Made by a program: the position numbers and the translations under genes. Shown in pieces: positions 1-64,000 of a stretch of 64,000 nt of DNA; positions within the stretch are counted from its first letter, which is position 1, and the number at the start of each line of letters is the position of its first letter. The DNA comes from Mesorhizobium sp. CA14 (lineage in GTDB: Bacteria > Pseudomonadota > Alphaproteobacteria > Rhizobiales > Rhizobiaceae), in contig NZ_JAIUHR010000002.1 in NCBI RefSeq assembly GCF_020165195.1, forward strand, positions 186,001 through 250,000, in the 5' to 3' direction. Under the pieces are notes generated by a model. It was not told where the DNA came from. It saw only the letters and a program-made list of their open reading frames with translations, and made no database searches.

Positions 1-590
1 CCGCGATCTTCGGCGCCGGCCTGCAGGCCGGCCTGCAGTTGGAAGCGCTGCGTCTCGTCAGGCCGATCGAGGAAGCGCGCATCTGGGCGCGCGACGCTGC
101 CAAGGCTGAAGCCACCGCCGCGCGCCTGCGCGAGAAGCTCGGTATCCTCGTGCGGGCCGAGCCGGATGCGGCGAACGCGGCAGCGGGCGCCGACATCATC
201 GTCACCACTACGCCGTCGACCGAACCGCTGGTCAAGGCCGGTTTCGTCACCGCCGGCCAGCACATCACCGCCATGGGCTCGGATGCCGAGCACAAGAACG
301 AGATCGCGCCGGCGATCCTGCGCATGGCCGATCTCTATGTCGCCGACAGCGCCAAGCAGACGCGGCGCCTGGGCGAGCTCCATCACGCCATCGAAGCGGC
401 GGTCTTCGCCGCCGACGCCGAGGTCACGGAACTCGGCCAGATCATCGCCGGCAGCAAGCCCGGACGGCGCTCGGCCAGCGACATCACCATCGCCGACCTC
501 ACCGGCACCGGCGTGCAGGACACCGCAATCGCCACTTTGGCTCGCGACCGGGCGCGCACCGCCAATGCCGGGCTCAATTTCGAAAGTTGA
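1..590 (+). CDS. eutC: Ectoine-utilisation ornithine cyclodeaminase-like protein EutC (5' end missing)
   Basis: The reading frame is already open at base 1, so the N-terminus lies outside the window; about 195 codons remain. The visible part opens with the Rossmann nucleotide-binding loop FGAGLQAGLQ, typical of the ornithine cyclodeaminase / mu-crystallin / alanine dehydrogenase family, followed by the usual ITTTPSTEPLV and AMGSDAEHKNEI segments. In rhizobial and marine ectoine degraders the protein beside eutD and eutE is called EutC and is thought to act on the diaminobutyrate branch. The assignment to ectoine rests mainly on the neighbours 37 bases downstream; by sequence alone it could be any member of the family. 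Confidence 0.8.
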   Translation, partial: AIFGAGLQAGLQLEALRLVRPIEEARIWARDAAKAEATAARLREKLGILVRAEPDAANAAAGADIIVTTTPSTEPLVKAGFVTAGQHITAMGSDAEHKNEIAPAILRMADLYVADSAKQTRRLGELHHAIEAAVFAADAEVTELGQIIAGSKPGRRSASDITIADLTGTGVQDTAIATLARDRARTANAGLNFES

Positions 591-626
591 TGCTGGCCGC
601 CAGGCCCAACAAACGAGGACAACAAA

Positions 627-1805
627 ATGCAGCCAAACCTGAAATTCTCGCGGAGCGAATTTGCCGATCGCCTCGCCAAGACGCGAAAAGCCATGGAGGC
701 TAAGGGCGTCGATCTGCTGATCGTCAGCGATCCTTCCAACATGGCCTGGCTGACAGGCTATGACGGCTGGTCATTCTATGTGCATCAGGCCGTCATCGTG
801 CCGCCTTCCGGCGAGCCGGTCTGGTACGGCCGCGGCCAGGACGCCAACGGCGCCAAGCGCACCGCCTATCTCGCGCATGACAACATCATCGGCTACGCCG
901 ACCACTATGTGCAGTCGACCGAGCGGCACCCGATGGATTACCTCGCCAGCGTGCTGGCCGAGCGCGGCTGGGACAAGCTCAGCATCGGCGTCGAGATGGA
1001 CAATTACTGGTTTTCGGCTGCGGCTTTCGCGTCGCTGCAGAAGCACCTGCCCAATGCCCGCTTCGCCGACGCCACCGCGCTGGTCAACTGGCAGCGCGCG
1101 GTGAAAAGCCCGACCGAGATCGAATACATGCGCAACGCCGCCCGCATCGTCGAGGCGATGCACCAGCGCATCGTCGACAAAGTAGAGGTCGGCATGCGCA
1201 AATGCGACCTGGTCGCCGAGATCTACGATGCCGGCACGCGCGGCGTCGCCGGCATCGGCGGCGACTATCCGGCGATCGTGCCGCTCTTGCCATCGGGCGC
1301 GGACGCCTCGGCGCCGCATCTCACCTGGGACGACAAGCCGATGAAGGTGAACGAAGGCACGTTCTTCGAGATCGCCGGCTGCTACAATCGCTACCACTGC
1401 CCGCTGTCGCGCACTGTCTTCCTCGGTAAGCCGACGCAGGCGTTCCTCGATGCCGAGAAGGCCACACTTGAGGGCATGGAAGCAGGTCTGGCCGCGGCCA
1501 AGCCGGGCAATGCCTGCGAGGACATCGCCAATGCCTTCTTTGCGGTGCTCAAGAAATACGGCATCGTCAAGGACAACCGCACCGGCTACTCGATCGGTCT
1601 TTCCTATCCGCCGGACTGGGGCGAGCGCACCATGAGCCTGCGCCCCGGCGACCGCACCGAGCTCAAGCCCGGCATGACCTTCCATTTCATGACTGGACTG
1701 TGGCTGGAGACGATGGGGCTGGAGATCACCGAGTCCATTCTCATTACCGATACCGGCGTCGAATGCCTGGCCAATGTGCCGCGCAAGCTGTTCGTGAAGG
1801 ACTGA
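627..1805 (+). CDS. eutD: Ectoine hydrolase EutD/DoeA (M24 / creatinase fold)
   Basis: This 392-residue protein has the two-domain layout of M24 'pita-bread' enzymes: an N-terminal creatinase-like domain (about 1-150, with the SDPSNMAWLTGYDGWSFYV segment) and a C-terminal catalytic domain (about 160-390). Length and sequence fit EutD/DoeA, which opens the ectoine ring to N-acetyl-diaminobutyrate. A GAGG ribosome site lies about 9 bases before the ATG. It is followed after only 4 bases by eutE, so the two are co-transcribed; the family literature describes the hydrolase and deacetylase acting as a pair. A general Xaa-Pro peptidase role is less likely in this context. Confidence 0.9.
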   Translation: MQPNLKFSRSEFADRLAKTRKAMEAKGVDLLIVSDPSNMAWLTGYDGWSFYVHQAVIVPPSGEPVWYGRGQDANGAKRTAYLAHDNIIGYADHYVQSTERHPMDYLASVLAERGWDKLSIGVEMDNYWFSAAAFASLQKHLPNARFADATALVNWQRAVKSPTEIEYMRNAARIVEAMHQRIVDKVEVGMRKCDLVAEIYDAGTRGVAGIGGDYPAIVPLLPSGADASAPHLTWDDKPMKVNEGTFFEIAGCYNRYHCPLSRTVFLGKPTQAFLDAEKATLEGMEAGLAAAKPGNACEDIANAFFAVLKKYGIVKDNRTGYSIGLSYPPDWGERTMSLRPGDRTELKPGMTFHFMTGLWLETMGLEITESILITDTGVECLANVPRKLFVKD

Positions 1806-1809
1806 GCCG

Positions 1810-2814
1810 ATGTCCGCTTTGCGTCCGTCGCCGATCGCGCCGACCGTCGACTTCGAGCGCGACGGCGTCCAGCACGGCTTCCTGCGCCTGCCCTACAGCC
1901 GCGACGATTCCGCCTGGGGATCGGTAATGATCCCGGTCTGTGTCGTGCGCAACGGCAAGGGCTCGACGGCGCTGCTCACCGGCGGCAATCACGGCGACGA
2001 GTATGAGGGGCCACTGGCGCTTTACGACCTCGCCCGCACGCTCGATCCGAAAAATGTCTCCGGCACGGTCATCATCGTGCCGGCGATGAACTATCCGGCC
2101 TTCCGGGCCGGCACGCGTACCTCGCCGATCGACAAGGGCAACATGAACCGCTCTTTCCCCGGGCGACCGGACGGCACGGTGACGGAGAAGATCGCCGACT
2201 ATTTCCAGCGCGAGCTGCTGCCCCGCGCGGACATCGTCTTCGACTTCCACTCGGGCGGCAAAACGCTGGACTTCGTGCCGTTCTGCGCGGCGCACACGCT
2301 GCCGGACAAGGCGCAGGAGAAAAAGGCTTTCGCCGCGGTCGAGGCTTTCTCGGCGCCGTTCTCCATGCGCATGACCGAGATCGACGCGGTCGGCATGTAT
2401 GACACGGCCGCCGAGGAGATGGGCAAGGTCTTCGTCACCACCGAGCTCGGCGGCGGCGGAACCTCGCGCGCCGAGACGGTGCGGATTGCCAGGCGCGGCA
2501 TCCTCAACGTGCTGCGCCATGCGGGTATCGTAGATGGTGCGGTCGAGAAGGACAGAACTCAGTGGCTGGACATGCCTTCCGGTGATTGCTTCGCCTTCGC
2601 CGAGGATGACGGCATGATCGAGACGATGGTCGATCTCGGCGAACCCGTGAAGGGCGGCCAGGTTGTCGCGCGCATCCATTCGGTCGGCCGAACCGGGCAG
2701 GCGCCGCAGGAGATCAGGGCCAGGATGTCGGGACTGCTCGCCGCGCGTCACTTCCCGGGCCTGGTCAAGGCGGGCGACTGCGTCTCGGTGCTGGGCGTGG
2801 CCGTTCGGGAATAG
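1810..2814 (+). CDS. eutE: N-acetyl-L-2,4-diaminobutyrate deacetylase EutE/DoeB
   Basis: The 334-residue protein belongs to the succinylglutamate desuccinylase/aspartoacylase-like zinc hydrolases. The zinc site is visible as GGNHGDEYEG (His and Glu, near residues 60-66) and the later histidine in DFHSGG (near residue 145). DoeB removes the acetyl group from N-acetyl-diaminobutyrate, the product of EutD, feeding aspartate formation. The start lies 4 bases after the eutD stop. The gene ends 15 bases before the convergent regA-like gene, with no obvious terminator in the gap. Confidence 0.9.
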   Translation: MSALRPSPIAPTVDFERDGVQHGFLRLPYSRDDSAWGSVMIPVCVVRNGKGSTALLTGGNHGDEYEGPLALYDLARTLDPKNVSGTVIIVPAMNYPAFRAGTRTSPIDKGNMNRSFPGRPDGTVTEKIADYFQRELLPRADIVFDFHSGGKTLDFVPFCAAHTLPDKAQEKKAFAAVEAFSAPFSMRMTEIDAVGMYDTAAEEMGKVFVTTELGGGGTSRAETVRIARRGILNVLRHAGIVDGAVEKDRTQWLDMPSGDCFAFAEDDGMIETMVDLGEPVKGGQVVARIHSVGRTGQAPQEIRARMSGLLAARHFPGLVKAGDCVSVLGVAVRE

Positions 2815-2829
2815 TCCTGGCGCGGCGCC

Positions 2830-3375
2830 CTACTGCACCACGCGCTTCTCGAGCTTGCGGGCGAGCGTGCGCCGGTGCAGGCCGAGCCGGCGCGCGGTTT
2901 CGGAGATGTTGAAGCCGGTCTCGACCAGCGTTTCGTGGATGCGCTCCCATTCGAGATTCTTGATCGAGGTGGGGCGGCTGGTGAGCGGCACCGAAACGTC
3001 GCCCTCGGCGCGACCGAAGGCGGCTTCGATGTCATCGGTGTTGGCGGGCTTGGCCAGATAATGGCAGGCGCCGAGCTTGATCGCCTCGACCGCGGTGGCG
3101 ATGCTGGCAAATCCCGTCAGCACGACGATGCGCATCGACGGATTGCGGGCGCTGAGCAGCTTGACGCATTCGAGCCCCGATCCCGCTCCGAGCTTAAGAT
3201 CGACGACGGCATAGGCCGGTACGGCCGTGTCCAGCGCGACCAGCAGCGCCTCGCGGTCGTGACAGACCACGACGTCGTAGTCGCGCTTTTCGAAGGAGCG
3301 TTTGAGCGTGCGCGCGAAGGTCGCGTCGTCCTCGACGACAAACAAGGATCGATCAGGCTTCACGATCGTCTCCAT
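2830..3375 (-). CDS. ActR/PrrA/RegA-type redox response regulator (divergent paralogue)
   Basis: The 181-residue protein has an N-terminal receiver domain with acidic pocket VEDD (14-17), phospho-acceptor Asp59 (VVDLKL) and conserved Lys109 (AKP), and a C-terminal Fis-type helix-turn-helix (SETARRLGLHRRTLARKL). This compact receiver-plus-Fis layout without a sigma-54 ATPase is that of RegA/ActR. The HTH and linker look divergent from the usual housekeeping ActR, so it may be a second copy dedicated to this operon. Its ATG overlaps the end of the kinase gene by 23 bases. It is the last gene of the cyo operon. Confidence 0.85.
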   Translation of the reverse strand: METIVKPDRSLFVVEDDATFARTLKRSFEKRDYDVVVCHDREALLVALDTAVPAYAVVDLKLGAGSGLECVKLLSARNPSMRIVVLTGFASIATAVEAIKLGACHYLAKPANTDDIEAAFGRAEGDVSVPLTSRPTSIKNLEWERIHETLVETGFNISETARRLGLHRRTLARKLEKRVVQ

Positions 3376-4705
3376 CGGTCAGCGCCGCCAGCGGCAGCGA
3401 AAGGGTAACGCAGGCGCCCTCCGCCATGTTGCGCGCCGAAACGTCGCCACCAAGCTTGCGCACCACATTGAACACCAGGAAGAGGCCCAGGCCGCCGCCC
3501 GGACGCCCCTTGCTCGACATATAGGGCTGGCCGAGCGTTGCCAGAATATCCTTGTCGAAACCCGGTCCTCGATCCGTGACGGAGAGCACCAGCTTCTCAT
3601 CCTGCCGCTCGGCAGTGATGCCGACCCAATCGTGCGATGCTTCCTGCGCATTGTCGAGCACATTGAAGATCACTTGTTTCAGCGCCGTGTCGGACACGAT
3701 CGGCTCGTCCGGCTCGAAACCATTGCCGTAGTCCAGCTCGATAGGCTGGCGGCTGACGCGCCATTCCTCGACGAGATCGTCGAGGAACCGGCGGATCGTG
3801 GTGCGGATGGTGCCCTCGCCCCGCGCCTGGCCGGAGGACATGAGAATGCCCGTGACGATGCCTTTGCAGCGCTCGATCTGGGCTTGCATCTCGGCCACGT
3901 CCTCGGAAAGCTCGCGGTTGCGCTTGACGCCGCGCATCTGGCGCCAGTCGGACAGGATGACCGATATGGTCGAGAGCGGTGTGCCCAGTTCATGCGCGGC
4001 ACCCGAGGCCAGCAGGCCCATCCGCACGATGTGATCTTCCTCGGCCGAACGCTGACGCAGGTCGGCGAGATAGGCATCGCGTTCGCGCAGATTGCGGTTG
4101 ATGCGCGTCATGAAGATTACGATCAGCCCGGCCGCGAGCACGAAGCAGATAAACATTCCGCGCAGATGCAGCGCCAGGAGATCGCTGCCGCCGTGATGCG
4201 GGAGCGCGATCGGCTGGAAAACGAAGATGAGGAAGATGAAGCAGGCAGAGGCCGCCACCACCAGGAGCCAGGTCGACCATGGGGCCAGCAGCGCGGCGCC
4301 GAGCGTGATCTGCAGCAGATAGAGCGACACGAAAGGATTCGAGGCGCCGCCGCTCAGGTAAAGCTGCGTCGTCAGCGCCGCCATGTCGAAGATCAGCGCG
4401 ACGAAGAGCTGCGCGTTGGAGATGCGGCGGTTGCCGCGCAGGGCGAGCAGGCTGAAGATGTTGAGCCCGACGAGGAAAAGCACCACGCCCGCCATCTCGG
4501 TGAGCGGCAGCGGGATGGAGAACCAGTACTGCGTCACCAGGATGGTCAGCACTTGCCCCGCCACCGCCAGCCAGCGCAGCTGGATGAGCAGGAGCAGGTT
4601 CTTCCTGTTCGTGACGTCGGCGTTCGAGGCGGGGCCTCCCTGCCCGGTCGGAGGAACCGTCAGGAACGGCTTGTCGTGATGGGGCCACGCGATCGAGATG
4701 CTCAT
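3353..4705 (-). CDS. ActS/PrrB/RegB-type redox-sensing histidine kinase
   Basis: The 450-residue membrane kinase has about six N-terminal transmembrane segments (40-200), then dimerisation and ATPase domains. Three RegB hallmarks can be read: the quinone-binding heptapeptide GGASNPF (119-125) in a periplasmic loop, the H-box with His238 (GAAHELGTPLSTIS), and a cysteine at 280, 42 residues later, where RegB carries its redox-active cysteine. The ATPase has the glycine box PGFDKD and GGGLGLFL. The start overlaps the SURF1 stop in an ATGA, so translation is coupled to the oxidase genes. It probably senses the quinol pool and phosphorylates the adjacent regulator. Confidence 0.88.
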   Translation of the reverse strand: MSISIAWPHHDKPFLTVPPTGQGGPASNADVTNRKNLLLLIQLRWLAVAGQVLTILVTQYWFSIPLPLTEMAGVVLFLVGLNIFSLLALRGNRRISNAQLFVALIFDMAALTTQLYLSGGASNPFVSLYLLQITLGAALLAPWSTWLLVVAASACFIFLIFVFQPIALPHHGGSDLLALHLRGMFICFVLAAGLIVIFMTRINRNLRERDAYLADLRQRSAEEDHIVRMGLLASGAAHELGTPLSTISVILSDWRQMRGVKRNRELSEDVAEMQAQIERCKGIVTGILMSSGQARGEGTIRTTIRRFLDDLVEEWRVSRQPIELDYGNGFEPDEPIVSDTALKQVIFNVLDNAQEASHDWVGITAERQDEKLVLSVTDRGPGFDKDILATLGQPYMSSKGRPGGGLGLFLVFNVVRKLGGDVSARNMAEGACVTLSLPLAALTDGDDREA

Positions 4706-5520
4706 TTCGGCGCTTCCCGCTGGGGCCGGCCGGCGAAGACCTGACTGGCAAGCGCCACCGCCAGCATCCCTGCCAGGGCAAACCAGGTCAAGGCATAGAC
4801 CAGATGGCTGTTGCGGAAGGTGACGACGGTGAGCCCGCCGCGCGGCCAGCCAGCAGCGCCGGAGGCTTCGGCATCGACGAAATAGGGCGCGACATCCGCC
4901 AGGCCGCGCGCCTTGGCGATGGCATCGACGTCGCGCGAATACCAGCGATCGGCAGCAGGATCGTTGCTGCGCAGGAAACCGCCGCCGGGCTCGCTGATGC
5001 GCAGCAGGCCGTCAACCGTCGCCGGCGAGGTGAGCGCGGCATTCTCTCGCTCGAACTCCGTCTTGCGCTCTTGCGGGATGAAGCCGCGGTTGACGAGGAC
5101 CGTGAAACCGCGGTGATCACGCATCGGCATCAGCACCCAATAGCCGCCGCCAAGCTCGGTCACCGCCTGCACCAGCGTGTTGGTGCCCCCGAGGAAATGC
5201 CCGGCCAGGCGCACATGGCGATATTCGTAGTCCGGCGCGCTCAACCCGCTCCAGTCCTGCGGTCCGGGCGCGTCGACGACCGGAGCATGGATGCGCTGGT
5301 CGACGCGGGCGATCAGGTCGAGCTTCCAGACCCGTCTTTCCAGCTGCCAGATGCCGAGCCCGAGAAACACCAGAACGCCGAGAAGCCCAAGCAGCGCAAG
5401 CAAGAATCGCGACGCGGAACCCTTCGAGGCCGCATGAGAGCCGATACCTGCCCGGCCGGTCATGTCCTTTGCCTCGACTTTGGCCCTCCCCGCGCCCGAC
5501 GCGCCCGAAATGGGGTTCAT
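4702..5520 (-). CDS. SURF1-family oxidase assembly protein
   Basis: The 272-residue protein has the SURF1 layout: one transmembrane helix near the N-terminus (about 45-65, ending GLGIWQLERR), a large periplasmic domain with VNRGFIP, and a second helix at the C-terminus with the HLVYALTWF signature. SURF1 proteins aid insertion of heme into heme-copper oxidases. The chosen ATG overlaps the cyoD stop (ATGA); an in-frame ATG about 20 codons later is the alternative. The gene lies between cyoD and the regB-like kinase and is presumably used for the bo-type oxidase encoded upstream. Confidence 0.87.
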   Translation of the reverse strand: MNPISGASGAGRAKVEAKDMTGRAGIGSHAASKGSASRFLLALLGLLGVLVFLGLGIWQLERRVWKLDLIARVDQRIHAPVVDAPGPQDWSGLSAPDYEYRHVRLAGHFLGGTNTLVQAVTELGGGYWVLMPMRDHRGFTVLVNRGFIPQERKTEFERENAALTSPATVDGLLRISEPGGGFLRSNDPAADRWYSRDVDAIAKARGLADVAPYFVDAEASGAAGWPRGGLTVVTFRNSHLVYALTWFALAGMLAVALASQVFAGRPQREAPK

Positions 5521-5891
5521 GGCATCTCCCGCATCTCGTGGAGCGCGGGCATCATGTTGGCGTTGAGGTGGTACATCACCCAAAGCGAGCCGCTCAGCAC
5601 GATGACGACGAGGGTCACCGTGAAAATGAGCGCCAGCATCGACCATCCGCCTTCCGAGGCGGGGTTCATATGCAGGAAGAAGACCATGTGCACCACGATC
5701 TGCACCACCGCGAACGCCATGATGATGATGGCCGTCGCCTGCTTGTTGTCGAGGGCGCCGGTCATGACCATCCAGAACGGGATGGCGGTGAGGATCACCG
5801 ACAGGACGAAGCCGATCAGGTAGCCCCTCAGCGACCCGTGCGCGGCGCCGCCATGGGTGTGGTCGTGATCGGCATGATCATGAGCGCTCAT
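5517..5891 (-). CDS. cyoD: Cytochrome bo quinol oxidase subunit IV
   Basis: The 124-residue protein has a His/Asp-rich cytoplasmic N-terminus (HDHADHDHTHGG) followed by three predicted transmembrane helices, the standard CyoD form. Subunit IV stabilises the CuB site during assembly. It starts in an ATGA overlap with the cyoC stop and ends in an ATGA overlap with surf1. The histidine run may bind metal, but this is inference; similar acidic/His-rich tails occur in other rhizobial CyoD proteins. Confidence 0.9.
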   Translation of the reverse strand: MSAHDHADHDHTHGGAAHGSLRGYLIGFVLSVILTAIPFWMVMTGALDNKQATAIIIMAFAVVQIVVHMVFFLHMNPASEGGWSMLALIFTVTLVVIVLSGSLWVMYHLNANMMPALHEMREMP

Positions 5892-6514
5892 CTGAGCATC
5901 CCCATCAGATAGACGAAGGTGAAGACGCCGATCCAGACGATGTCCAGGAAGTGCCAGAACATCGAGAGGCACATAAGCCGGCGGCGGTTGGCCTTGATGA
6001 GGCCGTATCGCGCGACCTGCACCATCAGCGTCAGCATCCAGACGATGCCGAAGGTGACGTGCAGGCCGTGCGTGCCGACCAGCGTGAAGAAGGACGACAG
6101 GAAGGCGCTGCGCTGCGGCGTCGCGCCTTCATGGATCATATGCGCGAATTCGTAGAGCTCGATGGAGAGGAACGCCAGGCCGAACAGCATGGTCACCGCG
6201 AGCCAGCCTTGCGTCGCGCCGACGCGGCCCTTGTCCATGGTCAACATGGCAAAGCCATAGGTGATCGAGGACAGGAGCAGCATGGTGGTATTGACCGCCA
6301 CCAGGCCGAGATCGAACAGGTCCTTCGGCGCCGGACCCGCCGCGTAATTGCCGCCGAGCACGCCAAAGGCCGCGAACAGCATGGCGAAGATCAGGCAGTC
6401 GCTCATCAGATAGAGCCAGAAGCCGAGCATGGTGCTGCCGCCTTCGGCATGCGCATGCTCCTCTTCCAGGTGGAAGACCGGCTCTGAACCGGCCGTGATC
6501 GCCGTCGATGTCAT
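5888..6514 (-). CDS. cyoC: Cytochrome bo quinol oxidase subunit III
   Basis: The 208-residue protein has five predicted transmembrane helices and the heme-copper oxidase subunit III signature regions LYLMSDCLIFAMLFA, HMIHEG and GTHGLHVTFG. It ends in the conserved WHFLDIVWIGVFTFVYL segment. The start lies 2 bases beyond the cyoB stop, giving tight coupling. It is part of the proton-pumping ubiquinol oxidase complex in the inner membrane. Confidence 0.94.
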   Translation of the reverse strand: MTSTAITAGSEPVFHLEEEHAHAEGGSTMLGFWLYLMSDCLIFAMLFAAFGVLGGNYAAGPAPKDLFDLGLVAVNTTMLLLSSITYGFAMLTMDKGRVGATQGWLAVTMLFGLAFLSIELYEFAHMIHEGATPQRSAFLSSFFTLVGTHGLHVTFGIVWMLTLMVQVARYGLIKANRRRLMCLSMFWHFLDIVWIGVFTFVYLMGMLR

Positions 6515-6516
6515 GC

Positions 6517-8523
6517 TCAAGCCCTGACCCCCTCGGCGACGAGGAGCGTCGTCCTCGCCTCTTCCGTTTGGGCGACCTCGGACGCCGGGATGTCGAAGTC
6601 GCGATGATAGTTGAAGGTATGGCCGATCGCGGTGGCGATCAGGCAGACGAAGCTCAGCGCCGCCAGCCACCATATGTACCAGATCAGGCCAAAGCCCAGC
6701 GCGACGCTGAAGGCGGCGAGGATCACCCCTGTGCCGGTGTTTTTCGGCATATGGATCGGCCTGAAGCCGGAGAGCGGGCGCCGGTAGCCGGCCTTCTTCA
6801 TGTCCCACCAGGCGTCGTTGTCGCGGATGATAGGGGTGAAGGCGAAATTGTAGGCCGGCGGCGGCGAGGAGGTCGACCATTCGAGCGTGCGGCCGTCCCA
6901 CGGATCGCCGGTGACATCGACCAACTCGGCCCGCTTGCGGATGGAGACGAAGATCTGGACCAGGAAGGCGGCGATGCCGCAGGCGATCAGCACCGCGCCA
7001 AAGGCGGCGATCACGAACCAGATCTGCAGCGAGGGATCGTCGAACACGCGCATGCGGCGCGTCACGCCCATCAGGCCAAGGATATAGAGCGGCATGAAGG
7101 CGAACCAGAAGCCGAGCACCCAGCACCAGAACGAGACCTTGCCCCAGAACGGATCGAGCTTGAAGCCGAAGGCCTTGGGCCACCAATAGGCGATGCCGGC
7201 GAACAGGCCGAACAGCACGCCGCCGATGATGACGTTGTGGAAATGCGCGATCAGGAACAGGCTGTTGTGCAGTACGAAGTCGGCCGGCGGCACCGCAAGC
7301 AGCACGCCGGTCATGCCGCCGACGACGAAGGTGAGCATGAAGGCCACCGTCCACATCATCGGCAATTCGAAGCGGATGCGGCCGCGATACATGGTGAACA
7401 GCCAGTTGAATATCTTCGCGCCAGTCGGGATCGAGATGATCATCGTGGTGATGCCGAAGAAGGAATTGACGCTGGCGCCGGAGCCCATGGTGAAGAAGTG
7501 GTGCAGCCAGACGAGATAGGACAGGATGGTGATGACTATCGTGGCGTAGACCATCGAGGTGTAGCCGAACAGGCGCTTGCCGGAGAAGGTCGAGGTGACC
7601 TCGGAGAAGACGCCGAACAGCGGCAGGATGAGGATGTAGACCTCTGGGTGACCCCATATCCAGATGAGGTTCACATACATCATCGGATTGCCGCCGAAGT
7701 CGTTGGTGAAGAAGTTGGTGCCGACATAGCGGTCGAGCGCGAGCAGCGTGAGCACCGCCGTCAGCACCGGGAAAGACGCCACGATCAGCACGTTGGTGCA
7801 GAGCGAGGTCCAGGTGAAGACGGGCATGCGCATCATGGTCATGCCGGGGGCGCGCATCTTGATGATGGTGCAGATCAGGTTGATGCCGGACAGGGTCGTG
7901 CCGACACCCGCCACCTGCAGCGCCCATATGTAATAATCGACGCCGACATCGGGACTGTAATTGATGCCCGAGAGCGGCGGATAGGCCAGCCAGCCGGTAC
8001 GGGCGAACTCGCCGACGAACAGCGAGGCCATCACCAGTATGGCGCCGCCGACCGTCATCCAGAAGCTGAAATTGTTGAGGAAGGGGAAGGAGACGTCGCG
8101 CGCGCCGATCTGCAGCGGCACGACGAAGTTCATCAGCCCTGTGACGAAGGGCATCGCCACGAAGAAGATCATGATCACGCCGTGGGCGGTGAAGATCTGG
8201 TCGTAGTGATGGGCGTTGAGATAGCCCTCGGAGCCGTTGAAGGCGATGGCCTGCTGCAGGCGCATCATGATGGCGTCGGAAAAGCCGCGCAAAAGCATGA
8301 GGAGGCCGAGCGCCATGTACATGATACCGATCTTCTTGTGGTCGACGCTGGTGAACCACTCGCGCCAGAGATAACCCCAGAGCCGGAAATAGGTGATGGC
8401 GCCGAGCACCGCGAGACCGCCCAACGCCACCACGATGAAGGTGACGACGACGATCGGCTCGTGCAGCGGCAGCGACTCCAGAGTGAGGCGGCCGAAGATG
8501 AATTTGGTCAGCGACTCAGGCAT
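6517..8523 (-). CDS. cyoB: Cytochrome bo quinol oxidase subunit I
   Basis: The 668-residue protein matches CyoB in length. It has the many transmembrane helices of a heme-copper oxidase core subunit, with the CuB/active-site motif [12 protein letters not shown] and the heme-ligand region [12 protein letters not shown]. The start at [12 protein letters not shown] is preferred because a longer upstream extension lies inside cyoA and has no membrane-protein character. The cyoA stop is 10 bases upstream. The subunit houses heme b, heme o3 and CuB, and reduces oxygen to water with electrons from ubiquinol. Confidence 0.96.
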
Positions 8524-8533
8524 CCGCGATCCC

Positions 8534-9715
8534 TCACAATTCGAAGCGCAGCAGGCCGAGCGACGGCGCGCCGGCGTCGGCGCGGCGGCTGCCGGCGCCG
8601 GGCGCGAGCAGGCCAACGCCGCGTAGCGGGGACAGGTCCCTGAGCGGCCAGCCCCTGTCATCGTCATTACGGGCCGCGCGCGAAGCGGCGGCGGCCTCCT
8701 CCGCCGTGCAGATGCTTGCGACATAGGACGGACCGCTGCCGAACACCGCCCCGCGCCGCGCAAGCTTGTCATATTGCAGCGGCAGGGTGTTGCGCACGCC
8801 GGCCAGGCCAAGGCCGCCCTTGGCGTCGATCGACATCATCTCGTTCATGCACATCTTGCCGCGCTCGACGCACAGATTGAGGATCGCGCCATAGAGGTCG
8901 GGATCGACGGAGGCATAGTGGCGGACCGGCTCGTTCTCGCTCGGACGTTCGAGCTCGAGATAGGTCTCGCGGCTGAGCGTACCTTGAGCGTTTTTGGTCT
9001 GCGCCACCCACTCGCCGAAGGCCTGGTCGGAGAGACCGTGGAACGCAAAGCGCATGCCGGAGAAGCCGGCGCCGCTGTAATTGGCAGAGAAGCCGGTATA
9101 GGTGCCCGGCCTGTTGACGACGGCGTGCAGCTTGGTCTCCATGCCGGGCATGGCGTAGATCTGCCCGGCAAGGGCCGGGATGTAGAAGGAGTTCATCACC
9201 GTGGAGGAGGTGATGCGGAAGTCGATCGGCTGGTTGACCGGCGCCGCCAGCTCATTGACGGAGGCAATGCCGTAATCCGGATAGATGAAGAGCCATTTCC
9301 AATCGAGCGCGACGACCTCGACTCTGAGCGGCTTGTGATTCTGCGTGACCGGCTGTCCAGCCTCGATCCGGTCGATGCGCCGATAGGGATCGAGCAGATG
9401 TGTGCCGAGCCAGGTGAGCGCGCCGAGGCATATGATGACGAGCAGGGGCGCGGCCCAGATCACCAGCTCCAGCTTGGTCGAATGGTCCCAGTCCGGCGTA
9501 TAGGTCGCCGTGGTGCTGGATTGCCGGTAGCGCCAGGCAAACAGCACGGTCAGAACCATGACGGGTAGGATGATGAGCAGCATCAGCAGGGTCGAGACGA
9601 CGAGCAGGTCGCGCTGCTGCACTGCCACGTCGCCCGCGGGCGCCAGCACGACGAAGTCGCAGCCGCTGAGCAGCACGGCCAGCGGAAAAAGAAGCAAGGC
9701 TCCGGATCGTTTCAT
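8534..9715 (-). CDS. cyoA: Cytochrome bo quinol oxidase subunit II
   Basis: The 393-residue lipoprotein starts with a signal peptide and lipobox LLSGC, then two transmembrane helices (about 35-110) and a periplasmic cupredoxin-like domain. The cupredoxin domain lacks an obvious CuA cysteine pair, as expected for quinol rather than cytochrome c oxidases. The ATG is preceded in frame by a TTG three bases upstream; the ATG is chosen. It is the first gene of the operon. A perfect palindrome lies about 90 bases upstream of its start. Confidence 0.94.
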
Positions 9716-9803
9716 CAAACGCTGCCCTCGATGGGCCTGCAGCAGGTCTTTGCAGGTTGCGACGCGATATGTCCAACGGCTACTGCCGCCGTCACGGCGA
9801 CGA

Positions 9804-9824
9804 CATTGGACAATTTGTCCAATG
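9804..9824. promoter_or_regulatory. 21-bp perfect palindrome upstream of cyoA (candidate operator)
   Basis: Two 9-base arms, CATTGGACA and TGTCCAATG, flank a 3-base centre ATT. It lies 89 bases upstream of cyoA, where a regulator or promoter would be expected. The sequence does not match an FNR box (TTGATN4ATCAA). It is followed by no T-run on either strand, so it is more likely a protein-binding site than a terminator. Confidence 0.55.
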
Positions 9825-9865
9825 CCGGATTGCTATGGCTTTGGCGAAAGTGTGCACGCATAATT

Positions 9866-9971
9866 GGATGACGACAACATCGCATCTGAATGACGACAAG
9901 GTCGCATTGGGATGACGACAACGTCGCATCTGGATGACGACAAACATCGCATCGGGACGACGACAATCGCG
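9866..9971. repeat. 22-bp direct tandem repeat, four full units plus a partial fifth
   Basis: The units begin at 9866, 9888, 9910, 9932 (23 bases, one extra A) and 9955 (truncated). The consensus is GGATGACGACAAC followed by RTCGCATCT. Units differ by one to four bases. The array fills the gap between cyoA and the MHS transporter, ending about 10 bases before a possible TTG start of the latter. The unit length is not a multiple of three and units are directly adjacent without spacers, so it is neither coding nor a CRISPR. Confidence 0.85.
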
Positions 9972-10003
9972 TTCCGAACTTGAGCTCGGTGGCGACGGAC
10001 GAG

Positions 10004-11314
10004 ATGGCTGAAACTTCGACTGGCGAAACTGACAGCAGACTGATCGGCTCGCATCACGGCCAGGTCAGCGCGGGCGACATCGCGGTCGGCGTGATCATCG
10101 GCAGAACGTCGGAATTCTTCGATTTCTTCGTCTACGCGATCGCTTCCGTGATCGTGTTCCCCAAGCTTGTGTTTCCAACGCACGACCCGCTGGTCGGAAC
10201 GCTCTATTCCTTCGCCATCTTCGCGCTTGCCTTCATCGCGCGCCCGTTCGGCACCGTGCTGTTCATGGCGATCGACCGCGCCTATGGCCGCGGCGCCAAG
10301 CTGACGATCGCGCTGTTCCTGCTCGGCACCTCGACCGTCGCCATGGCGTTCCTGCCCTCCTATGAAGATGTCGGCGCGGTCGCCGCCTGGCTGCTGGCGC
10401 TTACCCGGTTCCTGCAGGGCCTTGCGCTTGGCGGGACTTGGGACGGGCTGCCCTCGCTCCTGGCGCTGAATGCGCCGCAGAACCGGCGCGGCATCTATGC
10501 GATGATCCCGCAGCTCGGCGCGCCGATCGGCCTCATCGTGGCCAGCTCGCTGTTTGCCTTCTTCGTTGCCAACCTCTCGGCCGAAGACTTCTTCGCCTGG
10601 GGCTGGCGCTACCCCTTCTTCGTCGCATTCGCCATCAATGTCGTGGCGCTGTTTGCCAGGTTGCGCATCGTGGTGACGCCCGAGTTCTCGAAACTCTATG
10701 AGAGCGGCGACCTGCAGCCAACCCGCATCAGGGATATGATCCGCACAGAAGGCCGTAACGTCGTCGTCGGCGCCTTCGCGCCGCTGGCGAGCTTCGCCCT
10801 GTTCCACATGGTGACTGTGTTCCCGCTGTCCTGGGTGTTCCTGTTCACCAATGAAGGGCCGGAGCGTTTCCTGGTCATCGAGGCGGTGAGCGCGCTGTTC
10901 GGCATCGCGGCGATCGTCGCATCAGGCCCGCTGGCCGACCGCGTCGGACGTCGCGCCCTGCTCGGCGGCGGCGCCGTCGCCATCGCCGCATTCAGCGGCT
11001 TTGCCCCGCAGCTTCTCAACGGCGGCACGGTCGGCGAGACGGTGTTCATGGTGCTGGGCTTCATCCTGCTGGGCCTGAGCTTCGGGCAATCCTCGGGCGT
11101 CGTCGCATCGAGCTTCTCGCGCCGGCACCGCTATACGGGCTCGGCGGTGACGTCGGATCTCGCCTGGATGTTCGGCGCCGGTTTCGCGCCGCTTGCCGCG
11201 CTGCTGTTGGCCGGCACTTTCGGCCTAATCGCCGCCGGCGCCTATCTGCTTTCGGGCGCCGCCTGCACGCTGATCGCGCTCTGGATCGACAGGCAGGCAC
11301 GCCAGGCCGACTGA
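10004..11314 (+). CDS. MFS transporter of the metabolite:H+ symporter (MHS) type
   Basis: The 436-residue protein has about twelve transmembrane helices and the MHS-family N-terminal signature GRTSEFFDFFVYAIASVIVFP, followed by the loop FIARPFGTVLFMAIDRAYGR, the usual cytoplasmic motif between helices 2 and 3. MHS members carry organic acids, shikimate, proline/betaine and similar solutes; the substrate cannot be told here. A TTG at 9980 would add eight residues. The repeat array sits directly upstream. The gene ends 37 bases before the convergent epimerase gene. Confidence 0.8.
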   Translation: MAETSTGETDSRLIGSHHGQVSAGDIAVGVIIGRTSEFFDFFVYAIASVIVFPKLVFPTHDPLVGTLYSFAIFALAFIARPFGTVLFMAIDRAYGRGAKLTIALFLLGTSTVAMAFLPSYEDVGAVAAWLLALTRFLQGLALGGTWDGLPSLLALNAPQNRRGIYAMIPQLGAPIGLIVASSLFAFFVANLSAEDFFAWGWRYPFFVAFAINVVALFARLRIVVTPEFSKLYESGDLQPTRIRDMIRTEGRNVVVGAFAPLASFALFHMVTVFPLSWVFLFTNEGPERFLVIEAVSALFGIAAIVASGPLADRVGRRALLGGGAVAIAAFSGFAPQLLNGGTVGETVFMVLGFILLGLSFGQSSGVVASSFSRRHRYTGSAVTSDLAWMFGAGFAPLAALLLAGTFGLIAAGAYLLSGAACTLIALWIDRQARQAD

Positions 11315-11351
11315 ACGCCCAGCAGGCTCGGTTTGCGGCCGCTAACTGCGA

Positions 11352-12371
11352 TCAGACCTGGTAAAAATCCCGATACCATTCCACGAAGCGCGGGACGCCG
11401 ATTTCGATCGGGATGCTGGGCTTGAAGCCGGTCACCTCTTCGAGCGAGGTCACATCGGCGAAAGTTGCCGGCACGTCGCCCGGCTGGAGCGGCATCATAT
11501 TGCGGATGGCCTTGCGCCCGAGCGCTCCTTCCAGCACGTCGATCAGCCGATTCAGCTCGATGGGCGAGCTGTCGCCGATGTTGTGGATCCGGAACGGTGC
11601 ATTGCTTGTCGCAGGATCCGGCGCGGCATTTGTCCAATCGGGATTGGGCGTCGCTGGATGATGCATGACACGGACCACCCCTTCGACGATGTCGTCGATA
11701 TACGTGAAATCGCGCTGCATGTTGCCATGGTTGAAGACGTCGATCGGCTGGCCGGCGAGGATGGCCTTGGTGAAGATGAACAAGGCCATGTCGGGCCGTC
11801 CCCACGGACCGTAGACGGTGAAGAAACGCAAACCCGTCGTCGGCAGCCCGAACAGATGGCTATAGGTGTGGGCCATCAGCTCGTTCGCCTTCTTGCTGGC
11901 GGCATAGAGGCTGAGGGGATGGTCGGCGGAATCATGCACCGAGAACGGCATGCGCGTGCTGCCGCCATAGATCGAGCTCGACGACGCATAGACAAGATGG
12001 CCGACCGAGGTCTGCCGACACCCTTCCAGAATGTTGAGGAAGCCGTTGAGATTGCTTTGCGCGTAGACGTGCGGATTGATCAGCGAATAGCGGACTCCCG
12101 CCTGCGCGGCGAGATTGACGACGATCTCCGGCGCGGCGGAGGCAAAGACCGCCGAGATACCATCGCGGTCGGCGAGATCGACATGCTCGAAACGAAAGTT
12201 GGCGAACCCTTTCAGCCGCTCCAGCCTCGCCTGTTTGAGCGTGACGTCGTAATACTCGCTCATGGAATCGAGGCCGACAACCTGCCGGCCTTCGGCGAGC
12301 AGCCTCTGGCAAAGGTGAAAACCTATGAAGCCGGCCGCGCCGGTAATCAGGATCGGCCTGCTCGACGTCAA
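11352..12371 (-). CDS. NAD-dependent nucleotide-sugar epimerase, UDP-glucuronate 4-epimerase type
   Basis: The 339-residue protein is an extended short-chain dehydrogenase with nucleotide loop GAAGFIG (11-17) and catalytic SLYAASKKANE (Tyr-x-x-x-Lys). The segments SMSEYYDVTLKQARLERL and TGLRFFTVYGPWGRPDMAL are typical of UDP-glucuronate 4-epimerases (LspL/Cap1J group), which provide UDP-galacturonate for surface polysaccharides. Translation probably starts at a TTG, because an AGGGG ribosome site lies about 7 bases upstream and no in-frame ATG is close. It stands alone, convergent with the MHS transporter. Confidence 0.85.
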   Translation of the reverse strand: MTSSRPILITGAAGFIGFHLCQRLLAEGRQVVGLDSMSEYYDVTLKQARLERLKGFANFRFEHVDLADRDGISAVFASAAPEIVVNLAAQAGVRYSLINPHVYAQSNLNGFLNILEGCRQTSVGHLVYASSSSIYGGSTRMPFSVHDSADHPLSLYAASKKANELMAHTYSHLFGLPTTGLRFFTVYGPWGRPDMALFIFTKAILAGQPIDVFNHGNMQRDFTYIDDIVEGVVRVMHHPATPNPDWTNAAPDPATSNAPFRIHNIGDSSPIELNRLIDVLEGALGRKAIRNMMPLQPGDVPATFADVTSLEEVTGFKPSIPIEIGVPRFVEWYRDFYQV

Positions 12372-12682
12372 TACATACCCCTAACGCTGCAGCCAAACCT
12401 TTCAGGCCATCGAGAACTTGCGCCTTTTATGGCAGGCCTGCAATGAATTCAACGATCCGCTTTCTTTCGCCGCTCCAATGATGCCGCCCCGTGCGGCCGT
12501 TTCCGCCAGGGTAAGGCCGGCGGAAATGTGATCTCAAGCCGACGCTGATATGCGAGCGTGATCAGCGGTCGAGCCCTTCCGCACGGAATGAGATTGCGCG
12601 CATAGCCCGAAGTGGGGATTTGGTTTTCTTGGTGATCTCTGTTCCTTGAGGCAAACTCCCACCCGGGCTGTCAGGAGGAGAC
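12372..12682. other. Intergenic region, 311 bases
   Basis: This gap separates the divergent epimerase and GNAT-like genes. The only clear signal is the AGGAGG ribosome site at about 12673-12678 for the downstream gene. I see no convincing repeat, terminator or paired promoter hexamers. Confidence 0.5.
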
Positions 12683-13123
12683 ATGAGAGCACGCGCGGCG
12701 ACGGTCGGAGACCTCGAAGATGTTTTCCGCGGCCTGTCCAAGCGAATATCGGACGAATATGTGGCGGCCGGCAAGGACAGCAAAAGCGCCTATGACAATC
12801 TGATGATGAACCTGAAGGAAGGCCGGGCGCATGCGCTCGCGCAGGACGACAGGACGGTTGCGATCATCGCCTGGCATGAGCACGCGGATGCCGCCGATAC
12901 GCTCTTTGCCGCGCGGGAGGATTTCTTCAACGCTGCGACGGTCCGCTTCTGCAAGCGGCATATCCGCCATGTCCAGGCGCTCGCCGGCAATCTTCCCATC
13001 CATTCGCGCAGCTGGCTGGACAGGCCCGACGTCGCGAAATGGTTCCGCGTGATCGGCTATATCGACCGGGGGCGGGAGAACGGCGCCACCCTGTTCGAGC
13101 TGCCGCCGGCCGCCAACGGCTGA
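12683..13123 (+). CDS. Small GNAT-like protein
   Basis: The 146-residue soluble protein begins with MRARAATVGDLEDVF, typical of strand 1 and helix 1 of GNAT acetyltransferases, and ends with a strand-like ATLFEL. The clear acetyl-CoA loop (Q/RxxGxG/A) is not visible, so catalytic activity is doubtful. The middle segment (RFCKRHIRHVQALAGNL, then WLDRPDVAKWFRVIGYI) resembles the plan of phage-encoded GNAT-like proteins such as T7 gp13. A strong AGGAGG lies 4 bases before the ATG. The gene stands alone and converges on the flavoprotein gene. Function unknown. Confidence 0.5.
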   Translation: MRARAATVGDLEDVFRGLSKRISDEYVAAGKDSKSAYDNLMMNLKEGRAHALAQDDRTVAIIAWHEHADAADTLFAAREDFFNAATVRFCKRHIRHVQALAGNLPIHSRSWLDRPDVAKWFRVIGYIDRGRENGATLFELPPAANG

Positions 13124-13209
13124 GGGCAGCTGACAGACCGCCTCCGGATTTGCCGGTGCGCCGCCCTCTGGCGGCGGCGTCCTCGCCCATCACTGCGGTT
13201 GTCACAGGC

Positions 13210-14352
13210 TCACGAGCCGAACCAGCGCGACCGTCGACTCGAGCCGAACTTTTCCTTGTCGGCACGCAACGCCACCGAAGGCTCGTAGTAGTTGCCTGTC
13301 GGCGCGGGGCCAGAAAAGAAATCGACCTCGACCTTGCCGATGCGGCCGCCACCGAATTCGATGTAACAGGTGCCGAAGCCGTCATAGAGCATGCCGTTTC
13401 CGCTGCCACGCAGCTTGGCGACGAGTGCTGAGGCAACGGCGCGCGCGGCACCTTCGGCGAAGACGCCGGCCTTGGGCGTCCCGGTGTTGGCGCCGTCACC
13501 GACCGCGTAGACATTCCGGTATTTCGTCTCGAGCGTGCGCGGGTTGACCGGGATCCAGCCGTTCTCCGACATCCCGCTTTCGAGCACGACCGGCGGCACC
13601 CGATGCTTGGGCACGCCAAGGAAAAGCTCGAAAGGCATTTCCGAGCCGTCGTCGAGCACCGCCACGTTTCGGCTATTGTCGACCGAGGCGACGCGATGGC
13701 TGGGAATGAACTTGATGCCGCGCTCGGCGAAAGCCGCAAGCAGCGCCTTCGAGGTATCGGGCGACGGCGGCACCGGGCTGCCGAGCGGCAGCACCAGCGA
13801 TATCTCACAGGCCTCCCGCACGCCTTGCCGCACCAGATAGTCATGCAGCATCAACACGCATTCGCTCGGGGCCGGCGGGCATTTGTAGGGCGCGCCGCAG
13901 ACGCCGACCATCGCCCTGCCTCTCTTGAAGCCCGGCAACACGTCGCGCAGCCGCTCCGCGCCGGCAACCGAATAGAACTCGTTGGTGCCCGACAGCCCAG
14001 GCGTAGCGTCGAAATCATATTCAGCGCCAAGCGCGACAATCAGGTAATCGGCATCGTAGACACCGTCGTCGGTGGTGACACGGCGCCTTTCTGGATCGAT
14101 CGCGGTGATGGTGCGCCTCAGCAATTTCACGCCGGGCTTGGCGTAACGGTTGTAGGGCAAGTGGACCGCCTCCGCCGCCTTCAGGCCGAACATCACGTCG
14201 AGTTTCGAAAAGCCGAACACGAAGGCGTCGCTCTTGTCGATGAGCGTGACATCGATGCCGTCGCCCATTGCCTCGGACAGCAGGGTCGTCAGTTCCAGGC
14301 CGCCAAAGCCCGCTCCCACGACGACGATGCGCGGTTTGTTTGCAGTGCTCAT
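13210..14352 (-). CDS. FAD-dependent oxidoreductase of the sulfide:quinone reductase / flavocytochrome c type
   Basis: The 380-residue flavoprotein has the N-terminal FAD-binding loop GAGFGG (13-18), the second dinucleotide-fold segment ALGAEYDF (108-115) and the C-terminal FAD motif VYAVGDGANTGTPKAG. Cysteines at 152, 158 and 165 sit in CGAPYKCPPAPSEC, the area where SQR and FCSD carry redox cysteines. It may oxidise sulfide or another thiol and pass electrons to quinone; an NDH-2-like role is possible. No signal peptide is seen. It lies downstream of the peroxiredoxin gene on the same strand, about 140 bases apart. Confidence 0.75.
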   Translation of the reverse strand: MSTANKPRIVVVGAGFGGLELTTLLSEAMGDGIDVTLIDKSDAFVFGFSKLDVMFGLKAAEAVHLPYNRYAKPGVKLLRRTITAIDPERRRVTTDDGVYDADYLIVALGAEYDFDATPGLSGTNEFYSVAGAERLRDVLPGFKRGRAMVGVCGAPYKCPPAPSECVLMLHDYLVRQGVREACEISLVLPLGSPVPPSPDTSKALLAAFAERGIKFIPSHRVASVDNSRNVAVLDDGSEMPFELFLGVPKHRVPPVVLESGMSENGWIPVNPRTLETKYRNVYAVGDGANTGTPKAGVFAEGAARAVASALVAKLRGSGNGMLYDGFGTCYIEFGGGRIGKVEVDFFSGPAPTGNYYEPSVALRADKEKFGSSRRSRWFGS

Positions 14353-14493
14353 CTCGGTTCCCCACGTCTTGGCGCCATGCAGAAGCGCCGGATTTGAATT
14401 TGCTCACTGTCTTTCGGTTGTGTGGCGGCGGGGATGTGTCTCTCACGTCCTCGCCGCCGATGCCCGGCGCCTCAGACCTCGATGCCTGACCTG

Positions 14494-15159
14494 TCAGGTC
14501 AGCACTGGCTGCGGCACGATGCGGATATAGGGTTTCGGTTCCTTCCAGCCCTGCGGATAGAGCTGCTTTGCTTCATCGTTCGACACCGAACCGGCGATGA
14601 TGACGTCGTCGCCGGGCTTCCAGTTCACCGGAGTCGCCAGGCGATGCTTGGCCGTCAATTGCAGGGAGTCGACGACGCGCAGCACCTCGTCGAAGTTGCG
14701 GCCCGTCGTCATCGGGTAGGATATGACGAGCTTGATCTTCTTGTCGGGGCCGATGACGTAGACATTGCGAACCGTCTGATTGTCGGCGGCGGTGCGGCCG
14801 TCGGCGCTGTTGCCCGCCGACGCCGGAAGCATGTCGTAGAGCTGCGAGACGGCGAGTGTCGGGTCGCCGATCATCGGGAAGTTCGGCGCCATGCCTTGCG
14901 TCTCGGCGATGTCCTTCGCCCAGCCGGCATGCTTCTCGACCGGGTCGACGGACAGGCCGATGACCTTGACGCCGCGCTTGTCAAATTCGGGCTTGAGGCG
15001 CGCCATGTAACCGAGCTCGGTGGTGCAGACCGGCGTGTAGTCCTTGGGATGCGAGAACAGGATGCCCCAGTCCTTGCCCAGCCACTCGTGGAAGGAGATC
15101 GGACCTTGCGTGGTGTCGGCGGTGAAGTCGGGGGCGATGTCTGCGATACGGAGTGACAT
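14494..15159 (-). CDS. 1-Cys peroxiredoxin (Prx6 type)
   Basis: The 221-residue protein carries the peroxidatic motif YTPVCTTELG with Cys45 and supporting Thr42, and is long enough for the Prx6-type C-terminal domain (YPMTTGRNFDEVLRVVDSLQ). I find no other cysteine, so no resolving cysteine is encoded and an external thiol must recycle it. It reduces peroxides in the cytoplasm. An AAGGAA ribosome site precedes the ATG. It is transcribed away from the BTAD regulator, with 133 bases between the starts, and is probably co-transcribed with the flavoprotein. Confidence 0.93.
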   Translation of the reverse strand: MSLRIADIAPDFTADTTQGPISFHEWLGKDWGILFSHPKDYTPVCTTELGYMARLKPEFDKRGVKVIGLSVDPVEKHAGWAKDIAETQGMAPNFPMIGDPTLAVSQLYDMLPASAGNSADGRTAADNQTVRNVYVIGPDKKIKLVISYPMTTGRNFDEVLRVVDSLQLTAKHRLATPVNWKPGDDVIIAGSVSNDEAKQLYPQGWKEPKPYIRIVPQPVLT

Positions 15160-15292
15160 GGTTGTGTTCCTTTCCGGTTGGAATTCGATTGCGGCGCTAA
15201 ATTAGGAAATTTATGTTCCGCCAGCGTTCCCCGACGACGGCCGCCCGGTGACGGCTTCGGCGGCGGTGCCCTTTCTTCCGGACGGTGCATGC

Positions 15293-16996
15293 ATGCGCGT
15301 TTCGATCCACCTCCTCGGCCGGTTCGCCGTCAGCGTCGATGACCGGGTGGTCCCTGCGGCCGAGTGGCGGCGCGACCGCGCCGCGGCTTTGGTCAAGCTG
15401 CTTGCCTTGCGGCCTGGACATCGCGCCCACCGCGAGCAGATCATGGAGACCTTCTGGCCAGACGCGGACCCCGACGCCGCCGGCGCCAGCCTGCGCAAGG
15501 CGGTCCATTTCGCACGCCGCGCGCTGGGCAGCCACGACCTGATCGAGGTGAGCAACGATATCGTGGCGCTCGCCCCGGATGTCGAACTGGCGATCGACAC
15601 CGAGAGCTTCGAGACCGCCACGAAGGCCGCCCTGCGAGGCGGCGACAGCCGGGCCTTCGCACACGCCGCCGACCTCTACGGAGGCATGCTCCTGCCCGAC
15701 GATCTGTTCGTCGAATGGCTGGACACTCCGCGCGCGCAACTGCAGCAGCGCTACAGCGACCTCCTGCGCGCCGGCAATCTCTGGCAGCGACTGATCGCGC
15801 TCGACCCGGCCGACGAGCAGGCGCAATGCGCGCTGATGCAGGCAGCACTCGATTCCGGCAACCGCGTGGAAGCGATCCGCCAATTCAATCAGCTTCGCGA
15901 CAATCTGCATGCCGAGCTCGGCGTCGGGCCGAGCGCCGCCACCATCGCGCTCTACCAGAAGGCCCTGGCTCTGTCCGGCACGGAGATCGTCAGCCCGGTG
16001 GAGCAGATACGCACATCGCTCGCCTGGGGGCTGGTGCATCTGCAAAGCGGCGAATTCGACAAGGCAAGCGAGATCGCGCGGCAGACACGCGATCTGGCGC
16101 TGGGCGCCGATTTGCCGCGCGAGGTCGGCGAGGCGAGCGCGCTGCTGGGCATCGCATCGATGATGCAAGCCCGGTGGCCGCAACTGTTCCGGTCCGAATT
16201 CATCGAATGGGTCCGCGCCAAACCCGCCTTCGTTCAGCATGTCTTCGACGGTCATCTCTGCCTGTCAGAATTCTGCCTGTGCAGCGCGAAAGGCCACGCC
16301 GAGGTCGCGGGACTTGCCCGGGAATTGCTCAGCGTGGCCGAGGAGGCCGGATCGAGCGCGGGCCGCGGTCTCGCTTGCCTGCTGCTTGGAGAGGCCTCGC
16401 TTTTCTCGGGCGATCTCGACAGCGCCGAAGGCTTCCTCACGACGGCGGAACAATTGCTTCAGGAGGCGGATGCGGTGGCGGGCCGCGTGCTTGCAATCGA
16501 GCGACTGGCCGAGATCGCGCTGGAGCGCGGCCAAAGGTGGCGCGCCGGCCGTCTCATCCGCCGCGGCCTGGCGGATGCGGAGCGATCCTGGCTTTCCCCG
16601 CACCTGATCATGCGCATGCAGGCGCTGGCCGTGCGCGCCGCGTCAACACCCAAGATGGTGGCCGAGGAAATCCTCGCCGGCGACCGGCTGTTGACGCCAG
16701 GCGCTTGCCAACCCTGCTCGATGGCGTTGCGCACCGCATCGGCAATAGCGCTTGCCGAAGCCGGCGACCTGGAACAAGTGGACCGCCGCCTGAACGACGC
16801 CGAACGTATCGCCGGCATGTGGCAGGGTGGCCCTTGGGCCGCGGCGCTTTGGGAGGCACGCGGCGTGCAGCGGCGGGCGCAGAACAAGGAAGTGCGCGCG
16901 CTGGCCGCCTTCGAGGAGGCGGCAGGCCGCTACGAGGAGCTCGGGCGGCCACGCGACCAGGCACGCTGCCTCGCACGCATGAGCCCCGGCGGCTGA
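15293..16996 (+). CDS. BTAD-domain (AfsR/SARP-like) transcriptional regulator without ATPase domain
   Basis: The 567-residue protein starts MRVSIHLLGRFAVSVDD, typical of the winged-helix OmpR-like domain of AfsR/DnrI regulators (about 1-90, including WPDADPDAAGASLRKAVHFAR). A bacterial transcriptional activation domain follows (about 100-230, ending QLRDNLHAELGVGPSAATIALY). The remaining 330 residues are alanine/leucine-rich helical hairpins resembling TPRs; no Walker A motif is seen, so the usual NB-ARC domain of large SARPs is absent. A GTG at 15248 could add 15 residues, but family members start at the first strand. It faces the peroxiredoxin gene and may regulate it. Confidence 0.8.
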   Translation: MRVSIHLLGRFAVSVDDRVVPAAEWRRDRAAALVKLLALRPGHRAHREQIMETFWPDADPDAAGASLRKAVHFARRALGSHDLIEVSNDIVALAPDVELAIDTESFETATKAALRGGDSRAFAHAADLYGGMLLPDDLFVEWLDTPRAQLQQRYSDLLRAGNLWQRLIALDPADEQAQCALMQAALDSGNRVEAIRQFNQLRDNLHAELGVGPSAATIALYQKALALSGTEIVSPVEQIRTSLAWGLVHLQSGEFDKASEIARQTRDLALGADLPREVGEASALLGIASMMQARWPQLFRSEFIEWVRAKPAFVQHVFDGHLCLSEFCLCSAKGHAEVAGLARELLSVAEEAGSSAGRGLACLLLGEASLFSGDLDSAEGFLTTAEQLLQEADAVAGRVLAIERLAEIALERGQRWRAGRLIRRGLADAERSWLSPHLIMRMQALAVRAASTPKMVAEEILAGDRLLTPGACQPCSMALRTASAIALAEAGDLEQVDRRLNDAERIAGMWQGGPWAAALWEARGVQRRAQNKEVRALAAFEEAAGRYEELGRPRDQARCLARMSPGG

Positions 16997-17148
16997 TGCC
17001 CGATATTGGCTCGCGCGTAGCCCAGGCCTCCGCATGAAAGGCGTCTTCCCGGCAACGGCGACTTGCACAGAGCATTGTTTAGCGGAATTGTAGAAAAGGC
17101 AGCCGGCGAGCCGGCACGCCGGATGGGGTTTGGCTGCTGGAAATCGGG

Positions 17149-17631
17149 ATGTTGCGCGTCTGCCTGGCTTTTGTCGCCATCGCTGCCCTGACGAGACCGT
17201 CAGGGGCGGAACCGCGCTCGTCCCATCTTTTCGACCGGTCCGACCTCGCGGCAGCCTATTCGGGCCAATCCGATCTCCTCACCGCATACACGACCGGCAT
17301 GGCGCGCTACCGGCTTCAATATTCGGGCTCCGCGGCCCAGGCCGGTTTGGCCGCGCCGCTCGAGCCTCGCCTGCTGCGGCCTGAATTCCAGCAACGGACA
17401 TGGCGCTCGGCGGACGGCAGCCTGCTGCAGGGCTTTGCCGGCAAAGGCGGCTTCCGGCTGACCACAGGCAACTGCGTGACCCGCATCTGCACGGCCAGCG
17501 AGTGCAGCGAGGCCGGCTGGCCGCTCTATGCCTGCAGCGACGGGCGCAAGCGCAAGATGTCGGTCAACAGCTTCGTGACGGCAACATTCGACGGAGTCAC
17601 CTACCGGCGGCTGAGCGCGCCGCAGGAGTGA
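17149..17631 (+). CDS. Small exported protein of unknown function
   Basis: The 160-residue protein starts with a hydrophobic signal peptide (about 1-20, [20 protein letters not shown]). The mature part has four clustered cysteines ([21 protein letters not shown], about residues 105-125), suggesting disulfide bonds in the periplasm. No known domain is recognised. The ribosome site is weak. It is separated by about 150 bases from the BTAD gene and 73 from the pseudouridine synthase gene. Confidence 0.6.
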
Positions 17632-17704
17632 AATTGGACGATCCGAAGCAGGTGACGGAGCCGCTTGCGCCCATCTCGCCAAGCGTGGCATCGGTTGCGG
17701 CGTT

Positions 17705-18472
17705 TTGAGACGTTCGAAGACAAAGATAGTGGCACGCCAACCCGACAGACGATCCGCAACAGCAAAGGTCAGCCTCGCCCGAGCGCTCTCCAAGCTTGGC
17801 TTCTGCTCGCGCACGCAGGCCGAGAATCTGGTCGCCGAGGGGCGGGTGCAAGTAAACGGCAGGACGGTGCGCGATGCCTTGCTGCGCATCGATCCCGACC
17901 ACGACAGCATCGGTGTCGACGGCAAGCGCGTCGTTGCCGAGCGCAAGGTCTATCTGATGCTCAACAAGCCGCGCGGGCTGGTCACCACCCGCGACGATCC
18001 CGAAGGCCGCGGCACGGTCTATGACTGCCTGGAAGGGCTCGACCTGCCCTTCGTGTCGCCGGTCGGCCGGCTCGACAAGGCGAGCGAAGGGCTGCTTTTG
18101 CTGAGCAACGATACGCGCTGGGCGAACGGACTGCTCGACCCCGCCTCGCATGTCGACAAGACCTATCACGTGCAGATCGCCGCCTCGGCCGACAAGGCGA
18201 TGCTAGAACGCTTTCGTCAGGGCGCCGTCGTCGATGGCGAGTTGCTTACGGCAAGCTCGATCGCGCTGTTGCGCAGCGGCGGGCGGACAGCCTGGCTGGA
18301 GATCGTGCTCGACGAAGGACGCAACCGGCAGATCCGCAGGCTGCTCGGCGCTTTCGACATCGAGGTGCTGAGGCTGGTACGAGTGGCGATCGGCGGCCTT
18401 CAGCTCGGCGGGCTTGCCAAGGGCAAGGCGCGGCATCTGACGAGCGAAGAGCTGGCAATCTTGTCGACTTGA
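17705..18472 (+). CDS. RsuA-family ribosomal RNA pseudouridine synthase
   Basis: The 255-residue protein has an N-terminal S4 RNA-binding domain (about 20-75, [19 protein letters not shown]) and a catalytic domain with the RsuA-family motif [16 protein letters not shown], whose Asp is the nucleophile, and the C-terminal [11 protein letters not shown]. RsuA-family enzymes modify one uridine in 16S or 23S rRNA; the length and S4 domain fit RluB/RluE/RsuA, but the target position cannot be told. The frame opens at TTG 17705; GTG 17729 is an alternative start, and neither has a strong ribosome site. Confidence 0.87.
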
Positions 18473-18486
18473 CGCGCCAGGCACTT

Positions 18487-18631
18487 CCCCTCACCCGGAT
18501 TGCCAGCCGAATTGCGAAGGCTATTCGGGGCAATCCGACCTCTCCCCAAGAGGAGAGGAGGTCACCGGCGCCGAAGTCAGCCTCTTCTCCCCATGGGGAG
18601 AAGGTGGCCGCGAAGCGGCCGGATGAGGGGG
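18487..18631. repeat. RIME-like intergenic mosaic element, copy 1
   Basis: The element runs from CCCCTCACCCGGATTGCC to GCGGCCGGATGAGGGG. It contains several short palindromes, including CCTCTCCCC/GGAGAGG-like and TTCTCCCCATGGGGAGAA arms. It closely matches the copy at 28497-28634. Such elements are scattered between genes in rhizobia. It lies between the convergent pseudouridine synthase and histidine phosphatase genes, where its hairpins could act as a bidirectional terminator. Confidence 0.8.
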
Positions 18632-18643
18632 AGCCCGCGCTCG

Positions 18644-19225
18644 CTACTTCTGGTTCCAGCGCCGGATGACCGGCTCGGTCAGATCGTGCTCGTAGCCCAG
18701 GATGCTGAGGCTGGCAGTGTCGAGCACGAAATGCTCGCCGCCTGCCGGCGGCAGGCCGACCCAGCGCGCCGCGAATACGCGCAGGAAATGCGAGCTGGAG
18801 AAGATGAGCACATTGCCGGCAATTGCGCGAAGCTCGGCGATGATGGTATCGGCGCGGGCGCCGACATCGGCAGCCGTCTCGCCCTGCGGACAGCCATCGC
18901 GAAACAATTGCCAGCCGGGGCGCCTGGACAGGATCTCCCTGGTCGTCACCCCTTCATAGGCGCCATAATCCCATTCCTGCAGGTCCGGCTTCTTCACCGC
19001 GCGCTCGCCGAAACCGGCGAGCCGGCAGGTGTCGAAGGCGCGCTGCGAGGGGCTGGACCAGATGGCCTGGAACGTCAGTCCCTTGAGCCGGTCGGCAACG
19101 GCGCGCGCGGCCTCCTCGCCTTTCGCCGTCAGGGGAATGTCGGTGCGGCCGGTGTGCCTGCCCGAGAGGCTCCATTCGGTCTCGCCATGCCGGACAAGAT
19201 AGATCTCGGGATACGCGCTGCTCAT
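18644..19225 (-). CDS. Histidine phosphatase (phosphoglycerate mutase-like) family protein
   Basis: The 193-residue protein has the N-terminal catalytic motif LVRHGETEW with the phospho-accepting histidine, plus WSLSGRHTGRTDIPLT and the second-histidine region FSSSHFLRVFAARW. It is shorter than true cofactor-dependent phosphoglycerate mutase (about 230-250), so it is more likely a broad phosphatase, for example on sugar or nucleotide phosphates. It is monocistronic, between the repeat element and the dctA terminator. Confidence 0.85.
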   Translation of the reverse strand: MSSAYPEIYLVRHGETEWSLSGRHTGRTDIPLTAKGEEAARAVADRLKGLTFQAIWSSPSQRAFDTCRLAGFGERAVKKPDLQEWDYGAYEGVTTREILSRRPGWQLFRDGCPQGETAADVGARADTIIAELRAIAGNVLIFSSSHFLRVFAARWVGLPPAGGEHFVLDTASLSILGYEHDLTEPVIRRWNQK

Positions 19226-19290
19226 CGAACGCCCTCTCGGCTGGATGTTTCGCCGAGGATCCGGCTCGCGCAGCCTATGCGGCGGCCGAC

Positions 19291-19324
19291 AAAAAGAACA
19301 GGCCGCGGCAGAGCCGCGACCTGT
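19291..19324 (-). terminator. Rho-independent terminator of dctA
   Basis: Read on the minus strand, the arms ACAGG-CGCGGC / GCCGCG-CCTGT pair with one internal mismatch and a 3-base loop, followed at once by the U-rich stretch TCTTTTTG. It lies about 50 bases after the dctA stop. Confidence 0.8.
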
Positions 19325-19371
19325 CCGGCATCGGGAGGATGCCGTTTGTCTTCCGCAACTTCGGACGGCGA

Positions 19372-20706
19372 TCAGGCAGGTTGCAGGCCGCCCGACAGCG
19401 CAAGGTCAGCCTCTTCCGGCAATTGACCGGCCATGGCGGCGGCGAATTGCTTCTGGTCGAGCTCGCCTTCCCAGCGGGCCACGACGATGGTCGCGACCGC
19501 GTTGCCGACGAAGTTGGTGAGCGCGCGGCATTCCGACATGAAGCGGTCGACGCCGAGGATCAGCGCCATGCCGGCGACCGGCACCGAGGGCACGACCGAG
19601 AGCGTGGCGGCCAAGGTGATGAAGCCGGCGCCGGTGATGCCGGCCGCGCCCTTCGAGCTCAGCATCGCGACGAGCAACAGCAGGATCTGGTCGCCGAAAG
19701 TGAGCGGCGTGTCGGTCGCCTGGGCGATGAACAGCGCGGCAAGCGTCATATAGATATTGGTGCCGTCAAGGTTGAAGGAATAGCCTGTCGGGATGACAAG
19801 ACCGACCACCGAACGGTTGCAGCCGGCGCGCTCCATCTTGGCCATCAGGCCGGGAAGTGCCGCTTCCGACGACGAGGTGCCGAGCACCAGCAGCAGCTCT
19901 TCCTTGATGTAGCGGATCAGCGCCAGGATGGAGAAGCCGTTGTACCATGCGACGGCACCCAGAACGACGAGCACGAAGAGCAGCGACGTCAGATAGAAAG
20001 TGCCGATCAGGAAGGCGAGGTTAGCGATCGCGCCGATGCCGTATTTGCCGACGGTGAAGGCCATGGCGCCGAAGGCGCCGATGGGGGCGGCCTTCATCAA
20101 AATGGCGACGAGGCGGAAGACCGGCGCAGTCAACGCCTGGAGGAAATCGACGACCGGGCGGCCGCGTTCGCCGACCAGCGCCAGGGCGATGCCGAACAGC
20201 ACCGAGAAGAACAGCACCTGCAGGATGTCGCCCTGCGCAAAGGCGCCGGTGATGGTGTCGGGAATGATGTTCATCAGGAAGCCGACGATGGTCGTGTCAT
20301 GCGCCTTCTCGGTGAAGGTCGAGACCTTCGAGGCGTCGAGCGTGGCCGGATTGATGTGCATGCCGGCGCCAGGTTGGACGACGTTGGAGACGACGAGGCC
20401 GACGACGAGCGCCAGAGTCGAAAAGACGAGGAAATAGATCATCGCCTTGCCGGCGACGCGGCCGACCTTGTGCAGGTCGGAAACACCGGCAATGCCGGTC
20501 GCCACGGTGAGGAAGATCACCGGCGCGATCACCATCTTGACCAGCTTGATGAAGGCATCGCCAAGCGGTTTCAGCGAGGCGCCCAGGTCGGGATAGAAAT
20601 GGCCAAGCAGGATGCCGGCGGCGATCGCCACCAGGACCTGGACATAGAGATGCCGGTAAAAGGGAACCTTGCCGCGCGGTTCGGCGGCAGCGATTGCTGT
20701 CTGCAT
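19372..20706 (-). CDS. dctA: C4-dicarboxylate:H+/Na+ symporter DctA
   Basis: The 444-residue protein is a dicarboxylate/amino acid:cation symporter with about eight helices and re-entrant loops; the substrate region [15 protein letters not shown] is conserved. DctA imports succinate, malate and fumarate and is the main carbon uptake route of bacteroids. The ATG at 20706 is chosen over one 12 bases upstream, because GGAGG sits 5 bases before it and the resulting 444 residues equal the usual rhizobial DctA length. It is transcribed from a sigma-54 promoter opposite dctBD and ends at a clear terminator. Confidence 0.96.
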
Positions 20707-20793
20707 GATATCCTCCATTCGGCCCCCGATCGAGACGCTCGACCTCCCTGGGGCTGTTGACCTCCACAGCCTCGCGGCTGCTGCGGATGCATT

Positions 20794-20809
20794 TGCAACG
20801 CGCGTGCCA
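20794..20809 (-). promoter_or_regulatory. Sigma-54 promoter of dctA
   Basis: The minus strand reads TGGCACGCGCGTTGCA, a perfect -24/-12 match (TGGCACG-N4-TTGCA). It lies about 90 bases upstream of the dctA ATG, giving a leader of about 75 bases. Rhizobial dctA is known to need RpoN and DctD. Confidence 0.93.
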
Positions 20810-20884
20810 GATGACGGCCGAAGCCTCGAAATACTGATTTTGTTGGCTTTTTCGAACCGAGGACGGGCGTCTTCGAGGACTCCG

Positions 20885-20933
20885 TGCGCTTATCCGCATA
20901 GGTCGAATTGTGCTTTGTGCGAATTCATGCACA
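20885..20933. promoter_or_regulatory. Two candidate DctD upstream activator sites
   Basis: Two dyads face the dctA promoter: TGCG-N6-CGCA at 20885-20898 and TGTGC-N8-GCACA at 20916-20933. Their centres are 33 bases apart, about three helical turns, and about 90 and 120 bases upstream of the -24/-12 element. Tandem DctD sites in this position are known in rhizobia; the match to DctD binding is inferred from position and symmetry. Confidence 0.65.
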
Positions 20934-20941
20934 GATGCGGC

Positions 20942-22807
20942 ATGCTGCAACGCCCTGCCGCTGTCTTCGCCTCGACGCCCGAACTGCTCGCCGGGCGGGC
21001 ACGCCGCGCCTGGCTATTGTTCGCGGCGGTGGCGCTGGCGATCGTCGCGGCAGCGCTTTACGGCGCAGGCCTCTATGGCCGCTCGACCGAGACCGAGGCC
21101 TTGGCCACGCAGGGACGCACCGACGCCAACCTCAAGGTGGCGTTGCTGCGCGCTGTGCTGGAAAACCCGCGCGCGCTGCCGCTGCTGCTGTCGGAGGATC
21201 AGCAGGTGCATGACGCGTTGAGCGAGCGCAGCCCTGCCTCGATCGACGTGCTCAACCGCAAGCTCGAAGGGCTGGTGTCGGGCACCAAGGCCTCGGTGCT
21301 CTATGTCACCGGCACGGACGGCTTGGCGATCGCCTCCAGCAATTGGCGCGAACCGGTGAGCTTCGTGGGCAACGACTATGGTTTCCGGGCCTATTTCTCG
21401 GGCGCGATGGAAACCGGCACGGCCGAATATTTCGCGCTCGGCAATGTCAGCAAACGTCCGGGCCTCTACATCTCGCGCCGCGTCGACGGCGCTTCGGGGC
21501 CGCTCGGCGTCGTCGTGGTCAAGATGGAATTCGACCAGCTCGAGGCCGACTGGCACGAGGCCAACCGCCCGGCCTATGTCAGCGACGAGCACGGCGTGGT
21601 GCTGATCACCAGCGTGCCCTCCTGGCGCTTCATGACGACGGCACCGCTGGCGGCTGCGGTCAGCGGCGCCATCCGCGCCAGCCAGCAATTCGGCGATGCG
21701 CCGCTGGTGCCCCTGCCGATCACGAAACCGCAACCGCTGAGCTCCGACGTCGCGCTGGTCCATGCCATCACGCCCGGGGGCAGCGACGCCGAGTATCTGC
21801 GGCTGTCGACCGCAGTGCCGTCGACGCCGTGGCGGCTCGACTATCTCGTTCCGGCCGAGGCGCCGATCGCAGCGGCGCAGCGCGAGATGCGGCTGCTGAC
21901 GCTAGGTATCCTCGTCCCGCTCATCGCCTTTGCCGCCTATCTGTTGTGGCGCCGGCAATCCGGCCAAATGCGGATTGCCGCGGAACAGGCCGCGCGGGTC
22001 GAGCTCGAGCGCCGGGTCGTCGAGCGCACGCAGGACCTCAGCCTGGCGCGCGACCGGCTGCAGGCCGAGATCGCCGACCATCGCAGCACGGAGGCGAAGC
22101 TGCAGGTGATGCAGCAGGAGCTGGTCCAGGCCAACCGGCTTGCCACGCTTGGCCAGGTCGCTGCCGGCGTCGCGCATGAAATCAACCAGCCGGTGGCGAC
22201 GATCCGCGCCTATGCCGACAATGCGCGCGTCTTCCTGGAGCGCAAGCAGGGGGCCTCGGCCGAAGAGAACCTTGGCGCCATCGCCGCGCTGACCGAGCGC
22301 ATCGGCTCGATCACCGAAGAGCTGAAAGCCTTTGCCCGCAAGGGCCGCACCGCCGCCGAACCGGTTGAGCTGCGCGGCGTGATCGAAGGCGCCGTGGTGC
22401 TGCTCAGGAGCCGCTTCGCCGGCCGGCTGGACGCGCTGGCGATCACGCTGCCGCCGCCGGCGCTGAAGGTGATGGGCAACCGGCTGCGGCTGGAGCAGGT
22501 GCTGATCAACCTGTTCCAGAACGCGCTGGAGGCGCTCGATGGCCGTGATGGCGCGCTGGTCGAAATCTCCGCCACCGAAACCGCCGAAGACGTGGCGCTG
22601 GTCGTTTCCGATAACGGGCCGGGCATCCCGCCCGCGATCCTGAAATCCCTGTTCACGCCCTTCAACACCTCGAAGGAAAGTGGCCTCGGGCTCGGCCTCG
22701 TCATCTCCAAGGACATCGTCGCCGATTATGGCGGGCGCATCGAGGTTTCGAGCAGCGGCCAAGGCACACGCTTCACCATCCATCTGTCGAAAGCCGGCGC
22801 AGCATGA
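20942..22807 (+). CDS. dctB: C4-dicarboxylate sensor histidine kinase DctB
   Basis: The 621-residue kinase has a helix at about 20-40, a periplasmic double-PAS sensor (about 45-320), a second helix (about 325-345), a coiled-coil linker rich in R/E/Q, and the kinase core with H-box [19 protein letters not shown] and ATPase boxes DNGPGIP and [15 protein letters not shown] is characteristic of DctB-type kinases. It senses periplasmic C4-dicarboxylates and phosphorylates DctD. The start at MLQRPAAVF is chosen; earlier in-frame codons run back through the dctA promoter region. Confidence 0.94.
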
Positions 22808-24159
22808 CCAGGCATGACCCAGCACCGGTGATCCTGATCGATGACGACAGCGATCTGCTCAAGGCGACAAGGCAGACGCTGGAGCTTGCCGGCTTCGCGG
22901 TGTCGGCTTACGCGGTGGCGAGCGAAGCTTTGGCGACGCTCGACAGGAATTTCGCGGGGGTGATTGTCTCGGACATCCGCATGCCGGAGATCGACGGCCT
23001 GCAGCTTTTCGACCGCGTGCTGCGGCTCGACCCCGACATTCCCGTCATCCTGGTCACCGGTCATGGCGATATCGCCATGGCGGTCAAGTCGATCAAGGAC
23101 GGCGCCTACGACTTCATCACCAAGCCTTTCGCCGCCGACCGGCTGGCGCAGAGCGTTGCGCGCGCCGCGGAGAAACGCCGGCTGGTGATGGAAAACCGCG
23201 CTTTACGAGAAGCGGCAGAGCAGGCACAGGAGGGATTGCCGCTGATCGGCCAGACGCCGGCGATGGAGCGGTTGCGCCGGACATTGCGGCAGATCGCCGA
23301 CACCGACGTCGACGTGCTGGTGACCGGCGAGACCGGCTCCGGCAAGGAGGTGGTGGCGAGCCTGCTGCATCGCTGGAGCCGCCGCGCCAAGGGCAATTTC
23401 GTCGCGCTCAACTGCGGCACTTTGCCGGAGACGGTCATCGAAAGCGAGTTGTTCGGCCACGAGCCCGGCGCCTTCACCGGCGCGCAGAAGAAGCGCGTCG
23501 GCCGTATCGAGCATTCGAGCGGCGGCACGCTGTTCCTGGACGAGATCGAAAGCATGCCGGCCTCAACGCAGGTACAGATGCTGCGCGTCTTGGAAATGCG
23601 CGAAGTGACGCCGCTCGGCACCAATGAGGTGCGCCCGGTCGACCTGAGGGTGGTCGCGGCAGCCAAGGTCGATCTCGGCGATGCCAGCCAACGCGGCGCT
23701 TTCCGCGAGGATCTCTATTACCGGCTCAATGTGGTGACGCTTTCGATCCCGCCGCTGCGCGAGCGGCGGGATGATGTGCCGCTGCTGTTCGGTTATTTCG
23801 CCGAGCGTGCCGCCGCCCGCTTCCGTCGCACCGTGCCGGCGATCTCCGCCGCGGTCCAGCGTCATCTGAGGGACCATGACTGGCCGGGCAATGTGCGCGA
23901 GCTCGCCCATTTCGCCGAACGTTTCGTGCTCGGGCTCGATGATGTCGGCGAAACGCCTTCCCGTGCGGCAATGGAGAGCGACGCCGCGATGCCGTTGCCC
24001 GAACGGCTCGATCGCTACGAGGCCGAGATCATACGCGAGACACTTGGCCGCAATGACGGCGACGTCCGGCGCACCATCGAGGCGCTCGGCATTCCGCGCA
24101 AGACCTTCTACGACAAGCTGCAGCGGCACGGCATCGTGCGCAGCGATTTTTCCAGGTAG
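22804..24159 (+). CDS. dctD: Sigma-54-dependent response regulator DctD
   Basis: The 451-residue protein has a receiver domain (1-120, acidic pocket DDDSD, phospho-Asp in [11 protein letters not shown]), an AAA+ domain with Walker A GETGSGKE, the sigma-54 contact loop GAFTGA, Walker [11 protein letters not shown], and a C-terminal Fis-type HTH ([24 protein letters not shown]). It activates RNA polymerase-sigma-54 at dctA. The ATG overlaps the dctB stop (ATGA), so kinase and regulator are translated together. Confidence 0.95.
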
Positions 24160-24174
24160 ATCAAGGGCCGAGAT

Positions 24175-24223
24175 GGAGCATGATGTCGTCCGCAAACGCT
24201 TCACACTTTTCGGCGTCATGCCC
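24175..24223. repeat. Nested palindromic repeat, copy 1 (degenerate)
   Basis: The element begins GGAGCATGATGTCGTCCG and ends ACTTTTCGGCGTCATGCCC. It matches the 51-bp element at 45403-45453 over most of its length, but its outer arms have drifted. It lies 15 bases after the dctD stop and may work as a 3' hairpin. Elements of this type are common in Rhizobiales genomes. Confidence 0.75.
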
Positions 24224-24373
24224 GTGGGAACCGCAACGCCGCTACGCCGTTGAAACCGACCGGGAAACCGTGGCACGCGGGCATCAGCCGGGCGGCGAAT
24301 GCATCGCAGTGGCGGCTTTGCCGGGTTGCGCTCGGCTGGCGTTGATGGTTTGTTGCCGCCCAGCGGAGAATAA

Positions 24374-24721
24374 ATGATGCGCGAATCCCTCGGTCAAGAC
24401 GAATACGGCTCGACCAGCCCCTTCGACCCGGAAGACTTGCCCAATCTCAATGCGATGGGCCCGGCGATGGGCGGCGGCAATGATTTCGAGAAATACGCGG
24501 TCGCCGTCATCATCGTCTTCGGCGCGCTGATCATTGGCGGCCTGATGGCCGCCTCCATGTCCTTCGGCCATCGCAACGGCTTCCTCTTCGCGCTCGGCGG
24601 CGCCACGGCGGCCTGGATTTCCGGCAATGCGCTGCTGCTCGACCGGCCGCGCATCTATGCGCTGTTCGTCGCCATTGCCGCCGTCATGCTGATCGCTTCG
24701 ACCATCACGCTGGTCGTCTGA
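24374..24721 (+). CDS. Small membrane protein, function unknown
   Basis: The 115-residue protein has an acidic soluble N-terminus (about 1-38) and three hydrophobic segments (about 40-62, 68-88 and 92-114). No domain is recognised. Two ATG codons in tandem follow GGAG at about 24365. It follows dctD by 214 bases, which contain the palindromic repeat, so it is probably a separate unit. Confidence 0.6.
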   Translation: MMRESLGQDEYGSTSPFDPEDLPNLNAMGPAMGGGNDFEKYAVAVIIVFGALIIGGLMAASMSFGHRNGFLFALGGATAAWISGNALLLDRPRIYALFVAIAAVMLIASTITLVV

Positions 24722-24770
24722 AAAAGTAATCCAGCTGGTTTGCGATAAACCAGCCCCCAGGCCTCTCGCA

Positions 24771-25637
24771 TCAGGCCTCGGATAGCGCCACAGGTGCTTC
24801 GGCCTCCCATTCGACCACGTCGGCCTTGATCGGATGGTAAAGCATGGCCCGTTGCATGAATGCGGTGTGGTCTTCGTGAAAATAAGCCCTCATCGATGGT
24901 CGCCAGACGAACGTCCCGGGACCGAGATGGGGGTCCTTCGCCGTATTCAGATAGTTTCGCCTCCTTCGGCGCCAAGGCACGAACGGCCCGGTCCCGCCGA
25001 TGTCCTCGATCCTGAGACCATGAACGCGCGCAATGGTCGGCACGAGGAATTCGTAGTGCCCACTCCATTCGCCTGTCGAGAGCGCCTCCTCGTAGACATC
25101 AATCAACCGCCTCGAAACCCGCATGATGGGCATAAATGCTCTCGTGAACCGTGATTTAGGGCACGGCCCATCCGCCGAGCCCCAGAACGTCCAGCGCGGA
25201 TCGCGGCGGCGCGTATTGAGCGTCGTCGCCAGCAAGTCCACGCCGTTACTTGAAAACTGCTGAAAAAAATCGAGCCATCGGCCGGCAAAGTCGACGTCAT
25301 ATTCGAGGATCCAGACGAATTCCCGATTTGCGGACTTCGCCAAAGGGAAGAGGACGATGTCCATATAGCCCATCGACAAGTTCCCTTTATTCATGGCTTG
25401 CCGCACGCGCCCGGAGGTCCGGTCGATCTCGAATTCTCCTCGTCCGGCGACGAGGTCGCTCAACGTCCACGGATTATAGGCGAGCTGCCAGTCAATGACC
25501 TCCTCCGTTTCGTGGCGGAGACGGTCAAAATGAGCCTGTATTCGATCGTTCAGCACATGAGTTATGAAGATTCCTGCCTGCCGACTACCTGCCGATGGGC
25601 CGAGCAATGGCCGCTGAAAAGCCGCGAAGAGATTCAT
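24771..25637 (-). CDS. Glycosyltransferase-like protein, GT-A type (tentative)
   Basis: The 288-residue protein has a mixed alpha/beta N-terminal half with WILEYDVDFAG, a DxD-like motif placed as in GT-A glycosyltransferases, followed by STGEWSGHYEFLVPTIAR, a likely acceptor-site stretch. No membrane helix is seen. The ATG at 25637 is preferred over one 33 bases upstream because it forms an ATGA overlap with the stop of the gene before it. The base composition is lower in GC than the surrounding genes. It may modify a surface sugar; substrate unknown. Confidence 0.55.
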   Translation of the reverse strand: MNLFAAFQRPLLGPSAGSRQAGIFITHVLNDRIQAHFDRLRHETEEVIDWQLAYNPWTLSDLVAGRGEFEIDRTSGRVRQAMNKGNLSMGYMDIVLFPLAKSANREFVWILEYDVDFAGRWLDFFQQFSSNGVDLLATTLNTRRRDPRWTFWGSADGPCPKSRFTRAFMPIMRVSRRLIDVYEEALSTGEWSGHYEFLVPTIARVHGLRIEDIGGTGPFVPWRRRRRNYLNTAKDPHLGPGTFVWRPSMRAYFHEDHTAFMQRAMLYHPIKADVVEWEAEAPVALSEA

Positions 25638-26425
25638 CGACAAGCGATCCTGCGGAAAAGCCGCGTCCATCCCTTGATTGCCTCCGCGGGTGCAGGCCGC
25701 CCGTCGTGGAGCCGAAGGGCCAGGGCCGATACGTCCGAATCGTCAAGCGGGCTAAAATCATAAAGGGCCCGGTCGAAGTCCTCGTAGAGATACTGATACT
25801 TCAGCAATTCGAACGCTCCCGGCTCCATCCTCTCGTAGAATTCGAGTTTGCTGGCCCTCTGCTCGCGACTTCGTACAACCCAGTCGAAATGGTAGATGTG
25901 GCAATCCGAGGGTGCGTACAAGACGTCGGATTCATTGAACGAGAAGCCCGGCGTGTGGATCTTCTTCCTGAATCTTACCGAATCGACGAGGAACCCTCTG
26001 AACTGAAAATCTTGCGGTGGCAGATTAGGCATATTCGCAGCAGAAACAGCCATGGAGTCGATAATTGCTACGGCGCGGCGCGGAACGGCGATCACCGGTT
26101 TGTTTGTCGGCGCCGCAACATCGCGCAGCCAGGTCAACAAGGCACGCGAGGGAAATTCATCGTCGTCCAACCGGAAGATACGCTTTGCGCGTGAAACGGC
26201 TGCAATCTTCGGCAGAATGCCTTCGACATAAGACCGCCCCCACCTGACGGATAGCTTGGTGGCCAAGTCTACTTTGCGAAGCACATCTTCTATGTATCGC
26301 GGCGACGAACGGCTATCGACGAAATACCGAATTTCAATCCCGAGCCGTCGATATTCTTCGGCAATTATCAGACTGTGCGGCGCTCCGTCACGCGTAGGAA
26401 CCACCAAAGCAAAACTCTGACTCAT
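25634..26425 (-). CDS. GT-A type glycosyltransferase-like protein (tentative)
   Basis: The 263-residue protein starts with SFALVVPTRDGAPHSLIIAEEYRR, resembling the first strand and helix of family 2-like transferases, and has IFRLDDDEFPS, a strong Asp-rich sugar-nucleotide/metal motif. A later segment (HIYHFDWVVRSREQRASKLEFYER) is characteristic of sugar transferases that end with HxxxxR. GC content is about 55% in sampled lines, lower than in the neighbours, suggesting transfer. It is translationally coupled to the second transferase-like gene by an ATGA overlap. Confidence 0.6.
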   Translation of the reverse strand: MSQSFALVVPTRDGAPHSLIIAEEYRRLGIEIRYFVDSRSSPRYIEDVLRKVDLATKLSVRWGRSYVEGILPKIAAVSRAKRIFRLDDDEFPSRALLTWLRDVAAPTNKPVIAVPRRAVAIIDSMAVSAANMPNLPPQDFQFRGFLVDSVRFRKKIHTPGFSFNESDVLYAPSDCHIYHFDWVVRSREQRASKLEFYERMEPGAFELLKYQYLYEDFDRALYDFSPLDDSDVSALALRLHDGRPAPAEAIKGWTRLFRRIACR

Positions 26426-26676
26426 TCATCGACAGCCGCTGTGGCGCCGCCCCGGAGGCTCGGCATGTTAAGGCATTCAGGGTCCGCTACTCCGCCTTCT
26501 AACGATTTTCAGTTAATCTTCAATGGCCTGAGCCATCGTAGCGCCGACGTGTCGTCCGGGATCGCATTCCCTGCCCGGGCGGTGACAACACCATCGCTGC
26601 GGTCGATTGGGTGACGCCGGCCGAGGCGGCACCCACTGCCATGTTAATTGGCCGACTGATTCAGAGGTCCCTGAGC

Positions 26677-28413
26677 CTAGTATCCCAGCGCCTCGCCGGC
26701 GGCCGCGCGGCTGTCGATGGCGCCATTGTAGCGGGCGCCGCCGCCCTTCTCGATCTCCGCCAGGCTCTTGCCGCCGACCAGGATGCCGGCCGCCTGGCCC
26801 CAGGTCTGGTCGCTGAGATCGAGATGATACCCCATTGCGGCAAGCAGCTTCTCCGTGTCCGGCGAAAGCCCGAAAGGCTCGACATAGACAGTGTCCGGCA
26901 GCCATTGATGATGGATGCGCGGCGCGTCGATCGCCTGCTGGATGTCCATGCCGTGGTCGATGACATTGACGATCGCCTCCAGCGTGATGGTGATGATGCG
27001 CGAGCCGCCCGGGCTGCCGATGACCATGAACGGATTGCCGTCCTTCGTGACGATCGTCGGGCTCATCGAGGATAAGGGCGTTTTCTTCGGCTGGATCGCA
27101 TTGGCCTCGCCCTGGACCAGGCCGTAGAGGTTGGGCACGCCGGGCTTCTGGGTGAAATCGTCCATCTCGTTGTTGAGCAGGATGCCGGTGCCGCCAGCGA
27201 CGACGCCGGCGCCGAAGGAGCCGTTCAGCGTGTAGGTGACCGCAACCGCATTGCCGTCTTTATCGATGATCGAATAATGCGTGGTTTCCTTGGATTCGCC
27301 GAAGCCTTTCGGCATCAGCTCCTTCGAGACGCCGGCACGAAAGGGATCGATCTTGTCGCGGATGTCTTTCGCATAGTTCTTGTCGAGCAGCTTCGAGACC
27401 GGATTGTCGACGAAATCCGGATCGCCGAGCGCCGAATTGCGGTCGACATAGGCATGGCGCATGGCTTCGACCATGACATGGACCGTCTCAGCCGAGCCGG
27501 CACGGAGATAGGAGAGCGGATAACCCTCCAGCACGTTGAGTATCTCGCAGATGATGACGCCGCCCGAGCTCGGCGGCGGCGAGGAGATGATCTCGTAGCC
27601 GCGATAGGAGCAGGTCACCGGCTTCAGCTCACGCACGGCATATTGCTCGAAATCGCCTTTGGCGAGGATGCCGCCTTTCGCGCCGCTCGCCTTGACGATT
27701 TCATCGGCGATGGTGCCTTTGTAAAAGGCGTCAGGCCCCTTTTCCGAGATCGCCGACAGCGAGGCGGCGAGGCCCGGCTGAACGAGCTTCTCGCCGATGC
27801 CGTAAGGCTTGCCGTCTTTCTTCAGGAAGATGGCGGCCGCCGCCGGGTCCTTCGCCAACCGGTCAGCGCTGCCGGCGAATGTCGCGGCGTCGCCCTGATT
27901 GAGCACGAAGCCGTCTTTGGCGTAGGCAATCGCCGGCGCCATCAGATCCTGTCTCGACAAGGTCCCGTATTTCTCGCGCGCCATCTCGAAGCCCGCGACC
28001 GAGCCGGGTACGCCGACCGCCAGATAGCCGTCGAGGCTGGCGCCTTTGATCGGTTTGCCGTCCTTGTCGAGATACATGGTTTTGGTCGCGGCGAGAGGCG
28101 CGCGCTCGCGGAAATCGAGAAAGGTCGTGCGACCGTCCTTCATGCGCACGGTCATGAAACCGCCGCCGCCGATATTGCCGGCATTGGGATAGACCACGGC
28201 GAGCGCATAGCCGACGGCGACCGCTGCATCGACGGCGTTGCCGCCTTTCTTCAGCACGTCGACGCCGACTTCGGTTGCCAGATGCTGGGCGGTCACCACC
28301 ATGCCATGCTCGCCCTTGGCGGGGGTCGGCGAAGCGGCGAAGACGGCGGCTGGCGTGAAGGCAAAGGTGAGCGAAAGGCTGACGGCGATCAGCGTCCGGC
28401 GGGTCAAGGGCAT
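26677..28413 (-). CDS. ggt: Gamma-glutamyltransferase
   Basis: The 578-residue precursor has a signal peptide (about 1-26, ending VFAAS), so it is periplasmic. The autocleavage site is visible at KETTHYS, where Thr378 becomes the nucleophile and N-terminus of the small subunit. The small subunit carries GSPGGSRII and LNNEMDDF. The enzyme cleaves glutathione and other gamma-glutamyl compounds and transfers the glutamyl group. AGGAG lies 8 bases before the ATG. It is monocistronic, with a mosaic element upstream. Confidence 0.95.
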   Translation of the reverse strand: MPLTRRTLIAVSLSLTFAFTPAAVFAASPTPAKGEHGMVVTAQHLATEVGVDVLKKGGNAVDAAVAVGYALAVVYPNAGNIGGGGFMTVRMKDGRTTFLDFRERAPLAATKTMYLDKDGKPIKGASLDGYLAVGVPGSVAGFEMAREKYGTLSRQDLMAPAIAYAKDGFVLNQGDAATFAGSADRLAKDPAAAAIFLKKDGKPYGIGEKLVQPGLAASLSAISEKGPDAFYKGTIADEIVKASGAKGGILAKGDFEQYAVRELKPVTCSYRGYEIISSPPPSSGGVIICEILNVLEGYPLSYLRAGSAETVHVMVEAMRHAYVDRNSALGDPDFVDNPVSKLLDKNYAKDIRDKIDPFRAGVSKELMPKGFGESKETTHYSIIDKDGNAVAVTYTLNGSFGAGVVAGGTGILLNNEMDDFTQKPGVPNLYGLVQGEANAIQPKKTPLSSMSPTIVTKDGNPFMVIGSPGGSRIITITLEAIVNVIDHGMDIQQAIDAPRIHHQWLPDTVYVEPFGLSPDTEKLLAAMGYHLDLSDQTWGQAAGILVGGKSLAEIEKGGGARYNGAIDSRAAAGEALGY

Positions 28414-28496
28414 GGCGGTGCTCCTGGCGTTGGGGGATGCCTAGGAAAGACCGCCACAGCGAATTAGTCCAATAACAATTGAAGCAGCGCGAGTGA

Positions 28497-28634
28497 CCCT
28501 CACCCGGATTGCCAAGTCGAATTGCAAGGGCAATTCGGGCAATCCGACCTCTCCCCAAGGGGAGAGGATCGTGCGGCGGCGCTGATCTCTTCTCCCCTCG
28601 GGGAGAAGGTGGCCGCGAAGCGGCCGGATGAGGA
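28497..28634. repeat. RIME-like intergenic mosaic element, copy 2
   Basis: It matches copy 1 from CCCTCACCCGGATTGCC to GCGGCCGGATGAGG, with small indels and a different inner loop (TTCTCCCCTCGGGGAGAA). It lies between the ggt start and the rhaI 3' end and forms several hairpins, so it may end rhaI transcription. Confidence 0.8.
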
Positions 28635-28647
28635 GTGGCGCTGCCTG

Positions 28648-29940
28648 TCAGACGATACCGCCGCCGCCACCCGCAACCGCCGGCCGCTCCGCCGCGACCT
28701 TGGACCTGTAGCCGGCTTCGCGATAAGCGGCGACCGGATCGATGGCGCCGCCGGTTCTGAGCCGCGCCATGGCGAGGATCGGCTCGACATCTGTGCGATA
28801 GGCCAGCTTCAATGTCTGCGTCGCCATCAGCGCGTCATTGTCCTCCTGGAAGCCTTCAAGCGCCTTGCGGTCGACCAGCAGCGCCTGCGCATAGGCGCGC
28901 TGCACCTCTACCGCCGACAGCATCAGGCTTTCGATCGGGTCGGTGACGTTGTGACTCTGGTCGAGCATATGCGCGGGGTCGAAACCCTTGGCGCCCGAAA
29001 GCTCGGCATCGACCAGCTCGTTGAAGACGAGGAACAGCCGGTAGGGATCGATCGAGCCGGCATCGAGATCGTCGTCGCCATATTTGGAATCGTTGAAGTG
29101 GAAGCCGCCGAGCTTGCCGAACTGGATCAGCCGCGACACGATCATCTCGATGTTGACGTTGGGCGCGTGATGGCCGAGATCGACCAGGCAGAAGGCCTTG
29201 TCGCCGAGTTCCCTGGCAATAATGTAGTTGGTGCCCCAGTCCTGCACCACCGTCGAATAGAAGGCCGGCTCATACATCTTGTGCTCGGTGAACAGCCGCC
29301 AGTCATCCGGCAGGCCGGCATAGATCTCGCGCATGGCGTCGAGATAGCGCTCGAAGGCCTTTGCGAAATTGACCTGGCCGGGGAAGTTGGAGCCATCGCC
29401 GATCCACACCGTCAGCGCTTTCGAGCCCAGCGTCTTGCCGATCTCGATGCATTCGAGATTGTGCTCAACCGCCTGCCGGCGCGTGCCGGCATCGGCATGC
29501 GACAGCGAGCCGAATTTGTAGGAAAGCTTCTGGTCCTTGGCGTCGGAGAAGGTGTTCGAATTCATCGCGTCGAAGCCGAGGCCGAAACGGGACGCCGCCT
29601 GCTTCAGCCGGTTAGGATCGGCCTTGTCCCATGGGATGTGCAGCGAGACGGTCGGCGTCGCCTGCGTCAGCTGGCTGATGACCGCGCAGTCTTCGATCTT
29701 GTCGAAGATGTCGCGCGGCTCGCCGGCGCCGGGAAAGCGGGCAAAGCGCGTGCCGCCGGTGCCGACGCCCCAGGACGGGATCGCCACGGCGAATTTTTCC
29801 ACCTTGTCACGGATGGCCTCGATGGCGATGCCGCGTCTGTCGAGACGCTCGCCGAGGGAAGCGTAGTCGCGGTCGAGGTCGGCTTTGCGCGCGGCATTGT
29901 GCTTGACGACGAGCTCGGCTGAAATGATCTGTTCGGACAA
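28648..29940 (-). CDS. rhaI: L-rhamnose isomerase (rhizobial RhaI type)
   Basis: The 430-residue protein is of the TIM-barrel sugar isomerase type used by rhizobia, with metal and substrate segments WIGDGSNFPGQ, FTEHKMYEPAFYST, LVDLGHHAPNVN and GFHFNDSKYGDDDL. It converts L-rhamnose to L-rhamnulose. Translation starts at TTG, supported by GGGAGGA about 8 bases upstream and no nearby in-frame ATG. It lies 89 bases after rhaD on the same strand; a mosaic fragment with a hairpin sits in the gap. Confidence 0.93.
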   Translation of the reverse strand: MSEQIISAELVVKHNAARKADLDRDYASLGERLDRRGIAIEAIRDKVEKFAVAIPSWGVGTGGTRFARFPGAGEPRDIFDKIEDCAVISQLTQATPTVSLHIPWDKADPNRLKQAASRFGLGFDAMNSNTFSDAKDQKLSYKFGSLSHADAGTRRQAVEHNLECIEIGKTLGSKALTVWIGDGSNFPGQVNFAKAFERYLDAMREIYAGLPDDWRLFTEHKMYEPAFYSTVVQDWGTNYIIARELGDKAFCLVDLGHHAPNVNIEMIVSRLIQFGKLGGFHFNDSKYGDDDLDAGSIDPYRLFLVFNELVDAELSGAKGFDPAHMLDQSHNVTDPIESLMLSAVEVQRAYAQALLVDRKALEGFQEDNDALMATQTLKLAYRTDVEPILAMARLRTGGAIDPVAAYREAGYRSKVAAERPAVAGGGGGIV

Positions 29941-29976
29941 AGGCTATTCCTCCCAAGAATACGTTCGGCCGGCGCT

Positions 29977-30028
29977 GCCCCTCATCCGCCTGCCGGCACC
30001 TTCTCCCCGTAGAACGGGGAGAAGGAAG
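29977..30028. repeat. RIME-like mosaic fragment with hairpin between rhaD and rhaI
   Basis: The fragment reads CTGCCCCTCATCCGCCTGCC then CACCTTCTCCCC-GTAGAAC-GGGGAGAAGG. It shares the ends of the larger mosaic elements but is shorter. The 9-base arms CTTCTCCCC/GGGGAGAAG form a hairpin in the rhaD-rhaI mRNA and could set relative expression or stability. Confidence 0.65.
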
Positions 30029-30029
30029 C

Positions 30030-32132
30030 TTAGCGCGTAAAGCTCTGCGCGTTGCCGGCGTCGACGTTGACGATGTTCCCCGTGGACTTGGCCGACATGT
30101 CCGAGGCGAAGAAGTAGATCGCTTCGGCGATGTCCTCCGGGAAGACCGAGCGCTTCAGCATCGAGCGCGAGCGGTAATGCTCCTCGAGGTCGTCGGTCGA
30201 CATCTTGTAGGCGGCGGCGCGCTGTTCCTTCCATTCGCCGGTCCAGATCTTGGAGCCGCGCAGCACCGCGTCCGGATTGACGACGTTGACCCTGATCTGT
30301 GCCTCCGCGCCCTCAAGTGCGAGGCAGCGGGCAAGATGGATCTCGGCCGCCTTGGCCGTGCAATAGGCGGACGCGTTCGGCGAGGCGGCGAGTCCGTTCT
30401 TGGAGGCGACGAAAACCACATTGCCGCCGATCTTCTGGGCGCGGAACAGTCGGAAAGCCTCGCGCGAGACTAGGAAATAACCGGTGGACAGGATATCCAT
30501 GTTCCGGTTCCACAAGGTCAGCGTCGTTTCCTCGATCGGCGCCGAGGAGGCGAGGCCGGCATTGGAGACCAGGATGTCGATGCCGCCGAACTCGACCGCA
30601 GTGTCAGCGAAGCCGGAAAGTACCTGATCCTCCGACGTGACGTCGATGCGCACCGGACGGACGAAGTCTTTGCCGTAGGCTTTCGAGAGCTCTTCATTGG
30701 CGCTGGCCAAAGCGGCCTCGTCGATATCGGCGAGCACCACGCAGGCGCCTTCGCGCAGCAGCCGGTTGGCGGCAGCGCGGCCGATGCCGCCGGCGCCGCC
30801 GGTGACCAAGGCGATCTGCCCGGCAAGCGCCTTCGGTTTCGGCAGGCGCTGGAGCTTGGCTTCCTCGAGCTGCCAGTATTCGATGTCGAAGGCTTCCTGC
30901 GCCGGCAGGCCGACATAGGACGAGACGGTCGAGGCGCCGCGCATGACATTGATGGCGTTGACATAGAACTCGCCGGAGATGCGCGCCGTCGCCTTGTCAC
31001 CGGCAAAGGTGAACATGCCGACGCCGGGCATCAGATAGACGACCGCATTCGGGTCGCGGATCGCGGGCGAGTCCGAATGCTTGCAGGCGTCGTAGTAGGC
31101 CTGGTAGCCGATGCGGTATTCGGCGATGTCGTCCGCCAGGCGCGCGATGACGGCATCGACATCCGGCTTTGCCGGATCGAACTCGATCACCAGCGGCCGG
31201 ATCTTGGTGCGCAGGAAGTGATCGGGGCATGAAGTGCCCAGCGCCGCCAACGGCCTCAGGTCTTTCGAGTTGACGAATTCGAGCACGGCCGGCTGGTCGT
31301 CGAAATGGCCAAGCTTGTGGCTCTTCTGCGAGATCAGGCCGCGGATCCGTGGCATCAATTTCGCGGCGATCGCGCGGCGTGCCGGCGCGTCGAGCGACTT
31401 TACCGCTTCGCCGCCGAAGATCGCCTTGCCCTCGGATTTGCGCTCGAACCACTCGATCGCCTGGTTAATCACCGAGATCGTGGTCTCGTAGCATTCCTTC
31501 GGCGTGTCGCCCCAGGTGAACAGGCCGTGGCTTTCCAGCACGACGCCCTTGGCATCCGGATTTTCCAGACAGAATTTTTCCAGCCATAGGCCGAGCTCGA
31601 AGCCCGGCCGCTTCCACGGCAGCCAGCCGACGGCGTCGCCGAAGATCTCCTTCGTGATCGCCTTGGAATCCTTGGCTGCGGCGACCGCGATGATGGCATC
31701 GGGATGCATGTGGTCGACGCAAGCCTTCGGCACGAAAGCATGCAACGGCGTGTCGATGGAGGCCGCGCGCGGATTGAGGTTGAAGGTGCAGTGAGGCAGA
31801 TATCCCACCATCTCGTCCTCATGCTCGGCGCCGCGATAAAGGCCCTTCAGCGCCCGCAGCTTTTGCATGTAGAGAGTGGCGAAACCGTCAAGCTTGATCG
31901 AAGCGCTGTCGCCGCCCGAGCCCTTGACCCAAAGAACTTCCACCTCCTCGCCGGTCAGCGGGTCCTTCTGCCAGACCTTGGACGAGGTGTTGCCGCCGCC
32001 ATAATTGGTGACGCGCTTATCGGAGCCCAGCGTGTTCGAGCGATAGACCAGGAGCTCGGGGCCGCTCATCCCTTCGGCTTTTGCATCGTCCCAAAGATTG
32101 GCGAGGCGCGAGCCGGAGCGCTTGTCGAGCAT
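30030..32132 (-). CDS. rhaD: Bifunctional rhamnulose-1-phosphate aldolase / short-chain dehydrogenase RhaD
   Basis: The 700-residue fusion has an N-terminal class II aldolase domain (about 1-420, with GGGNTSSKV and the histidine-containing KACVDHMHPDAI and VVLESHGLFTWGD) and a C-terminal short-chain dehydrogenase (about 430-700; loop TGGAGGIG; catalytic SPNASAYCTAKAAE). In rhizobia it splits rhamnulose phosphate and handles the lactaldehyde product. GGGAGGA precedes the ATG at 32132, which is preferred over a frame extension 21 codons longer. It is the first gene of the rhaDI unit, divergent from rhaR. Confidence 0.93.
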   Translation of the reverse strand: MLDKRSGSRLANLWDDAKAEGMSGPELLVYRSNTLGSDKRVTNYGGGNTSSKVWQKDPLTGEEVEVLWVKGSGGDSASIKLDGFATLYMQKLRALKGLYRGAEHEDEMVGYLPHCTFNLNPRAASIDTPLHAFVPKACVDHMHPDAIIAVAAAKDSKAITKEIFGDAVGWLPWKRPGFELGLWLEKFCLENPDAKGVVLESHGLFTWGDTPKECYETTISVINQAIEWFERKSEGKAIFGGEAVKSLDAPARRAIAAKLMPRIRGLISQKSHKLGHFDDQPAVLEFVNSKDLRPLAALGTSCPDHFLRTKIRPLVIEFDPAKPDVDAVIARLADDIAEYRIGYQAYYDACKHSDSPAIRDPNAVVYLMPGVGMFTFAGDKATARISGEFYVNAINVMRGASTVSSYVGLPAQEAFDIEYWQLEEAKLQRLPKPKALAGQIALVTGGAGGIGRAAANRLLREGACVVLADIDEAALASANEELSKAYGKDFVRPVRIDVTSEDQVLSGFADTAVEFGGIDILVSNAGLASSAPIEETTLTLWNRNMDILSTGYFLVSREAFRLFRAQKIGGNVVFVASKNGLAASPNASAYCTAKAAEIHLARCLALEGAEAQIRVNVVNPDAVLRGSKIWTGEWKEQRAAAYKMSTDDLEEHYRSRSMLKRSVFPEDIAEAIYFFASDMSAKSTGNIVNVDAGNAQSFTR

Positions 32133-32182
32133 AGGTATCCTCCCTGGAGCGCGAACGCCGCGCCCCTCATTTCTCGCCGGGG

Positions 32183-32211
32183 AATGTCTACGCAAGCGCC
32201 GCGCTTGTCAA
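32183..32211 (-). promoter_or_regulatory. Sigma-70-type promoter of rhaDI
   Basis: On the minus strand TTGACA (32206-32211) and GACATT (32183-32188) are 17 bases apart, matching the usual -35/-10 spacing. The -35 hexamer lies inside the left arm of the large inverted repeat, so repressor binding there would block it. Confidence 0.65.
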
Positions 32212-32278
32212 TCACAAACGATCAATATCGATCATATTGCACTGCACAATGAAAATATATGATCGGAAATGATTGACA
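32206..32278. promoter_or_regulatory. Large inverted repeat in the rhaD/rhaR divergent promoter (candidate RhaR operator)
   Basis: Two 19-base arms face each other: TGTCAATCA-N4-CGATCA at 32206-32224 and TGATCG-N4-TGATTGACA at 32260-32278, identical in 15 of 19 positions. A further CGATCA copy lies at 32229-32234, 10 bases after the first. Each arm contains a TTGACA hexamer directed at its own gene. DeoR-type repressors often bind repeated sites of this kind, so RhaR is the natural candidate. Confidence 0.7.
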
Positions 32279-32320
32279 CTGCGTGTTTTCTAAGGCCTGA
32301 TGCTTAGGCAGGGAGGAACC

Positions 32321-33130
32321 ATGCACGAGAAAGAGCGCCACAGGATCATACTGTCCGCCGTCCAGGAAAAGCCTGTGGTGACGGTGCAGGAGATGGTCGA
32401 GCTGACGGACTCCTCCGAGGCGACGATCCGGCGCGACATCGCGGCACTGCATGTGCAAAAACGCCTGCGCCGGGTGCGCGGCGGCGCCGAGGCGATCTCG
32501 CCGCCGCAATTCATCGGCCTCGCCGGCCGGCCCTTCTCCGTCAACGAGACGCTGAACGCCGCGCAGAAGCGGGCGATCGCGCGGGATGCCGTGAGCCTTT
32601 GCACGGACGGCGAGCCGATCATCATCAATGGCGGCACCACCACTTTCCAGATGGTGCATTTCCTGACCGGCCGCCGCATGCCGATCTTCACCAACTCCTT
32701 CCCGATCGCCGAGCATCTGCTCAAGCACTCGAAGAACACGGTGATGCTGTCGGGCGGCACTATCTACCGCGAGCAGAACATCATCCTGTCGCCCTTCGAC
32801 AATGACGTGACGCGCAACTTCTATGCGCGGCGCATGTTCATGGGCGCGCAGGGGCTGGGGCCGCTCGGGCTGATGGAGGGCGATCCACTGCTGATCCAGG
32901 CCGAGCAGAAATTGATCGACCAGGCCGACGAATTGGTGGTGCTGGTCGATTCCTCGAAATTCCGCATGCGCTCCAGCCTGATCCTGTGCGGGCTGTCGCG
33001 CATCGCGACCGTGATCACCGACGACGGCATCGAGGACCGCGAGGCCAAGATGCTGGAAACGGCGGGCGTGGCGCTGATCGTCGCCCGCAGACAGTCAAGC
33101 GACAGGGAGGAATCTTCACTGCAGGCCTGA
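32321..33130 (+). CDS. rhaR: DeoR-family regulator of rhamnose catabolism RhaR
   Basis: The 269-residue regulator has an N-terminal DeoR-type winged helix (about 1-60, with VTVQEMVELTDSSEATIRRDIAALH) and a C-terminal sugar-phosphate sensor domain with INGGTTTFQM and VDSSKFRMRSS. It controls the rha genes in rhizobia and likely answers to a phosphorylated intermediate. GGGAGG lies about 5 bases before the chosen ATG. It is first in the rightward unit rhaRSTPQUK, 55 bases before rhaS. Confidence 0.93.
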   Translation: MHEKERHRIILSAVQEKPVVTVQEMVELTDSSEATIRRDIAALHVQKRLRRVRGGAEAISPPQFIGLAGRPFSVNETLNAAQKRAIARDAVSLCTDGEPIIINGGTTTFQMVHFLTGRRMPIFTNSFPIAEHLLKHSKNTVMLSGGTIYREQNIILSPFDNDVTRNFYARRMFMGAQGLGPLGLMEGDPLLIQAEQKLIDQADELVVLVDSSKFRMRSSLILCGLSRIATVITDDGIEDREAKMLETAGVALIVARRQSSDREESSLQA

Positions 33131-33185
33131 GGGAAACTCGCGCCCGCAGCGGCGATGGAATGCAACGCTCAAGGGAGGATATTCG

Positions 33186-34181
33186 ATGAGCTTTTTGAAG
33201 AAACTGCTGGTTACGGCGGCCTTTTCCGCCGCCATGTTCGTGAATGCGGCCTATGCCGAAAACGTCAAGATCGCGCTGGTGGTGAAGTCGCTCGGCAACG
33301 GCTTCTTCGACGCCGCCAACAAGGGCGCCGAGGAAGCGGCCAAGGAACTGGGCGATGTCGACGTGATCTACACCGGTCCGACCAAGGCGACCGCGGAAGC
33401 GCAGATCGAGGTCATCAATTCGCTGATCGCGCAGAAGGTCAACGCAATAGCGGTTTCGGCCAATGACGCCGACGCGCTGGTGCCGGTGCTGAAGAAGGCG
33501 ATGGAACGCGGCATCACCGTGATCTCGTGGGACTCGGGCGTCGCCAAGGAAGGCCGCCAGCTCCACCTCAACCCGTCCGACACCAATTTGATCGGCGAGA
33601 CCATCATCAAGCTCGCCGCCGATTATCTGCCGGAAGGCGGCGACGTCGCCATCCTGTCGGCCTCCTCGACCGCGACCAACCAGAATGCCTGGATCGAGGC
33701 GGCCAAGAAGGTGCTGCCGGAGAAGTTCCCGAAGATCAAGCTGGTCGCCACCGTCTATGGCGATGACGATTCGGCAAAGAGCACCGACGAGGCCAAGGGC
33801 CTGTTGAAGTCCTATCCGAACCTCAAGGCGATCATCGCGCCGACCACGGTGGGCGTCGTCGCCGCCGCACAGGTGGTGACCGACGAAGGCTTGATCGGCA
33901 AGGTCAACGTCACCGGCCTGGCGCTGCCGTCCGAGTTCAAGAAGTTCATCGACAATGGCGCCAGCCAGGCGGTTGCGCTGTGGAACCCGATCGACCTCGG
34001 CTACTCGGCGATCTATCTCGCCCATGACCTGGCGGTGAAGAAGGAAGAAGCCAAGCCCGGCGCCACGCTGTCGATCGGCCGCGTCGGCAAGGTGACGCTC
34101 GACGACACCAACTCGGCCGCGATGGCTCCGCCCTTCCAGTTCGACAAGACCAACATCGAGAAGTTCTCCAAGATCTATTGA
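33186..34181 (+). CDS. rhaS: Rhamnose ABC transporter substrate-binding protein RhaS
   Basis: The 331-residue periplasmic protein has a signal peptide (about 1-24, cleavage after AAYA) and a type I periplasmic-binding fold typical of sugar ABC systems, starting ENVKIALVVKSLGNGFFDAAN. GGGAGGA lies 7 bases before the ATG. It delivers rhamnose to the RhaPQT transporter. A perfect hairpin follows its stop and may raise the level of rhaS message relative to the genes after it. Confidence 0.94.
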   Translation: MSFLKKLLVTAAFSAAMFVNAAYAENVKIALVVKSLGNGFFDAANKGAEEAAKELGDVDVIYTGPTKATAEAQIEVINSLIAQKVNAIAVSANDADALVPVLKKAMERGITVISWDSGVAKEGRQLHLNPSDTNLIGETIIKLAADYLPEGGDVAILSASSTATNQNAWIEAAKKVLPEKFPKIKLVATVYGDDDSAKSTDEAKGLLKSYPNLKAIIAPTTVGVVAAAQVVTDEGLIGKVNVTGLALPSEFKKFIDNGASQAVALWNPIDLGYSAIYLAHDLAVKKEEAKPGATLSIGRVGKVTLDDTNSAAMAPPFQFDKTNIEKFSKIY

Positions 34182-34201
34182 TCCTGGTCGACTTATCGCT
34201 C

Positions 34202-34228
34202 ATGCGGCGGGACAATGTCCCGCCGCAT
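34202..34228 (+). terminator. Intercistronic hairpin after rhaS
   Basis: A perfect 13-base stem, ATGCGGCGGGACA / TGTCCCGCCGCAT, with a single-base centre lies 20 bases after the rhaS stop. There is no clean T-run, so partial termination or 3'-end protection of rhaS mRNA is likelier than full termination. Its position argues against an ATG at 34215 being the rhaT start. Confidence 0.7.
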
Positions 34229-34262
34229 CTTCAAACGGACCTTCTCAGGGCCTGATACGGAT

Positions 34263-35822
34263 ATGGACACGACAGCCCAGCGCAAAGCGGAGACGGAGCG
34301 GCCCGAGCCTTCAGGTCCGTTCCAAAGCGCCGCTCCTCGCCTGACACTCTCCGGCATCTCGAAAAGTTTTCCGGGCGTGCGCGCGCTGCACAATGTCAGC
34401 CTATCGCTCTATCCCGGACAGGTGACGGCGCTGATCGGGGAGAACGGCGCCGGCAAGTCGACGCTGGTCAAGGTCATGACCGGCATCTACCAGCCCGATT
34501 CAGGCGAGATCAGCATCGATGGCCAGGCCACGACGCTGCCCAGCGCGCATGCCGCCTTCGGCCACGGCATCACCGCCATCCATCAGGAGACGGTGCTGTT
34601 CGACGATCTGTCGGTCGCCGAAAACATCTTCCTCGGCCATGCGCCGCGCACCCGCTTAGGCACCATCGATTGGCGCACCATGCGCAAGAATGCGCGCGAG
34701 GTGCTGGAGACGATGCGCGCCGGCCATATCGATGCCGACACGCGGCTGAAGGACCTCGGCATCGCCAACAAGCATCTTGTAGCCGTTGCCCGCGCCATGT
34801 CGATCGACGCGCGCATCGTCATCATGGACGAGCCGACCGCAGCCCTGTCGATGAAGGAGATCGAGGAGCTTTTCCTGCTGATCGAATTCCTTAAGAGCGA
34901 AGGCAAGGCGGTGCTCTTCATCAGCCACAAGTTCGACGAAATCTACCGCATCGCCGACCGCTACACCGTCTTCCGCGACGGCGAGATGGTCGGCGAAGGC
35001 CTGCTCAAGGGCACCGGCCAGAACGAGATCGTGCGCATGATGGTCGGCCGCAACGTCGACCATATCTTTCCGCAGCGCGAGCCGAAGATCGGCGCGCAGG
35101 TGCTTTCCGTCTCCGGCCTGTCGCATCCGACCGAGTTCGACGACATCGGCTTCGAATTGCGCAAGGGCGAGATCCTCGGCTTCTACGGACTGGTCGGCGC
35201 CGGGCGCAGCGAGGTGATGCAGGCGATTGCCGGCATCACCCGCACCAGCCGAGGCGCGATTTCGCTGGACGGCAAGACGATCGCGCCGAAATCGGCGGCG
35301 GATTCGATCGAGGCCGGCATCGTCTATGTGCCGGAAGAGCGCGGCAAGCAGGGCGTGGTGATCGGCCTGCCCATCTTCCAGAACGTGTCGCTGCCGTCGC
35401 TGAAGCGCACCTCGAAATCCGGCGTGCTGAGACTGGCGGAAGAGTTTTCGCTCGCCCGCTCCTACACCGAACGTCTCGATCTGCGCGCCTCATCGCTCAG
35501 CCAGGATGTCGGCACGCTTTCCGGCGGCAACCAGCAGAAGGTGGTCATCGCCAAATGGCTGGCCACAGCCCCCAAGGTGATCATCCTCGACGAGCCGACC
35601 AAGGGCATCGACATCGGCTCCAAGGCCGCCGTGCATGGCTTCATGGCCGAATTGGTCGCGCAAGGCCTGTCAGTGATCATGGTCTCGTCGGAACTGCCCG
35701 AAATCCTCGGCATGTCCGACCGCGTCGTGGTCATGCGCGAAGGACGCATCGCGGCGACCTACGACAACAAGGGGCTGGACGCCGAGACGCTGGTTCGGAC
35801 GGCAGCGGGAATCGCGGCATGA
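34263..35822 (+). CDS. rhaT: Rhamnose ABC transporter ATP-binding protein RhaT
   Basis: The 519-residue protein has two fused ATPase domains, as in other sugar importers of this class. Domain 1 has Walker [10 protein letters not shown] and Walker B VIMDEPTAAL; domain 2 has a degenerate Walker A (GLVGAGRSE), signature LSGGNQQK and VIILDEPTKGIDIG. The ATG at 34263 is chosen because the earlier ATG at 34215 lies inside the hairpin stem. The stop overlaps the rhaP start (ATGA). Confidence 0.93.
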   Translation: MDTTAQRKAETERPEPSGPFQSAAPRLTLSGISKSFPGVRALHNVSLSLYPGQVTALIGENGAGKSTLVKVMTGIYQPDSGEISIDGQATTLPSAHAAFGHGITAIHQETVLFDDLSVAENIFLGHAPRTRLGTIDWRTMRKNAREVLETMRAGHIDADTRLKDLGIANKHLVAVARAMSIDARIVIMDEPTAALSMKEIEELFLLIEFLKSEGKAVLFISHKFDEIYRIADRYTVFRDGEMVGEGLLKGTGQNEIVRMMVGRNVDHIFPQREPKIGAQVLSVSGLSHPTEFDDIGFELRKGEILGFYGLVGAGRSEVMQAIAGITRTSRGAISLDGKTIAPKSAADSIEAGIVYVPEERGKQGVVIGLPIFQNVSLPSLKRTSKSGVLRLAEEFSLARSYTERLDLRASSLSQDVGTLSGGNQQKVVIAKWLATAPKVIILDEPTKGIDIGSKAAVHGFMAELVAQGLSVIMVSSELPEILGMSDRVVVMREGRIAATYDNKGLDAETLVRTAAGIAA

Positions 35823-36796
35823 AGAATTTCCTCAAATATCGCGAGATCTGGCTGCTCGCCGGCATCGTGGCATTGATCGGGCTGATCTCGACACGCTTTC
35901 CCGGCTTCGCCGACCCCGCCAATCTCCGCCAGGTGTTCAATGACACCTCGATCCTGATGATCCTGGCGCTCGGCCAGATGGCGGTGATCCTAACGCGCTC
36001 GATCGATCTCTCGATGGCGTCCAACCTCTGCTTCACCGGCATGGTGGTGGCGATGCTCAACGCCGCGCATCCGGCGATCCCGATCCCGGTGCTGATCGTC
36101 GTCGCATTACTCGTCGGGCTGGTGCTCGGCGCCATCAACGGCTTCTTGGTGTGGCGGCTGAACATCCCGTCGATCGTGGTTACGCTTGGAACGCTTACCA
36201 TCTATCGGGGAGCGACCTTCGTCGTCTCGGGCGGCGCCTGGGTCAATGCCGACCAGATGAGCCCCGACTTCATCAATTTTCAGCGCGCCGCCTTCCTCGG
36301 CCTGCCAATGCTGTCCTGGATCGCGATCATCGTGATCGCGCTGTTCTTCCTGGTGATGACGCGCACGCAGATTGGCCGCTCGATCTACGCCATCGGCGTC
36401 AATCCGACCGCCTCGGTCTATGCCGGCATCGATGTCGGCCGCACAAAATTCATCGTCTTTTGCATTTCCGGCATGATCGGCGGACTCGCCGGATATCTGT
36501 GGATCTCGCGCTACGTGATCGCCTCGGTCGAGGTAGCCAACGGCTATGAGCTCAACATCATCGCTGCCTGCGTGATCGGCGGCATCTCGATCGCCGGCGG
36601 TATCGGCTCGGTCGGCGGCGCGGTGCTGGGCGCGCTGTTCCTCGGCATCATCTCCAACGCACTGCCGGTCATCAACATCTCGCCCTTCTGGCAGATGGCG
36701 ATATCGGGCAGCGCCATCATCCTGGCCGTCGTGCTCAACGCGCGCGGCGAACGCCGGCAGGGCCGCATCATCCTGAGAAAGGCGGAAGCGGCATGA
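35819..36796 (+). CDS. rhaP: Rhamnose ABC transporter permease RhaP
   Basis: The 325-residue protein has about ten transmembrane helices and the sugar permease segments INGFLVWRLNIPSIVVTLGT and IGVNPTASVYAGIDVGR, with ACVIGGISIAGGIGSVGGAV near the end. It forms the channel with RhaQ. It is coupled to rhaT and rhaQ by ATGA overlaps. Confidence 0.92.
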   Translation: MKNFLKYREIWLLAGIVALIGLISTRFPGFADPANLRQVFNDTSILMILALGQMAVILTRSIDLSMASNLCFTGMVVAMLNAAHPAIPIPVLIVVALLVGLVLGAINGFLVWRLNIPSIVVTLGTLTIYRGATFVVSGGAWVNADQMSPDFINFQRAAFLGLPMLSWIAIIVIALFFLVMTRTQIGRSIYAIGVNPTASVYAGIDVGRTKFIVFCISGMIGGLAGYLWISRYVIASVEVANGYELNIIAACVIGGISIAGGIGSVGGAVLGALFLGIISNALPVINISPFWQMAISGSAIILAVVLNARGERRQGRIILRKAEAA

Positions 36797-37794
36797 CCGA
36801 CACCCCTGCCCCGCGCCACATCCCCGACCGGCTGGATAAGCCGCTCTCCTCGGCGATCTTCTCCTGGGAGGCGCTGCTCGTCGCCATCGCGGTCCTCATC
36901 TTCGCGGTCAACAGTTTTGCTTCGCCCTATTTCCTCGATCCGTGGTCGCTGTCGGATCTGACCTTCAACTTCACCGAAAAGGGCCTGATCGCTTTAGCCA
37001 TGGCGCTGCTGATCATCTCGGGCGAGATCGATCTGTCTGTCGCGGCGATCGTTGCTTTAGCCTCGACGATGATGGGCATGGCCGTGCAGGCCGGCGCCGG
37101 AACGCCTGTGCTGGTGGCGATCGGCATTGCCGTCGGGCTCGGCTGCGGCGCCTTCAACGGGCTGCTCGTCACCCGGCTCGGCCTGCCTTCCATCGTCGTG
37201 ACCATCGGCACGATGAGCCTGTTCCGCGGCATCGCCTTCATCATCCTCGGCGACCAGGCCTACAAGGGCTATCCGGAAAGCTTCGCCTTCTTCGGCCAAG
37301 GCTATGTCTGGTGGGTCTTCTCGTTCGAGCTGGCGCTGTTCCTCGTCGCCGCGCTCATCTACTGGTTCGTGCTGCACCGCACGAGCTTCGGCCGCCGCGT
37401 CTTCGCTATCGGCAACAACCCCGTCGCCTGCCAGTTCTCCGGCGTTCGTGTCGATCGCATCAAGTTCATCCTGTTCTCCCTGACCGGGCTGATGTCGGGC
37501 ATCGCCTCGGTGTTGATTACCTCGCGGCTCGGCTCGACAAGGCCGTCGATCGCGCAGGGCTACGAACTCGAGGCGATCACCATGGTGGTGCTTGGAGGTG
37601 TGTCGATCCTCGGCGGCGCCGGCAGCATCCCGGGCGTCGTGCTCGCCGCCTTCATCATGGGGCTGGTGACGTTCGGCCTCGGACTGCTCAATGTGCCCGG
37701 CATCGTCATGTCGATCTTCATCGGCCTGCTGCTGATCATCGTCATTGCGCTGCCGATCGTCTGGCGGCGGCTGCGCGAGGGGCGCTTCGCCTGA
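36793..37794 (+). CDS. rhaQ: Rhamnose ABC transporter permease RhaQ
   Basis: The 333-residue membrane protein is a homologue of Rha[41 protein letters not shown] and [18 protein letters not shown] follow the same order. About ten helices are predicted. Its start overlaps the rhaP stop (ATGA) and its stop overlaps the rhaU start (TGATG). Confidence 0.92.
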
Positions 37795-38108
37795 TGGAGA
37801 AATACGCCTTCAAGATGAAGCTCAATCCCGGCATGAAGGCCGAGTACAAGCGCCGCCATGACAAGATCTGGCCCGAGTTGGTCGCGCTGCTGAGAGAGGC
37901 CGGCGTCTCCGACTATTCGATCCATCTGGACGAGGAGACCGACATCCTGTTCGGGGTGCTGTGGCGCCGCGATGACCACGGCATGGCCGATCTTCCGAAG
38001 CACTCCGTGATGCAGCGCTGGTGGGCGCATATGGCCGATCTCATGGAGACCAAACCCGACAACGAGCCGGTGGCGGTGCCGCTGGAAACCGTGTTCCATA
38101 TGGCATGA
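37794..38108 (+). CDS. rhaU: L-rhamnose mutarotase RhaU
   Basis: The 104-residue protein matches the RhaU/RhaM family: [30 protein letters not shown] with the active-site histidine, and [11 protein letters not shown]. It interconverts the anomers of L-rhamnose so the sugar can be processed after import. It is translationally coupled to rhaQ and rhaK. Confidence 0.93.
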
Positions 38109-39463
38109 TCGTCGCCGTCATCGATATCGGCAAGACCAACGCCAAGGTGGCGCTGGTCGATCTCGCGACACGAAGCGAGATCGCGCTGCGCCGTATCGCC
38201 AACGCGCCAGTGCGGCGGGCGCCCTACCCGCATCACGATGTCGAGGCGCTGTGGACGTTCATCCTGAACAGCCTTGCCGATCTCAACCGCGAAAGGCGGA
38301 TCGATGCGATATCGATCACCACGCATGGCGCGACCGGCGCGCTGGTCGACCGCTCAGGCGAACTGGTGCTGCCTGTGCTCGATTACGAATTCGACGGCCC
38401 CGACCAGCTTGCGGGCGACTATGACGCCGTGCGCCCGCCCTTCGGCGAAACAGGCACGCCGCGGCTGCCGATCGGGCTCAATCTCGGCGCGCAGTTCTTC
38501 TGGCAGCAGAAACGTTTCCCGGCGGACTTCGCCACGGCCGGCGCGATGCTGATGTATCCGCAATATTGGGCGCTGCGGCTGACCGGCGTCGCCGCCAATG
38601 AAGTGAGCTCGCTCGGCTGCCACACCGATCTCTGGAATCCCTGGACGTCCGATTACTCGTCGCTGGTCGACCGGATGGACTGGCGCCGGCTGATGGCGCC
38701 GGTACGGCCGGCAAAGGACCGGCTTGGCCCGATCCTGCCGGAGCTGGCGCGGCGGACAGGGCTCGACCCGCAGACGCCCGTGTTCTGCGGACTGCATGAT
38801 TCCAACGCCTCGCTGCTGCCGCATCTGCTGTCCGACCGACCGCCCTTCTCGGTTGTTTCGACCGGCACATGGGTGGTGTCGATGGCAGTGGGCGGCGGCA
38901 GGATCGAGCTCGACCCGGCGCGCGACACGCTGGTCAATGTCAATGCGCTCGGCGATCCGGTGCCGTCGGCGCGCTTCATGGGCGGACGCGAGTTTTCGCT
39001 GCTGACCGAGGGCCAGCCGCAGGAATGGGGCGAAGCCGATGTTACCGCCATACTGGCGCGCCAAGTCTTGCTGCTGCCATCCACCCAACAGGGCTCCGGG
39101 CCATTCCCGCATCGCGATGCACAGTGGGCGAATGCTGGCGACCTAACCTCCGGCCAGCGCTTCGCCGCCGTCTCATTCTATCTGGCGCTGATGACCGCGA
39201 CCTGCCTCGAGCTGATCGGCGGCGACGGGCCGACGACGGTCGAGGGACCATTCGCGCAGAACCCGCTTTTCATCCGCATGCTGGCGGCAGCGACGGAGAG
39301 GCCGGTGGTTGCCTCCGAGACCTCGACTGGGACCAGCATCGGCGCCGCGCTGCTGGCGTTCGACGGCGCGGCCGCCAGGAGCAAGGGCGAGCAGACCGAG
39401 CCGCCGGCCGATCCGACTTGGGGCGACTATGCAAGGGTGTGGCAGCTGGCTGTTCAGGCGTAA
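38105..39463 (+). CDS. rhaK: L-rhamnulose kinase RhaK (FGGY family)
   Basis: The 452-residue protein has the N-terminal phosphate-binding [28 protein letters not shown] with the catalytic-region Asp, and [14 protein letters not shown] of the FGGY carbohydrate kinases. In R. leguminosarum this kinase is needed not only for catabolism but also for rhamnose transport. The ATG overlaps the rhaU stop (ATGA). It is the last gene of the rightward rha unit, convergent with dadA. Confidence 0.92.
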
Positions 39464-39498
39464 CCGATCACTATCTGACAGATCAGCATTAAAACCAT

Positions 39499-40755
39499 TC
39501 AGCGCGCTGTACCGTACAGCAATCCTTTGGGATCGATCTGCGGCTTTCTGCCGGCGACGACGTCAGCCAGGAACTGCCCCGAGCCACAGGCCATGGTCCA
39601 GCCGACATGGCCGTGGCCGGTGTCGAGATAGAGGTTGCGGTATTTCGCCTGGCCGATGACCGGCACCGAATTGGGCATCATCGGCCGCAAGCCGGCCCAC
39701 AGCACGGCCTTCTTCTCGTCGAATGCGCCGGGGAAAAGATCCTTGCCGGTTTCCAGGATGGTCCTGAAATCACCCGGCTTGAAGCTGCGGTCGAAGCCGG
39801 TGAATTCGGCCGTCGAGGACATGCGCAGACGATTGCCGAGCCTCGAATAGCCGATCAGCCGGTCCTCGTCGGCGCCGCCCATTGTCGGCCCCTTGCTCTC
39901 GTCCTCGAGCGGGATGGTCGCGGTGTAACCTTTCACCGGGTAGACCGGCAGGTCGATGCCGTAGCGGCGGCCGAGCAGGCCGCTTTCCGGCCCCATGGAG
40001 ATGACGATGGCGTCGCCCGTGACCGGCCCGGCCGAGGTCATGACGGCGCGCACCCGGTCGCCCTCGATGTCGAGGCCCTGGACCGTCGTGCCGAACAGGA
40101 ATTTGACGCCGAGCTTCTCGGCGGCATAGGCGGCGAGCCTGTCGGTGAACTGCTTGGAATCGCCGGTCTGATCGATCGGCGAATAGATGCCGCCGGCGAT
40201 CTTTTCCTTCACGCCGGCAAGCCCTGGCTCCAGCTCGACCAGACGCTCGCGGCCGACGATCTCGATAGGCAGGCCGTGCTCGCCGAGGTAGCGGTAATTG
40301 TCGGTGCCGGTGTCGAGGCTCTTTTGCGAGCGGAAGAAGTAGAGAATGCCCTTCTTGCGCTCGTCGTAATGAATGCCGGTCTCCTCCGACAGCTGATTGA
40401 TGCAGTCGCGGGAATGAAGCGCCAATCTCAGCTTGATGTCGGTGTTGGCGCGCAGCCGCGCCACCGTGCATTCGCGCAGGAAGCGCAGGCTCCAGGCATA
40501 GAAATAGGGATCGAGGCGCAGCCTGACCTTGATGCCGAGATCATGGTTCCAGAGCGCGCGCAGGAAGGTCTTCAGCGCGGCGGGCGAAGCCCAGGCGGTG
40601 GCGTCGCCAGGCGACACCAGACCGGCATTCGACTGGCTGGTGCCGCGCGCCGCCGCTTCGTGGCGCTCGATCACCATCACCTCGTGACCGTCTTTTGCCA
40701 GATAATAGGCGGCCGCCGTGCCAACCACGCCGGCGCCGAGGACCAAGACCTTCAT
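39499..40755 (-). CDS. dadA: D-amino acid dehydrogenase small subunit DadA
   Basis: The 418-residue flavoprotein begins MKVLVLGAGVVGTAAAYYLA, the FAD-binding loop, and has SQSNAGLVSPGDATAWASP and the C-terminal GHGHVGWTMACGSGQFLAD. It oxidises D-amino acids such as D-alanine to keto acids, passing electrons to the quinone pool. No racemase gene is adjacent. A large hairpin lies directly upstream and its 3' arm overlaps the ribosome site GAGGGA. Confidence 0.92.
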   Translation of the reverse strand: MKVLVLGAGVVGTAAAYYLAKDGHEVMVIERHEAAARGTSQSNAGLVSPGDATAWASPAALKTFLRALWNHDLGIKVRLRLDPYFYAWSLRFLRECTVARLRANTDIKLRLALHSRDCINQLSEETGIHYDERKKGILYFFRSQKSLDTGTDNYRYLGEHGLPIEIVGRERLVELEPGLAGVKEKIAGGIYSPIDQTGDSKQFTDRLAAYAAEKLGVKFLFGTTVQGLDIEGDRVRAVMTSAGPVTGDAIVISMGPESGLLGRRYGIDLPVYPVKGYTATIPLEDESKGPTMGGADEDRLIGYSRLGNRLRMSSTAEFTGFDRSFKPGDFRTILETGKDLFPGAFDEKKAVLWAGLRPMMPNSVPVIGQAKYRNLYLDTGHGHVGWTMACGSGQFLADVVAGRKPQIDPKGLLYGTAR

Positions 40756-40763
40756 GCCGTTCC

Positions 40764-40804
40764 CTCATTGCGGCGGCGCGCGCCTCTGCGCGCCGCTGAA
40801 TGAG
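40764..40804 (-). promoter_or_regulatory. Hairpin in the dadA leader overlapping the ribosome site
   Basis: The arms CTCATT...CGGCGCGC and GCGCGCCG...AATGAG pair over about 17 bases with one bulge and one wobble, and a 6-base loop. On the minus strand the 3' arm ends in AATGAG, whose GAG begins the GAGGGA ribosome site of dadA, 5 bases before the ATG. No T-run follows, so it is not a standard terminator. Confidence 0.6.
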
Positions 40805-40851
40805 TCTCAATACCGTGTACGGACGCGCCGGACGAGCCCTTGGCCCAATAG

Positions 40852-41847
40852 TCAGCTTCCGATGGAGTTCTTGGTCGTCAGAATCCGTTCCCAGGCCAGC
40901 GCGTCGTTGACGATCAGGTCGAGATCGTCACGCTGCGGCGTCCAGCCGAGTTCCTTGCGGGCAAGCTCGGAATTGGCCACCACGGCGGCGGCGTCGCCCG
41001 GCCGGCGGTCCCCCATGCGCACATCGAAGTCATGGCCGAAGACGCGGCGCACGCTGTCGATCACTTCGAGCACCGAATAGCCGTGGCTGTAGCCGCAATT
41101 GGCGACGAGACTCCCGCCGCCATCGCGCAGCCGCTGCAGCGCCAGCCGGTGCGCCGCGGCGAGATCGCTGACATGGATGTAATCGCGCATGCAGGTGCCG
41201 TCCGGCGTCGAATAGTCGGTGCCGAAGACCTGCATGAAGGGACGCTTGCCGAGCGCGGTCTCGCTGGCGACCTTGATCAGATGCGTGGCTCCGGGCGTCG
41301 ATTGTCCCGTGCGGCCCTTTGGATCGGCGCCGGCGACGTTGAAATAGCGCAGCGCCGTGTAGCGGATGTCATGCGCCAGCGCCGCGTCGCGCAGCATCCA
41401 TTCGCTCATCAGCTTGGAAAGGCCATAGGGCGATTCCGGCGCAAGGCGGGCATCCTCGCGCACCGGCTCCAGCCCGGCGCCGCCATAGACGGCGGCGGTG
41501 GAGGAGAAGATGAAGTGCGGCACGCCCTCGCGCACCGCCGTTTCGATCAACGTGCGGGTCTTGCAGGTGTTGTTTTCGTAATAGCCAAGCGGGTCGGCGA
41601 CCGATTCAGGCACCACGATCGAGCCGGCGAAGTGGATGATGGCGTCGACCTTGTTGTCTCGGATGATCCGGCCGACCAGGTCGCGATCGGCGACATCGCC
41701 GACGACCAGCCTTGCTTCCGGGGCGACCGCCCATTCGAAGCCGGTGGAAAGCCTGTCGAGCACCACGACGCTCTCGCCGGCGTCCAGCAGTTCCCAGACC
41801 ATGTGGCTGCCGATATAACCGGCACCGCCTGTCACCAAAACCGTCAT
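40852..41847 (-). CDS. galE: UDP-glucose 4-epimerase GalE
   Basis: The 331-residue protein has the NAD loop TGGAGYIGSHM, the catalytic SPYGLSKLMSEW (Tyr and Lys), and the GalE segment RYFNVAGADPKGRTGQ. It interconverts UDP-glucose and UDP-galactose for surface polysaccharides and galactose use. Two ATG codons stand in tandem; the second is chosen because it is better spaced from the GAGG site. It is divergent from hemA across 334 bases. Confidence 0.93.
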   Translation of the reverse strand: MTVLVTGGAGYIGSHMVWELLDAGESVVVLDRLSTGFEWAVAPEARLVVGDVADRDLVGRIIRDNKVDAIIHFAGSIVVPESVADPLGYYENNTCKTRTLIETAVREGVPHFIFSSTAAVYGGAGLEPVREDARLAPESPYGLSKLMSEWMLRDAALAHDIRYTALRYFNVAGADPKGRTGQSTPGATHLIKVASETALGKRPFMQVFGTDYSTPDGTCMRDYIHVSDLAAAHRLALQRLRDGGGSLVANCGYSHGYSVLEVIDSVRRVFGHDFDVRMGDRRPGDAAAVVANSELARKELGWTPQRDDLDLIVNDALAWERILTTKNSIGS

Positions 41848-42181
41848 CATCTACCTCGCTGATCAAGATTTATCGGAAACTGTCTCAACAGCCACCGTGC
41901 TGGAAACCCCGCCGCAAGCCCATTAAAAAGTCCATGTCGTTCCCCCAAAACCGCTGTGCACTTCTGGGCGATATGCATTGGCCTCCCTATAATGTTAACT
42001 CCGTAACAGTTCCTCCCGTCCGAGGCATCGTATTGAAACAAAACTGCCTCAAACAGCCGGGAATAGGCCACGATCCGGCATCGTTAGGAACAGGGCAAGG
42101 GCGTGGCATTTTGACCGGTTGGGCGCGGTGGACGCGGCATGGGGCAGTGATTATGATCCGGCCCAAAATTGGGAAGTCGAC
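41848..42181. other. Divergent intergenic region between galE and hemA
   Basis: This 334-base gap holds the promoters of galE and hemA. It is lower in GC than the flanking genes. An imperfect dyad GTTA-N6-TAAC lies near 41995-42008. I see no FNR/FixK box (TTGATN4ATCAA) and no confident -35/-10 pair. Confidence 0.5.
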
Positions 42182-43459
42182 ATGAACTATCAGCGGTTCT
42201 TCGAGGATGCGATCGACCAGCTCCACGCCGAGCGTCGCTACCGCGTTTTCGCCGACCTGGAGCGCATTGTGGGCAAGTTCCCGCGCGCCATCTGGCGTTC
42301 CAACGGCCGCGCCCAGGAAATCACCGTATGGTGTTCCAACGACTATCTCGGCATGGGCCAGAACGAGGACGTGATTGCCGCCTTCCAGAACGCGGCCGGC
42401 AAGATGGGATCAGGCGCCGGCGGCACCCGCAACATTTCCGGCACCTCGAACCCGCTGGTCGAGCTCGAGCAGGAACTGGCCGACCTGCATGACAAGGAAG
42501 CGGCGCTGGTCTTCACCTCCGGCTTCGTCTCCAACGAGGCCTCGATCTCCACCATTGCCCGGCTCTTGCCCAACTGCCTGATCATCTCGGACGAGCTGAA
42601 CCATGCCTCGATGATCGAAGGCGTGCGCCGCTCGGGCGCGGAGAAGAAGATTTTCCGCCACAACGACGTTGCGCATCTGGAAAGCCTGCTGCAGGCCGCG
42701 GGGCGCGAACGCGCCAAGCTGATCGTCTTCGAAAGCGTCTATTCGATGGATGGCGACATCGCGCCGATCAGGCAGATCGTCGAGCTCGCCGAACGCTACA
42801 ACGCCATGACCTATATCGACGAGGTCCATGCTGTCGGCATGTACGGACCGCGCGGCGGCGGCATCACCGAACGCGAAGGCCTTGCCGACCGCATCGACAT
42901 CATCGAGGGCACTTTGGCCAAGGCCTTCGGCACGCTGGGCGGCTACATCGCCGGCACCAGCGCCGTCATCGACGCGGTGCGCTCCTATGCGCCGGGCTTC
43001 ATCTTCACCACCGCGCTGCCGCCGGCGATCGCGGCGGCCGCCACCACCTCGATCCGGCATCTGAAGCGCTCGCAGGCCGAGCGCGACGCGCAGCAGCGCC
43101 AGGCAGCACGCACCAAGCAGGTGCTTGCCGCCGCGGGCCTGCCGGTGATGGACTCGGCCACCCATATCGTGCCGGTGCTGGTCGGCGACCCCGAGCTTTG
43201 CAAGATGGCCAGCGACCGTCTGCTCGGCGTGCACGGCATCTATATCCAGCCGATCAACTATCCGACGGTGCCGCGCGGCACCGAGCGGCTGCGCATCACG
43301 CCCACGCCCTTCCATTCGGATGCGCTGATCGCCGAATTGCAGGACGCGCTGGTCGAGACCTGGGATGCGCTGGGCATTCCCTATGCCAGCTCCGGCCGTC
43401 CCGCCGTCGCCAAGAGCGACCGGATCATTCCGCTGCTGGTGCCGAAGTCAGGCGGCTGA
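42182..43459 (+). CDS. hemA: 5-aminolevulinate synthase
   Basis: The 425-residue PLP enzyme is of the C4 (Shemin) type typical of alphaproteobacteria. Visible motifs are [29 protein letters not shown], the cofactor-binding [17 protein letters not shown], and the Schiff-base lysine in [14 protein letters not shown]. It condenses succinyl-CoA and glycine in the first step of heme synthesis. The ATG at 42182 follows GGGAAG. A frame extension upstream has no ALAS character. Confidence 0.96.
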
Positions 43460-43470
43460 CGCCGCCTTTC

Positions 43471-44637
43471 TCACACCGTCCTCATCCACCTCGCCAGGCG
43501 ATGCGCCGCTTCCTCGAGCTGATCGAGGCGGCGGTGGAAGCATAGTCTGAGGAAGGCTTCGCCGCCGGGACCGAAGGCGGTGCCGGGCGCCAGGCCGACA
43601 TTGGCGTTGTCGACGATCTCGAAGGCGGCTTTTCGAGCATCGGTGAGGCCGTCGACCCTGAAGAACAGGTAGAAGGCGCCCTGCGGCACGGTGAAACGCG
43701 CCTTGCCGGTTTCGCCGAGGATGCCGCAGACGAGGTCGCGCGCGGCGCGTGCACGCTCCACTTGTTCGGCGATGAAGCCGTCACCCTCGTCGAGGGCGGC
43801 GACCGCGCCGCGCTGCATGAACTGCGCGACGCCCGAGGTCGAGTACTGGACCAGGTTCTCGAACACCTGCTGCAGGGCGGGATGGGTCTTGATCCAGCCG
43901 ACACGCCAGCCGGTCATCGCCCAGTTCTTGGAGAAGCTGTTGACGAACAGGATACGGTCCTCGGGCGTGGCGATGTCGAGGAAGGACGGCGCGCGGCCAT
44001 GGCCGTAGTGGAACAGCGAATAGATCTCGTCGGCAATGATCCACAGGCCCTTCTGGCGGGCGAGATCGAGGATCGCCTGGAGCGTCTCCCTATCGGCGGT
44101 CCAGCCGGTCGGGTTGGACGGCGTGTTGATGAACAGAAGCTTCGTGCGCGGCGTGATCGCCGCTGTGATCTTGTCGACGTCGCAGGACCAGCCATTGCCG
44201 GACTGGTCGAGGATAACCGGCACCGGCACGGCGCCCGCCACACCGGCGGCCGCGGCGAAATTCGGCCAGGCGGGCGAGAGGTAGATCACCTCGTCACCGC
44301 TGCCGGCGATCGCGTCGATGGCCAATTGGATGGCATGCATGCCGGATCCGGTGACGATGAACTCTTCCTCGGCGAAGGTCTTGCCGAAATGCCTGGCGTA
44401 GTAGCGGGCGAGCGCCTGCCTGAGCGCGGGAATGCCCTTCTGCCAGGTGTAGAACGTCTCGCCGTCGGCCAGTCCCTTCGCGGCGGCATCGCTGATGAAG
44501 GAAGGCGTCGGCAGGTCGCCCTCGCCGGCCCAGAGCGGGATCAGGCCTTCGCGCAGACGGCCATGATTGATGACGGCGACGATGCCGCTTTCGGGCGCAG
44601 CGCGGGCTTCCGCGCGCAAGGTCTCGACAAGGGTCAT
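43471..44637 (-). CDS. PLP-dependent aminotransferase, class I/II
   Basis: The 388-residue protein has the fold type I pattern: TWQKGIPALRQALARYYARHFG, the NTPSNPTGW cofactor segment, DEIYSLFHYG, the PLP-lysine motif SFSKNWAMTGWRVGW and the C-terminal LRLCFH with the substrate-carboxylate Arg. Members of this group act as aspartate or broad amino acid aminotransferases; substrate unresolved. It lies after hemA in opposite orientation and upstream of it sits the mscL terminator, so it has its own promoter. Confidence 0.85.
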   Translation of the reverse strand: MTLVETLRAEARAAPESGIVAVINHGRLREGLIPLWAGEGDLPTPSFISDAAAKGLADGETFYTWQKGIPALRQALARYYARHFGKTFAEEEFIVTGSGMHAIQLAIDAIAGSGDEVIYLSPAWPNFAAAAGVAGAVPVPVILDQSGNGWSCDVDKITAAITPRTKLLFINTPSNPTGWTADRETLQAILDLARQKGLWIIADEIYSLFHYGHGRAPSFLDIATPEDRILFVNSFSKNWAMTGWRVGWIKTHPALQQVFENLVQYSTSGVAQFMQRGAVAALDEGDGFIAEQVERARAARDLVCGILGETGKARFTVPQGAFYLFFRVDGLTDARKAAFEIVDNANVGLAPGTAFGPGGEAFLRLCFHRRLDQLEEAAHRLARWMRTV

Positions 44638-44688
44638 GGGCAAAATCCGTATTCGTCTCGTCAGCGCTCTTACCAGATCGCAAAACGG

Positions 44689-44718
44689 AAAACCCCGGCC
44701 GCAGGGGGCCGGGGTTTT
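44689..44718 (-). terminator. Rho-independent terminator after mscL
   Basis: The arms AAAACCCCGGCC and GGCCGGGGTTTT form a perfect 12-base stem with a 6-base loop. It lies 22 bases after the mscL stop on the minus strand, ending in a TTTT tract. By symmetry it would also work on the plus strand. Confidence 0.9.
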
Positions 44719-44740
44719 GGTCCAGAGCACCCGCTCTGCG

Positions 44741-45163
44741 TTATCTCTTGGCGAGCAGGTCGCGGATTTCGGTCAGCAACTGCACGTCGGCGGGCGGCGG
44801 CGCGGCGGCGGCAGCCGGCTTCTCGCGTTCCAGCCGCTTGCGCAGATTGTTCACCGCCTTGACCATCAGGAAGATGATGAAGGCCAGGATCAGGAAGTTA
44901 AGCACGGCGGTGATGAACGAGCCGTAGGCGAAAACGGCGCCCTCTTTCTTGGCATCAGCCAGCGCGGTCGAGTGGACGTTCGAGGACAGCCTGAAGAAGT
45001 AATTGTTGAAGTCCAATCCGCCGAAAATCGCGCCGACGATCGGCATGATGATGTCGTCGACCAGCGAGGTGACGATCTTGCCGAAGGCGGCGCCGATGAT
45101 GACGCCGACGGCCAAGTCCATCACATTGCCTTTGGAAATGAATTCCTGGAATTCTTTCAGCAT
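44741..45163 (-). CDS. mscL: Large-conductance mechanosensitive channel MscL
   Basis: The 140-residue protein has the MscL plan: [20 protein letters not shown] in the first pore helix, a periplasmic loop, the second helix (about 80-105, [16 protein letters not shown]) and a charged cytoplasmic bundle ending [12 protein letters not shown]. It opens under membrane tension to release solutes after osmotic downshock. AGGAGGG precedes the ATG. It is a single-gene unit with a clear terminator. Confidence 0.96.
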
Positions 45164-45402
45164 TCGACCCTCCTTGCCGTGACGGGCCGCGCTGCCGCCT
45201 CACCAGTGTCCTTCGGTGCCGGCCCTGGACCCACCATAACAAAAACCCCCAGTTGCAAAACCGGAAAAAGGGCCAAAGCACCGGTTTGTGTTTCCGCACA
45301 TCATCATCAAGCACATATGCGCCGAAAGCCGCGGTGGACTCGCGGTTGGAGCTGTGATTGCGTTGTAGGAACCGGATGAGGTACCGGTTTTAGTCAAGAA
45401 AT
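45164..45402. other. Intergenic region upstream of mscL and the sensor kinase
   Basis: This gap separates the divergent mscL and sensor kinase genes. The left part holds the AGGAGGG ribosome site of mscL. The middle is unusually A-rich, with near-repeats such as AACCGG at about 45260 and 45370. No firm promoter pair was found; the palindromic repeat begins at 45403. Confidence 0.5.
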
Positions 45403-45453
45403 AGAGCATGATGTCGCCCGAAAACCGCTTCCCACTTTTCGGCATCATGCTCT
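45403..45453. repeat. Nested palindromic repeat, copy 2 (intact)
   Basis: Outer arms AGAGCATGATG (45403-45413) and CATCATGCTCT (45443-45453) are perfect; inner arms CCGAAAA (45418-45424) and TTTTCGG (45436-45442) form a second stem. The related copy at 24175-24223 is degenerate. The element ends immediately before the AGGAGG ribosome site of the sensor kinase gene. Confidence 0.85.
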
Positions 45454-45470
45454 AGGAGGAAGTGCGGACC

Positions 45471-48400
45471 GTGCAAGGCTGGTTCGTCGTCATTATCGCG
45501 ATCGCCTATGTGACGCTGCTTTTCGCCATCGCCAGCGTCGGCGACCGGCGCTCGGTGGCAGCCGGGCTCGGACGGGCACGGCCCTTCATCTATGCGCTCA
45601 GCCTCGCCATCTACTGCACCTCCTGGACCTTCTTCGGTTCGGTCGGGCTGTCCTCTGAGCGCGGCCTCGAATTCCTCGGCATCTATACCGGCCCGGTGCT
45701 GGTCTTTGTGTTCGGCTTCCCGCTGCTCAACCGCATGATCCGGCTGGCAAAAAGCGAGAAGATCACCTCGATCGCGGACTTCCTCGGCGCCCGCTACGGC
45801 AAGAGCTTCACCGTCGCGGCGATCGCGACGCTGATCGCCACCATCGGCGCGGTGCCCTATATCGCGCTGCAGCTCAAGGCGATCTCGGGCTCCGTCAGCC
45901 TGATGGTCGAGCACTATACCGGCTCGCCGCCTTCCTTCGATCCGTTCGTCAGCGATATCTCGCTGGTGGTGGCGATGTTGCTGGCGCTGTTCGCGGTGCT
46001 GTTCGGCACACGCCATGCCGACGCCACGGAACATCAGGATGGGCTGGTTCTGGCGGTGGCGGTCGAAACCGTGGTCAAGCTCGCCGCCTTCCTCGCCATC
46101 GGCCTTATGGTGATGTTCCTGATCTTCGGCGGTCCCGGCGACATGTTCGCCAAGCTCGCCGGAAACGGCCAGGTGCGCCAGGCGATGAGCTACAGTACCT
46201 CGCTGGCCACCTGGCTGGTGCTGACCGGTCTCAGCGGCTTTGCCGTGCTGATGCTGCCGCGGCAGTTCTACGTCACCATCGTCGAGAACCGCAGCGAGGC
46301 GGAGCTGCGCACGGCGACCTGGTTGTTCCCGCTCTACCTCGTGGCGATCAATCTCTTCGTGCTGCCGATCGCCTTTGCCGGCCTGTCGCTGATCGGCGGC
46401 AAGACCAGCAGCGACCTCTATGTTTTGTCGCTGCCGCTGCTCAGCGGGCACGACCTGCTGGCGATGGCCGCCTTCGTCGGCGGCCTGTCGGCGGCGACCG
46501 CCATGGTGATCGTCGAGAGCGTCGCGCTGTCGATCATGATCTCCAACGATCTCGTCATCCCGCTGTTCGTGCGTCGCGTGATCAAGACGAGCTCCTCTGA
46601 GAACGAAGACTGGTCGACGCTGATCCTCAACGTGCGCCGCGCCTCGATCTTCATCATGCTGTTCATCGCCTTCCTCTATTATCGCGAGAGCACCAATAGC
46701 GCGCGGCTGTCCTCGATCGGCCTGATGTCGTTTGCCGCGATTGCCCAATTCGCGCCGGCACTGATCGGCGGGCTGATCTGGCGCCGCGCCAACGGCCGGG
46801 GCGCAGCCCTCGGCATGGTCGCCGGCATCGCCGTCTGGGGTTACACGCTGCTCCTCCCTTCACTCGTCGGCCCCTCTACCGATATCGTCGTCCATGGCCT
46901 GTTCGGCTTCGAGGCGCTGAGGCCGCAGGCGCTGTTCGGCACCGTCGGCGAGCCGCTGAATCACGGCGTGCTGTGGAGCCTCTCGGTCAATGCGCTGTTT
47001 TTCGTCCTGGGCTCCCTCTCGCGCGCATCCGTGCCGCTGGAGCGCATCCAGGCGGCGCTCTTCGTGCCGCGCGAGGCCGGCCCGATGCCCAGCCTCCGAC
47101 GCTTCCGCACCGCCGTCACCGTCAATGACCTGAAGGACACGATCTCACGCTATCTCGGCGTCGAGCGCACGGAGCGCTCGTTCCAGTCCTTCGAGAGGGA
47201 CGCGAAAGTCTCCCTGCACGGCACCGAACAGGCCAGCATGGATGTCATCCGCTTCTCTGAGCAATTGCTGGCGAGCGCCGTCGGCTCGTCCTCGGCGCGG
47301 CTGATCCTGTCGCTGCTCTTCCGCCGCAATGATCGCGACTCCAAGGATGCCTTCAAGCTGCTCGACGACGCCACCGAGGCGCTGCAGCACAATCGCGACC
47401 TGCTGCAGATCGCGCTCGACCAGATGGAGCAAGGCATCACCGTCTTCGATCGCGATTTCCGGCTGATCTGCTGGAACCGGCAATACCGGCTGCTGTTCGA
47501 CCTGCCGGACGAGATGGGCCAGGTCGGCGTCTCGCTCGACCGGATCCTCCGCCATCTCGCCGAGCGCGGCGATATTCCCGCCGACCAGCGCGTGACGATG
47601 CTCAACCGGCTGACCAGTTTCGCCGGCCCATGGCAGATGGAGCTGAAGACCAGCGGCCGCATCCTGGAGCTGCGCTCCAACCCGATGCCCGACGGCGGCA
47701 TCGTCGCAACCTATGCCGACATTTCAGGCCGCGTCGAACAGGACCTGGCGCTGAAGCGGGCCAATGAATCGCTGGAGCAGCGGGTCAAGACCCGCACCGT
47801 CGAGCTCACCCGCGTCAACGAGGAACTGGCGCAGGCGCAGATGCTGGCCGAGGAGGCAAACCTCGGCAAAACGCGCTTCCTCGCCGCCGCCGGCCACGAC
47901 ATCCTGCAGCCGCTGAACGCCGCCCGGCTCTATTGCTCGTCGCTGATCGAGAAGGCAGGCAAGGGACCGGCCGGCAAGCCCGCGATGAACATCGAGTCCT
48001 CGCTGGAATCGGTCGAGACCATCCTCGGCGCGGTGCTCGACATCTCGCGGCTCGATGCCGGCGCCATGAAGCCGGACAATACCGCTTTCAACCTGGGCGG
48101 ACTGCTCGGTCAGATCGGCAACGATTTTCGCCCGCTGGCCGCCGAAAAGAAGCTTCACCTGAAGATCGTGCCGTCGTCGCTCGGCGTCATGACCGACCGG
48201 AACCTGTTGCGCCGGTTGATCCAGAACCTCGTTTCCAACGCCATCAAATACACGCGCCACGGCCGCATCCTGGTCGGCGTGCGGCGGCGCGGCGAACTGG
48301 CGGAGATCCAGGTGATCGACACCGGCATCGGCATTGCCGGCGACAAGCTCAGCACCGTCTTCCATGAGTTCACACGCCTCGACGAGGGCGTACGCGAGGC

Positions 48401-48956
48401 CGAGGGGCTCGGCCTTGGCCTTTCAATCGTCGACCGCATCGCCAGGGTGCTGCGGCTCGAAATCCGCATCTACTCCAATCCCGGCAAGGGCACGCGCTTT
48501 TCCGTCATCCTGCCGGTCGCAGCGGTCGCCGCGCCGCCGCGCGAGGCCGGCAAGGTGCCGTCCCGCTCCGCCTCGACGCTTGCCGGGCTCAATGTGCTGT
48601 GCATCGACAATGACGCGCGCATTCTCGACGGCATGCGGCTGCTGCTCGAAGGCTGGGGATGCCATGTCGAGACGGCTTCGGGATCAGGCGATCTCCTGAA
48701 ACCCGGCGCGCCGAAGCCGGACCTCGTGCTGGCAGATTACCATCTCGACGGCGGCACCGGGCTCGATGCGATCGCCACGCTGCGCGCCGCCTATGGGCAG
48801 GACCTCGCCTGCGTGCTGGTCACCGCCGACCGCTCCAGCGAGGTGCGCGCGGCTGCCGGCCGGCTCGACATTCCGGTGATCAACAAACCGCTGAAGCCGG
48901 CCGTGCTGCGCTCGATGATGGGGCGCGTCAGGCCACTGGCGCCGGCGGCGGAGTGA
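45471..48956 (+). CDS. Transporter-fused hybrid sensor histidine kinase (CbrA/NahK-like)
   Basis: The 1161-residue protein begins with about thirteen transmembrane helices of the sodium:solute symporter family (about 1-510, TSWTFFGSVGLSSERGLEF), then a PAS domain (about 640-760, QGITVFDRDFRLICWNRQYR), a coiled coil, an H-box with His809 (AAGHDILQPLNAARLY), an ATPase domain (GLGLGLSIVDRIA) and a C-terminal receiver with Asp1089 (VLADYHLDGG). Such kinases link solute sensing to regulation of carbon use. A GTG at 45462 is only 2 bases from AGGAGG, so the GTG at 45471 (about 11 bases) is preferred. No partner regulator is adjacent. Confidence 0.87.
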   Translation: MQGWFVVIIAIAYVTLLFAIASVGDRRSVAAGLGRARPFIYALSLAIYCTSWTFFGSVGLSSERGLEFLGIYTGPVLVFVFGFPLLNRMIRLAKSEKITSIADFLGARYGKSFTVAAIATLIATIGAVPYIALQLKAISGSVSLMVEHYTGSPPSFDPFVSDISLVVAMLLALFAVLFGTRHADATEHQDGLVLAVAVETVVKLAAFLAIGLMVMFLIFGGPGDMFAKLAGNGQVRQAMSYSTSLATWLVLTGLSGFAVLMLPRQFYVTIVENRSEAELRTATWLFPLYLVAINLFVLPIAFAGLSLIGGKTSSDLYVLSLPLLSGHDLLAMAAFVGGLSAATAMVIVESVALSIMISNDLVIPLFVRRVIKTSSSENEDWSTLILNVRRASIFIMLFIAFLYYRESTNSARLSSIGLMSFAAIAQFAPALIGGLIWRRANGRGAALGMVAGIAVWGYTLLLPSLVGPSTDIVVHGLFGFEALRPQALFGTVGEPLNHGVLWSLSVNALFFVLGSLSRASVPLERIQAALFVPREAGPMPSLRRFRTAVTVNDLKDTISRYLGVERTERSFQSFERDAKVSLHGTEQASMDVIRFSEQLLASAVGSSSARLILSLLFRRNDRDSKDAFKLLDDATEALQHNRDLLQIALDQMEQGITVFDRDFRLICWNRQYRLLFDLPDEMGQVGVSLDRILRHLAERGDIPADQRVTMLNRLTSFAGPWQMELKTSGRILELRSNPMPDGGIVATYADISGRVEQDLALKRANESLEQRVKTRTVELTRVNEELAQAQMLAEEANLGKTRFLAAAGHDILQPLNAARLYCSSLIEKAGKGPAGKPAMNIESSLESVETILGAVLDISRLDAGAMKPDNTAFNLGGLLGQIGNDFRPLAAEKKLHLKIVPSSLGVMTDRNLLRRLIQNLVSNAIKYTRHGRILVGVRRRGELAEIQVIDTGIGIAGDKLSTVFHEFTRLDEGVREAEGLGLGLSIVDRIARVLRLEIRIYSNPGKGTRFSVILPVAAVAAPPREAGKVPSRSASTLAGLNVLCIDNDARILDGMRLLLEGWGCHVETASGSGDLLKPGAPKPDLVLADYHLDGGTGLDAIATLRAAYGQDLACVLVTADRSSEVRAAAGRLDIPVINKPLKPAVLRSMMGRVRPLAPAAE

Positions 48957-48963
48957 CCCAAGC

Positions 48964-49599
48964 TCAGCCGCTATAGCCGAGGCTTTTGAGATAGGCACAA
49001 AACATGTCGGCGAGCGCATCGGAATAGGCTTCGATCTCGCCGGACGTCCGCTCCTTTTCCGAGAAATCCGCTCCCACGGTACTCAGCGTCTTTATGATCA
49101 GTTCGCCGGCCAGAGCGCGGCCGGAACCCGGCGCGTCGGGAAGCGTCTCGCGCATGAAGGCTTCGACGGTCCGGTTCGCCGTCGCCCTTGCCTCCTGCGC
49201 CTCCGGCGCATCCCGATAGAGCGGCGCTGCGTCGTTCAGTGCGCCGCGCACCGCCGCCTCCTCGCATTCGGAGCGGATGAAGGCGTGGACCAGCGTTCTT
49301 ATCCGCTCGAGCGGTGATAGCCCGGTGTTTTCGAGAATGCCGCACAACAGCTCTGTCGTCTGGCGCCATTCGTCGCTCTGCAGCCTGAACAGCAGCGCCG
49401 CCTTGTTCGGGAAATACTGGTAGAGCGAACCGACGCTGACGCCCGCCCTTTCGGCGACGCGCGTGGTGGTGAAACGCTGCGCGCCTTCAGCAGCCAAAAC
49501 CTGAGCAGCCGCCGCTAAAATCGCCGCGACCAGCTCCGTGGCGCGCGCCTGCTTTGGCTGTTTTCGGGTGGAAATTGAAGGACTTGGGCGTTGGATCAT
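48964..49599 (-). CDS. TetR-family transcriptional regulator
   Basis: The 211-residue protein has a TetR-type HTH (about 25-65: FTTTRVAERAGVSVGSLYQYFPNKAALL) and an all-helical ligand domain. The start MIQRPSPSIS is chosen; an upstream extension would run into the divergent gene. Its start is 80 bases from the start of the O-methyltransferase, so it probably represses that gene. It converges on the sensor kinase gene, 7 bases apart. Confidence 0.87.
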   Translation of the reverse strand: MIQRPSPSISTRKQPKQARATELVAAILAAAAQVLAAEGAQRFTTTRVAERAGVSVGSLYQYFPNKAALLFRLQSDEWRQTTELLCGILENTGLSPLERIRTLVHAFIRSECEEAAVRGALNDAAPLYRDAPEAQEARATANRTVEAFMRETLPDAPGSGRALAGELIIKTLSTVGADFSEKERTSGEIEAYSDALADMFCAYLKSLGYSG

Positions 49600-49679
49600 C
49601 GCGACGCTCGGGAATGCGAATTGGAAACCTGAAGGATTATTCGTATTTTTGAAGCAACACAAGAACCCCGGAGACAGCC

Positions 49680-50336
49680 ATGACCACCTTGACCGCAACC
49701 CCTTTGGCCCCGCTGCTCGCCCGCCTGTTCAAGGAAGCCGACGCGTCGACCAGTTCGGCGATCGCACGGTACTCGCGCGAAGAACGGACGCGCCTGCTTC
49801 ACAGCAAGACCGAGTATCGCCAGTTCTACGGCAGCATGAAGGACCTTTGGCTCGCCGTCTCGCCGGAGACGGGCACGCTGCTCTACATGCTGGCGCGCAG
49901 CACCGGCGCGCGCATCATCGTCGAATTCGGCACCTCGTTCGGCATCTCGACGCTCTATCTCGCCGCGGCGCTGCGCGACAATGGCGGCGGCCGCCTGATC
50001 ACGACGGAATTCGAGCCGTCCAAGGTGGTGCGGGCCAAATCCAACCTGACGGAAGGCGGCCTCATCGATCTGGTCGAGATCCGCGAGGGCGACGCGCTGG
50101 AAACGCTCAGCACCGACCTGCCTGACCGGATAGACCTGCTGCTGCTCGACGGCGCCAAGGCGCTCTATCCGGAGATATTGAACCTGGTCGAGAGCCGGCT
50201 CAGGCCAGGCGCGCTGGTCATTGCCGACAATGCCGACTTCTCGCCCGAATATCTGGAGCGGGTGCGCGGGCCGGCCGGCGGTTATATGTCGACGCCGTTC
50301 GGCGACGACGTGGAGCTGTCGATGCGGCTCGGCTAA
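49680..50336 (+). CDS. SAM-dependent O-methyltransferase (family 3-like)
   Basis: The 218-residue enzyme has the SAM-binding region IVEFGTSFGISTLYLAAALR, the acidic loop TTEFEPSKV and the post-motif LLLLDGAKALYPEILNLV, the pattern of catechol-type and caffeoyl-CoA-type O-methyltransferases. No signal peptide. The natural substrate is unknown; control by a TetR repressor suggests a small aromatic or toxic compound. GGAGA lies just before the ATG. Two UUCG hairpins follow the gene. Confidence 0.85.
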   Translation: MTTLTATPLAPLLARLFKEADASTSSAIARYSREERTRLLHSKTEYRQFYGSMKDLWLAVSPETGTLLYMLARSTGARIIVEFGTSFGISTLYLAAALRDNGGGRLITTEFEPSKVVRAKSNLTEGGLIDLVEIREGDALETLSTDLPDRIDLLLLDGAKALYPEILNLVESRLRPGALVIADNADFSPEYLERVRGPAGGYMSTPFGDDVELSMRLG

Positions 50337-50405
50337 GGCCTCGAAACTACTCCATGCTGCTTCTGAGGCAGCCGTAGGCGTTTACGTCAACCAACGCGCA
50401 ATCCC

Positions 50406-50434
50406 GGCCTTCGGGCCCCGGCCTTCGGGCCTTT
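50406..50434 (+). terminator. Tandem GGCC-TTCG-GGCC hairpins, candidate terminator
   Basis: Two copies of GGCC-TTCG-GGCC lie in a row (50406-50417 and 50420-50431), each able to form a 4-base stem closed by a stable UUCG loop, followed by TTT. They sit between the O-methyltransferase and MFS genes, about 70 bases after the stop of the first. Confidence 0.55.
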
Positions 50435-50451
50435 GACGCGTAGGTGACATC

Positions 50452-51705
50452 ATGACCCTCCTCCCATCGTCTTGGCACGGCCTGCCCCGCCCGGCGCTAC
50501 TCGGCCTCTTCCTGTTCTTCTGCGCCGGTTTCGCCGACGGCGCGCTGGTGCCTTTCTTTCCGCTCTGGGCAAGCAGCGAGGCGAATATCCCGATCGGCGC
50601 GATCGGCCTTTTGTTTGCCTGCTATGCCGGCGGCGAATTGATCGCCGCGCCGCTGATCGGCGGCATCGCCGACCGGGTCGGCCGGCGGCCGGTGCTGGTC
50701 CTGTCGTCGCTCGGCGTCGGCTGCGGCTTCGTCGCGCTGTTCTTCGTCCACGGCGTCGCCGCCACTGCGATCGTCCTGCTGTTGACCGGCATGTGCGAGT
50801 CGGTGCTGCATCCGACGATCCTCGCGGCAATCGCCGATGTGACGGAGCCCTCAGCGCATCCGCGCTGGTTCGGCATGGCAAGGGTGAGCTCGAGCGCCGG
50901 GCAGATCCTCGGCCCGGCCTGCGGCGCGCTGCTGGCGCTCGTTTCGCGTGGCAGCGTGTTCTTGGCCGGCGGCGGTATGCTGCTGTTCGGCGGCGTCGTC
51001 ATGCTTGCCGCATTCGCCGAGACGCGCGGCCATGCCGCAGCCGACCATGAGGAAACGGAGGAAGAGGAAGGCCTGTCCGCGCTGCTGCCGGCCTTCCGCG
51101 ACGGCCGCCTGGCAAAGCTGCTCGCCTGGGTCGTGCTGTTCGAGATTTCCGGCAACTGGATTGAAGCGGTCATCCCGCTCTATGCGCAGGATGCCGGCAC
51201 GCTCACCCCGTCCGGTGTCGGCGCGCTGTTTGCCTATGCGGCCGCCCTGACGGTCGGTTTGCAGATGCTGGTCAGCCGCTTTGCCGAGACGCGATCGGCA
51301 CTTTGGCTGGCAGCCGGTGCCGGCATCTCGACTATCGCCGCCTTTGCCCTGCTGGCGACCTCGCCGGCGATACTTTCGCTGGTCGTCGCAGTCAGCCTCT
51401 GCTCGGTGGGACAGATGCTGGTCGGGCCGCTCGTGCCGACCGCCGTCAACGCGCTCGCGCCATCGCCGCGACGCGCTTCCTATATGGCCGCCTCGTCTGT
51501 GGCGGTCGACCTCAAGGACTCGCTCGGACCGTCGATCGGCACGGCGCTCTATGCGCTCACGCCGCGCCTGCCCTGGGTCGTCGGCATTCCGCTGGTGGCG
51601 GTCGCTTCGCTGGGCCTCGGCGCCGCGATCGGGCGGGCGCGAAGCTCCGCGGATACCGCCGACGACGATGCGATGCCGGGCTCGGCCGTCGAAAACTATC
51701 GCTGA
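50452..51705 (+). CDS. MFS transporter
   Basis: The 417-residue protein has about twelve helices with the motif A loop GGIADRVGRRPVL between helices 2 and 3, and a charged central loop (DHEETEEEEGLSALLPAF). It belongs to the drug/sugar efflux type of the major facilitator superfamily; substrate unknown. AGGTGA precedes the ATG. It lies downstream of the O-methyltransferase and may export its product, although hairpins separate them. Confidence 0.8.
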   Translation: MTLLPSSWHGLPRPALLGLFLFFCAGFADGALVPFFPLWASSEANIPIGAIGLLFACYAGGELIAAPLIGGIADRVGRRPVLVLSSLGVGCGFVALFFVHGVAATAIVLLLTGMCESVLHPTILAAIADVTEPSAHPRWFGMARVSSSAGQILGPACGALLALVSRGSVFLAGGGMLLFGGVVMLAAFAETRGHAAADHEETEEEEGLSALLPAFRDGRLAKLLAWVVLFEISGNWIEAVIPLYAQDAGTLTPSGVGALFAYAAALTVGLQMLVSRFAETRSALWLAAGAGISTIAAFALLATSPAILSLVVAVSLCSVGQMLVGPLVPTAVNALAPSPRRASYMAASSVAVDLKDSLGPSIGTALYALTPRLPWVVGIPLVAVASLGLGAAIGRARSSADTADDDAMPGSAVENYR

Positions 51706-51744
51706 GCCTTCAGCACTGCGCCAAGACCACATCGGCCGGCAGCT

Positions 51745-52647
51745 TCAGATGGAGCTGTCGGCCATTTGCGAATTGCGGAACCGAGGCCTCGCGCCATTGG
51801 ACGCAGGACGGTGCTCGCGAAATGCCATGGCAAGGGCGCGCAGCGCCTCGCGCGATTGCGGATCGGAGAGCGTGGAAAGCAGCAGGATTTCGGTCGCCGG
51901 CAGCGGCGGCAAGCCGAATTTGCGGCTGACCTCGATCGTGCCCGGCGGGGCGAGCCGACAGGAGAAGACCGCCGTGGCAAGGCCGGCCGAAACGGCTTCC
52001 GCAACCGCGAAGGAGCCGCAGCCCAGGAAAACCTGCGTCCACGGGATGCCGACCGCGTCGAGCGCACCGGTGACGATGTCGCGGATGCTGCAGGATGGTG
52101 AGGAGGCGGCCAGCCGCAGCGGCTCGCCGGCGCGGTAGACGAAATCCGGCGTCGCGTACCAGCCGAATTGCTCCGGCGCCAGCACCTCGCCGTCGCGGCG
52201 GTCATCGTCGCGACGCACAATCGCGGCGTCGAGCTCGCCGCGATCGAAGGCGGCTAGCAGGTCGCGCGTGTCGTCGAGCTGCACCTCGATGGTCAAAGCC
52301 GGATCATGCGCATTGAGCCGCGCCAGCAGGGTCGGCACTTCGGCGCCGCCGACATGGGTGGCGATCCCTAGCCGGAAATGGCGGCGGACGGCGGTGAGGC
52401 TGGCGACCGCGCGGTCATGCGCGGCAAGCAGCTCGCGCGCGGGCTCGAGGAACACAGTGCCGCGCGCCGACAGCCGCACCAGCCTCGGCGTTCGCTCGAT
52501 CAGTTTTTCGCCGATCCGATCCTCCAGCCGCTTCAGCTTGACGCTGATCGCGCCTTGCGTGCTGCCGAGGGCTTCGGCGGCGCGCGTGAAGCTGCGCAAG
52601 TCGGCGACGGTGAGGAAGGCTTTCACCGCATCTATGTCCAGCGTCAT
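51745..52647 (-). CDS. LysR-family transcriptional regulator
   Basis: The 300-residue protein has an N-terminal HTH (about 1-60: FLTVADLRSFTRAAEALGSTQGAISVKLKRLEDRIG) and a periplasmic-binding-like effector domain. It is divergent from the downstream MFS exporter gene with 142 bases between the starts, the usual LysR-target arrangement. It converges on the preceding MFS gene 39 bases away. Confidence 0.88.
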   Translation of the reverse strand: MTLDIDAVKAFLTVADLRSFTRAAEALGSTQGAISVKLKRLEDRIGEKLIERTPRLVRLSARGTVFLEPARELLAAHDRAVASLTAVRRHFRLGIATHVGGAEVPTLLARLNAHDPALTIEVQLDDTRDLLAAFDRGELDAAIVRRDDDRRDGEVLAPEQFGWYATPDFVYRAGEPLRLAASSPSCSIRDIVTGALDAVGIPWTQVFLGCGSFAVAEAVSAGLATAVFSCRLAPPGTIEVSRKFGLPPLPATEILLLSTLSDPQSREALRALAMAFREHRPASNGARPRFRNSQMADSSI

Positions 52648-52789
52648 ATCATCTATCTCATTTTGTTGTCACTGAAATATCCAACCATGCAATTTTAAAA
52701 TGATCAAGCCTCCGCTAACTTGGGTTGAGCGCGCAGCGGCGAACGGCCATCCGGTTGCGCCCTGCCCAAGAAACTCAAGAGGTTTGACC

Positions 52790-54301
52790 ATGGCACCTGT
52801 CCTCACCCGCCGGGGCATCGTCGTTCTGTTTGCCGCATGTCTTGCCTGCCTGATGTTCGGGCTGGAGATATCGAGCGTCCCAACCGTCCTGCCGACGCTG
52901 GAACAGGTGCTCGACGCGGACTTCAGGCAACTGCAATGGGTGATGAACGCCTACACCATCGCCGTCACGACCGTGCTGATGGCGGTCGGCACCATGGCCG
53001 ATCGCTATGGACGCAAGCGCGTCTTCCTGGTCTCGATCGCCGCCTTTGGTCTCACCTCGCTGATCTGCGGTCTGGCGAGCAATGTCTCGACGCTGATCGT
53101 CGCGCGCTTCCTGCAGGGGTTGAGCGGCGGCGCGATGCTGATCTGCCAGCTCGCCGTGCTGTCGCATGAATTCCAGGAAGGCCGAGAGCGCGCCGTGGCC
53201 TGGGGCTGGTGGGGCGTCATCTTCGGCATCGGCCTCGGCTTCGGCCCGATCGTCGGTGGCGGCATCGTCGCCGTGTCGAGCTGGCAGTGGGTGTTCCTCA
53301 TCCATGTGGCGATCGCGATCGTCGCCTTCGCGCTTGCGCTCACCGGCGTCCATGAATCCAAGGACCCGCAAGCAGGCAGGTTGGATCTCGCCGGCATCCT
53401 GACCTTGTCGCCTGCCGTCTTCTGCCTCGTTTTCTATATCACGCAAGGACCGGAGCTTGGCTTCGCCAACCTGGCCGCCCTGGCGATCCTTGGCCTGTCG
53501 ATCGCATGCTTCATGGCGTTCTTTATTGCCGAAAGGATCAGCAAGCGGCCGATGTTCGACTTTTCGGTCTTTCGTATCCGCCCGTTTTTCGGCGCGATCG
53601 TCGGCTCGGCGGCAATGAACATCAGCTACTGGCCGTTCATGATCTATCTGCCGATCTGGTTTCATGCCGGATTGGGTCTCGACGGCTTCGCCACCGGCCT
53701 TGCCTTGCTCGCCTACACGCTGCCGACGCTGGTGATGCCGCCTTTGGCCGAGCGGCTGTCGCTGCGCTACCGGCCCGGCGCCATCATTCCGGCAGGGCTC
53801 GCGATCATCGGCATTGGCTTCCTGCTGATGAGGTGGGGCAGCGCGGCAGCCCATGCCAGCTGGCTAACCATGCTGCCCGGCTGCCTGATCGCGGGCACCG
53901 GCCTCGGCATCACCAACACGCCGGTAACCAACACGACCACCGGCTCGGTTTCGCGTGATCGCGTCGGGATGGCATCCGGCATAGACATGAGCGCGCGCAT
54001 GATCTCGCTTGCCGTGAACATCGCAGTGATGGGCTTTATCCTGGCGAGCGGCGCGCTCGCGTATCTCATGGCAGCGCTGCCCGATCTCGATAGCGCAAGG
54101 CTCTATCTATTCGCCGAGGCGATCGCGGCCGGCAATCCGGTGCCGGGGTTGCCGGACAAGGTCGCGCATGACGCGCTGGCAAACGGCTTTGGCTGGGTGA
54201 TGCTCTATGGCGGTATCGGCGTCTGGGTCATGGCGGCAATCGGCTTTGCCATCTTCAAGGCACGACCGGCGCGGCAGGAGGCGGTTCAGCGCCCGGACTG
54301 A
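52790..54301 (+). CDS. MFS transporter of the DHA2 (EmrB/QacA) type
   Basis: The 503-residue protein has about fourteen helices with QWVMNAYTIAVTTVLMAVGT (helix 2 region), the motif A loop GTMADRYGRKRVFL and motif C-like region GWWGVIFGIGLGFGPIVGG, typical of 14-helix drug exporters. The ATG at 52790 follows AGAGG by 7 bases; an upstream extension is not membrane-like. It is likely controlled by the divergent LysR regulator. Substrate unknown. Confidence 0.85.
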   Translation: MAPVLTRRGIVVLFAACLACLMFGLEISSVPTVLPTLEQVLDADFRQLQWVMNAYTIAVTTVLMAVGTMADRYGRKRVFLVSIAAFGLTSLICGLASNVSTLIVARFLQGLSGGAMLICQLAVLSHEFQEGRERAVAWGWWGVIFGIGLGFGPIVGGGIVAVSSWQWVFLIHVAIAIVAFALALTGVHESKDPQAGRLDLAGILTLSPAVFCLVFYITQGPELGFANLAALAILGLSIACFMAFFIAERISKRPMFDFSVFRIRPFFGAIVGSAAMNISYWPFMIYLPIWFHAGLGLDGFATGLALLAYTLPTLVMPPLAERLSLRYRPGAIIPAGLAIIGIGFLLMRWGSAAAHASWLTMLPGCLIAGTGLGITNTPVTNTTTGSVSRDRVGMASGIDMSARMISLAVNIAVMGFILASGALAYLMAALPDLDSARLYLFAEAIAAGNPVPGLPDKVAHDALANGFGWVMLYGGIGVWVMAAIGFAIFKARPARQEAVQRPD

Positions 54302-54313
54302 ACCGGATGCTGG

Positions 54314-55000
54314 TCAGCCGACCGGCTGCAGCGGGTCGCCGCCGATCTTCGACAGCTGGATGACCGCCTGGGTGCGGCTGTCGACGCCGAGCTTCTGCAG
54401 GATGGCCGAGACATGCGCCTTGATGGTGGCCTCGGAGACGCCGAGCTCATAGGCGATCTGCTTGTTGAGCAGGCCCTCCGCCAGCATGCCGAGCACCCGC
54501 GTCTGCTGCGGCGTCAGCGCCTGCAGGCGCTTGATCAGGTCGGAGATTTCCGGATCGCGCTCGACGCCGAGCTCGATGCCGGCGGGCGCCGCGATATCGC
54601 CGGCAAGCACCGCCTGCACGGCGGCGCGGATCTCTTCCATGCTGGCCGATTTGGAGATGAAGCCGGAAGCGCCGAGATCGAGCGCGCGGCGGATGGTGAC
54701 GGGATCGTCATGCGCCGAGACCACCACCAGCGGCACCGCCGGATGGATGCCGCGCAGCGAGATCAGGCCGGAAAGGCCGCTGGCGCCCGGCATCGACAGG
54801 TCGAGCAGCACCATGTCGACATCCTCATTGGCAAGCACCAGCGCCTTGGCGCTTTCGAAATCGCCGGCTTCGTAGATGGCAGCAACGTCGCCGATGCCGG
54901 CCAGCGCCTCCTTCAGCGCGCCGCGAAAAAGCGGATGGTCGTCGGCAATGACGAAAGTGTGGCCCGACGGCAAATAGTCCTCCCCCGATCCCATCATCAT
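54314..55000 (-). CDS. NarL/FixJ-family response regulator
   Basis: The 228-residue protein has a receiver domain (acidic pair ADD at 19-21, phospho-Asp67 in VLLDLSMPG) and a LuxR-type HTH (LTPQQTRVLGMLAEGLLNKQ...VSEATIKAHVSAILQKLGV). Several start codons are possible: three tandem ATGs at 55000-54994 lack a good ribosome site, whereas a TTG at 54973 (LPSGHTFVIADD) has GGAGG 6 bases upstream. No kinase is adjacent; the transporter-fused kinase 5.4 kb away is a possible partner. Confidence 0.85.
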   Translation of the reverse strand: MMMGSGEDYLPSGHTFVIADDHPLFRGALKEALAGIGDVAAIYEAGDFESAKALVLANEDVDMVLLDLSMPGASGLSGLISLRGIHPAVPLVVVSAHDDPVTIRRALDLGASGFISKSASMEEIRAAVQAVLAGDIAAPAGIELGVERDPEISDLIKRLQALTPQQTRVLGMLAEGLLNKQIAYELGVSEATIKAHVSAILQKLGVDSRTQAVIQLSKIGGDPLQPVG

Positions 55001-55100
55001 TGTGTGCTTCTTGCGGGGACCGGAATGATTATGCGGCGGCGCGGCGCGTTTTCAAGCGGCAAAGACCGCGTGCGAGGTTTTCCCCAATGCAGCTTTGCAA

Positions 55101-55532
55101 TCAGGTCTTCTGCTGGTTCAGCTTGCCGTCGCCGTCGTCCTTGTCCAGGTCCTTGACGATGTCCTTGAAGGTCCGGAAAAAGCGCTCCATGTAGCCCATC
55201 GTCTTATTGAAATCCTCTTCGCTGGGCAGTTGCGATTCCAGCCGGGCGGACAGCGAGTTCTCGAGCTTGGCGACACGCGCGTCGAGCGCCTTGACCGAAT
55301 TATCCAGCCGGTCGATCTCGTCCTGGTAGGCGGCGCGCTCGTCGGCGGCCATCTTGCAGACGAGCTGGCCGGCGCGCTCTTCGCAGATCGACATGGCGCC
55401 AGTTCTTGCATCCATGCGGACATAGCCGTTGGCCGACTTCTCCAAACGGTAGTGGTCGGTTTCCTCGGAATAGGCGGATGCGGCAACCAGCGAGCAAAGC
55501 GCCGCGGGGATCACGATGTGCTGCAGACGCAT
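55101..55532 (-). CDS. Exported protein with coiled coil, function unknown
   Basis: The 143-residue protein has a signal peptide (about 1-20, MRLQHIVIPAALCSLVAASA). Residues about 65-100 (DERAAYQDEIDRLDNSVKAL...RVAKLENSLSARLE) form a heptad coiled coil, and a cysteine pair (ICEERAGQLVC) may form a disulfide. The C-terminus is acidic. GGAGGA precedes the ATG. It is probably a periplasmic protein; no family recognised. Confidence 0.65.
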   Translation of the reverse strand: MRLQHIVIPAALCSLVAASAYSEETDHYRLEKSANGYVRMDARTGAMSICEERAGQLVCKMAADERAAYQDEIDRLDNSVKALDARVAKLENSLSARLESQLPSEEDFNKTMGYMERFFRTFKDIVKDLDKDDGDGKLNQQKT

Positions 55533-55644
55533 GTTGTTCCTCCATGAGCCAGTGAAGGCGGGCTATCACAGGTTTGCGCCGGAAATGGGGAAGAGTCGAG
55601 CTTCGAGCCTTCCCCGCACCTTCGGTTCGGACTATAGCGCGACA

Positions 55645-55992
55645 ATGTCTCAGATTATCTACAAGATCGCGCCCGAGGCGCTGTGGCGCGAAGCTGAACG
55701 GAACGGGCGCTTCACCGGCGCGCCGGTCGACATCGCCGACGGCTTCATCCATTTCTCCACCGCCGGCCAAGTTGGCGAGACGGCGGCCAGGCATTTCGCC
55801 GGGCAGACGGACCTGCTGCTGATCGCCATCGACGCGGCAAGGCTGGGTGATGCGCTGAAATACGAGGTCTCGCGCGGTGGCGCCCTGTTCCCGCATCTCT
55901 ACGCCGAGCTCGATCTTGATGCCGTTCTCTGGGTAAAGCCGTTGCCGCTCGGCGCAGGCGGCCACGAATTCCCGGCGCTGGAGGGCGAATGA
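55645..55992 (+). CDS. DUF952-family protein
   Basis: The 115-residue protein carries the DUF952 pattern: IYKIAPEALWREAERNGRFTG, DIADGFIHFSTAGQVGETA and FPHLYAELDLDAVLWVKPL. Function is not established; the fold resembles ADP-ribosyl-transferase-like proteins. No clear ribosome site. Its stop overlaps the pyrD start (ATGA), a conserved linkage in many alphaproteobacteria. Confidence 0.85.
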   Translation: MSQIIYKIAPEALWREAERNGRFTGAPVDIADGFIHFSTAGQVGETAARHFAGQTDLLLIAIDAARLGDALKYEVSRGGALFPHLYAELDLDAVLWVKPLPLGAGGHEFPALEGE

Positions 55993-57095
55993 GCGTGCTC
56001 GACCGGATCGGCCAAAAGCTGCTTTTCTCCTTCGATCCGGAAACCGCGCACGGCCTGTCGATCGCGGCGCTGCGCTGCGGGCTGCCGGTCGGCGCGACGG
56101 CGCCGCGGCGCCCGACGCATGACGCGCGGCTGAAGGTCAGCCTTTGCGGCCTCGATTTCCCCAACCCGCTCGGCATGGCCGCCGGCTACGACAAGAACGC
56201 CGAAGTGCCGGACGCGCTGCTCGGGCTTGGCTTCGGCTTCGCCGAGGTCGGCACAATCACGCCGCTGCCGCAACCCGGCAATCCGAAGCCGCGCATCTTC
56301 CGGCTGACTGCGGACGAAGCGGTGATCAACCGGCTGGGCTTCAACAATGAGGGCCATGCGGCCGCCGAAAAGCGCCTTGCCGCGCGCAAGGGGCGGCCAG
56401 GCATCGTCGGCGTCAACATCGGCGCCAACAAGGACAGCGCCGACCGCATCGCCGACTATGAGCGCGGCGTCGCCCGCTTTGCGCCCTATGCGAGCTATCT
56501 GACCGTCAACATCTCCTCGCCCAACACGCCCGGCTTGCGCAACATGCAGGCGCGCGAGCAACTCGGCGAATTGTTGTCGCGGGTGATGGCGGCAAGGACG
56601 GGAGCGTCGGCGCAGCCGCCGGTCTTCCTCAAGATCGCGCCGGACCTGGTCGAGGCGGAGCTGGAAGACATCGCCGCCGAGGTCATCGAGAAGAAGATCG
56701 ACGGCGTCATCGTCTCCAACACGACGCTGGCGCGGGTCGGGTTGCGCAGCGCAAGTCTGGCCGGCGAAGCCGGCGGGCTGTCAGGCAAGCCGCTGTTCGA
56801 GCGCTCGACGGCCGTGCTCGCCCGGATGCGCAAGCTGCTCGGCCCACAAGTGACGATCGTCGGGGTCGGCGGCGTCGACTCGGTGGAAACCGCGCTGGAG
56901 AAGATCCGCGCCGGCGCCGATCTGGTCCAGCTCTATACCGGCATGATCTATGCCGGGCCGGCGCTGCCCGGACGCCTCGTTGCCGACATGGCGCGCTTTG
57001 TTGGGCGAGAGAGGCTGAAGTCGATACGCGAGTTGCGCGACAGCAATCTTGAGCATTGGGCCGCTAAATCACTCTCGGCGGCAGAGCCGAACTAG
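55989..57095 (+). CDS. pyrD: Dihydroorotate dehydrogenase (quinone), class 2
   Basis: The 368-residue protein has the class 2 features: an N-terminal membrane-associated helix region, GMAAGYDKNAEVPDALLGLG, LGFNNEGHAAAEKRL, the catalytic serine region NISSPNTPGL and FMN-binding VGVGGVDSVETALEKI. It oxidises dihydroorotate to orotate in pyrimidine synthesis, passing electrons to ubiquinone. Coupled to the DUF952 gene by an ATGA overlap. Confidence 0.96.
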   Translation: MSVLDRIGQKLLFSFDPETAHGLSIAALRCGLPVGATAPRRPTHDARLKVSLCGLDFPNPLGMAAGYDKNAEVPDALLGLGFGFAEVGTITPLPQPGNPKPRIFRLTADEAVINRLGFNNEGHAAAEKRLAARKGRPGIVGVNIGANKDSADRIADYERGVARFAPYASYLTVNISSPNTPGLRNMQAREQLGELLSRVMAARTGASAQPPVFLKIAPDLVEAELEDIAAEVIEKKIDGVIVSNTTLARVGLRSASLAGEAGGLSGKPLFERSTAVLARMRKLLGPQVTIVGVGGVDSVETALEKIRAGADLVQLYTGMIYAGPALPGRLVADMARFVGRERLKSIRELRDSNLEHWAAKSLSAAEPN

Positions 57096-57116
57096 CCAGG
57101 GGTCCTCTGCTGCGCG

Positions 57117-57665
57117 TTAGGCCCTCCGGGCGAGCTCAGCCTCTAGAGCCAGGGTCTGTAGCCGGTAGATGTTCAGGACATCGACCATATTCTCAATGGA
57201 TAGCGACCAACCCGCGGGCAGCCTCCGCTCAGCTCGTTTCAGAGACGAACCGATCGCACCTCCAGATACCAGGCTGTAGCCGATAGACTTTGTACGTCGC
57301 TGTCTGCGGACATGAAAGCCTTGAACGTCTCGCCAAGCAATCTTCCTAGGCGATCGAATAAGACCACCACTCAACACAAAGCCATTGCCATCAAGAATCA
57401 GAACATGCGGATGGGCTAGCAGCCGGACGTAAATCAGAGAGCACAATCCAAAAAAGACAATACCAAGCCATCCGCCAGCGATTTGTTTAAATCCTGCCAG
57501 TGACTCATGATGAGCCGGAGGGTTCCGGACCATGAGAATCCCTACGCAAACGAAAGCAGCACATCCAAGAAGGCATAGAAACACTTTCACCCGCGAGCCC
57601 TTTATAATCCTGGGCTCAAGCGGTTCGAATACATCTCTCATTGCCACCCCCGGCACTTTATCCAT
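57117..57665 (-). CDS. Low-GC membrane protein with PH-like C-terminus, function unknown
   Basis: The 182-residue protein has two hydrophobic segments (about residues 27-48 and 62-84) followed by a beta-rich domain that resembles bacterial PH-like domains (LILDGNGFVLSGGLIRSP then KIAWRDVQGFHV). The ATG at 57665 is preferred over a TTG seven codons earlier. GC is about 50% in a sampled line, much lower than in the neighbours. It sits alone between pyrD and the MATE gene and may be acquired. Confidence 0.55.
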   Translation of the reverse strand: MDKVPGVAMRDVFEPLEPRIIKGSRVKVFLCLLGCAAFVCVGILMVRNPPAHHESLAGFKQIAGGWLGIVFFGLCSLIYVRLLAHPHVLILDGNGFVLSGGLIRSPRKIAWRDVQGFHVRRQRRTKSIGYSLVSGGAIGSSLKRAERRLPAGWSLSIENMVDVLNIYRLQTLALEAELARRA

Positions 57666-57710
57666 CCCATGACTAAGGGTATTCAAGACTACTCCTTACG
57701 CCGGGGCAAA

Positions 57711-59105
57711 TCAAAACGCCGTGCGCACCCTGAGCCTGAGCACCGTCAGCAGGCTCAAGCCGCGCACCAGCAGGAAAACGTGCAGCGATGCCCACAGGCC
57801 GCTGTTGCCGAATGCCGGCGCCAGGGTGATGAGCGCAGCGCTGAAGATGAGGAACGACAACAGCATCATGTTGCGCATGTCGCGCGACCAGGTGGCACCG
57901 ATGAAGACGCCGTCCATCTGGAAGGCCAGCACGCCGCTCAGCGCAGTGAAGGCGGCCCAGGGCAGATAGGTGTCGGCGGCCGCGCGGACCTCCGGGGATG
58001 TCGTCACCAGCGCCACCAGACTGGCGCCGGCGGTCAACAGGGTGAGCGTGGCGACACCGGCGAGGCCAAAGCCCCAGATCAGCGTCAGCCGCACCGCCTG
58101 CCGGAACGGAGCGGGCGCATGCGCGCCGATGGCGCGGCCGGCGAGCTGCTCGGCGGCGGTGGCGAAGCCGTCAAGGAAATAGCCGGCGATGAGGAAGAAA
58201 TTCATCAGCACGGCGTTGGCGGCGAGCGTCACCGTGCCGAACTGCGCGCCCTGCCTGGTGAACAGCGCGAAGGCGGCAAGCAGCGAGAAGGAGCGGATCA
58301 TGATGTCGCGGTTGAGCGACAGCATGCGCCGGTAGGCCGGCAGGTCGAGGATACGCCGGCGCGACGGCCGCTCCAGCTTGCGGAAACGGCTGAGCACGAT
58401 GACAAGGCCAAGCAGCATGGCCAGGAACTCGCCGGTGACGGTCGCCCAGGCGACGCCGGCAACGCCCCAGCCGAGCTCGAGGCCGAGCAAGAAGCAGAGC
58501 GCGATGTTGATGCCGTTGAGCACCGCCTGCAGCATCAGCCCGAGCCCGCCTTCGCCGCGTCCCAGCACGTAGCCCAGTATGGCGTAGTTGATCAGCGAGA
58601 AGGGCGCTGCCAATAGCCTGATGCGGATATAGACCGACATCGCGGCGCTGACCCGCGGCTCGGCGCCCATGAACCATTGGCCGGCGACGGCAAAGAGCGG
58701 CGCAAGGGCGGCAAGCACGACGCCCGCGACGACCGCGATCAGCACGGCGCGCCACAGCACCGCTTGCTCCTCCAGCGCATCGCCGCGCCCGAAGGCCTGG
58801 GCGACGAGGCCGGTGGTGCCCGAACGCAGGAAGTTGAAGCTGGTGAAGACGACGTCGAACACCAGCGACCCCGCCGCCAGGCCGCCGAGCAGGGCCGCAT
58901 CGCCGAACTGGCCGACCACCGCGGTGTCGACAATGCCGAGCAGCGGCGTCGTCAGATAGGCAAGCGTCATCGGCACGGCGATCGCCAGCACCGAGCGGTT
59001 GGTGACGACGAAAGACCTGGCGTTGGCTTGAGTCGCGTCCAAGGGATTGCTGCCTGTCCGATTGCGGCTTGATCGAGGACCCGATGTGCCCCAGTTTGCC
59101 GGCAT
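57711..59105 (-). CDS. MATE-family efflux transporter (DinF-like)
   Basis: The 464-residue protein has about twelve helices in two repeats, with LAIAVPMTLAYLTTPLLGIVD at the start, the classic first MATE helix, and LGRGEGGLGLMLQAVLNGIN in the middle. It exports cationic or toxic compounds driven by H+ or Na+. The start codon is uncertain: no strong ribosome site precedes the ATG at 59105. It is divergent from the HDAC-like gene, 60 bases apart. Confidence 0.88.
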   Translation of the reverse strand: MPANWGTSGPRSSRNRTGSNPLDATQANARSFVVTNRSVLAIAVPMTLAYLTTPLLGIVDTAVVGQFGDAALLGGLAAGSLVFDVVFTSFNFLRSGTTGLVAQAFGRGDALEEQAVLWRAVLIAVVAGVVLAALAPLFAVAGQWFMGAEPRVSAAMSVYIRIRLLAAPFSLINYAILGYVLGRGEGGLGLMLQAVLNGINIALCFLLGLELGWGVAGVAWATVTGEFLAMLLGLVIVLSRFRKLERPSRRRILDLPAYRRMLSLNRDIMIRSFSLLAAFALFTRQGAQFGTVTLAANAVLMNFFLIAGYFLDGFATAAEQLAGRAIGAHAPAPFRQAVRLTLIWGFGLAGVATLTLLTAGASLVALVTTSPEVRAAADTYLPWAAFTALSGVLAFQMDGVFIGATWSRDMRNMMLLSFLIFSAALITLAPAFGNSGLWASLHVFLLVRGLSLLTVLRLRVRTAF

Positions 59106-59165
59106 CACGCAACCATATCCGCCGGACTGCCAACCGAATTGCAAACCTGGCGCAGCCCCCAATTC

Positions 59166-60068
59166 ATGCCGCTGCAGATCGTCCATCACCCCGACTATGA
59201 TGCCGGCTTCGCCGTCAACCATCGCTTTCCGATGAGCAAATATCCGCTTTTGATAGAGGCTTTGCGCTTACGCGGTCTAGCCGTGCCGGGCGCGCTTTCG
59301 ATGCCGGAGCCGGCACCGGCCGCATGGCTGAAGCTTGCGCATGCGGCCGACTATGTCGATCAGGTGATCGCCTGCCAGGTGCCGGAGAAAATAGAGCGAG
59401 AGATCGGCTTTCCGATCGGCCCGCGCGTGTCATTGAGGGCGCAGCTCGCTACGGCGGGTACGGTGCTGGCCGCCAGGCTGGCGCTGAAACACGGCATTGC
59501 CTGCAATGCGGCAGGCGGCAGCCATCACGCCAGGCGCGCGCAGGGCGCCGGCTTCTGCACCTTCAACGATGTCACCGTCGCCGCGCTGGCGCTGCTGGCC
59601 GAAGGCGCCGCCGAAAATGTGCTGGTCGTCGATCTCGACGTGCATCAGGGCGACGGCACGGCGGACATTCTCAAGGACGAACCGCGCGCCTTCGCCTTTT
59701 CCATGCATGGCGAGCGCAACTACCCGGCGCGCAAGATCGCCTCCGACCTCGACGTCGCCTTGCCGGACGGCACCGGCGACGATGCCTATCTCGGGCGGCT
59801 CGCCGCCATCCTGCCGGAGCTCTCCGGGCAAAGGCATTGGGACATCGTCTTCTACAATGCGGGCGTGGACGTCCATGCCGAGGACAGGCTCGGCCGGCTG
59901 GCGCTCACCGACAATGGCCTCAAAGCCCGCGAAGATATGGTCATCGGCCATTTCCGCAAGCAGGGCGTGCCGCTGTGCGGGGTCATCGGCGGCGGTTACT
60001 CGACCGACGTGCCGGCGCTGGCCGCGCGCCACGCCATCCTGTTCGAGGTGGCGTCGCGATATGCGTGA
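59166..60068 (+). CDS. Histone-deacetylase-family protein (amide hydrolase)
   Basis: The 300-residue protein has the HDAC-superfamily core: GGSHHARRAQGAGFCTFND with the catalytic histidine pair, VVDLDVHQGDGTADIL with the metal-binding Asp and His, and the late GGGYSTD. Bacterial members deacetylate small amides such as acetylpolyamines or are of unknown substrate. The ATG at 59166 is chosen; an ATG nine codons upstream is possible. It is divergent from the MATE gene. Confidence 0.87.
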   Translation: MPLQIVHHPDYDAGFAVNHRFPMSKYPLLIEALRLRGLAVPGALSMPEPAPAAWLKLAHAADYVDQVIACQVPEKIEREIGFPIGPRVSLRAQLATAGTVLAARLALKHGIACNAAGGSHHARRAQGAGFCTFNDVTVAALALLAEGAAENVLVVDLDVHQGDGTADILKDEPRAFAFSMHGERNYPARKIASDLDVALPDGTGDDAYLGRLAAILPELSGQRHWDIVFYNAGVDVHAEDRLGRLALTDNGLKAREDMVIGHFRKQGVPLCGVIGGGYSTDVPALAARHAILFEVASRYA

Positions 60069-60080
60069 TGCCAGGCCGAG

Positions 60081-60350
60081 CTATTTCCGGTAGCTGGCGA
60101 TCCTGAGCAGGATAAACACCGGCACGACGATCGCCGCGCCGAGCAGGATGTAGCCCAGGAAGCGATCGATGGCGTGGAAGCCGAGATTCCACAAATCGAC
60201 GAAGAACTGACGGATGCCATAGAAGACGTCCATAGGCGACCAGCCGAAGGCATGCATGACGAGGCCGACGAGGAAGGAGACCACGAGCAGCTTCAGGAAC
60301 ACCCTGAGCGGCGTGTCGCCAAGAAAGCGCGTCAGTGCGGACAAGGCCAT
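60081..60350 (-). CDS. Small membrane protein, DUF6460 type
   Basis: The 89-residue protein has two hydrophobic helices (about 18-36 and 62-82) and the segments FLGDTPLRVFLKLLVVSFLVG and FGWSPMDVFYGIRQFF. It is conserved in Rhizobiales as a small uncharacterised inner-membrane protein. The start at MALSALTRFLGD is chosen because longer frames run through the tRNA on the opposite strand. Confidence 0.75.
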   Translation of the reverse strand: MALSALTRFLGDTPLRVFLKLLVVSFLVGLVMHAFGWSPMDVFYGIRQFFVDLWNLGFHAIDRFLGYILLGAAIVVPVFILLRIASYRK

Positions 60351-60488
60351 TCTCCGGTTCGAGCCGTCCGATTCGGCGGCACGACAACAGAGATACGCAT
60401 TCCGCGGAAAGGCATCAAGCAATGGAGCCGCGGGTTCCGCTTTGCCGATTGCTTGCAGCCCGGGCCTCGTGTTAACGAGGTGGCCGAC

Positions 60489-60562
60489 GCGGGTATGATG
60501 TAATGGTAGCTTGTCAGCTTCCCAAGCTGAACGCGCGGGTTCGATTCCCGCTACCCGCTCCA
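60489..60562 (+). tRNA. tRNA-Gly (anticodon CCC)
   Basis: The 74-base sequence folds into a cloverleaf: acceptor arms GCGGGTA / TACCCGC, D-arm ATGTAATGGTAGC, anticodon stem TCAGC/GCTGA with loop TTCCCAA (anticodon 60521-60523, CCC), T-arm GCGGGTTCGATTCCCGC, discriminator T and encoded CCA. It reads GGG codons. The opposite-strand frame starting MERVAGIEPAR is a known artefact of such tRNAs. Confidence 0.97.
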
Positions 60563-60805
60563 CCTTCTACTTCCTGCGGCGCAAGGATTTGAGTCAGACC
60601 TCACCAAGGGCCAGATTGCGCGGCCGATTCGCGTCGGCTGCCTGGGATTGCGGGGCGCAATTGCACTGGATCGACCCCCAGGCCGAGCAGTTTGCGCGAG
60701 GGTGAATTCGGCTGTTTGTAAGGCGAGCGTTTGGGTCTTGCACACCAATGCAAGACCCAGTCAGTGATTCACCCGGCAGGCACCGGATATGTGGTTGCTA
60801 TCGAC

Positions 60806-61141
60806 CTAGAGCCGGAAGCCGATCCAGACACGGCGGCGCCAGCAACGGACATGGCGCCGGCCATGGCGCCAGTAGCGCCGGCAGACCCTTCTCCAAACGT
60901 GGCGCCGGCGGCGGCGGTAGTACCGGCCACGGTAATACCGACGGCGGTAGTACTGAGCTGGCTGCAGCAGATCGGCCTGGTCATCCTCCTCGTAGATGGC
61001 CGGATCCGGCTTATCCAATTCATCGAGAATCCCGTTGCCTTTGGGGATGCCGGCAACCGCCTTGGCTGGTCCGGCCAGGCTTGCAAGCGCTGCCGCCCCC
61101 GCAACCCCAAGCATTCCAGTCAGAAACAACCGACGTTCCAT
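60806..61141 (-). CDS. Arg/Tyr-rich exported protein with Tat-type signal
   Basis: The 111-residue protein begins MERRLFLTGMLG, a twin-arginine-like signal (RRxFL) followed by a hydrophobic stretch ending AKAVA. After a short acidic linker (LDELDKPDPAIYEEDD), the last 45 residues are almost wholly Arg, Tyr, Trp, His and Val (QYYRRRYYRGRYYRRRRR, then HVWRRVCRRYWRHGRR). Similar rhizobial proteins are annotated loosely as protamine-like. GGGAGG lies 5 bases before the ATG. It is likely periplasmic and strongly basic; function unknown. Confidence 0.7.
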   Translation of the reverse strand: MERRLFLTGMLGVAGAAALASLAGPAKAVAGIPKGNGILDELDKPDPAIYEEDDQADLLQPAQYYRRRYYRGRYYRRRRRHVWRRVCRRYWRHGRRHVRCWRRRVWIGFRL

Positions 61142-61244
61142 CGAAACCTCCCGAGCTGTTGAGCATCGGCAGCCTTCCCTCACCCGCAACGGGCTCCAGC
61201 GAGCGACCGATCGGTTTGAACGTACAAGTAGCATTCTCGTTCCA

Positions 61245-62234
61245 TTAGCCCACCTCGCGCAAAATGAAGTCGTGCAGCATTTTGGCTGCGGGCGAGAGCA
61301 CGCGGTTCTTGACCGTGATCAGGCTGTAGGGCCGGACTTCGATGTCGAACTCGGTCTGGACGACGTCGATGGCGCCGGCCAGCCCGTCGCCGCCTTGAAT
61401 GAACTTGGCGACCTGGATCGAGACCGGCGCGATGGCGTCGGACTGCGCCACCATCACCAAGGTGAGCAGCAGCGAAGAGGTGTTGAGGATGCGGTCGGGC
61501 AGCGGGATGTCGCGGTTCAAAAAGTTGCTTTCCATCGCCTGGCGCAGCGGCGAGCCGCCGGACTGGAACACCCAGTCATAGGCTGCCGTGTCTTCCAGCC
61601 TCACCGCCTTGCCGCTCGCCAGCGGATGGCCGCGGCGCACGATGAGGCAGGCCTTCTCGACGCCGATGACGCGCGATTCGAAAAGCCGCGGATTGAGGTC
61701 GTCGGGGATGCGGGCGATGATGAAGTCGTGGCGCGACGCGATCAGCTCGCGGGCGAGCACGTTCGAAGTTTCGACCTGCATGGTGATCTCGATGCGCGGA
61801 TAGATGCGGCGAATCTCGCGAATCGCCGGCACCGCGAGCTCGATGGCCGGCGCCGTCACCGCGCCGAGGAACACCGAGCCGCCCTTGCCGGCCTTGAGCT
61901 CGGCAATCTCGCGGTCGGCCTCGCGCATCTCCAGCAAAATCGAGCGGGCGCGGCGAGCGAGCGCCTGGCCGTAAGGGGTCAGCGTCACGCCGCGCGGCAG
62001 CCGCTCGCACAACTTGACGTCGAGCACCGCCTCCATCTCGGCGATCATGCGCGAGGCTGCCGGCTGGGAAATGTTCATGACCTGGGCAGCGGCGCTCACC
62101 CGGCCGTGATCGTCCAGCGCGGTGATCATGCGCATATGCCGGAGACTGAGGCCGCTGCGCAGCAGCGTCTCGCCGTCTCCCGGCAATTTCTCGTAACTCA
62201 CTGAAATCACATCAGGATCATGCAATGCCGCCAT
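61245..62234 (-). CDS. gbpR: LysR-family regulator GbpR
   Basis: The 329-residue protein has a LysR HTH (about 30-90: HMRMITALDDHGRVSAAAQVMNISQPAASRMIAEME) and an effector domain. Its place, divergent from chvE, matches Agrobacterium GbpR, which activates chvE in response to galactose, arabinose or fucose. Two dyads in the intergenic region are good LysR binding-site candidates. Confidence 0.87.
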   Translation of the reverse strand: MAALHDPDVISVSYEKLPGDGETLLRSGLSLRHMRMITALDDHGRVSAAAQVMNISQPAASRMIAEMEAVLDVKLCERLPRGVTLTPYGQALARRARSILLEMREADREIAELKAGKGGSVFLGAVTAPAIELAVPAIREIRRIYPRIEITMQVETSNVLARELIASRHDFIIARIPDDLNPRLFESRVIGVEKACLIVRRGHPLASGKAVRLEDTAAYDWVFQSGGSPLRQAMESNFLNRDIPLPDRILNTSSLLLTLVMVAQSDAIAPVSIQVAKFIQGGDGLAGAIDVVQTEFDIEVRPYSLITVKNRVLSPAAKMLHDFILREVG

Positions 62235-62274
62235 GATTTGAAGCCTCTCCGCCGGATTTCTATCTGCCGTTTAA

Positions 62275-62331
62275 GCTATACCGGTTTCGATATAGCAACC
62301 AGCAAAGATCGCATTTGACAGTTATGTCAAA
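62275..62331. promoter_or_regulatory. Two dyads between gbpR and chvE (candidate GbpR sites)
   Basis: GCTATA-N10-TATAGC lies at 62275-62296 and TTTGACA-GTTA-TGTCAAA at 62314-62331; their centres are 37 bases apart. LysR proteins bind dyads of this kind in the space between divergent genes. TTGACA in the second may also be a -35 hexamer of chvE. Confidence 0.6.
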
Positions 62332-62526
62332 GGGACCCACCCTTCGCGCGTTCCGAGACGCAACAGTCGGCAACGAGCAAATTCGTATCGATTGAAACTG
62401 CGTCGCGGGACCGATTGGGAGGATACCGGAGATCGATAAAGCCGACAGTGGCGCGCCAGCGCACCTGTTCGACTGCGCGGCCCGCGAAGCCCCGAGGTGT
62501 CGCGTCCATCAACCAGGGAGAGTAAT

Positions 62527-63597
62527 GTGAAGATCATCAAGACGCTGGCCGCCGTGGCGGCCCTTGGCATTGCCGCCATGAGCTATTCGGCGCACGCAGC
62601 CGACAAGGGCCTCATCGGTGTGCTGATGCCGACCAAGACCTCGCAGCGCTGGATCAACGACGGCGACGCCGTCAAGTCCCAGCTCGAGAAGCTCGGCTAC
62701 ACCGTCGACCTGCAATATGCGCAGGACGATATTCCGAACCAGCTCAGCCAGCTGGAAAACGAAATCACCAAGGGCCCGAAGGCGCTGATCATCGCTTCGA
62801 TCGACGGCACCACCATGGCCGACGCGCTCCAGAAGGCCAATGACGCAGGCGTCGTCGTCGTCGCCTACGACCGTCTGATCAAGAAGACCCCGAATGTCGA
62901 CTACTATACCACCTTCGACAATTTCGGCGTCGGCGTGATCCAGGCGAATTCGCTGGTCAAGGGCCTCAAGGAGCGCTTCCCGAACACCAAGCCGTGGAAC
63001 GTCGAACTGTTCGGCGGCTCGCCGGACGACAACAATGCCTTCTTCTTCTACAATGGCGCGATGTCGGTCCTGCAGCCGCTGATCGACGACGGTTCGATCA
63101 AGATCAAGTCCGGCCAGATGGGAATGGACAAGGTCGGCACGCTGCGCTGGCTCGCCGCCACCGCCCAGGCCCGCATGGACAACCTGCTCTCGGCCAACTA
63201 CTCGGACGGCAGCCGCGTCGATGGCGTTCTGTCGCCCTATGACGGCCTGTCGCGCGGCATCACCGCCTCGCTGCGCGCCGTCGGCTACGGCACGGCGGCA
63301 CAGCCCTGGCCGATCGTGACCGGTCAGGACGCCGAGACCGCCTCGGTCAAGCTGATCATCTCGGGCGAGCAATACTCGACCGTGTTCAAGGACACCCGCG
63401 AGCTGGCCAAGTCGACCGTGGAACTGGTCGACAAGGTGCTCTCCGGCGGCAAGCCTGAGGGCCTCGACACCAAGACCTACAACAACGACGTCAAGGTCGT
63501 TCCCTCGATCCTCCTGACGCCGGTTGAGGTCGACAAGTCGAACTACGAGAAGCTGGTCGTCGACTCCGGCTACATCAAGGCCGAAGAGCTGAAGTAA
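62527..63597 (+). CDS. chvE: Multiple sugar-binding periplasmic protein ChvE
   Basis: The 356-residue protein has a signal peptide (about 1-24, cleaved after AHAA) and a sugar-binding fold: [19 protein letters not shown] and [20 protein letters not shown]. ChvE binds glucose, galactose, arabinose and xylose for uptake and, in Agrobacterium, presents sugars to the VirA kinase. GTG start with AGGGAG upstream. A strong terminator follows, then gguA. Confidence 0.93.
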
Positions 63598-63611
63598 TCC
63601 AGTCTTACAGG

Positions 63612-63643
63612 AAGGGGTCCTGCGCGGCCGCAGGACCCCTTTT
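63612..63643 (+). terminator. Hairpin/terminator after chvE
   Basis: The arms AAGGGGTCCTGC and GCAGGACCCCTT are perfect over 12 bases with the loop GCGGCC, followed by TT. It lies 14 bases after the chvE stop and would let chvE be more abundant than gguA downstream. Confidence 0.88.
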
Positions 63644-63770
63644 CGTTCAAAAACGACCCCGGTATTGTCTTTGCCGGCTTCTGTGGCGCCACCCGCCGCA
63701 GTATGTTGATGTCGCGCATGAGCCCTTCCGGAGTCCGATCCGGAGCCGTGCGCCCAAGGAGCAGAACCTC

Positions 63771-64000
63771 ATGGCCTCGACGATTTTGGAGATGCGCGAC
63801 ATCACCAAGACGTTTCCCGGCGTGAAGGCGTTGTCGAACGTCAATCTCAGCGTCGAGGAAGGCGAGATCCACGCCGTCGTCGGCGAGAACGGCGCCGGCA
63901 AGTCGACGCTGATGAAGGTGCTGTCGGGCGTCTATCCGTCGGGCACCTATGAAGGCCAGATCATCTTCCGCGGCCAGGAATGCCATTTCAAAGGCATCCA
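63771..64000 (+). CDS. gguA: Sugar ABC transporter ATP-binding protein GguA (3' end missing)
   Basis: Only the first 76 or so codons lie in the window. [21 protein letters not shown] leads into Walker [17 protein letters not shown], typical of the first ATPase domain of a double-domain sugar importer. Its place after chvE matches gguA of Agrobacterium, with gguB expected beyond the edge. AAGGAG lies about 9 bases before the ATG. Confidence 0.88.

What the first reader, a model, noticed from the sequence alone, without database searches (positions are those of the whole stretch)
13210..16996. Redox locus (SQR/FCSD-like flavoprotein + 1-Cys peroxiredoxin) opposite a BTAD regulator
AfsR/SARP-type regulators are best known from antibiotic clusters of actinobacteria. 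Here a 567-residue version without the NTPase faces a peroxiredoxin-flavoprotein pair across 133 bases. The flavoprotein's three cysteines could handle sulfur or provide electrons to recycle the single-cysteine peroxiredoxin. I infer a regulated peroxide or sulfide defence unit; this combination is not familiar to me as a described system.
Basis: partly seen in the sequence, partly recalled or inferred. Interest (0 to 1): 0.6.

Follow-up and report, generated by a model that had tools for sequence, protein, structure and literature searches.

The report
Sulfur-stress switch with a SARP-type regulator
A soil bacterium carries a small, portable set of genes that probably handles hydrogen sulfide and peroxide, switched by a regulator of a kind best known from antibiotic production; distant relatives of the regulator sit beside other sulfur-handling genes with the same DNA switch.

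Summary
In detail: an SQR-family flavoprotein gene and a Prx6-type peroxiredoxin gene face a 567-aa BTAD regulator across 133 bp. The unit is conserved: in 42 of 42 alphaproteobacterial loci whose contigs reach far enough, the regulator lies beside prx plus this flavoprotein (34) or a persulfide dioxygenase-rhodanese fusion, PRF (8). Relatives at 42-49% identity outside Alphaproteobacteria face rhodanese or TusA/DsrE-type genes in 10 of 12 loci. An 11-bp direct repeat, GTTCC-N6-GTTCC, precedes a -10-like hexamer with the published SARP spacing in 42 of 42 alphaproteobacterial regions and is in 11 of 12 of the others. In a rearranged locus it stands, with one mismatch, before prx and not before the regulator. 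A strict form occurs once, at the locus, in 12 of 15 genomes and not in the other 3. The regulator keeps four cysteines. Best reading: a SARP-TPR activator of a reactive-sulfur module in which Prx6 works with sulfide (as shown for two Prx6 enzymes, PMC12697902). Activation, sensing and enzyme activities are inferred.

The parts
15293..16996 (+). BTAD/SARP-type regulator, 567 aa: OmpR-type DNA-binding + BTAD (about 1-230) then TPR superhelix (about 235-567), no NTPase domain found
   Evidence: Pfam BTAD 43.8 bits, MalT-like TPR below its cut-off; profile hits EmbR 2fez E 6.6e-6 and MalT 1hz4 E 7e-4; model pLDDT 87.8; MalT 1hz4 Z 20.1, rmsd 5.7, 326 aligned; EmbR 2ff4 Z 16.3, rmsd 4.2, 225 aligned
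15215..15230 (.). predicted operator: GTTCC-N6-GTTCC, two 11-bp direct repeats (read toward prx: GGAACGC-TGGC-GGAACAT)
   Evidence: only match in the window, 0.12 expected, 10 of 100 shuffles have one; present in 42 of 42 distinct alphaproteobacterial intergenic regions and in 11 of 12 loci outside Alphaproteobacteria
15199..15204 (-). predicted -10 element TAATTT of the prx promoter, 8 bp beyond the second heptamer
   Evidence: YAnnnT at this exact offset in 42 of 42 regions (TAnnnT in 37); of the other offsets 0-30 one, offset 1, has 30 of 42, three have 1 to 5, the rest 0
14494..15159 (-). Prx6-type 1-Cys peroxiredoxin, 221 aa, C45 and H37
   Evidence: 1-cysPrx_C; human Prx6 1prx E 2.9e-65, match starts at query 3 = chain 5, so H37/C45 = H39/C47; H37 and C45 in 42 of 42 cassette Prx
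13210..14352 (-). SQR/FCSD-family flavoprotein, 380 aa, with the redox-cysteine pair C158 and C329
   Evidence: C158 and C329 align with cysteines of human SQR; fold match SQR 3sxi Z 29.4, rmsd 3.3, 325 aligned, with type II NADH dehydrogenases close behind (5na1 Z 27.6)
16259..16261 (+). codon of C323 of the regulator (HLC motif)
   Evidence: Cys in 54 of 54 regulators
16706..16717 (+). codons of C472-x-x-C475 of the regulator
   Evidence: both Cys in 54 of 54 regulators
16967..16969 (+). codon of C559 of the regulator
   Evidence: Cys in 52 of the 52 rows that have a letter there, of 54
15160..15292 (.). 133-bp divergent promoter region

Best explanation
The three genes are a portable reactive-sulfur module. 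The BTAD protein is a SARP-type activator without an NTPase domain, whose C-terminal TPR superhelix carries four cysteines kept from Alphaproteobacteria to Chloroflexota and Actinomycetota. It binds two 11-bp direct repeats (15215-15230) that end 8 bp before the -10 element of the prx-flavoprotein operon and recruits RNA polymerase there (repeat and geometry shown by comparison; binding, activation and co-transcription inferred). The likely signal is a reactive sulfur species (persulfide, polysulfide or sulfide), read by the CxxC and its partner cysteines (inferred). The enzymes: Prx6 is oxidised by peroxide and reduced by HS-, which makes a protein persulfide and perhaps H2S2 (reported for two other Prx6 enzymes, inferred here); the SQR-like flavoprotein, or in other genomes a persulfide dioxygenase-rhodanese fusion, disposes of the sulfide or sulfane sulfur (inferred from family membership and from the swap of one for the other).
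For: Gene linkage: 42 of 42 testable alphaproteobacterial loci have prx + (flavoprotein or PRF) beside the regulator; PRF recognised by ETHE1 4chl and BpPRF 5ve3. Outside Alphaproteobacteria 10 of 12 loci face rhodanese or TusA/DsrE-type genes. Operator; GTTCC is first among 5-mers repeated at N6 with 20 of 23 upstream regions, other spacings 0 or 1; strict pattern once, at the locus, in 12 of 15 genomes, 0 in 3, reversed control 0 in 15. In L115, where the genes are not divergent, a one-mismatch repeat with TAAGGT behind it lies before prx and none before the regulator. Geometry as published for SARPs (passage of PMC10936776). Cysteines. Prx6 chemistry: abstract and passages of PMC12697902. 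Flavoprotein relatives on two mycobacterial plasmids (48-49% identity) lie beside a metal-sensitive (CsoR-like) regulator gene, and one also near MBL-fold and TauE genes.
Against: No expression, binding or enzyme data. The regulator is rare: 4 of 297 genomes of the order, 4 of 251 of a Chloroflexota-centred sample. L034 keeps C323, C472 and C475 but its ORF ends before C559, it lacks the operator, and beside it is only an AhpC-TSA_2 protein. Relatives with an inserted AAA domain (L122, L123) keep HLC, CxxC and a GTTCC-N6-GTTCC but have other neighbours, and no -10-like hexamer at the usual offset, so the cysteines need not be sulfur-specific. Five of 42 regions have CAnnnT, not TAnnnT, and offset 1 also fits YAnnnT in 30 of 42. 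The flavoprotein is below the cut-off of the nearest NCBIfam model, its last part is modelled poorly, so quinone use is open. In Synechococcus the Prx6-type enzyme did not reduce sulfane sulfur (PMC9426444). Invariant Cys/His could be a metal site.
Confidence: 0.62

Rival explanations
1. Peroxide-stress unit: the regulator responds to H2O2 or organic peroxide through its thiols, Prx6 is the effector and the flavoprotein is its reductase.
For: Prx6 is beside the regulator in 42 of 42 testable alphaproteobacterial loci; cysteines can sense peroxide (general knowledge).
Against: In the 10 rhodanese- or TusA/DsrE-type loci no Prx6 relative was found in the stretch held (nine by tblastn at E 1e-6; L139 by its annotation). 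In 8 loci the flavoprotein is replaced by PRF, whose best solved relatives are persulfide dioxygenases.
Confidence: 0.2
2. The regulator is a repressor, or controls its own gene from the same repeats, rather than an activator of prx.
For: The repeat lies between divergent genes in all loci but L115 where it was found, so position alone does not tell which gene it serves.
Against: Fixed spacing to a -10-like hexamer facing prx in 42 of 42; in L115 the repeat is before prx and not before the regulator; SARPs usually activate (PMC10972967, passages, which also name one negative regulator, Atr32).
Confidence: 0.15
3. The conserved Cys and His residues bind a metal or hold the TPR fold; the signal is something else (peptide, small molecule), as in Rap/AimR-type TPR receptors.
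For: Fold matches include Rap and AimR receptors (TPR folds match widely); H437 is also invariant; the AAA-containing relatives keep HLC and CxxC beside other genes.
Against: Sulfur-type genes recur beside the regulator far outside Alphaproteobacteria; known sulfur sensors use two or three conserved Cys (PMC9774590, passages).
Confidence: 0.25
4. Hitch-hiking: the genes are neighbours by descent only.
For: Most Mesorhizobium loci are close relatives; many share flank genes too.
Against: The unit is kept in loci that lack the four flank genes tested (L006, L007, L014, L026, L027) and on a Pelagibacterium plasmid; the repeat is kept while the spacer around it changed; PRF stands in place of the flavoprotein at two separate places of the tree.
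Confidence: 0.03

Closest known systems
SARP/AfsR-family activators (Streptomyces)
   Same: BTAD and EmbR-like N-terminus; two 11-bp direct repeats, 8 bp from the -10-like element
   Different: No NTPase domain found, four conserved Cys in a TPR tail, sulfur-type genes instead of an antibiotic cluster, one strict operator site in each of 12 of 15 genomes
Reactive-sulfur regulators CstR, SqrR/BigR, FisR
   Same: Conserved thiols, control of sulfide-oxidation or sulfurtransferase genes (PMC9774590, passages)
   Different: CsoR, ArsR and Fis families; the words SARP and BTAD do not occur in that review's main text
Sulfide:quinone oxidoreductase / flavocytochrome c sulfide dehydrogenase
   Same: Fold and redox-cysteine pair
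   Different: 380 aa against 401-437 for the solved relatives; 200.5 against 525 bits in the nearest NCBIfam model; no signal peptide seen by eye (no predictor was run)
Prx6-type 1-Cys peroxiredoxins
   Same: C45, H37, 1-cysPrx_C domain
   Different: Adjacent to a sulfide- or persulfide-type enzyme gene and opposite a dedicated regulator
BpPRF and ETHE1 persulfide dioxygenases
   Same: The gene that replaces the flavoprotein in 8 loci is of this kind
   Different: Not present in the window; its NCBIfam scores are below the curated cut-offs

Membership tests
SARP (AfsR/SARP) regulators | N-terminal DNA-binding domain followed by BTAD | tested here: met
   Pfam BTAD over cut-off, though over residues 162-223 only; EmbR matches the first 229 residues in the fold comparison (2fez, Z 15.8, rmsd 4.3, 223 aligned) and 2-263 in the profile search; the DNA-binding domain itself gave no Pfam hit
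SARP (AfsR/SARP) regulators | Operator of direct repeats at 11 bp, 3' repeat 8 bp from -10 | tested here: met
   42 of 42 alphaproteobacterial regions by sequence, L034 of the outside loci without it; definition from PMC10936776; binding not tested
SARP (AfsR/SARP) regulators | Activates transcription | not testable with these tools
   needs experiment
Large SARPs (AfsR type) | NOD/NB-ARC NTPase domain | tested here: not met
   no such Pfam hit; BTAD runs straight into TPR helices
SQR/FCSD flavoproteins | Pyr_redox_2 fold with the KC(P/A)xAP and the C-terminal redox cysteines | tested here: met
   which cysteines are redox-active in the solved enzymes is recalled
SQR/FCSD flavoproteins | Quinone-binding, membrane-attached C-terminus | tested here: inconclusive
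   residues 326-358 under pLDDT 50
NCBIfam type III SQR, selenoprotein subtype (NF049943) | Score over curated cut-off | tested here: not met
   200.5 of 525 bits
Prx6-type peroxiredoxins | Single peroxidatic Cys, Prx6-specific His, 1-cysPrx_C domain | tested here: met
   role of the His from PMC12697902
Thiol-based reactive-sulfur sensors | Sulfur-dependent disulfide or polysulfide between conserved cysteines | not testable with these tools
   cysteines conserved, chemistry unknown

The most novel reading that the evidence does not exclude
This is the first recognised branch of SARP/BTAD proteins that are thiol-based activators of reactive-sulfur genes, with one operator shared by Alphaproteobacteria, Chloroflexota, Dormibacteraeota and Actinomycetota; and its alphaproteobacterial module is a genetic unit for the newly proposed Prx6-H2S chemistry, in which Prx6 turns peroxide and two sulfides into H2S2 that the neighbouring flavoprotein or persulfide dioxygenase removes.
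Probability: 0.4. Interest if true: 0.78.

Novelty: new variant of a known kind. Interest (0 to 1): 0.66.

Why it matters
The reactive-sulfur regulators named in the passages I read of the review PMC9774590 come mainly from the CsoR, ArsR and Fis families; a SARP-type one would add a regulator family and a ready-made promoter part. A universal physiological reductant of Prx6-type peroxiredoxins has been sought since 1998 (PMC12697902); a gene pair that joins Prx6 with an SQR-like or persulfide-dioxygenase-like enzyme in 42 of 42 testable loci makes the sulfide answer directly testable in a bacterium.

Tried and rejected
A peroxide-only reading was set aside because relatives of the regulator outside Alphaproteobacteria face sulfurtransferase-type genes without Prx6. 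Hitch-hiking was set aside because of the conserved repeat. A wider regulon was looked for: the strict pattern occurs only at the locus in 12 of 15 genomes and nowhere in the other 3; those three (G034 = L011, G1277 = L099, G098 = L115) carry variants that the strict pattern misses. The loose 10-base pattern was not run over whole genomes, as about a dozen chance matches each are expected by my arithmetic. Geometry of the regulator's cysteines: one search listed the box and showed no model file, so distances are not known. Fold lists show TPR folds in general, so the Rap/AimR likeness is no evidence of a peptide ligand. The protein encoded between prx and the flavoprotein in the L026-type loci gave no NCBIfam hit (L104:8896-9339); Pfam was not tried on it. 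The Pfam test of L056:2944-3372 used the strand opposite to the ABM-like gene and says nothing. A flavoprotein copy without regulator or prx nearby exists (G001, L125) and has no repeat.

Literature, open-licence papers only: BTAD + persulfide (2 papers, unrelated by title and abstract start); bacterial transcriptional activator domain + sulfide + rhodanese (0); SARP + sulfane sulfur (4, unrelated by title and abstract start); four of prx, SQR, PDO, regulator, Mesorhizobium (3, none with Mesorhizobium); BTAD + sulfide (1, unrelated); two of BTAD, TusA, DsrE (67, of which 12 listed, none of the 12 with BTAD); sulfur regulators (18, of which 10 listed). No description of such a system was seen; subscription papers and preprints were not searched. 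Papers opened: PMC5930380, PMC10972967, PMC10936776, PMC9774590 and PMC9426444 (passages), PMC12697902 (abstract and passages).

Counts and what was left out. The 42 loci are 29 genomes of the genus (31 with the regulator, minus G1283 and G1271 whose contigs end), L016, L017, L018, L031, L140, and the eight PRF loci. L024 ends inside prx and L124 (G019) ends inside the regulator; both are outside the count. The 42 intergenic regions are another set: one search's 44 minus L117 (taken as the same locus as L021 by position and identical intergenic sequence, though the contig length given differs) and L104 (= L026); it holds L010 and L024 and leaves out L115, L124 and L140, which are told apart. 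The samples were drawn from one and the same group and share genomes. Genomes without a match were not looked at further.
Full report
Observation. The window lies in a 6.07-Mb, 67-contig genome; the closest named regulator relatives are Mesorhizobium and genomes with those contigs are listed as the same genus. The flavoprotein (380 aa), the 221-aa peroxiredoxin with one cysteine and the 567-aa BTAD protein are intact, and the gap between the divergent genes is 133 bp. The flavoprotein has five cysteines, not three.

Conservation of the unit. A pattern scan of the species genomes gave 32 loci with a regulator relative. A profile search found it in 31 of 146 genomes of the genus, 4 of 297 of the order, 3 of 398 of the phylum, two of those being longer relatives, 4 of 251 of a Chloroflexota-centred sample, 3 of 246 of an Actinomycetota-centred sample and 3 of 121 centred on a Dormibacteraeota locus (drawn from the same group, two matches in common); own or centre genome included each time. 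So it is rare and patchy. Of the 31 genomes of the genus, 29 hold prx and the flavoprotein beside the regulator, and the contigs of the other two (G1283, G1271) end before it could be seen. One of the 29, L008 (a MAG), has the flavoprotein in two frames. Devosia (L016, L017, L031), Kaistia hirudinis (L018) and a Pelagibacterium plasmid (L140) hold it too: 34 in all. Eight loci (L020, L021, L022, L023, L032, L035, L115, L116) hold prx and, instead of the flavoprotein, a metallo-beta-lactamase-rhodanese fusion; one such protein was compared with solved structures, and its best relatives include ETHE1 and BpPRF (three have both Pfam domains; its NCBIfam scores are below the cut-offs). L024 ends inside prx. 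On a tree of 54 regulators PRF occurs at two separate places; the flavoprotein label needs three changes, forced by well-supported branches. Five Mesorhizobium loci (L006, L007, L014, L026, L027) lack the four flank genes tested, so the unit seems to move as a cassette.

Outside Alphaproteobacteria twelve loci were read; by record title or by the sample they came from they are Chloroflexota, Dormibacteraeota or Actinomycetota. Six (L028, L030, L036, L118, L119, L120) have a rhodanese gene (mercaptopyruvate-sulfurtransferase-like by NCBIfam, under the cut-off, in L036) divergent from the regulator; five of them also an ABM-like gene and four a molybdenum sulfite-dehydrogenase-like gene (SorA/SoxC models, under the cut-off, in L036). 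In L030 a short SCO4226-like gene, just under Pfam's cut-off, lies in between; L119 is cut by its contig end. Four have the other set: L121 SCO4226-like, SnoaL/TusA (TusA just under cut-off) and DsrE; L029 SnoaL-TusA and DsrE; L033 SCO4226-like, DsrE and a rhodanese (TusA not tested); L139, on a Nocardioides plasmid, DUF4242, TusA family and DsrE family by public annotation. L033 also has an MBL-rhodanese protein downstream and a gene I would call ArsR-like (recalled from its sequence). L056 has only an ABM-like gene before its contig ends and L034 an AhpC-TSA_2 protein. So 10 of 12 face genes of sulfur-transfer families.

Operator. The 133-bp region holds GTTCCGCCAGCGTTCC at 15215-15230, the only GTTCC-N6-GTTCC of the window, with 0.12 expected. 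The pattern is in 44 of 44 alphaproteobacterial intergenic regions, 42 after two duplicates were dropped, and also in L140 and L124. It is in 11 of 12 loci outside Alphaproteobacteria (not L034), once each in the stretch held and beside the regulator's start. In a set of 23 upstream regions, one per clade, GTTCC is first among 5-mers repeated at N6 (20 of 23; next CGTTC, 11, which overlaps it), spacing N10 and N21 have one region each and the others none, and first-order resampled sequences give 0.01 regions on average. The three misses are L034, L115 and L030, where the assumed start codon cuts into the repeat. Read toward prx the site is GGAACGC-TGGC-GGAACAT, then 8 bp, then TAATTT. YAnnnT stands at that exact offset in 42 of 42 regions, TAnnnT in 37; offset 1 also fits YAnnnT in 30 of 42, offsets 19, 24 and 27 in 5, 1 and 2, the remaining offsets up to 30 in none. 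In the ten outside loci printed it stands there or one base further. This is the published SARP promoter: direct repeats 11 or 22 bp apart, the 3' repeat 8 bp from the -10 element (passage of PMC10936776; heptamers with 4-bp spacers in passages of PMC5930380 and PMC10972967). In L115 the genes are not divergent; there the repeat, with one mismatch and TAAGGT behind it, lies before prx, and none lies before the regulator. So it seems to serve the target operon. The strict 18-base pattern was searched in 15 genomes: 12 have one match, at this locus, 3 have none, and the reversed control has none.

The regulator. Its N-terminal part resembles EmbR and its C-terminal part the MalT TPR domain, modelled with pLDDT 87.8. 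Among 54 regulators, down to 42% identity with the window's, C323, C472, C475 and H437 are the same in 54 of 54 and C559 in the 52 rows that reach it. Two longer relatives with extra sequence between the two parts (L122 with an AAA domain by Pfam, L123 by likeness) keep the HLC and CxxC motifs and a GTTCC-N6-GTTCC, but no -10-like hexamer at the usual offset; annotated or recognisable neighbours are a globin (L122, Pfam) and a methyltransferase (L123, recalled). The thiols may thus be older than the link with sulfur.

The enzymes. The flavoprotein matches SQR and FCSD best by sequence and by fold, with type II NADH dehydrogenases close in fold; C158 and C329 align with cysteines of human SQR (that these are its redox pair is recalled). 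Two of its mycobacterial plasmid relatives were read: one lies near a metal-sensitive regulator gene and a second SQR-like flavoprotein, the other beside such a regulator (CsoR-like by weak NCBIfam hits) with MBL and TauE genes. The peroxiredoxin is of the Prx6 type: H37 and C45 in 42 of 42 cassette copies, 40 of them with no other cysteine. HS- was reported to reduce oxidised Prx6 enzymes of Plasmodium and human at more than 10^8 M-1 s-1, depending on that histidine, to a hydropersulfide, with H2S2 as a possible product (abstract and passages of PMC12697902). In Synechococcus all six prx genes were induced by sulfur, but only the Prx5-type enzyme reduced it, not the Prx6-type one (passages of PMC9426444); this speaks against a sulfur-reductase role for Prx6 and leaves the HS- route open.

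Conclusion. Shown by comparison: the unit, its conservation, its exchange of flavoprotein for PRF, the sulfur-type genes beside distant relatives, the repeat and its geometry, the conserved cysteines. Inferred: binding, activation, thiol sensing of reactive sulfur, and the division of labour between Prx6 and its partner enzyme. The regulator is a SARP by domain and operator, but differs from AfsR in lacking the NTPase and from the named sulfur sensors in family. I saw no description of such a system in the searches named under Tried and rejected.

Noticed in passing
L122 and L123: BTAD proteins with extra sequence in the middle (AAA ATPase by Pfam in L122) keep the HLC and CxxC motifs and a GTTCC-N6-GTTCC upstream, beside a truncated globin (L122) or a methyltransferase-like gene (L123); perhaps the older form of this regulator.
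   Followed up: partly
L104:8896-9342: In the L026-type Mesorhizobium clade a 148-aa protein without NCBIfam match is encoded between prx and the flavoprotein.
   Followed up: partly
L141 and L142: Mycobacterial plasmids carry relatives of the flavoprotein (48-49% identity) near metal-sensitive (CsoR-like) regulator genes; L142 also has MBL hydrolase and TauE genes, L141 a second SQR-like flavoprotein.
   Followed up: partly
window 17149-17631 and 12683-13123: Two small genes without Pfam match flank the unit and are found beside it in many Mesorhizobium loci.
   Followed up: no
L125: A flavoprotein copy (79% identity) stands in genome G001 without prx, regulator or operator nearby.
   Followed up: partly
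L008:747-1884: The flavoprotein gene of this MAG is split over two frames.
   Followed up: no
L139: The TusA-DsrE version of the regulator locus lies on a plasmid of Nocardioides sp. JS614 typed as conjugative.
   Followed up: no
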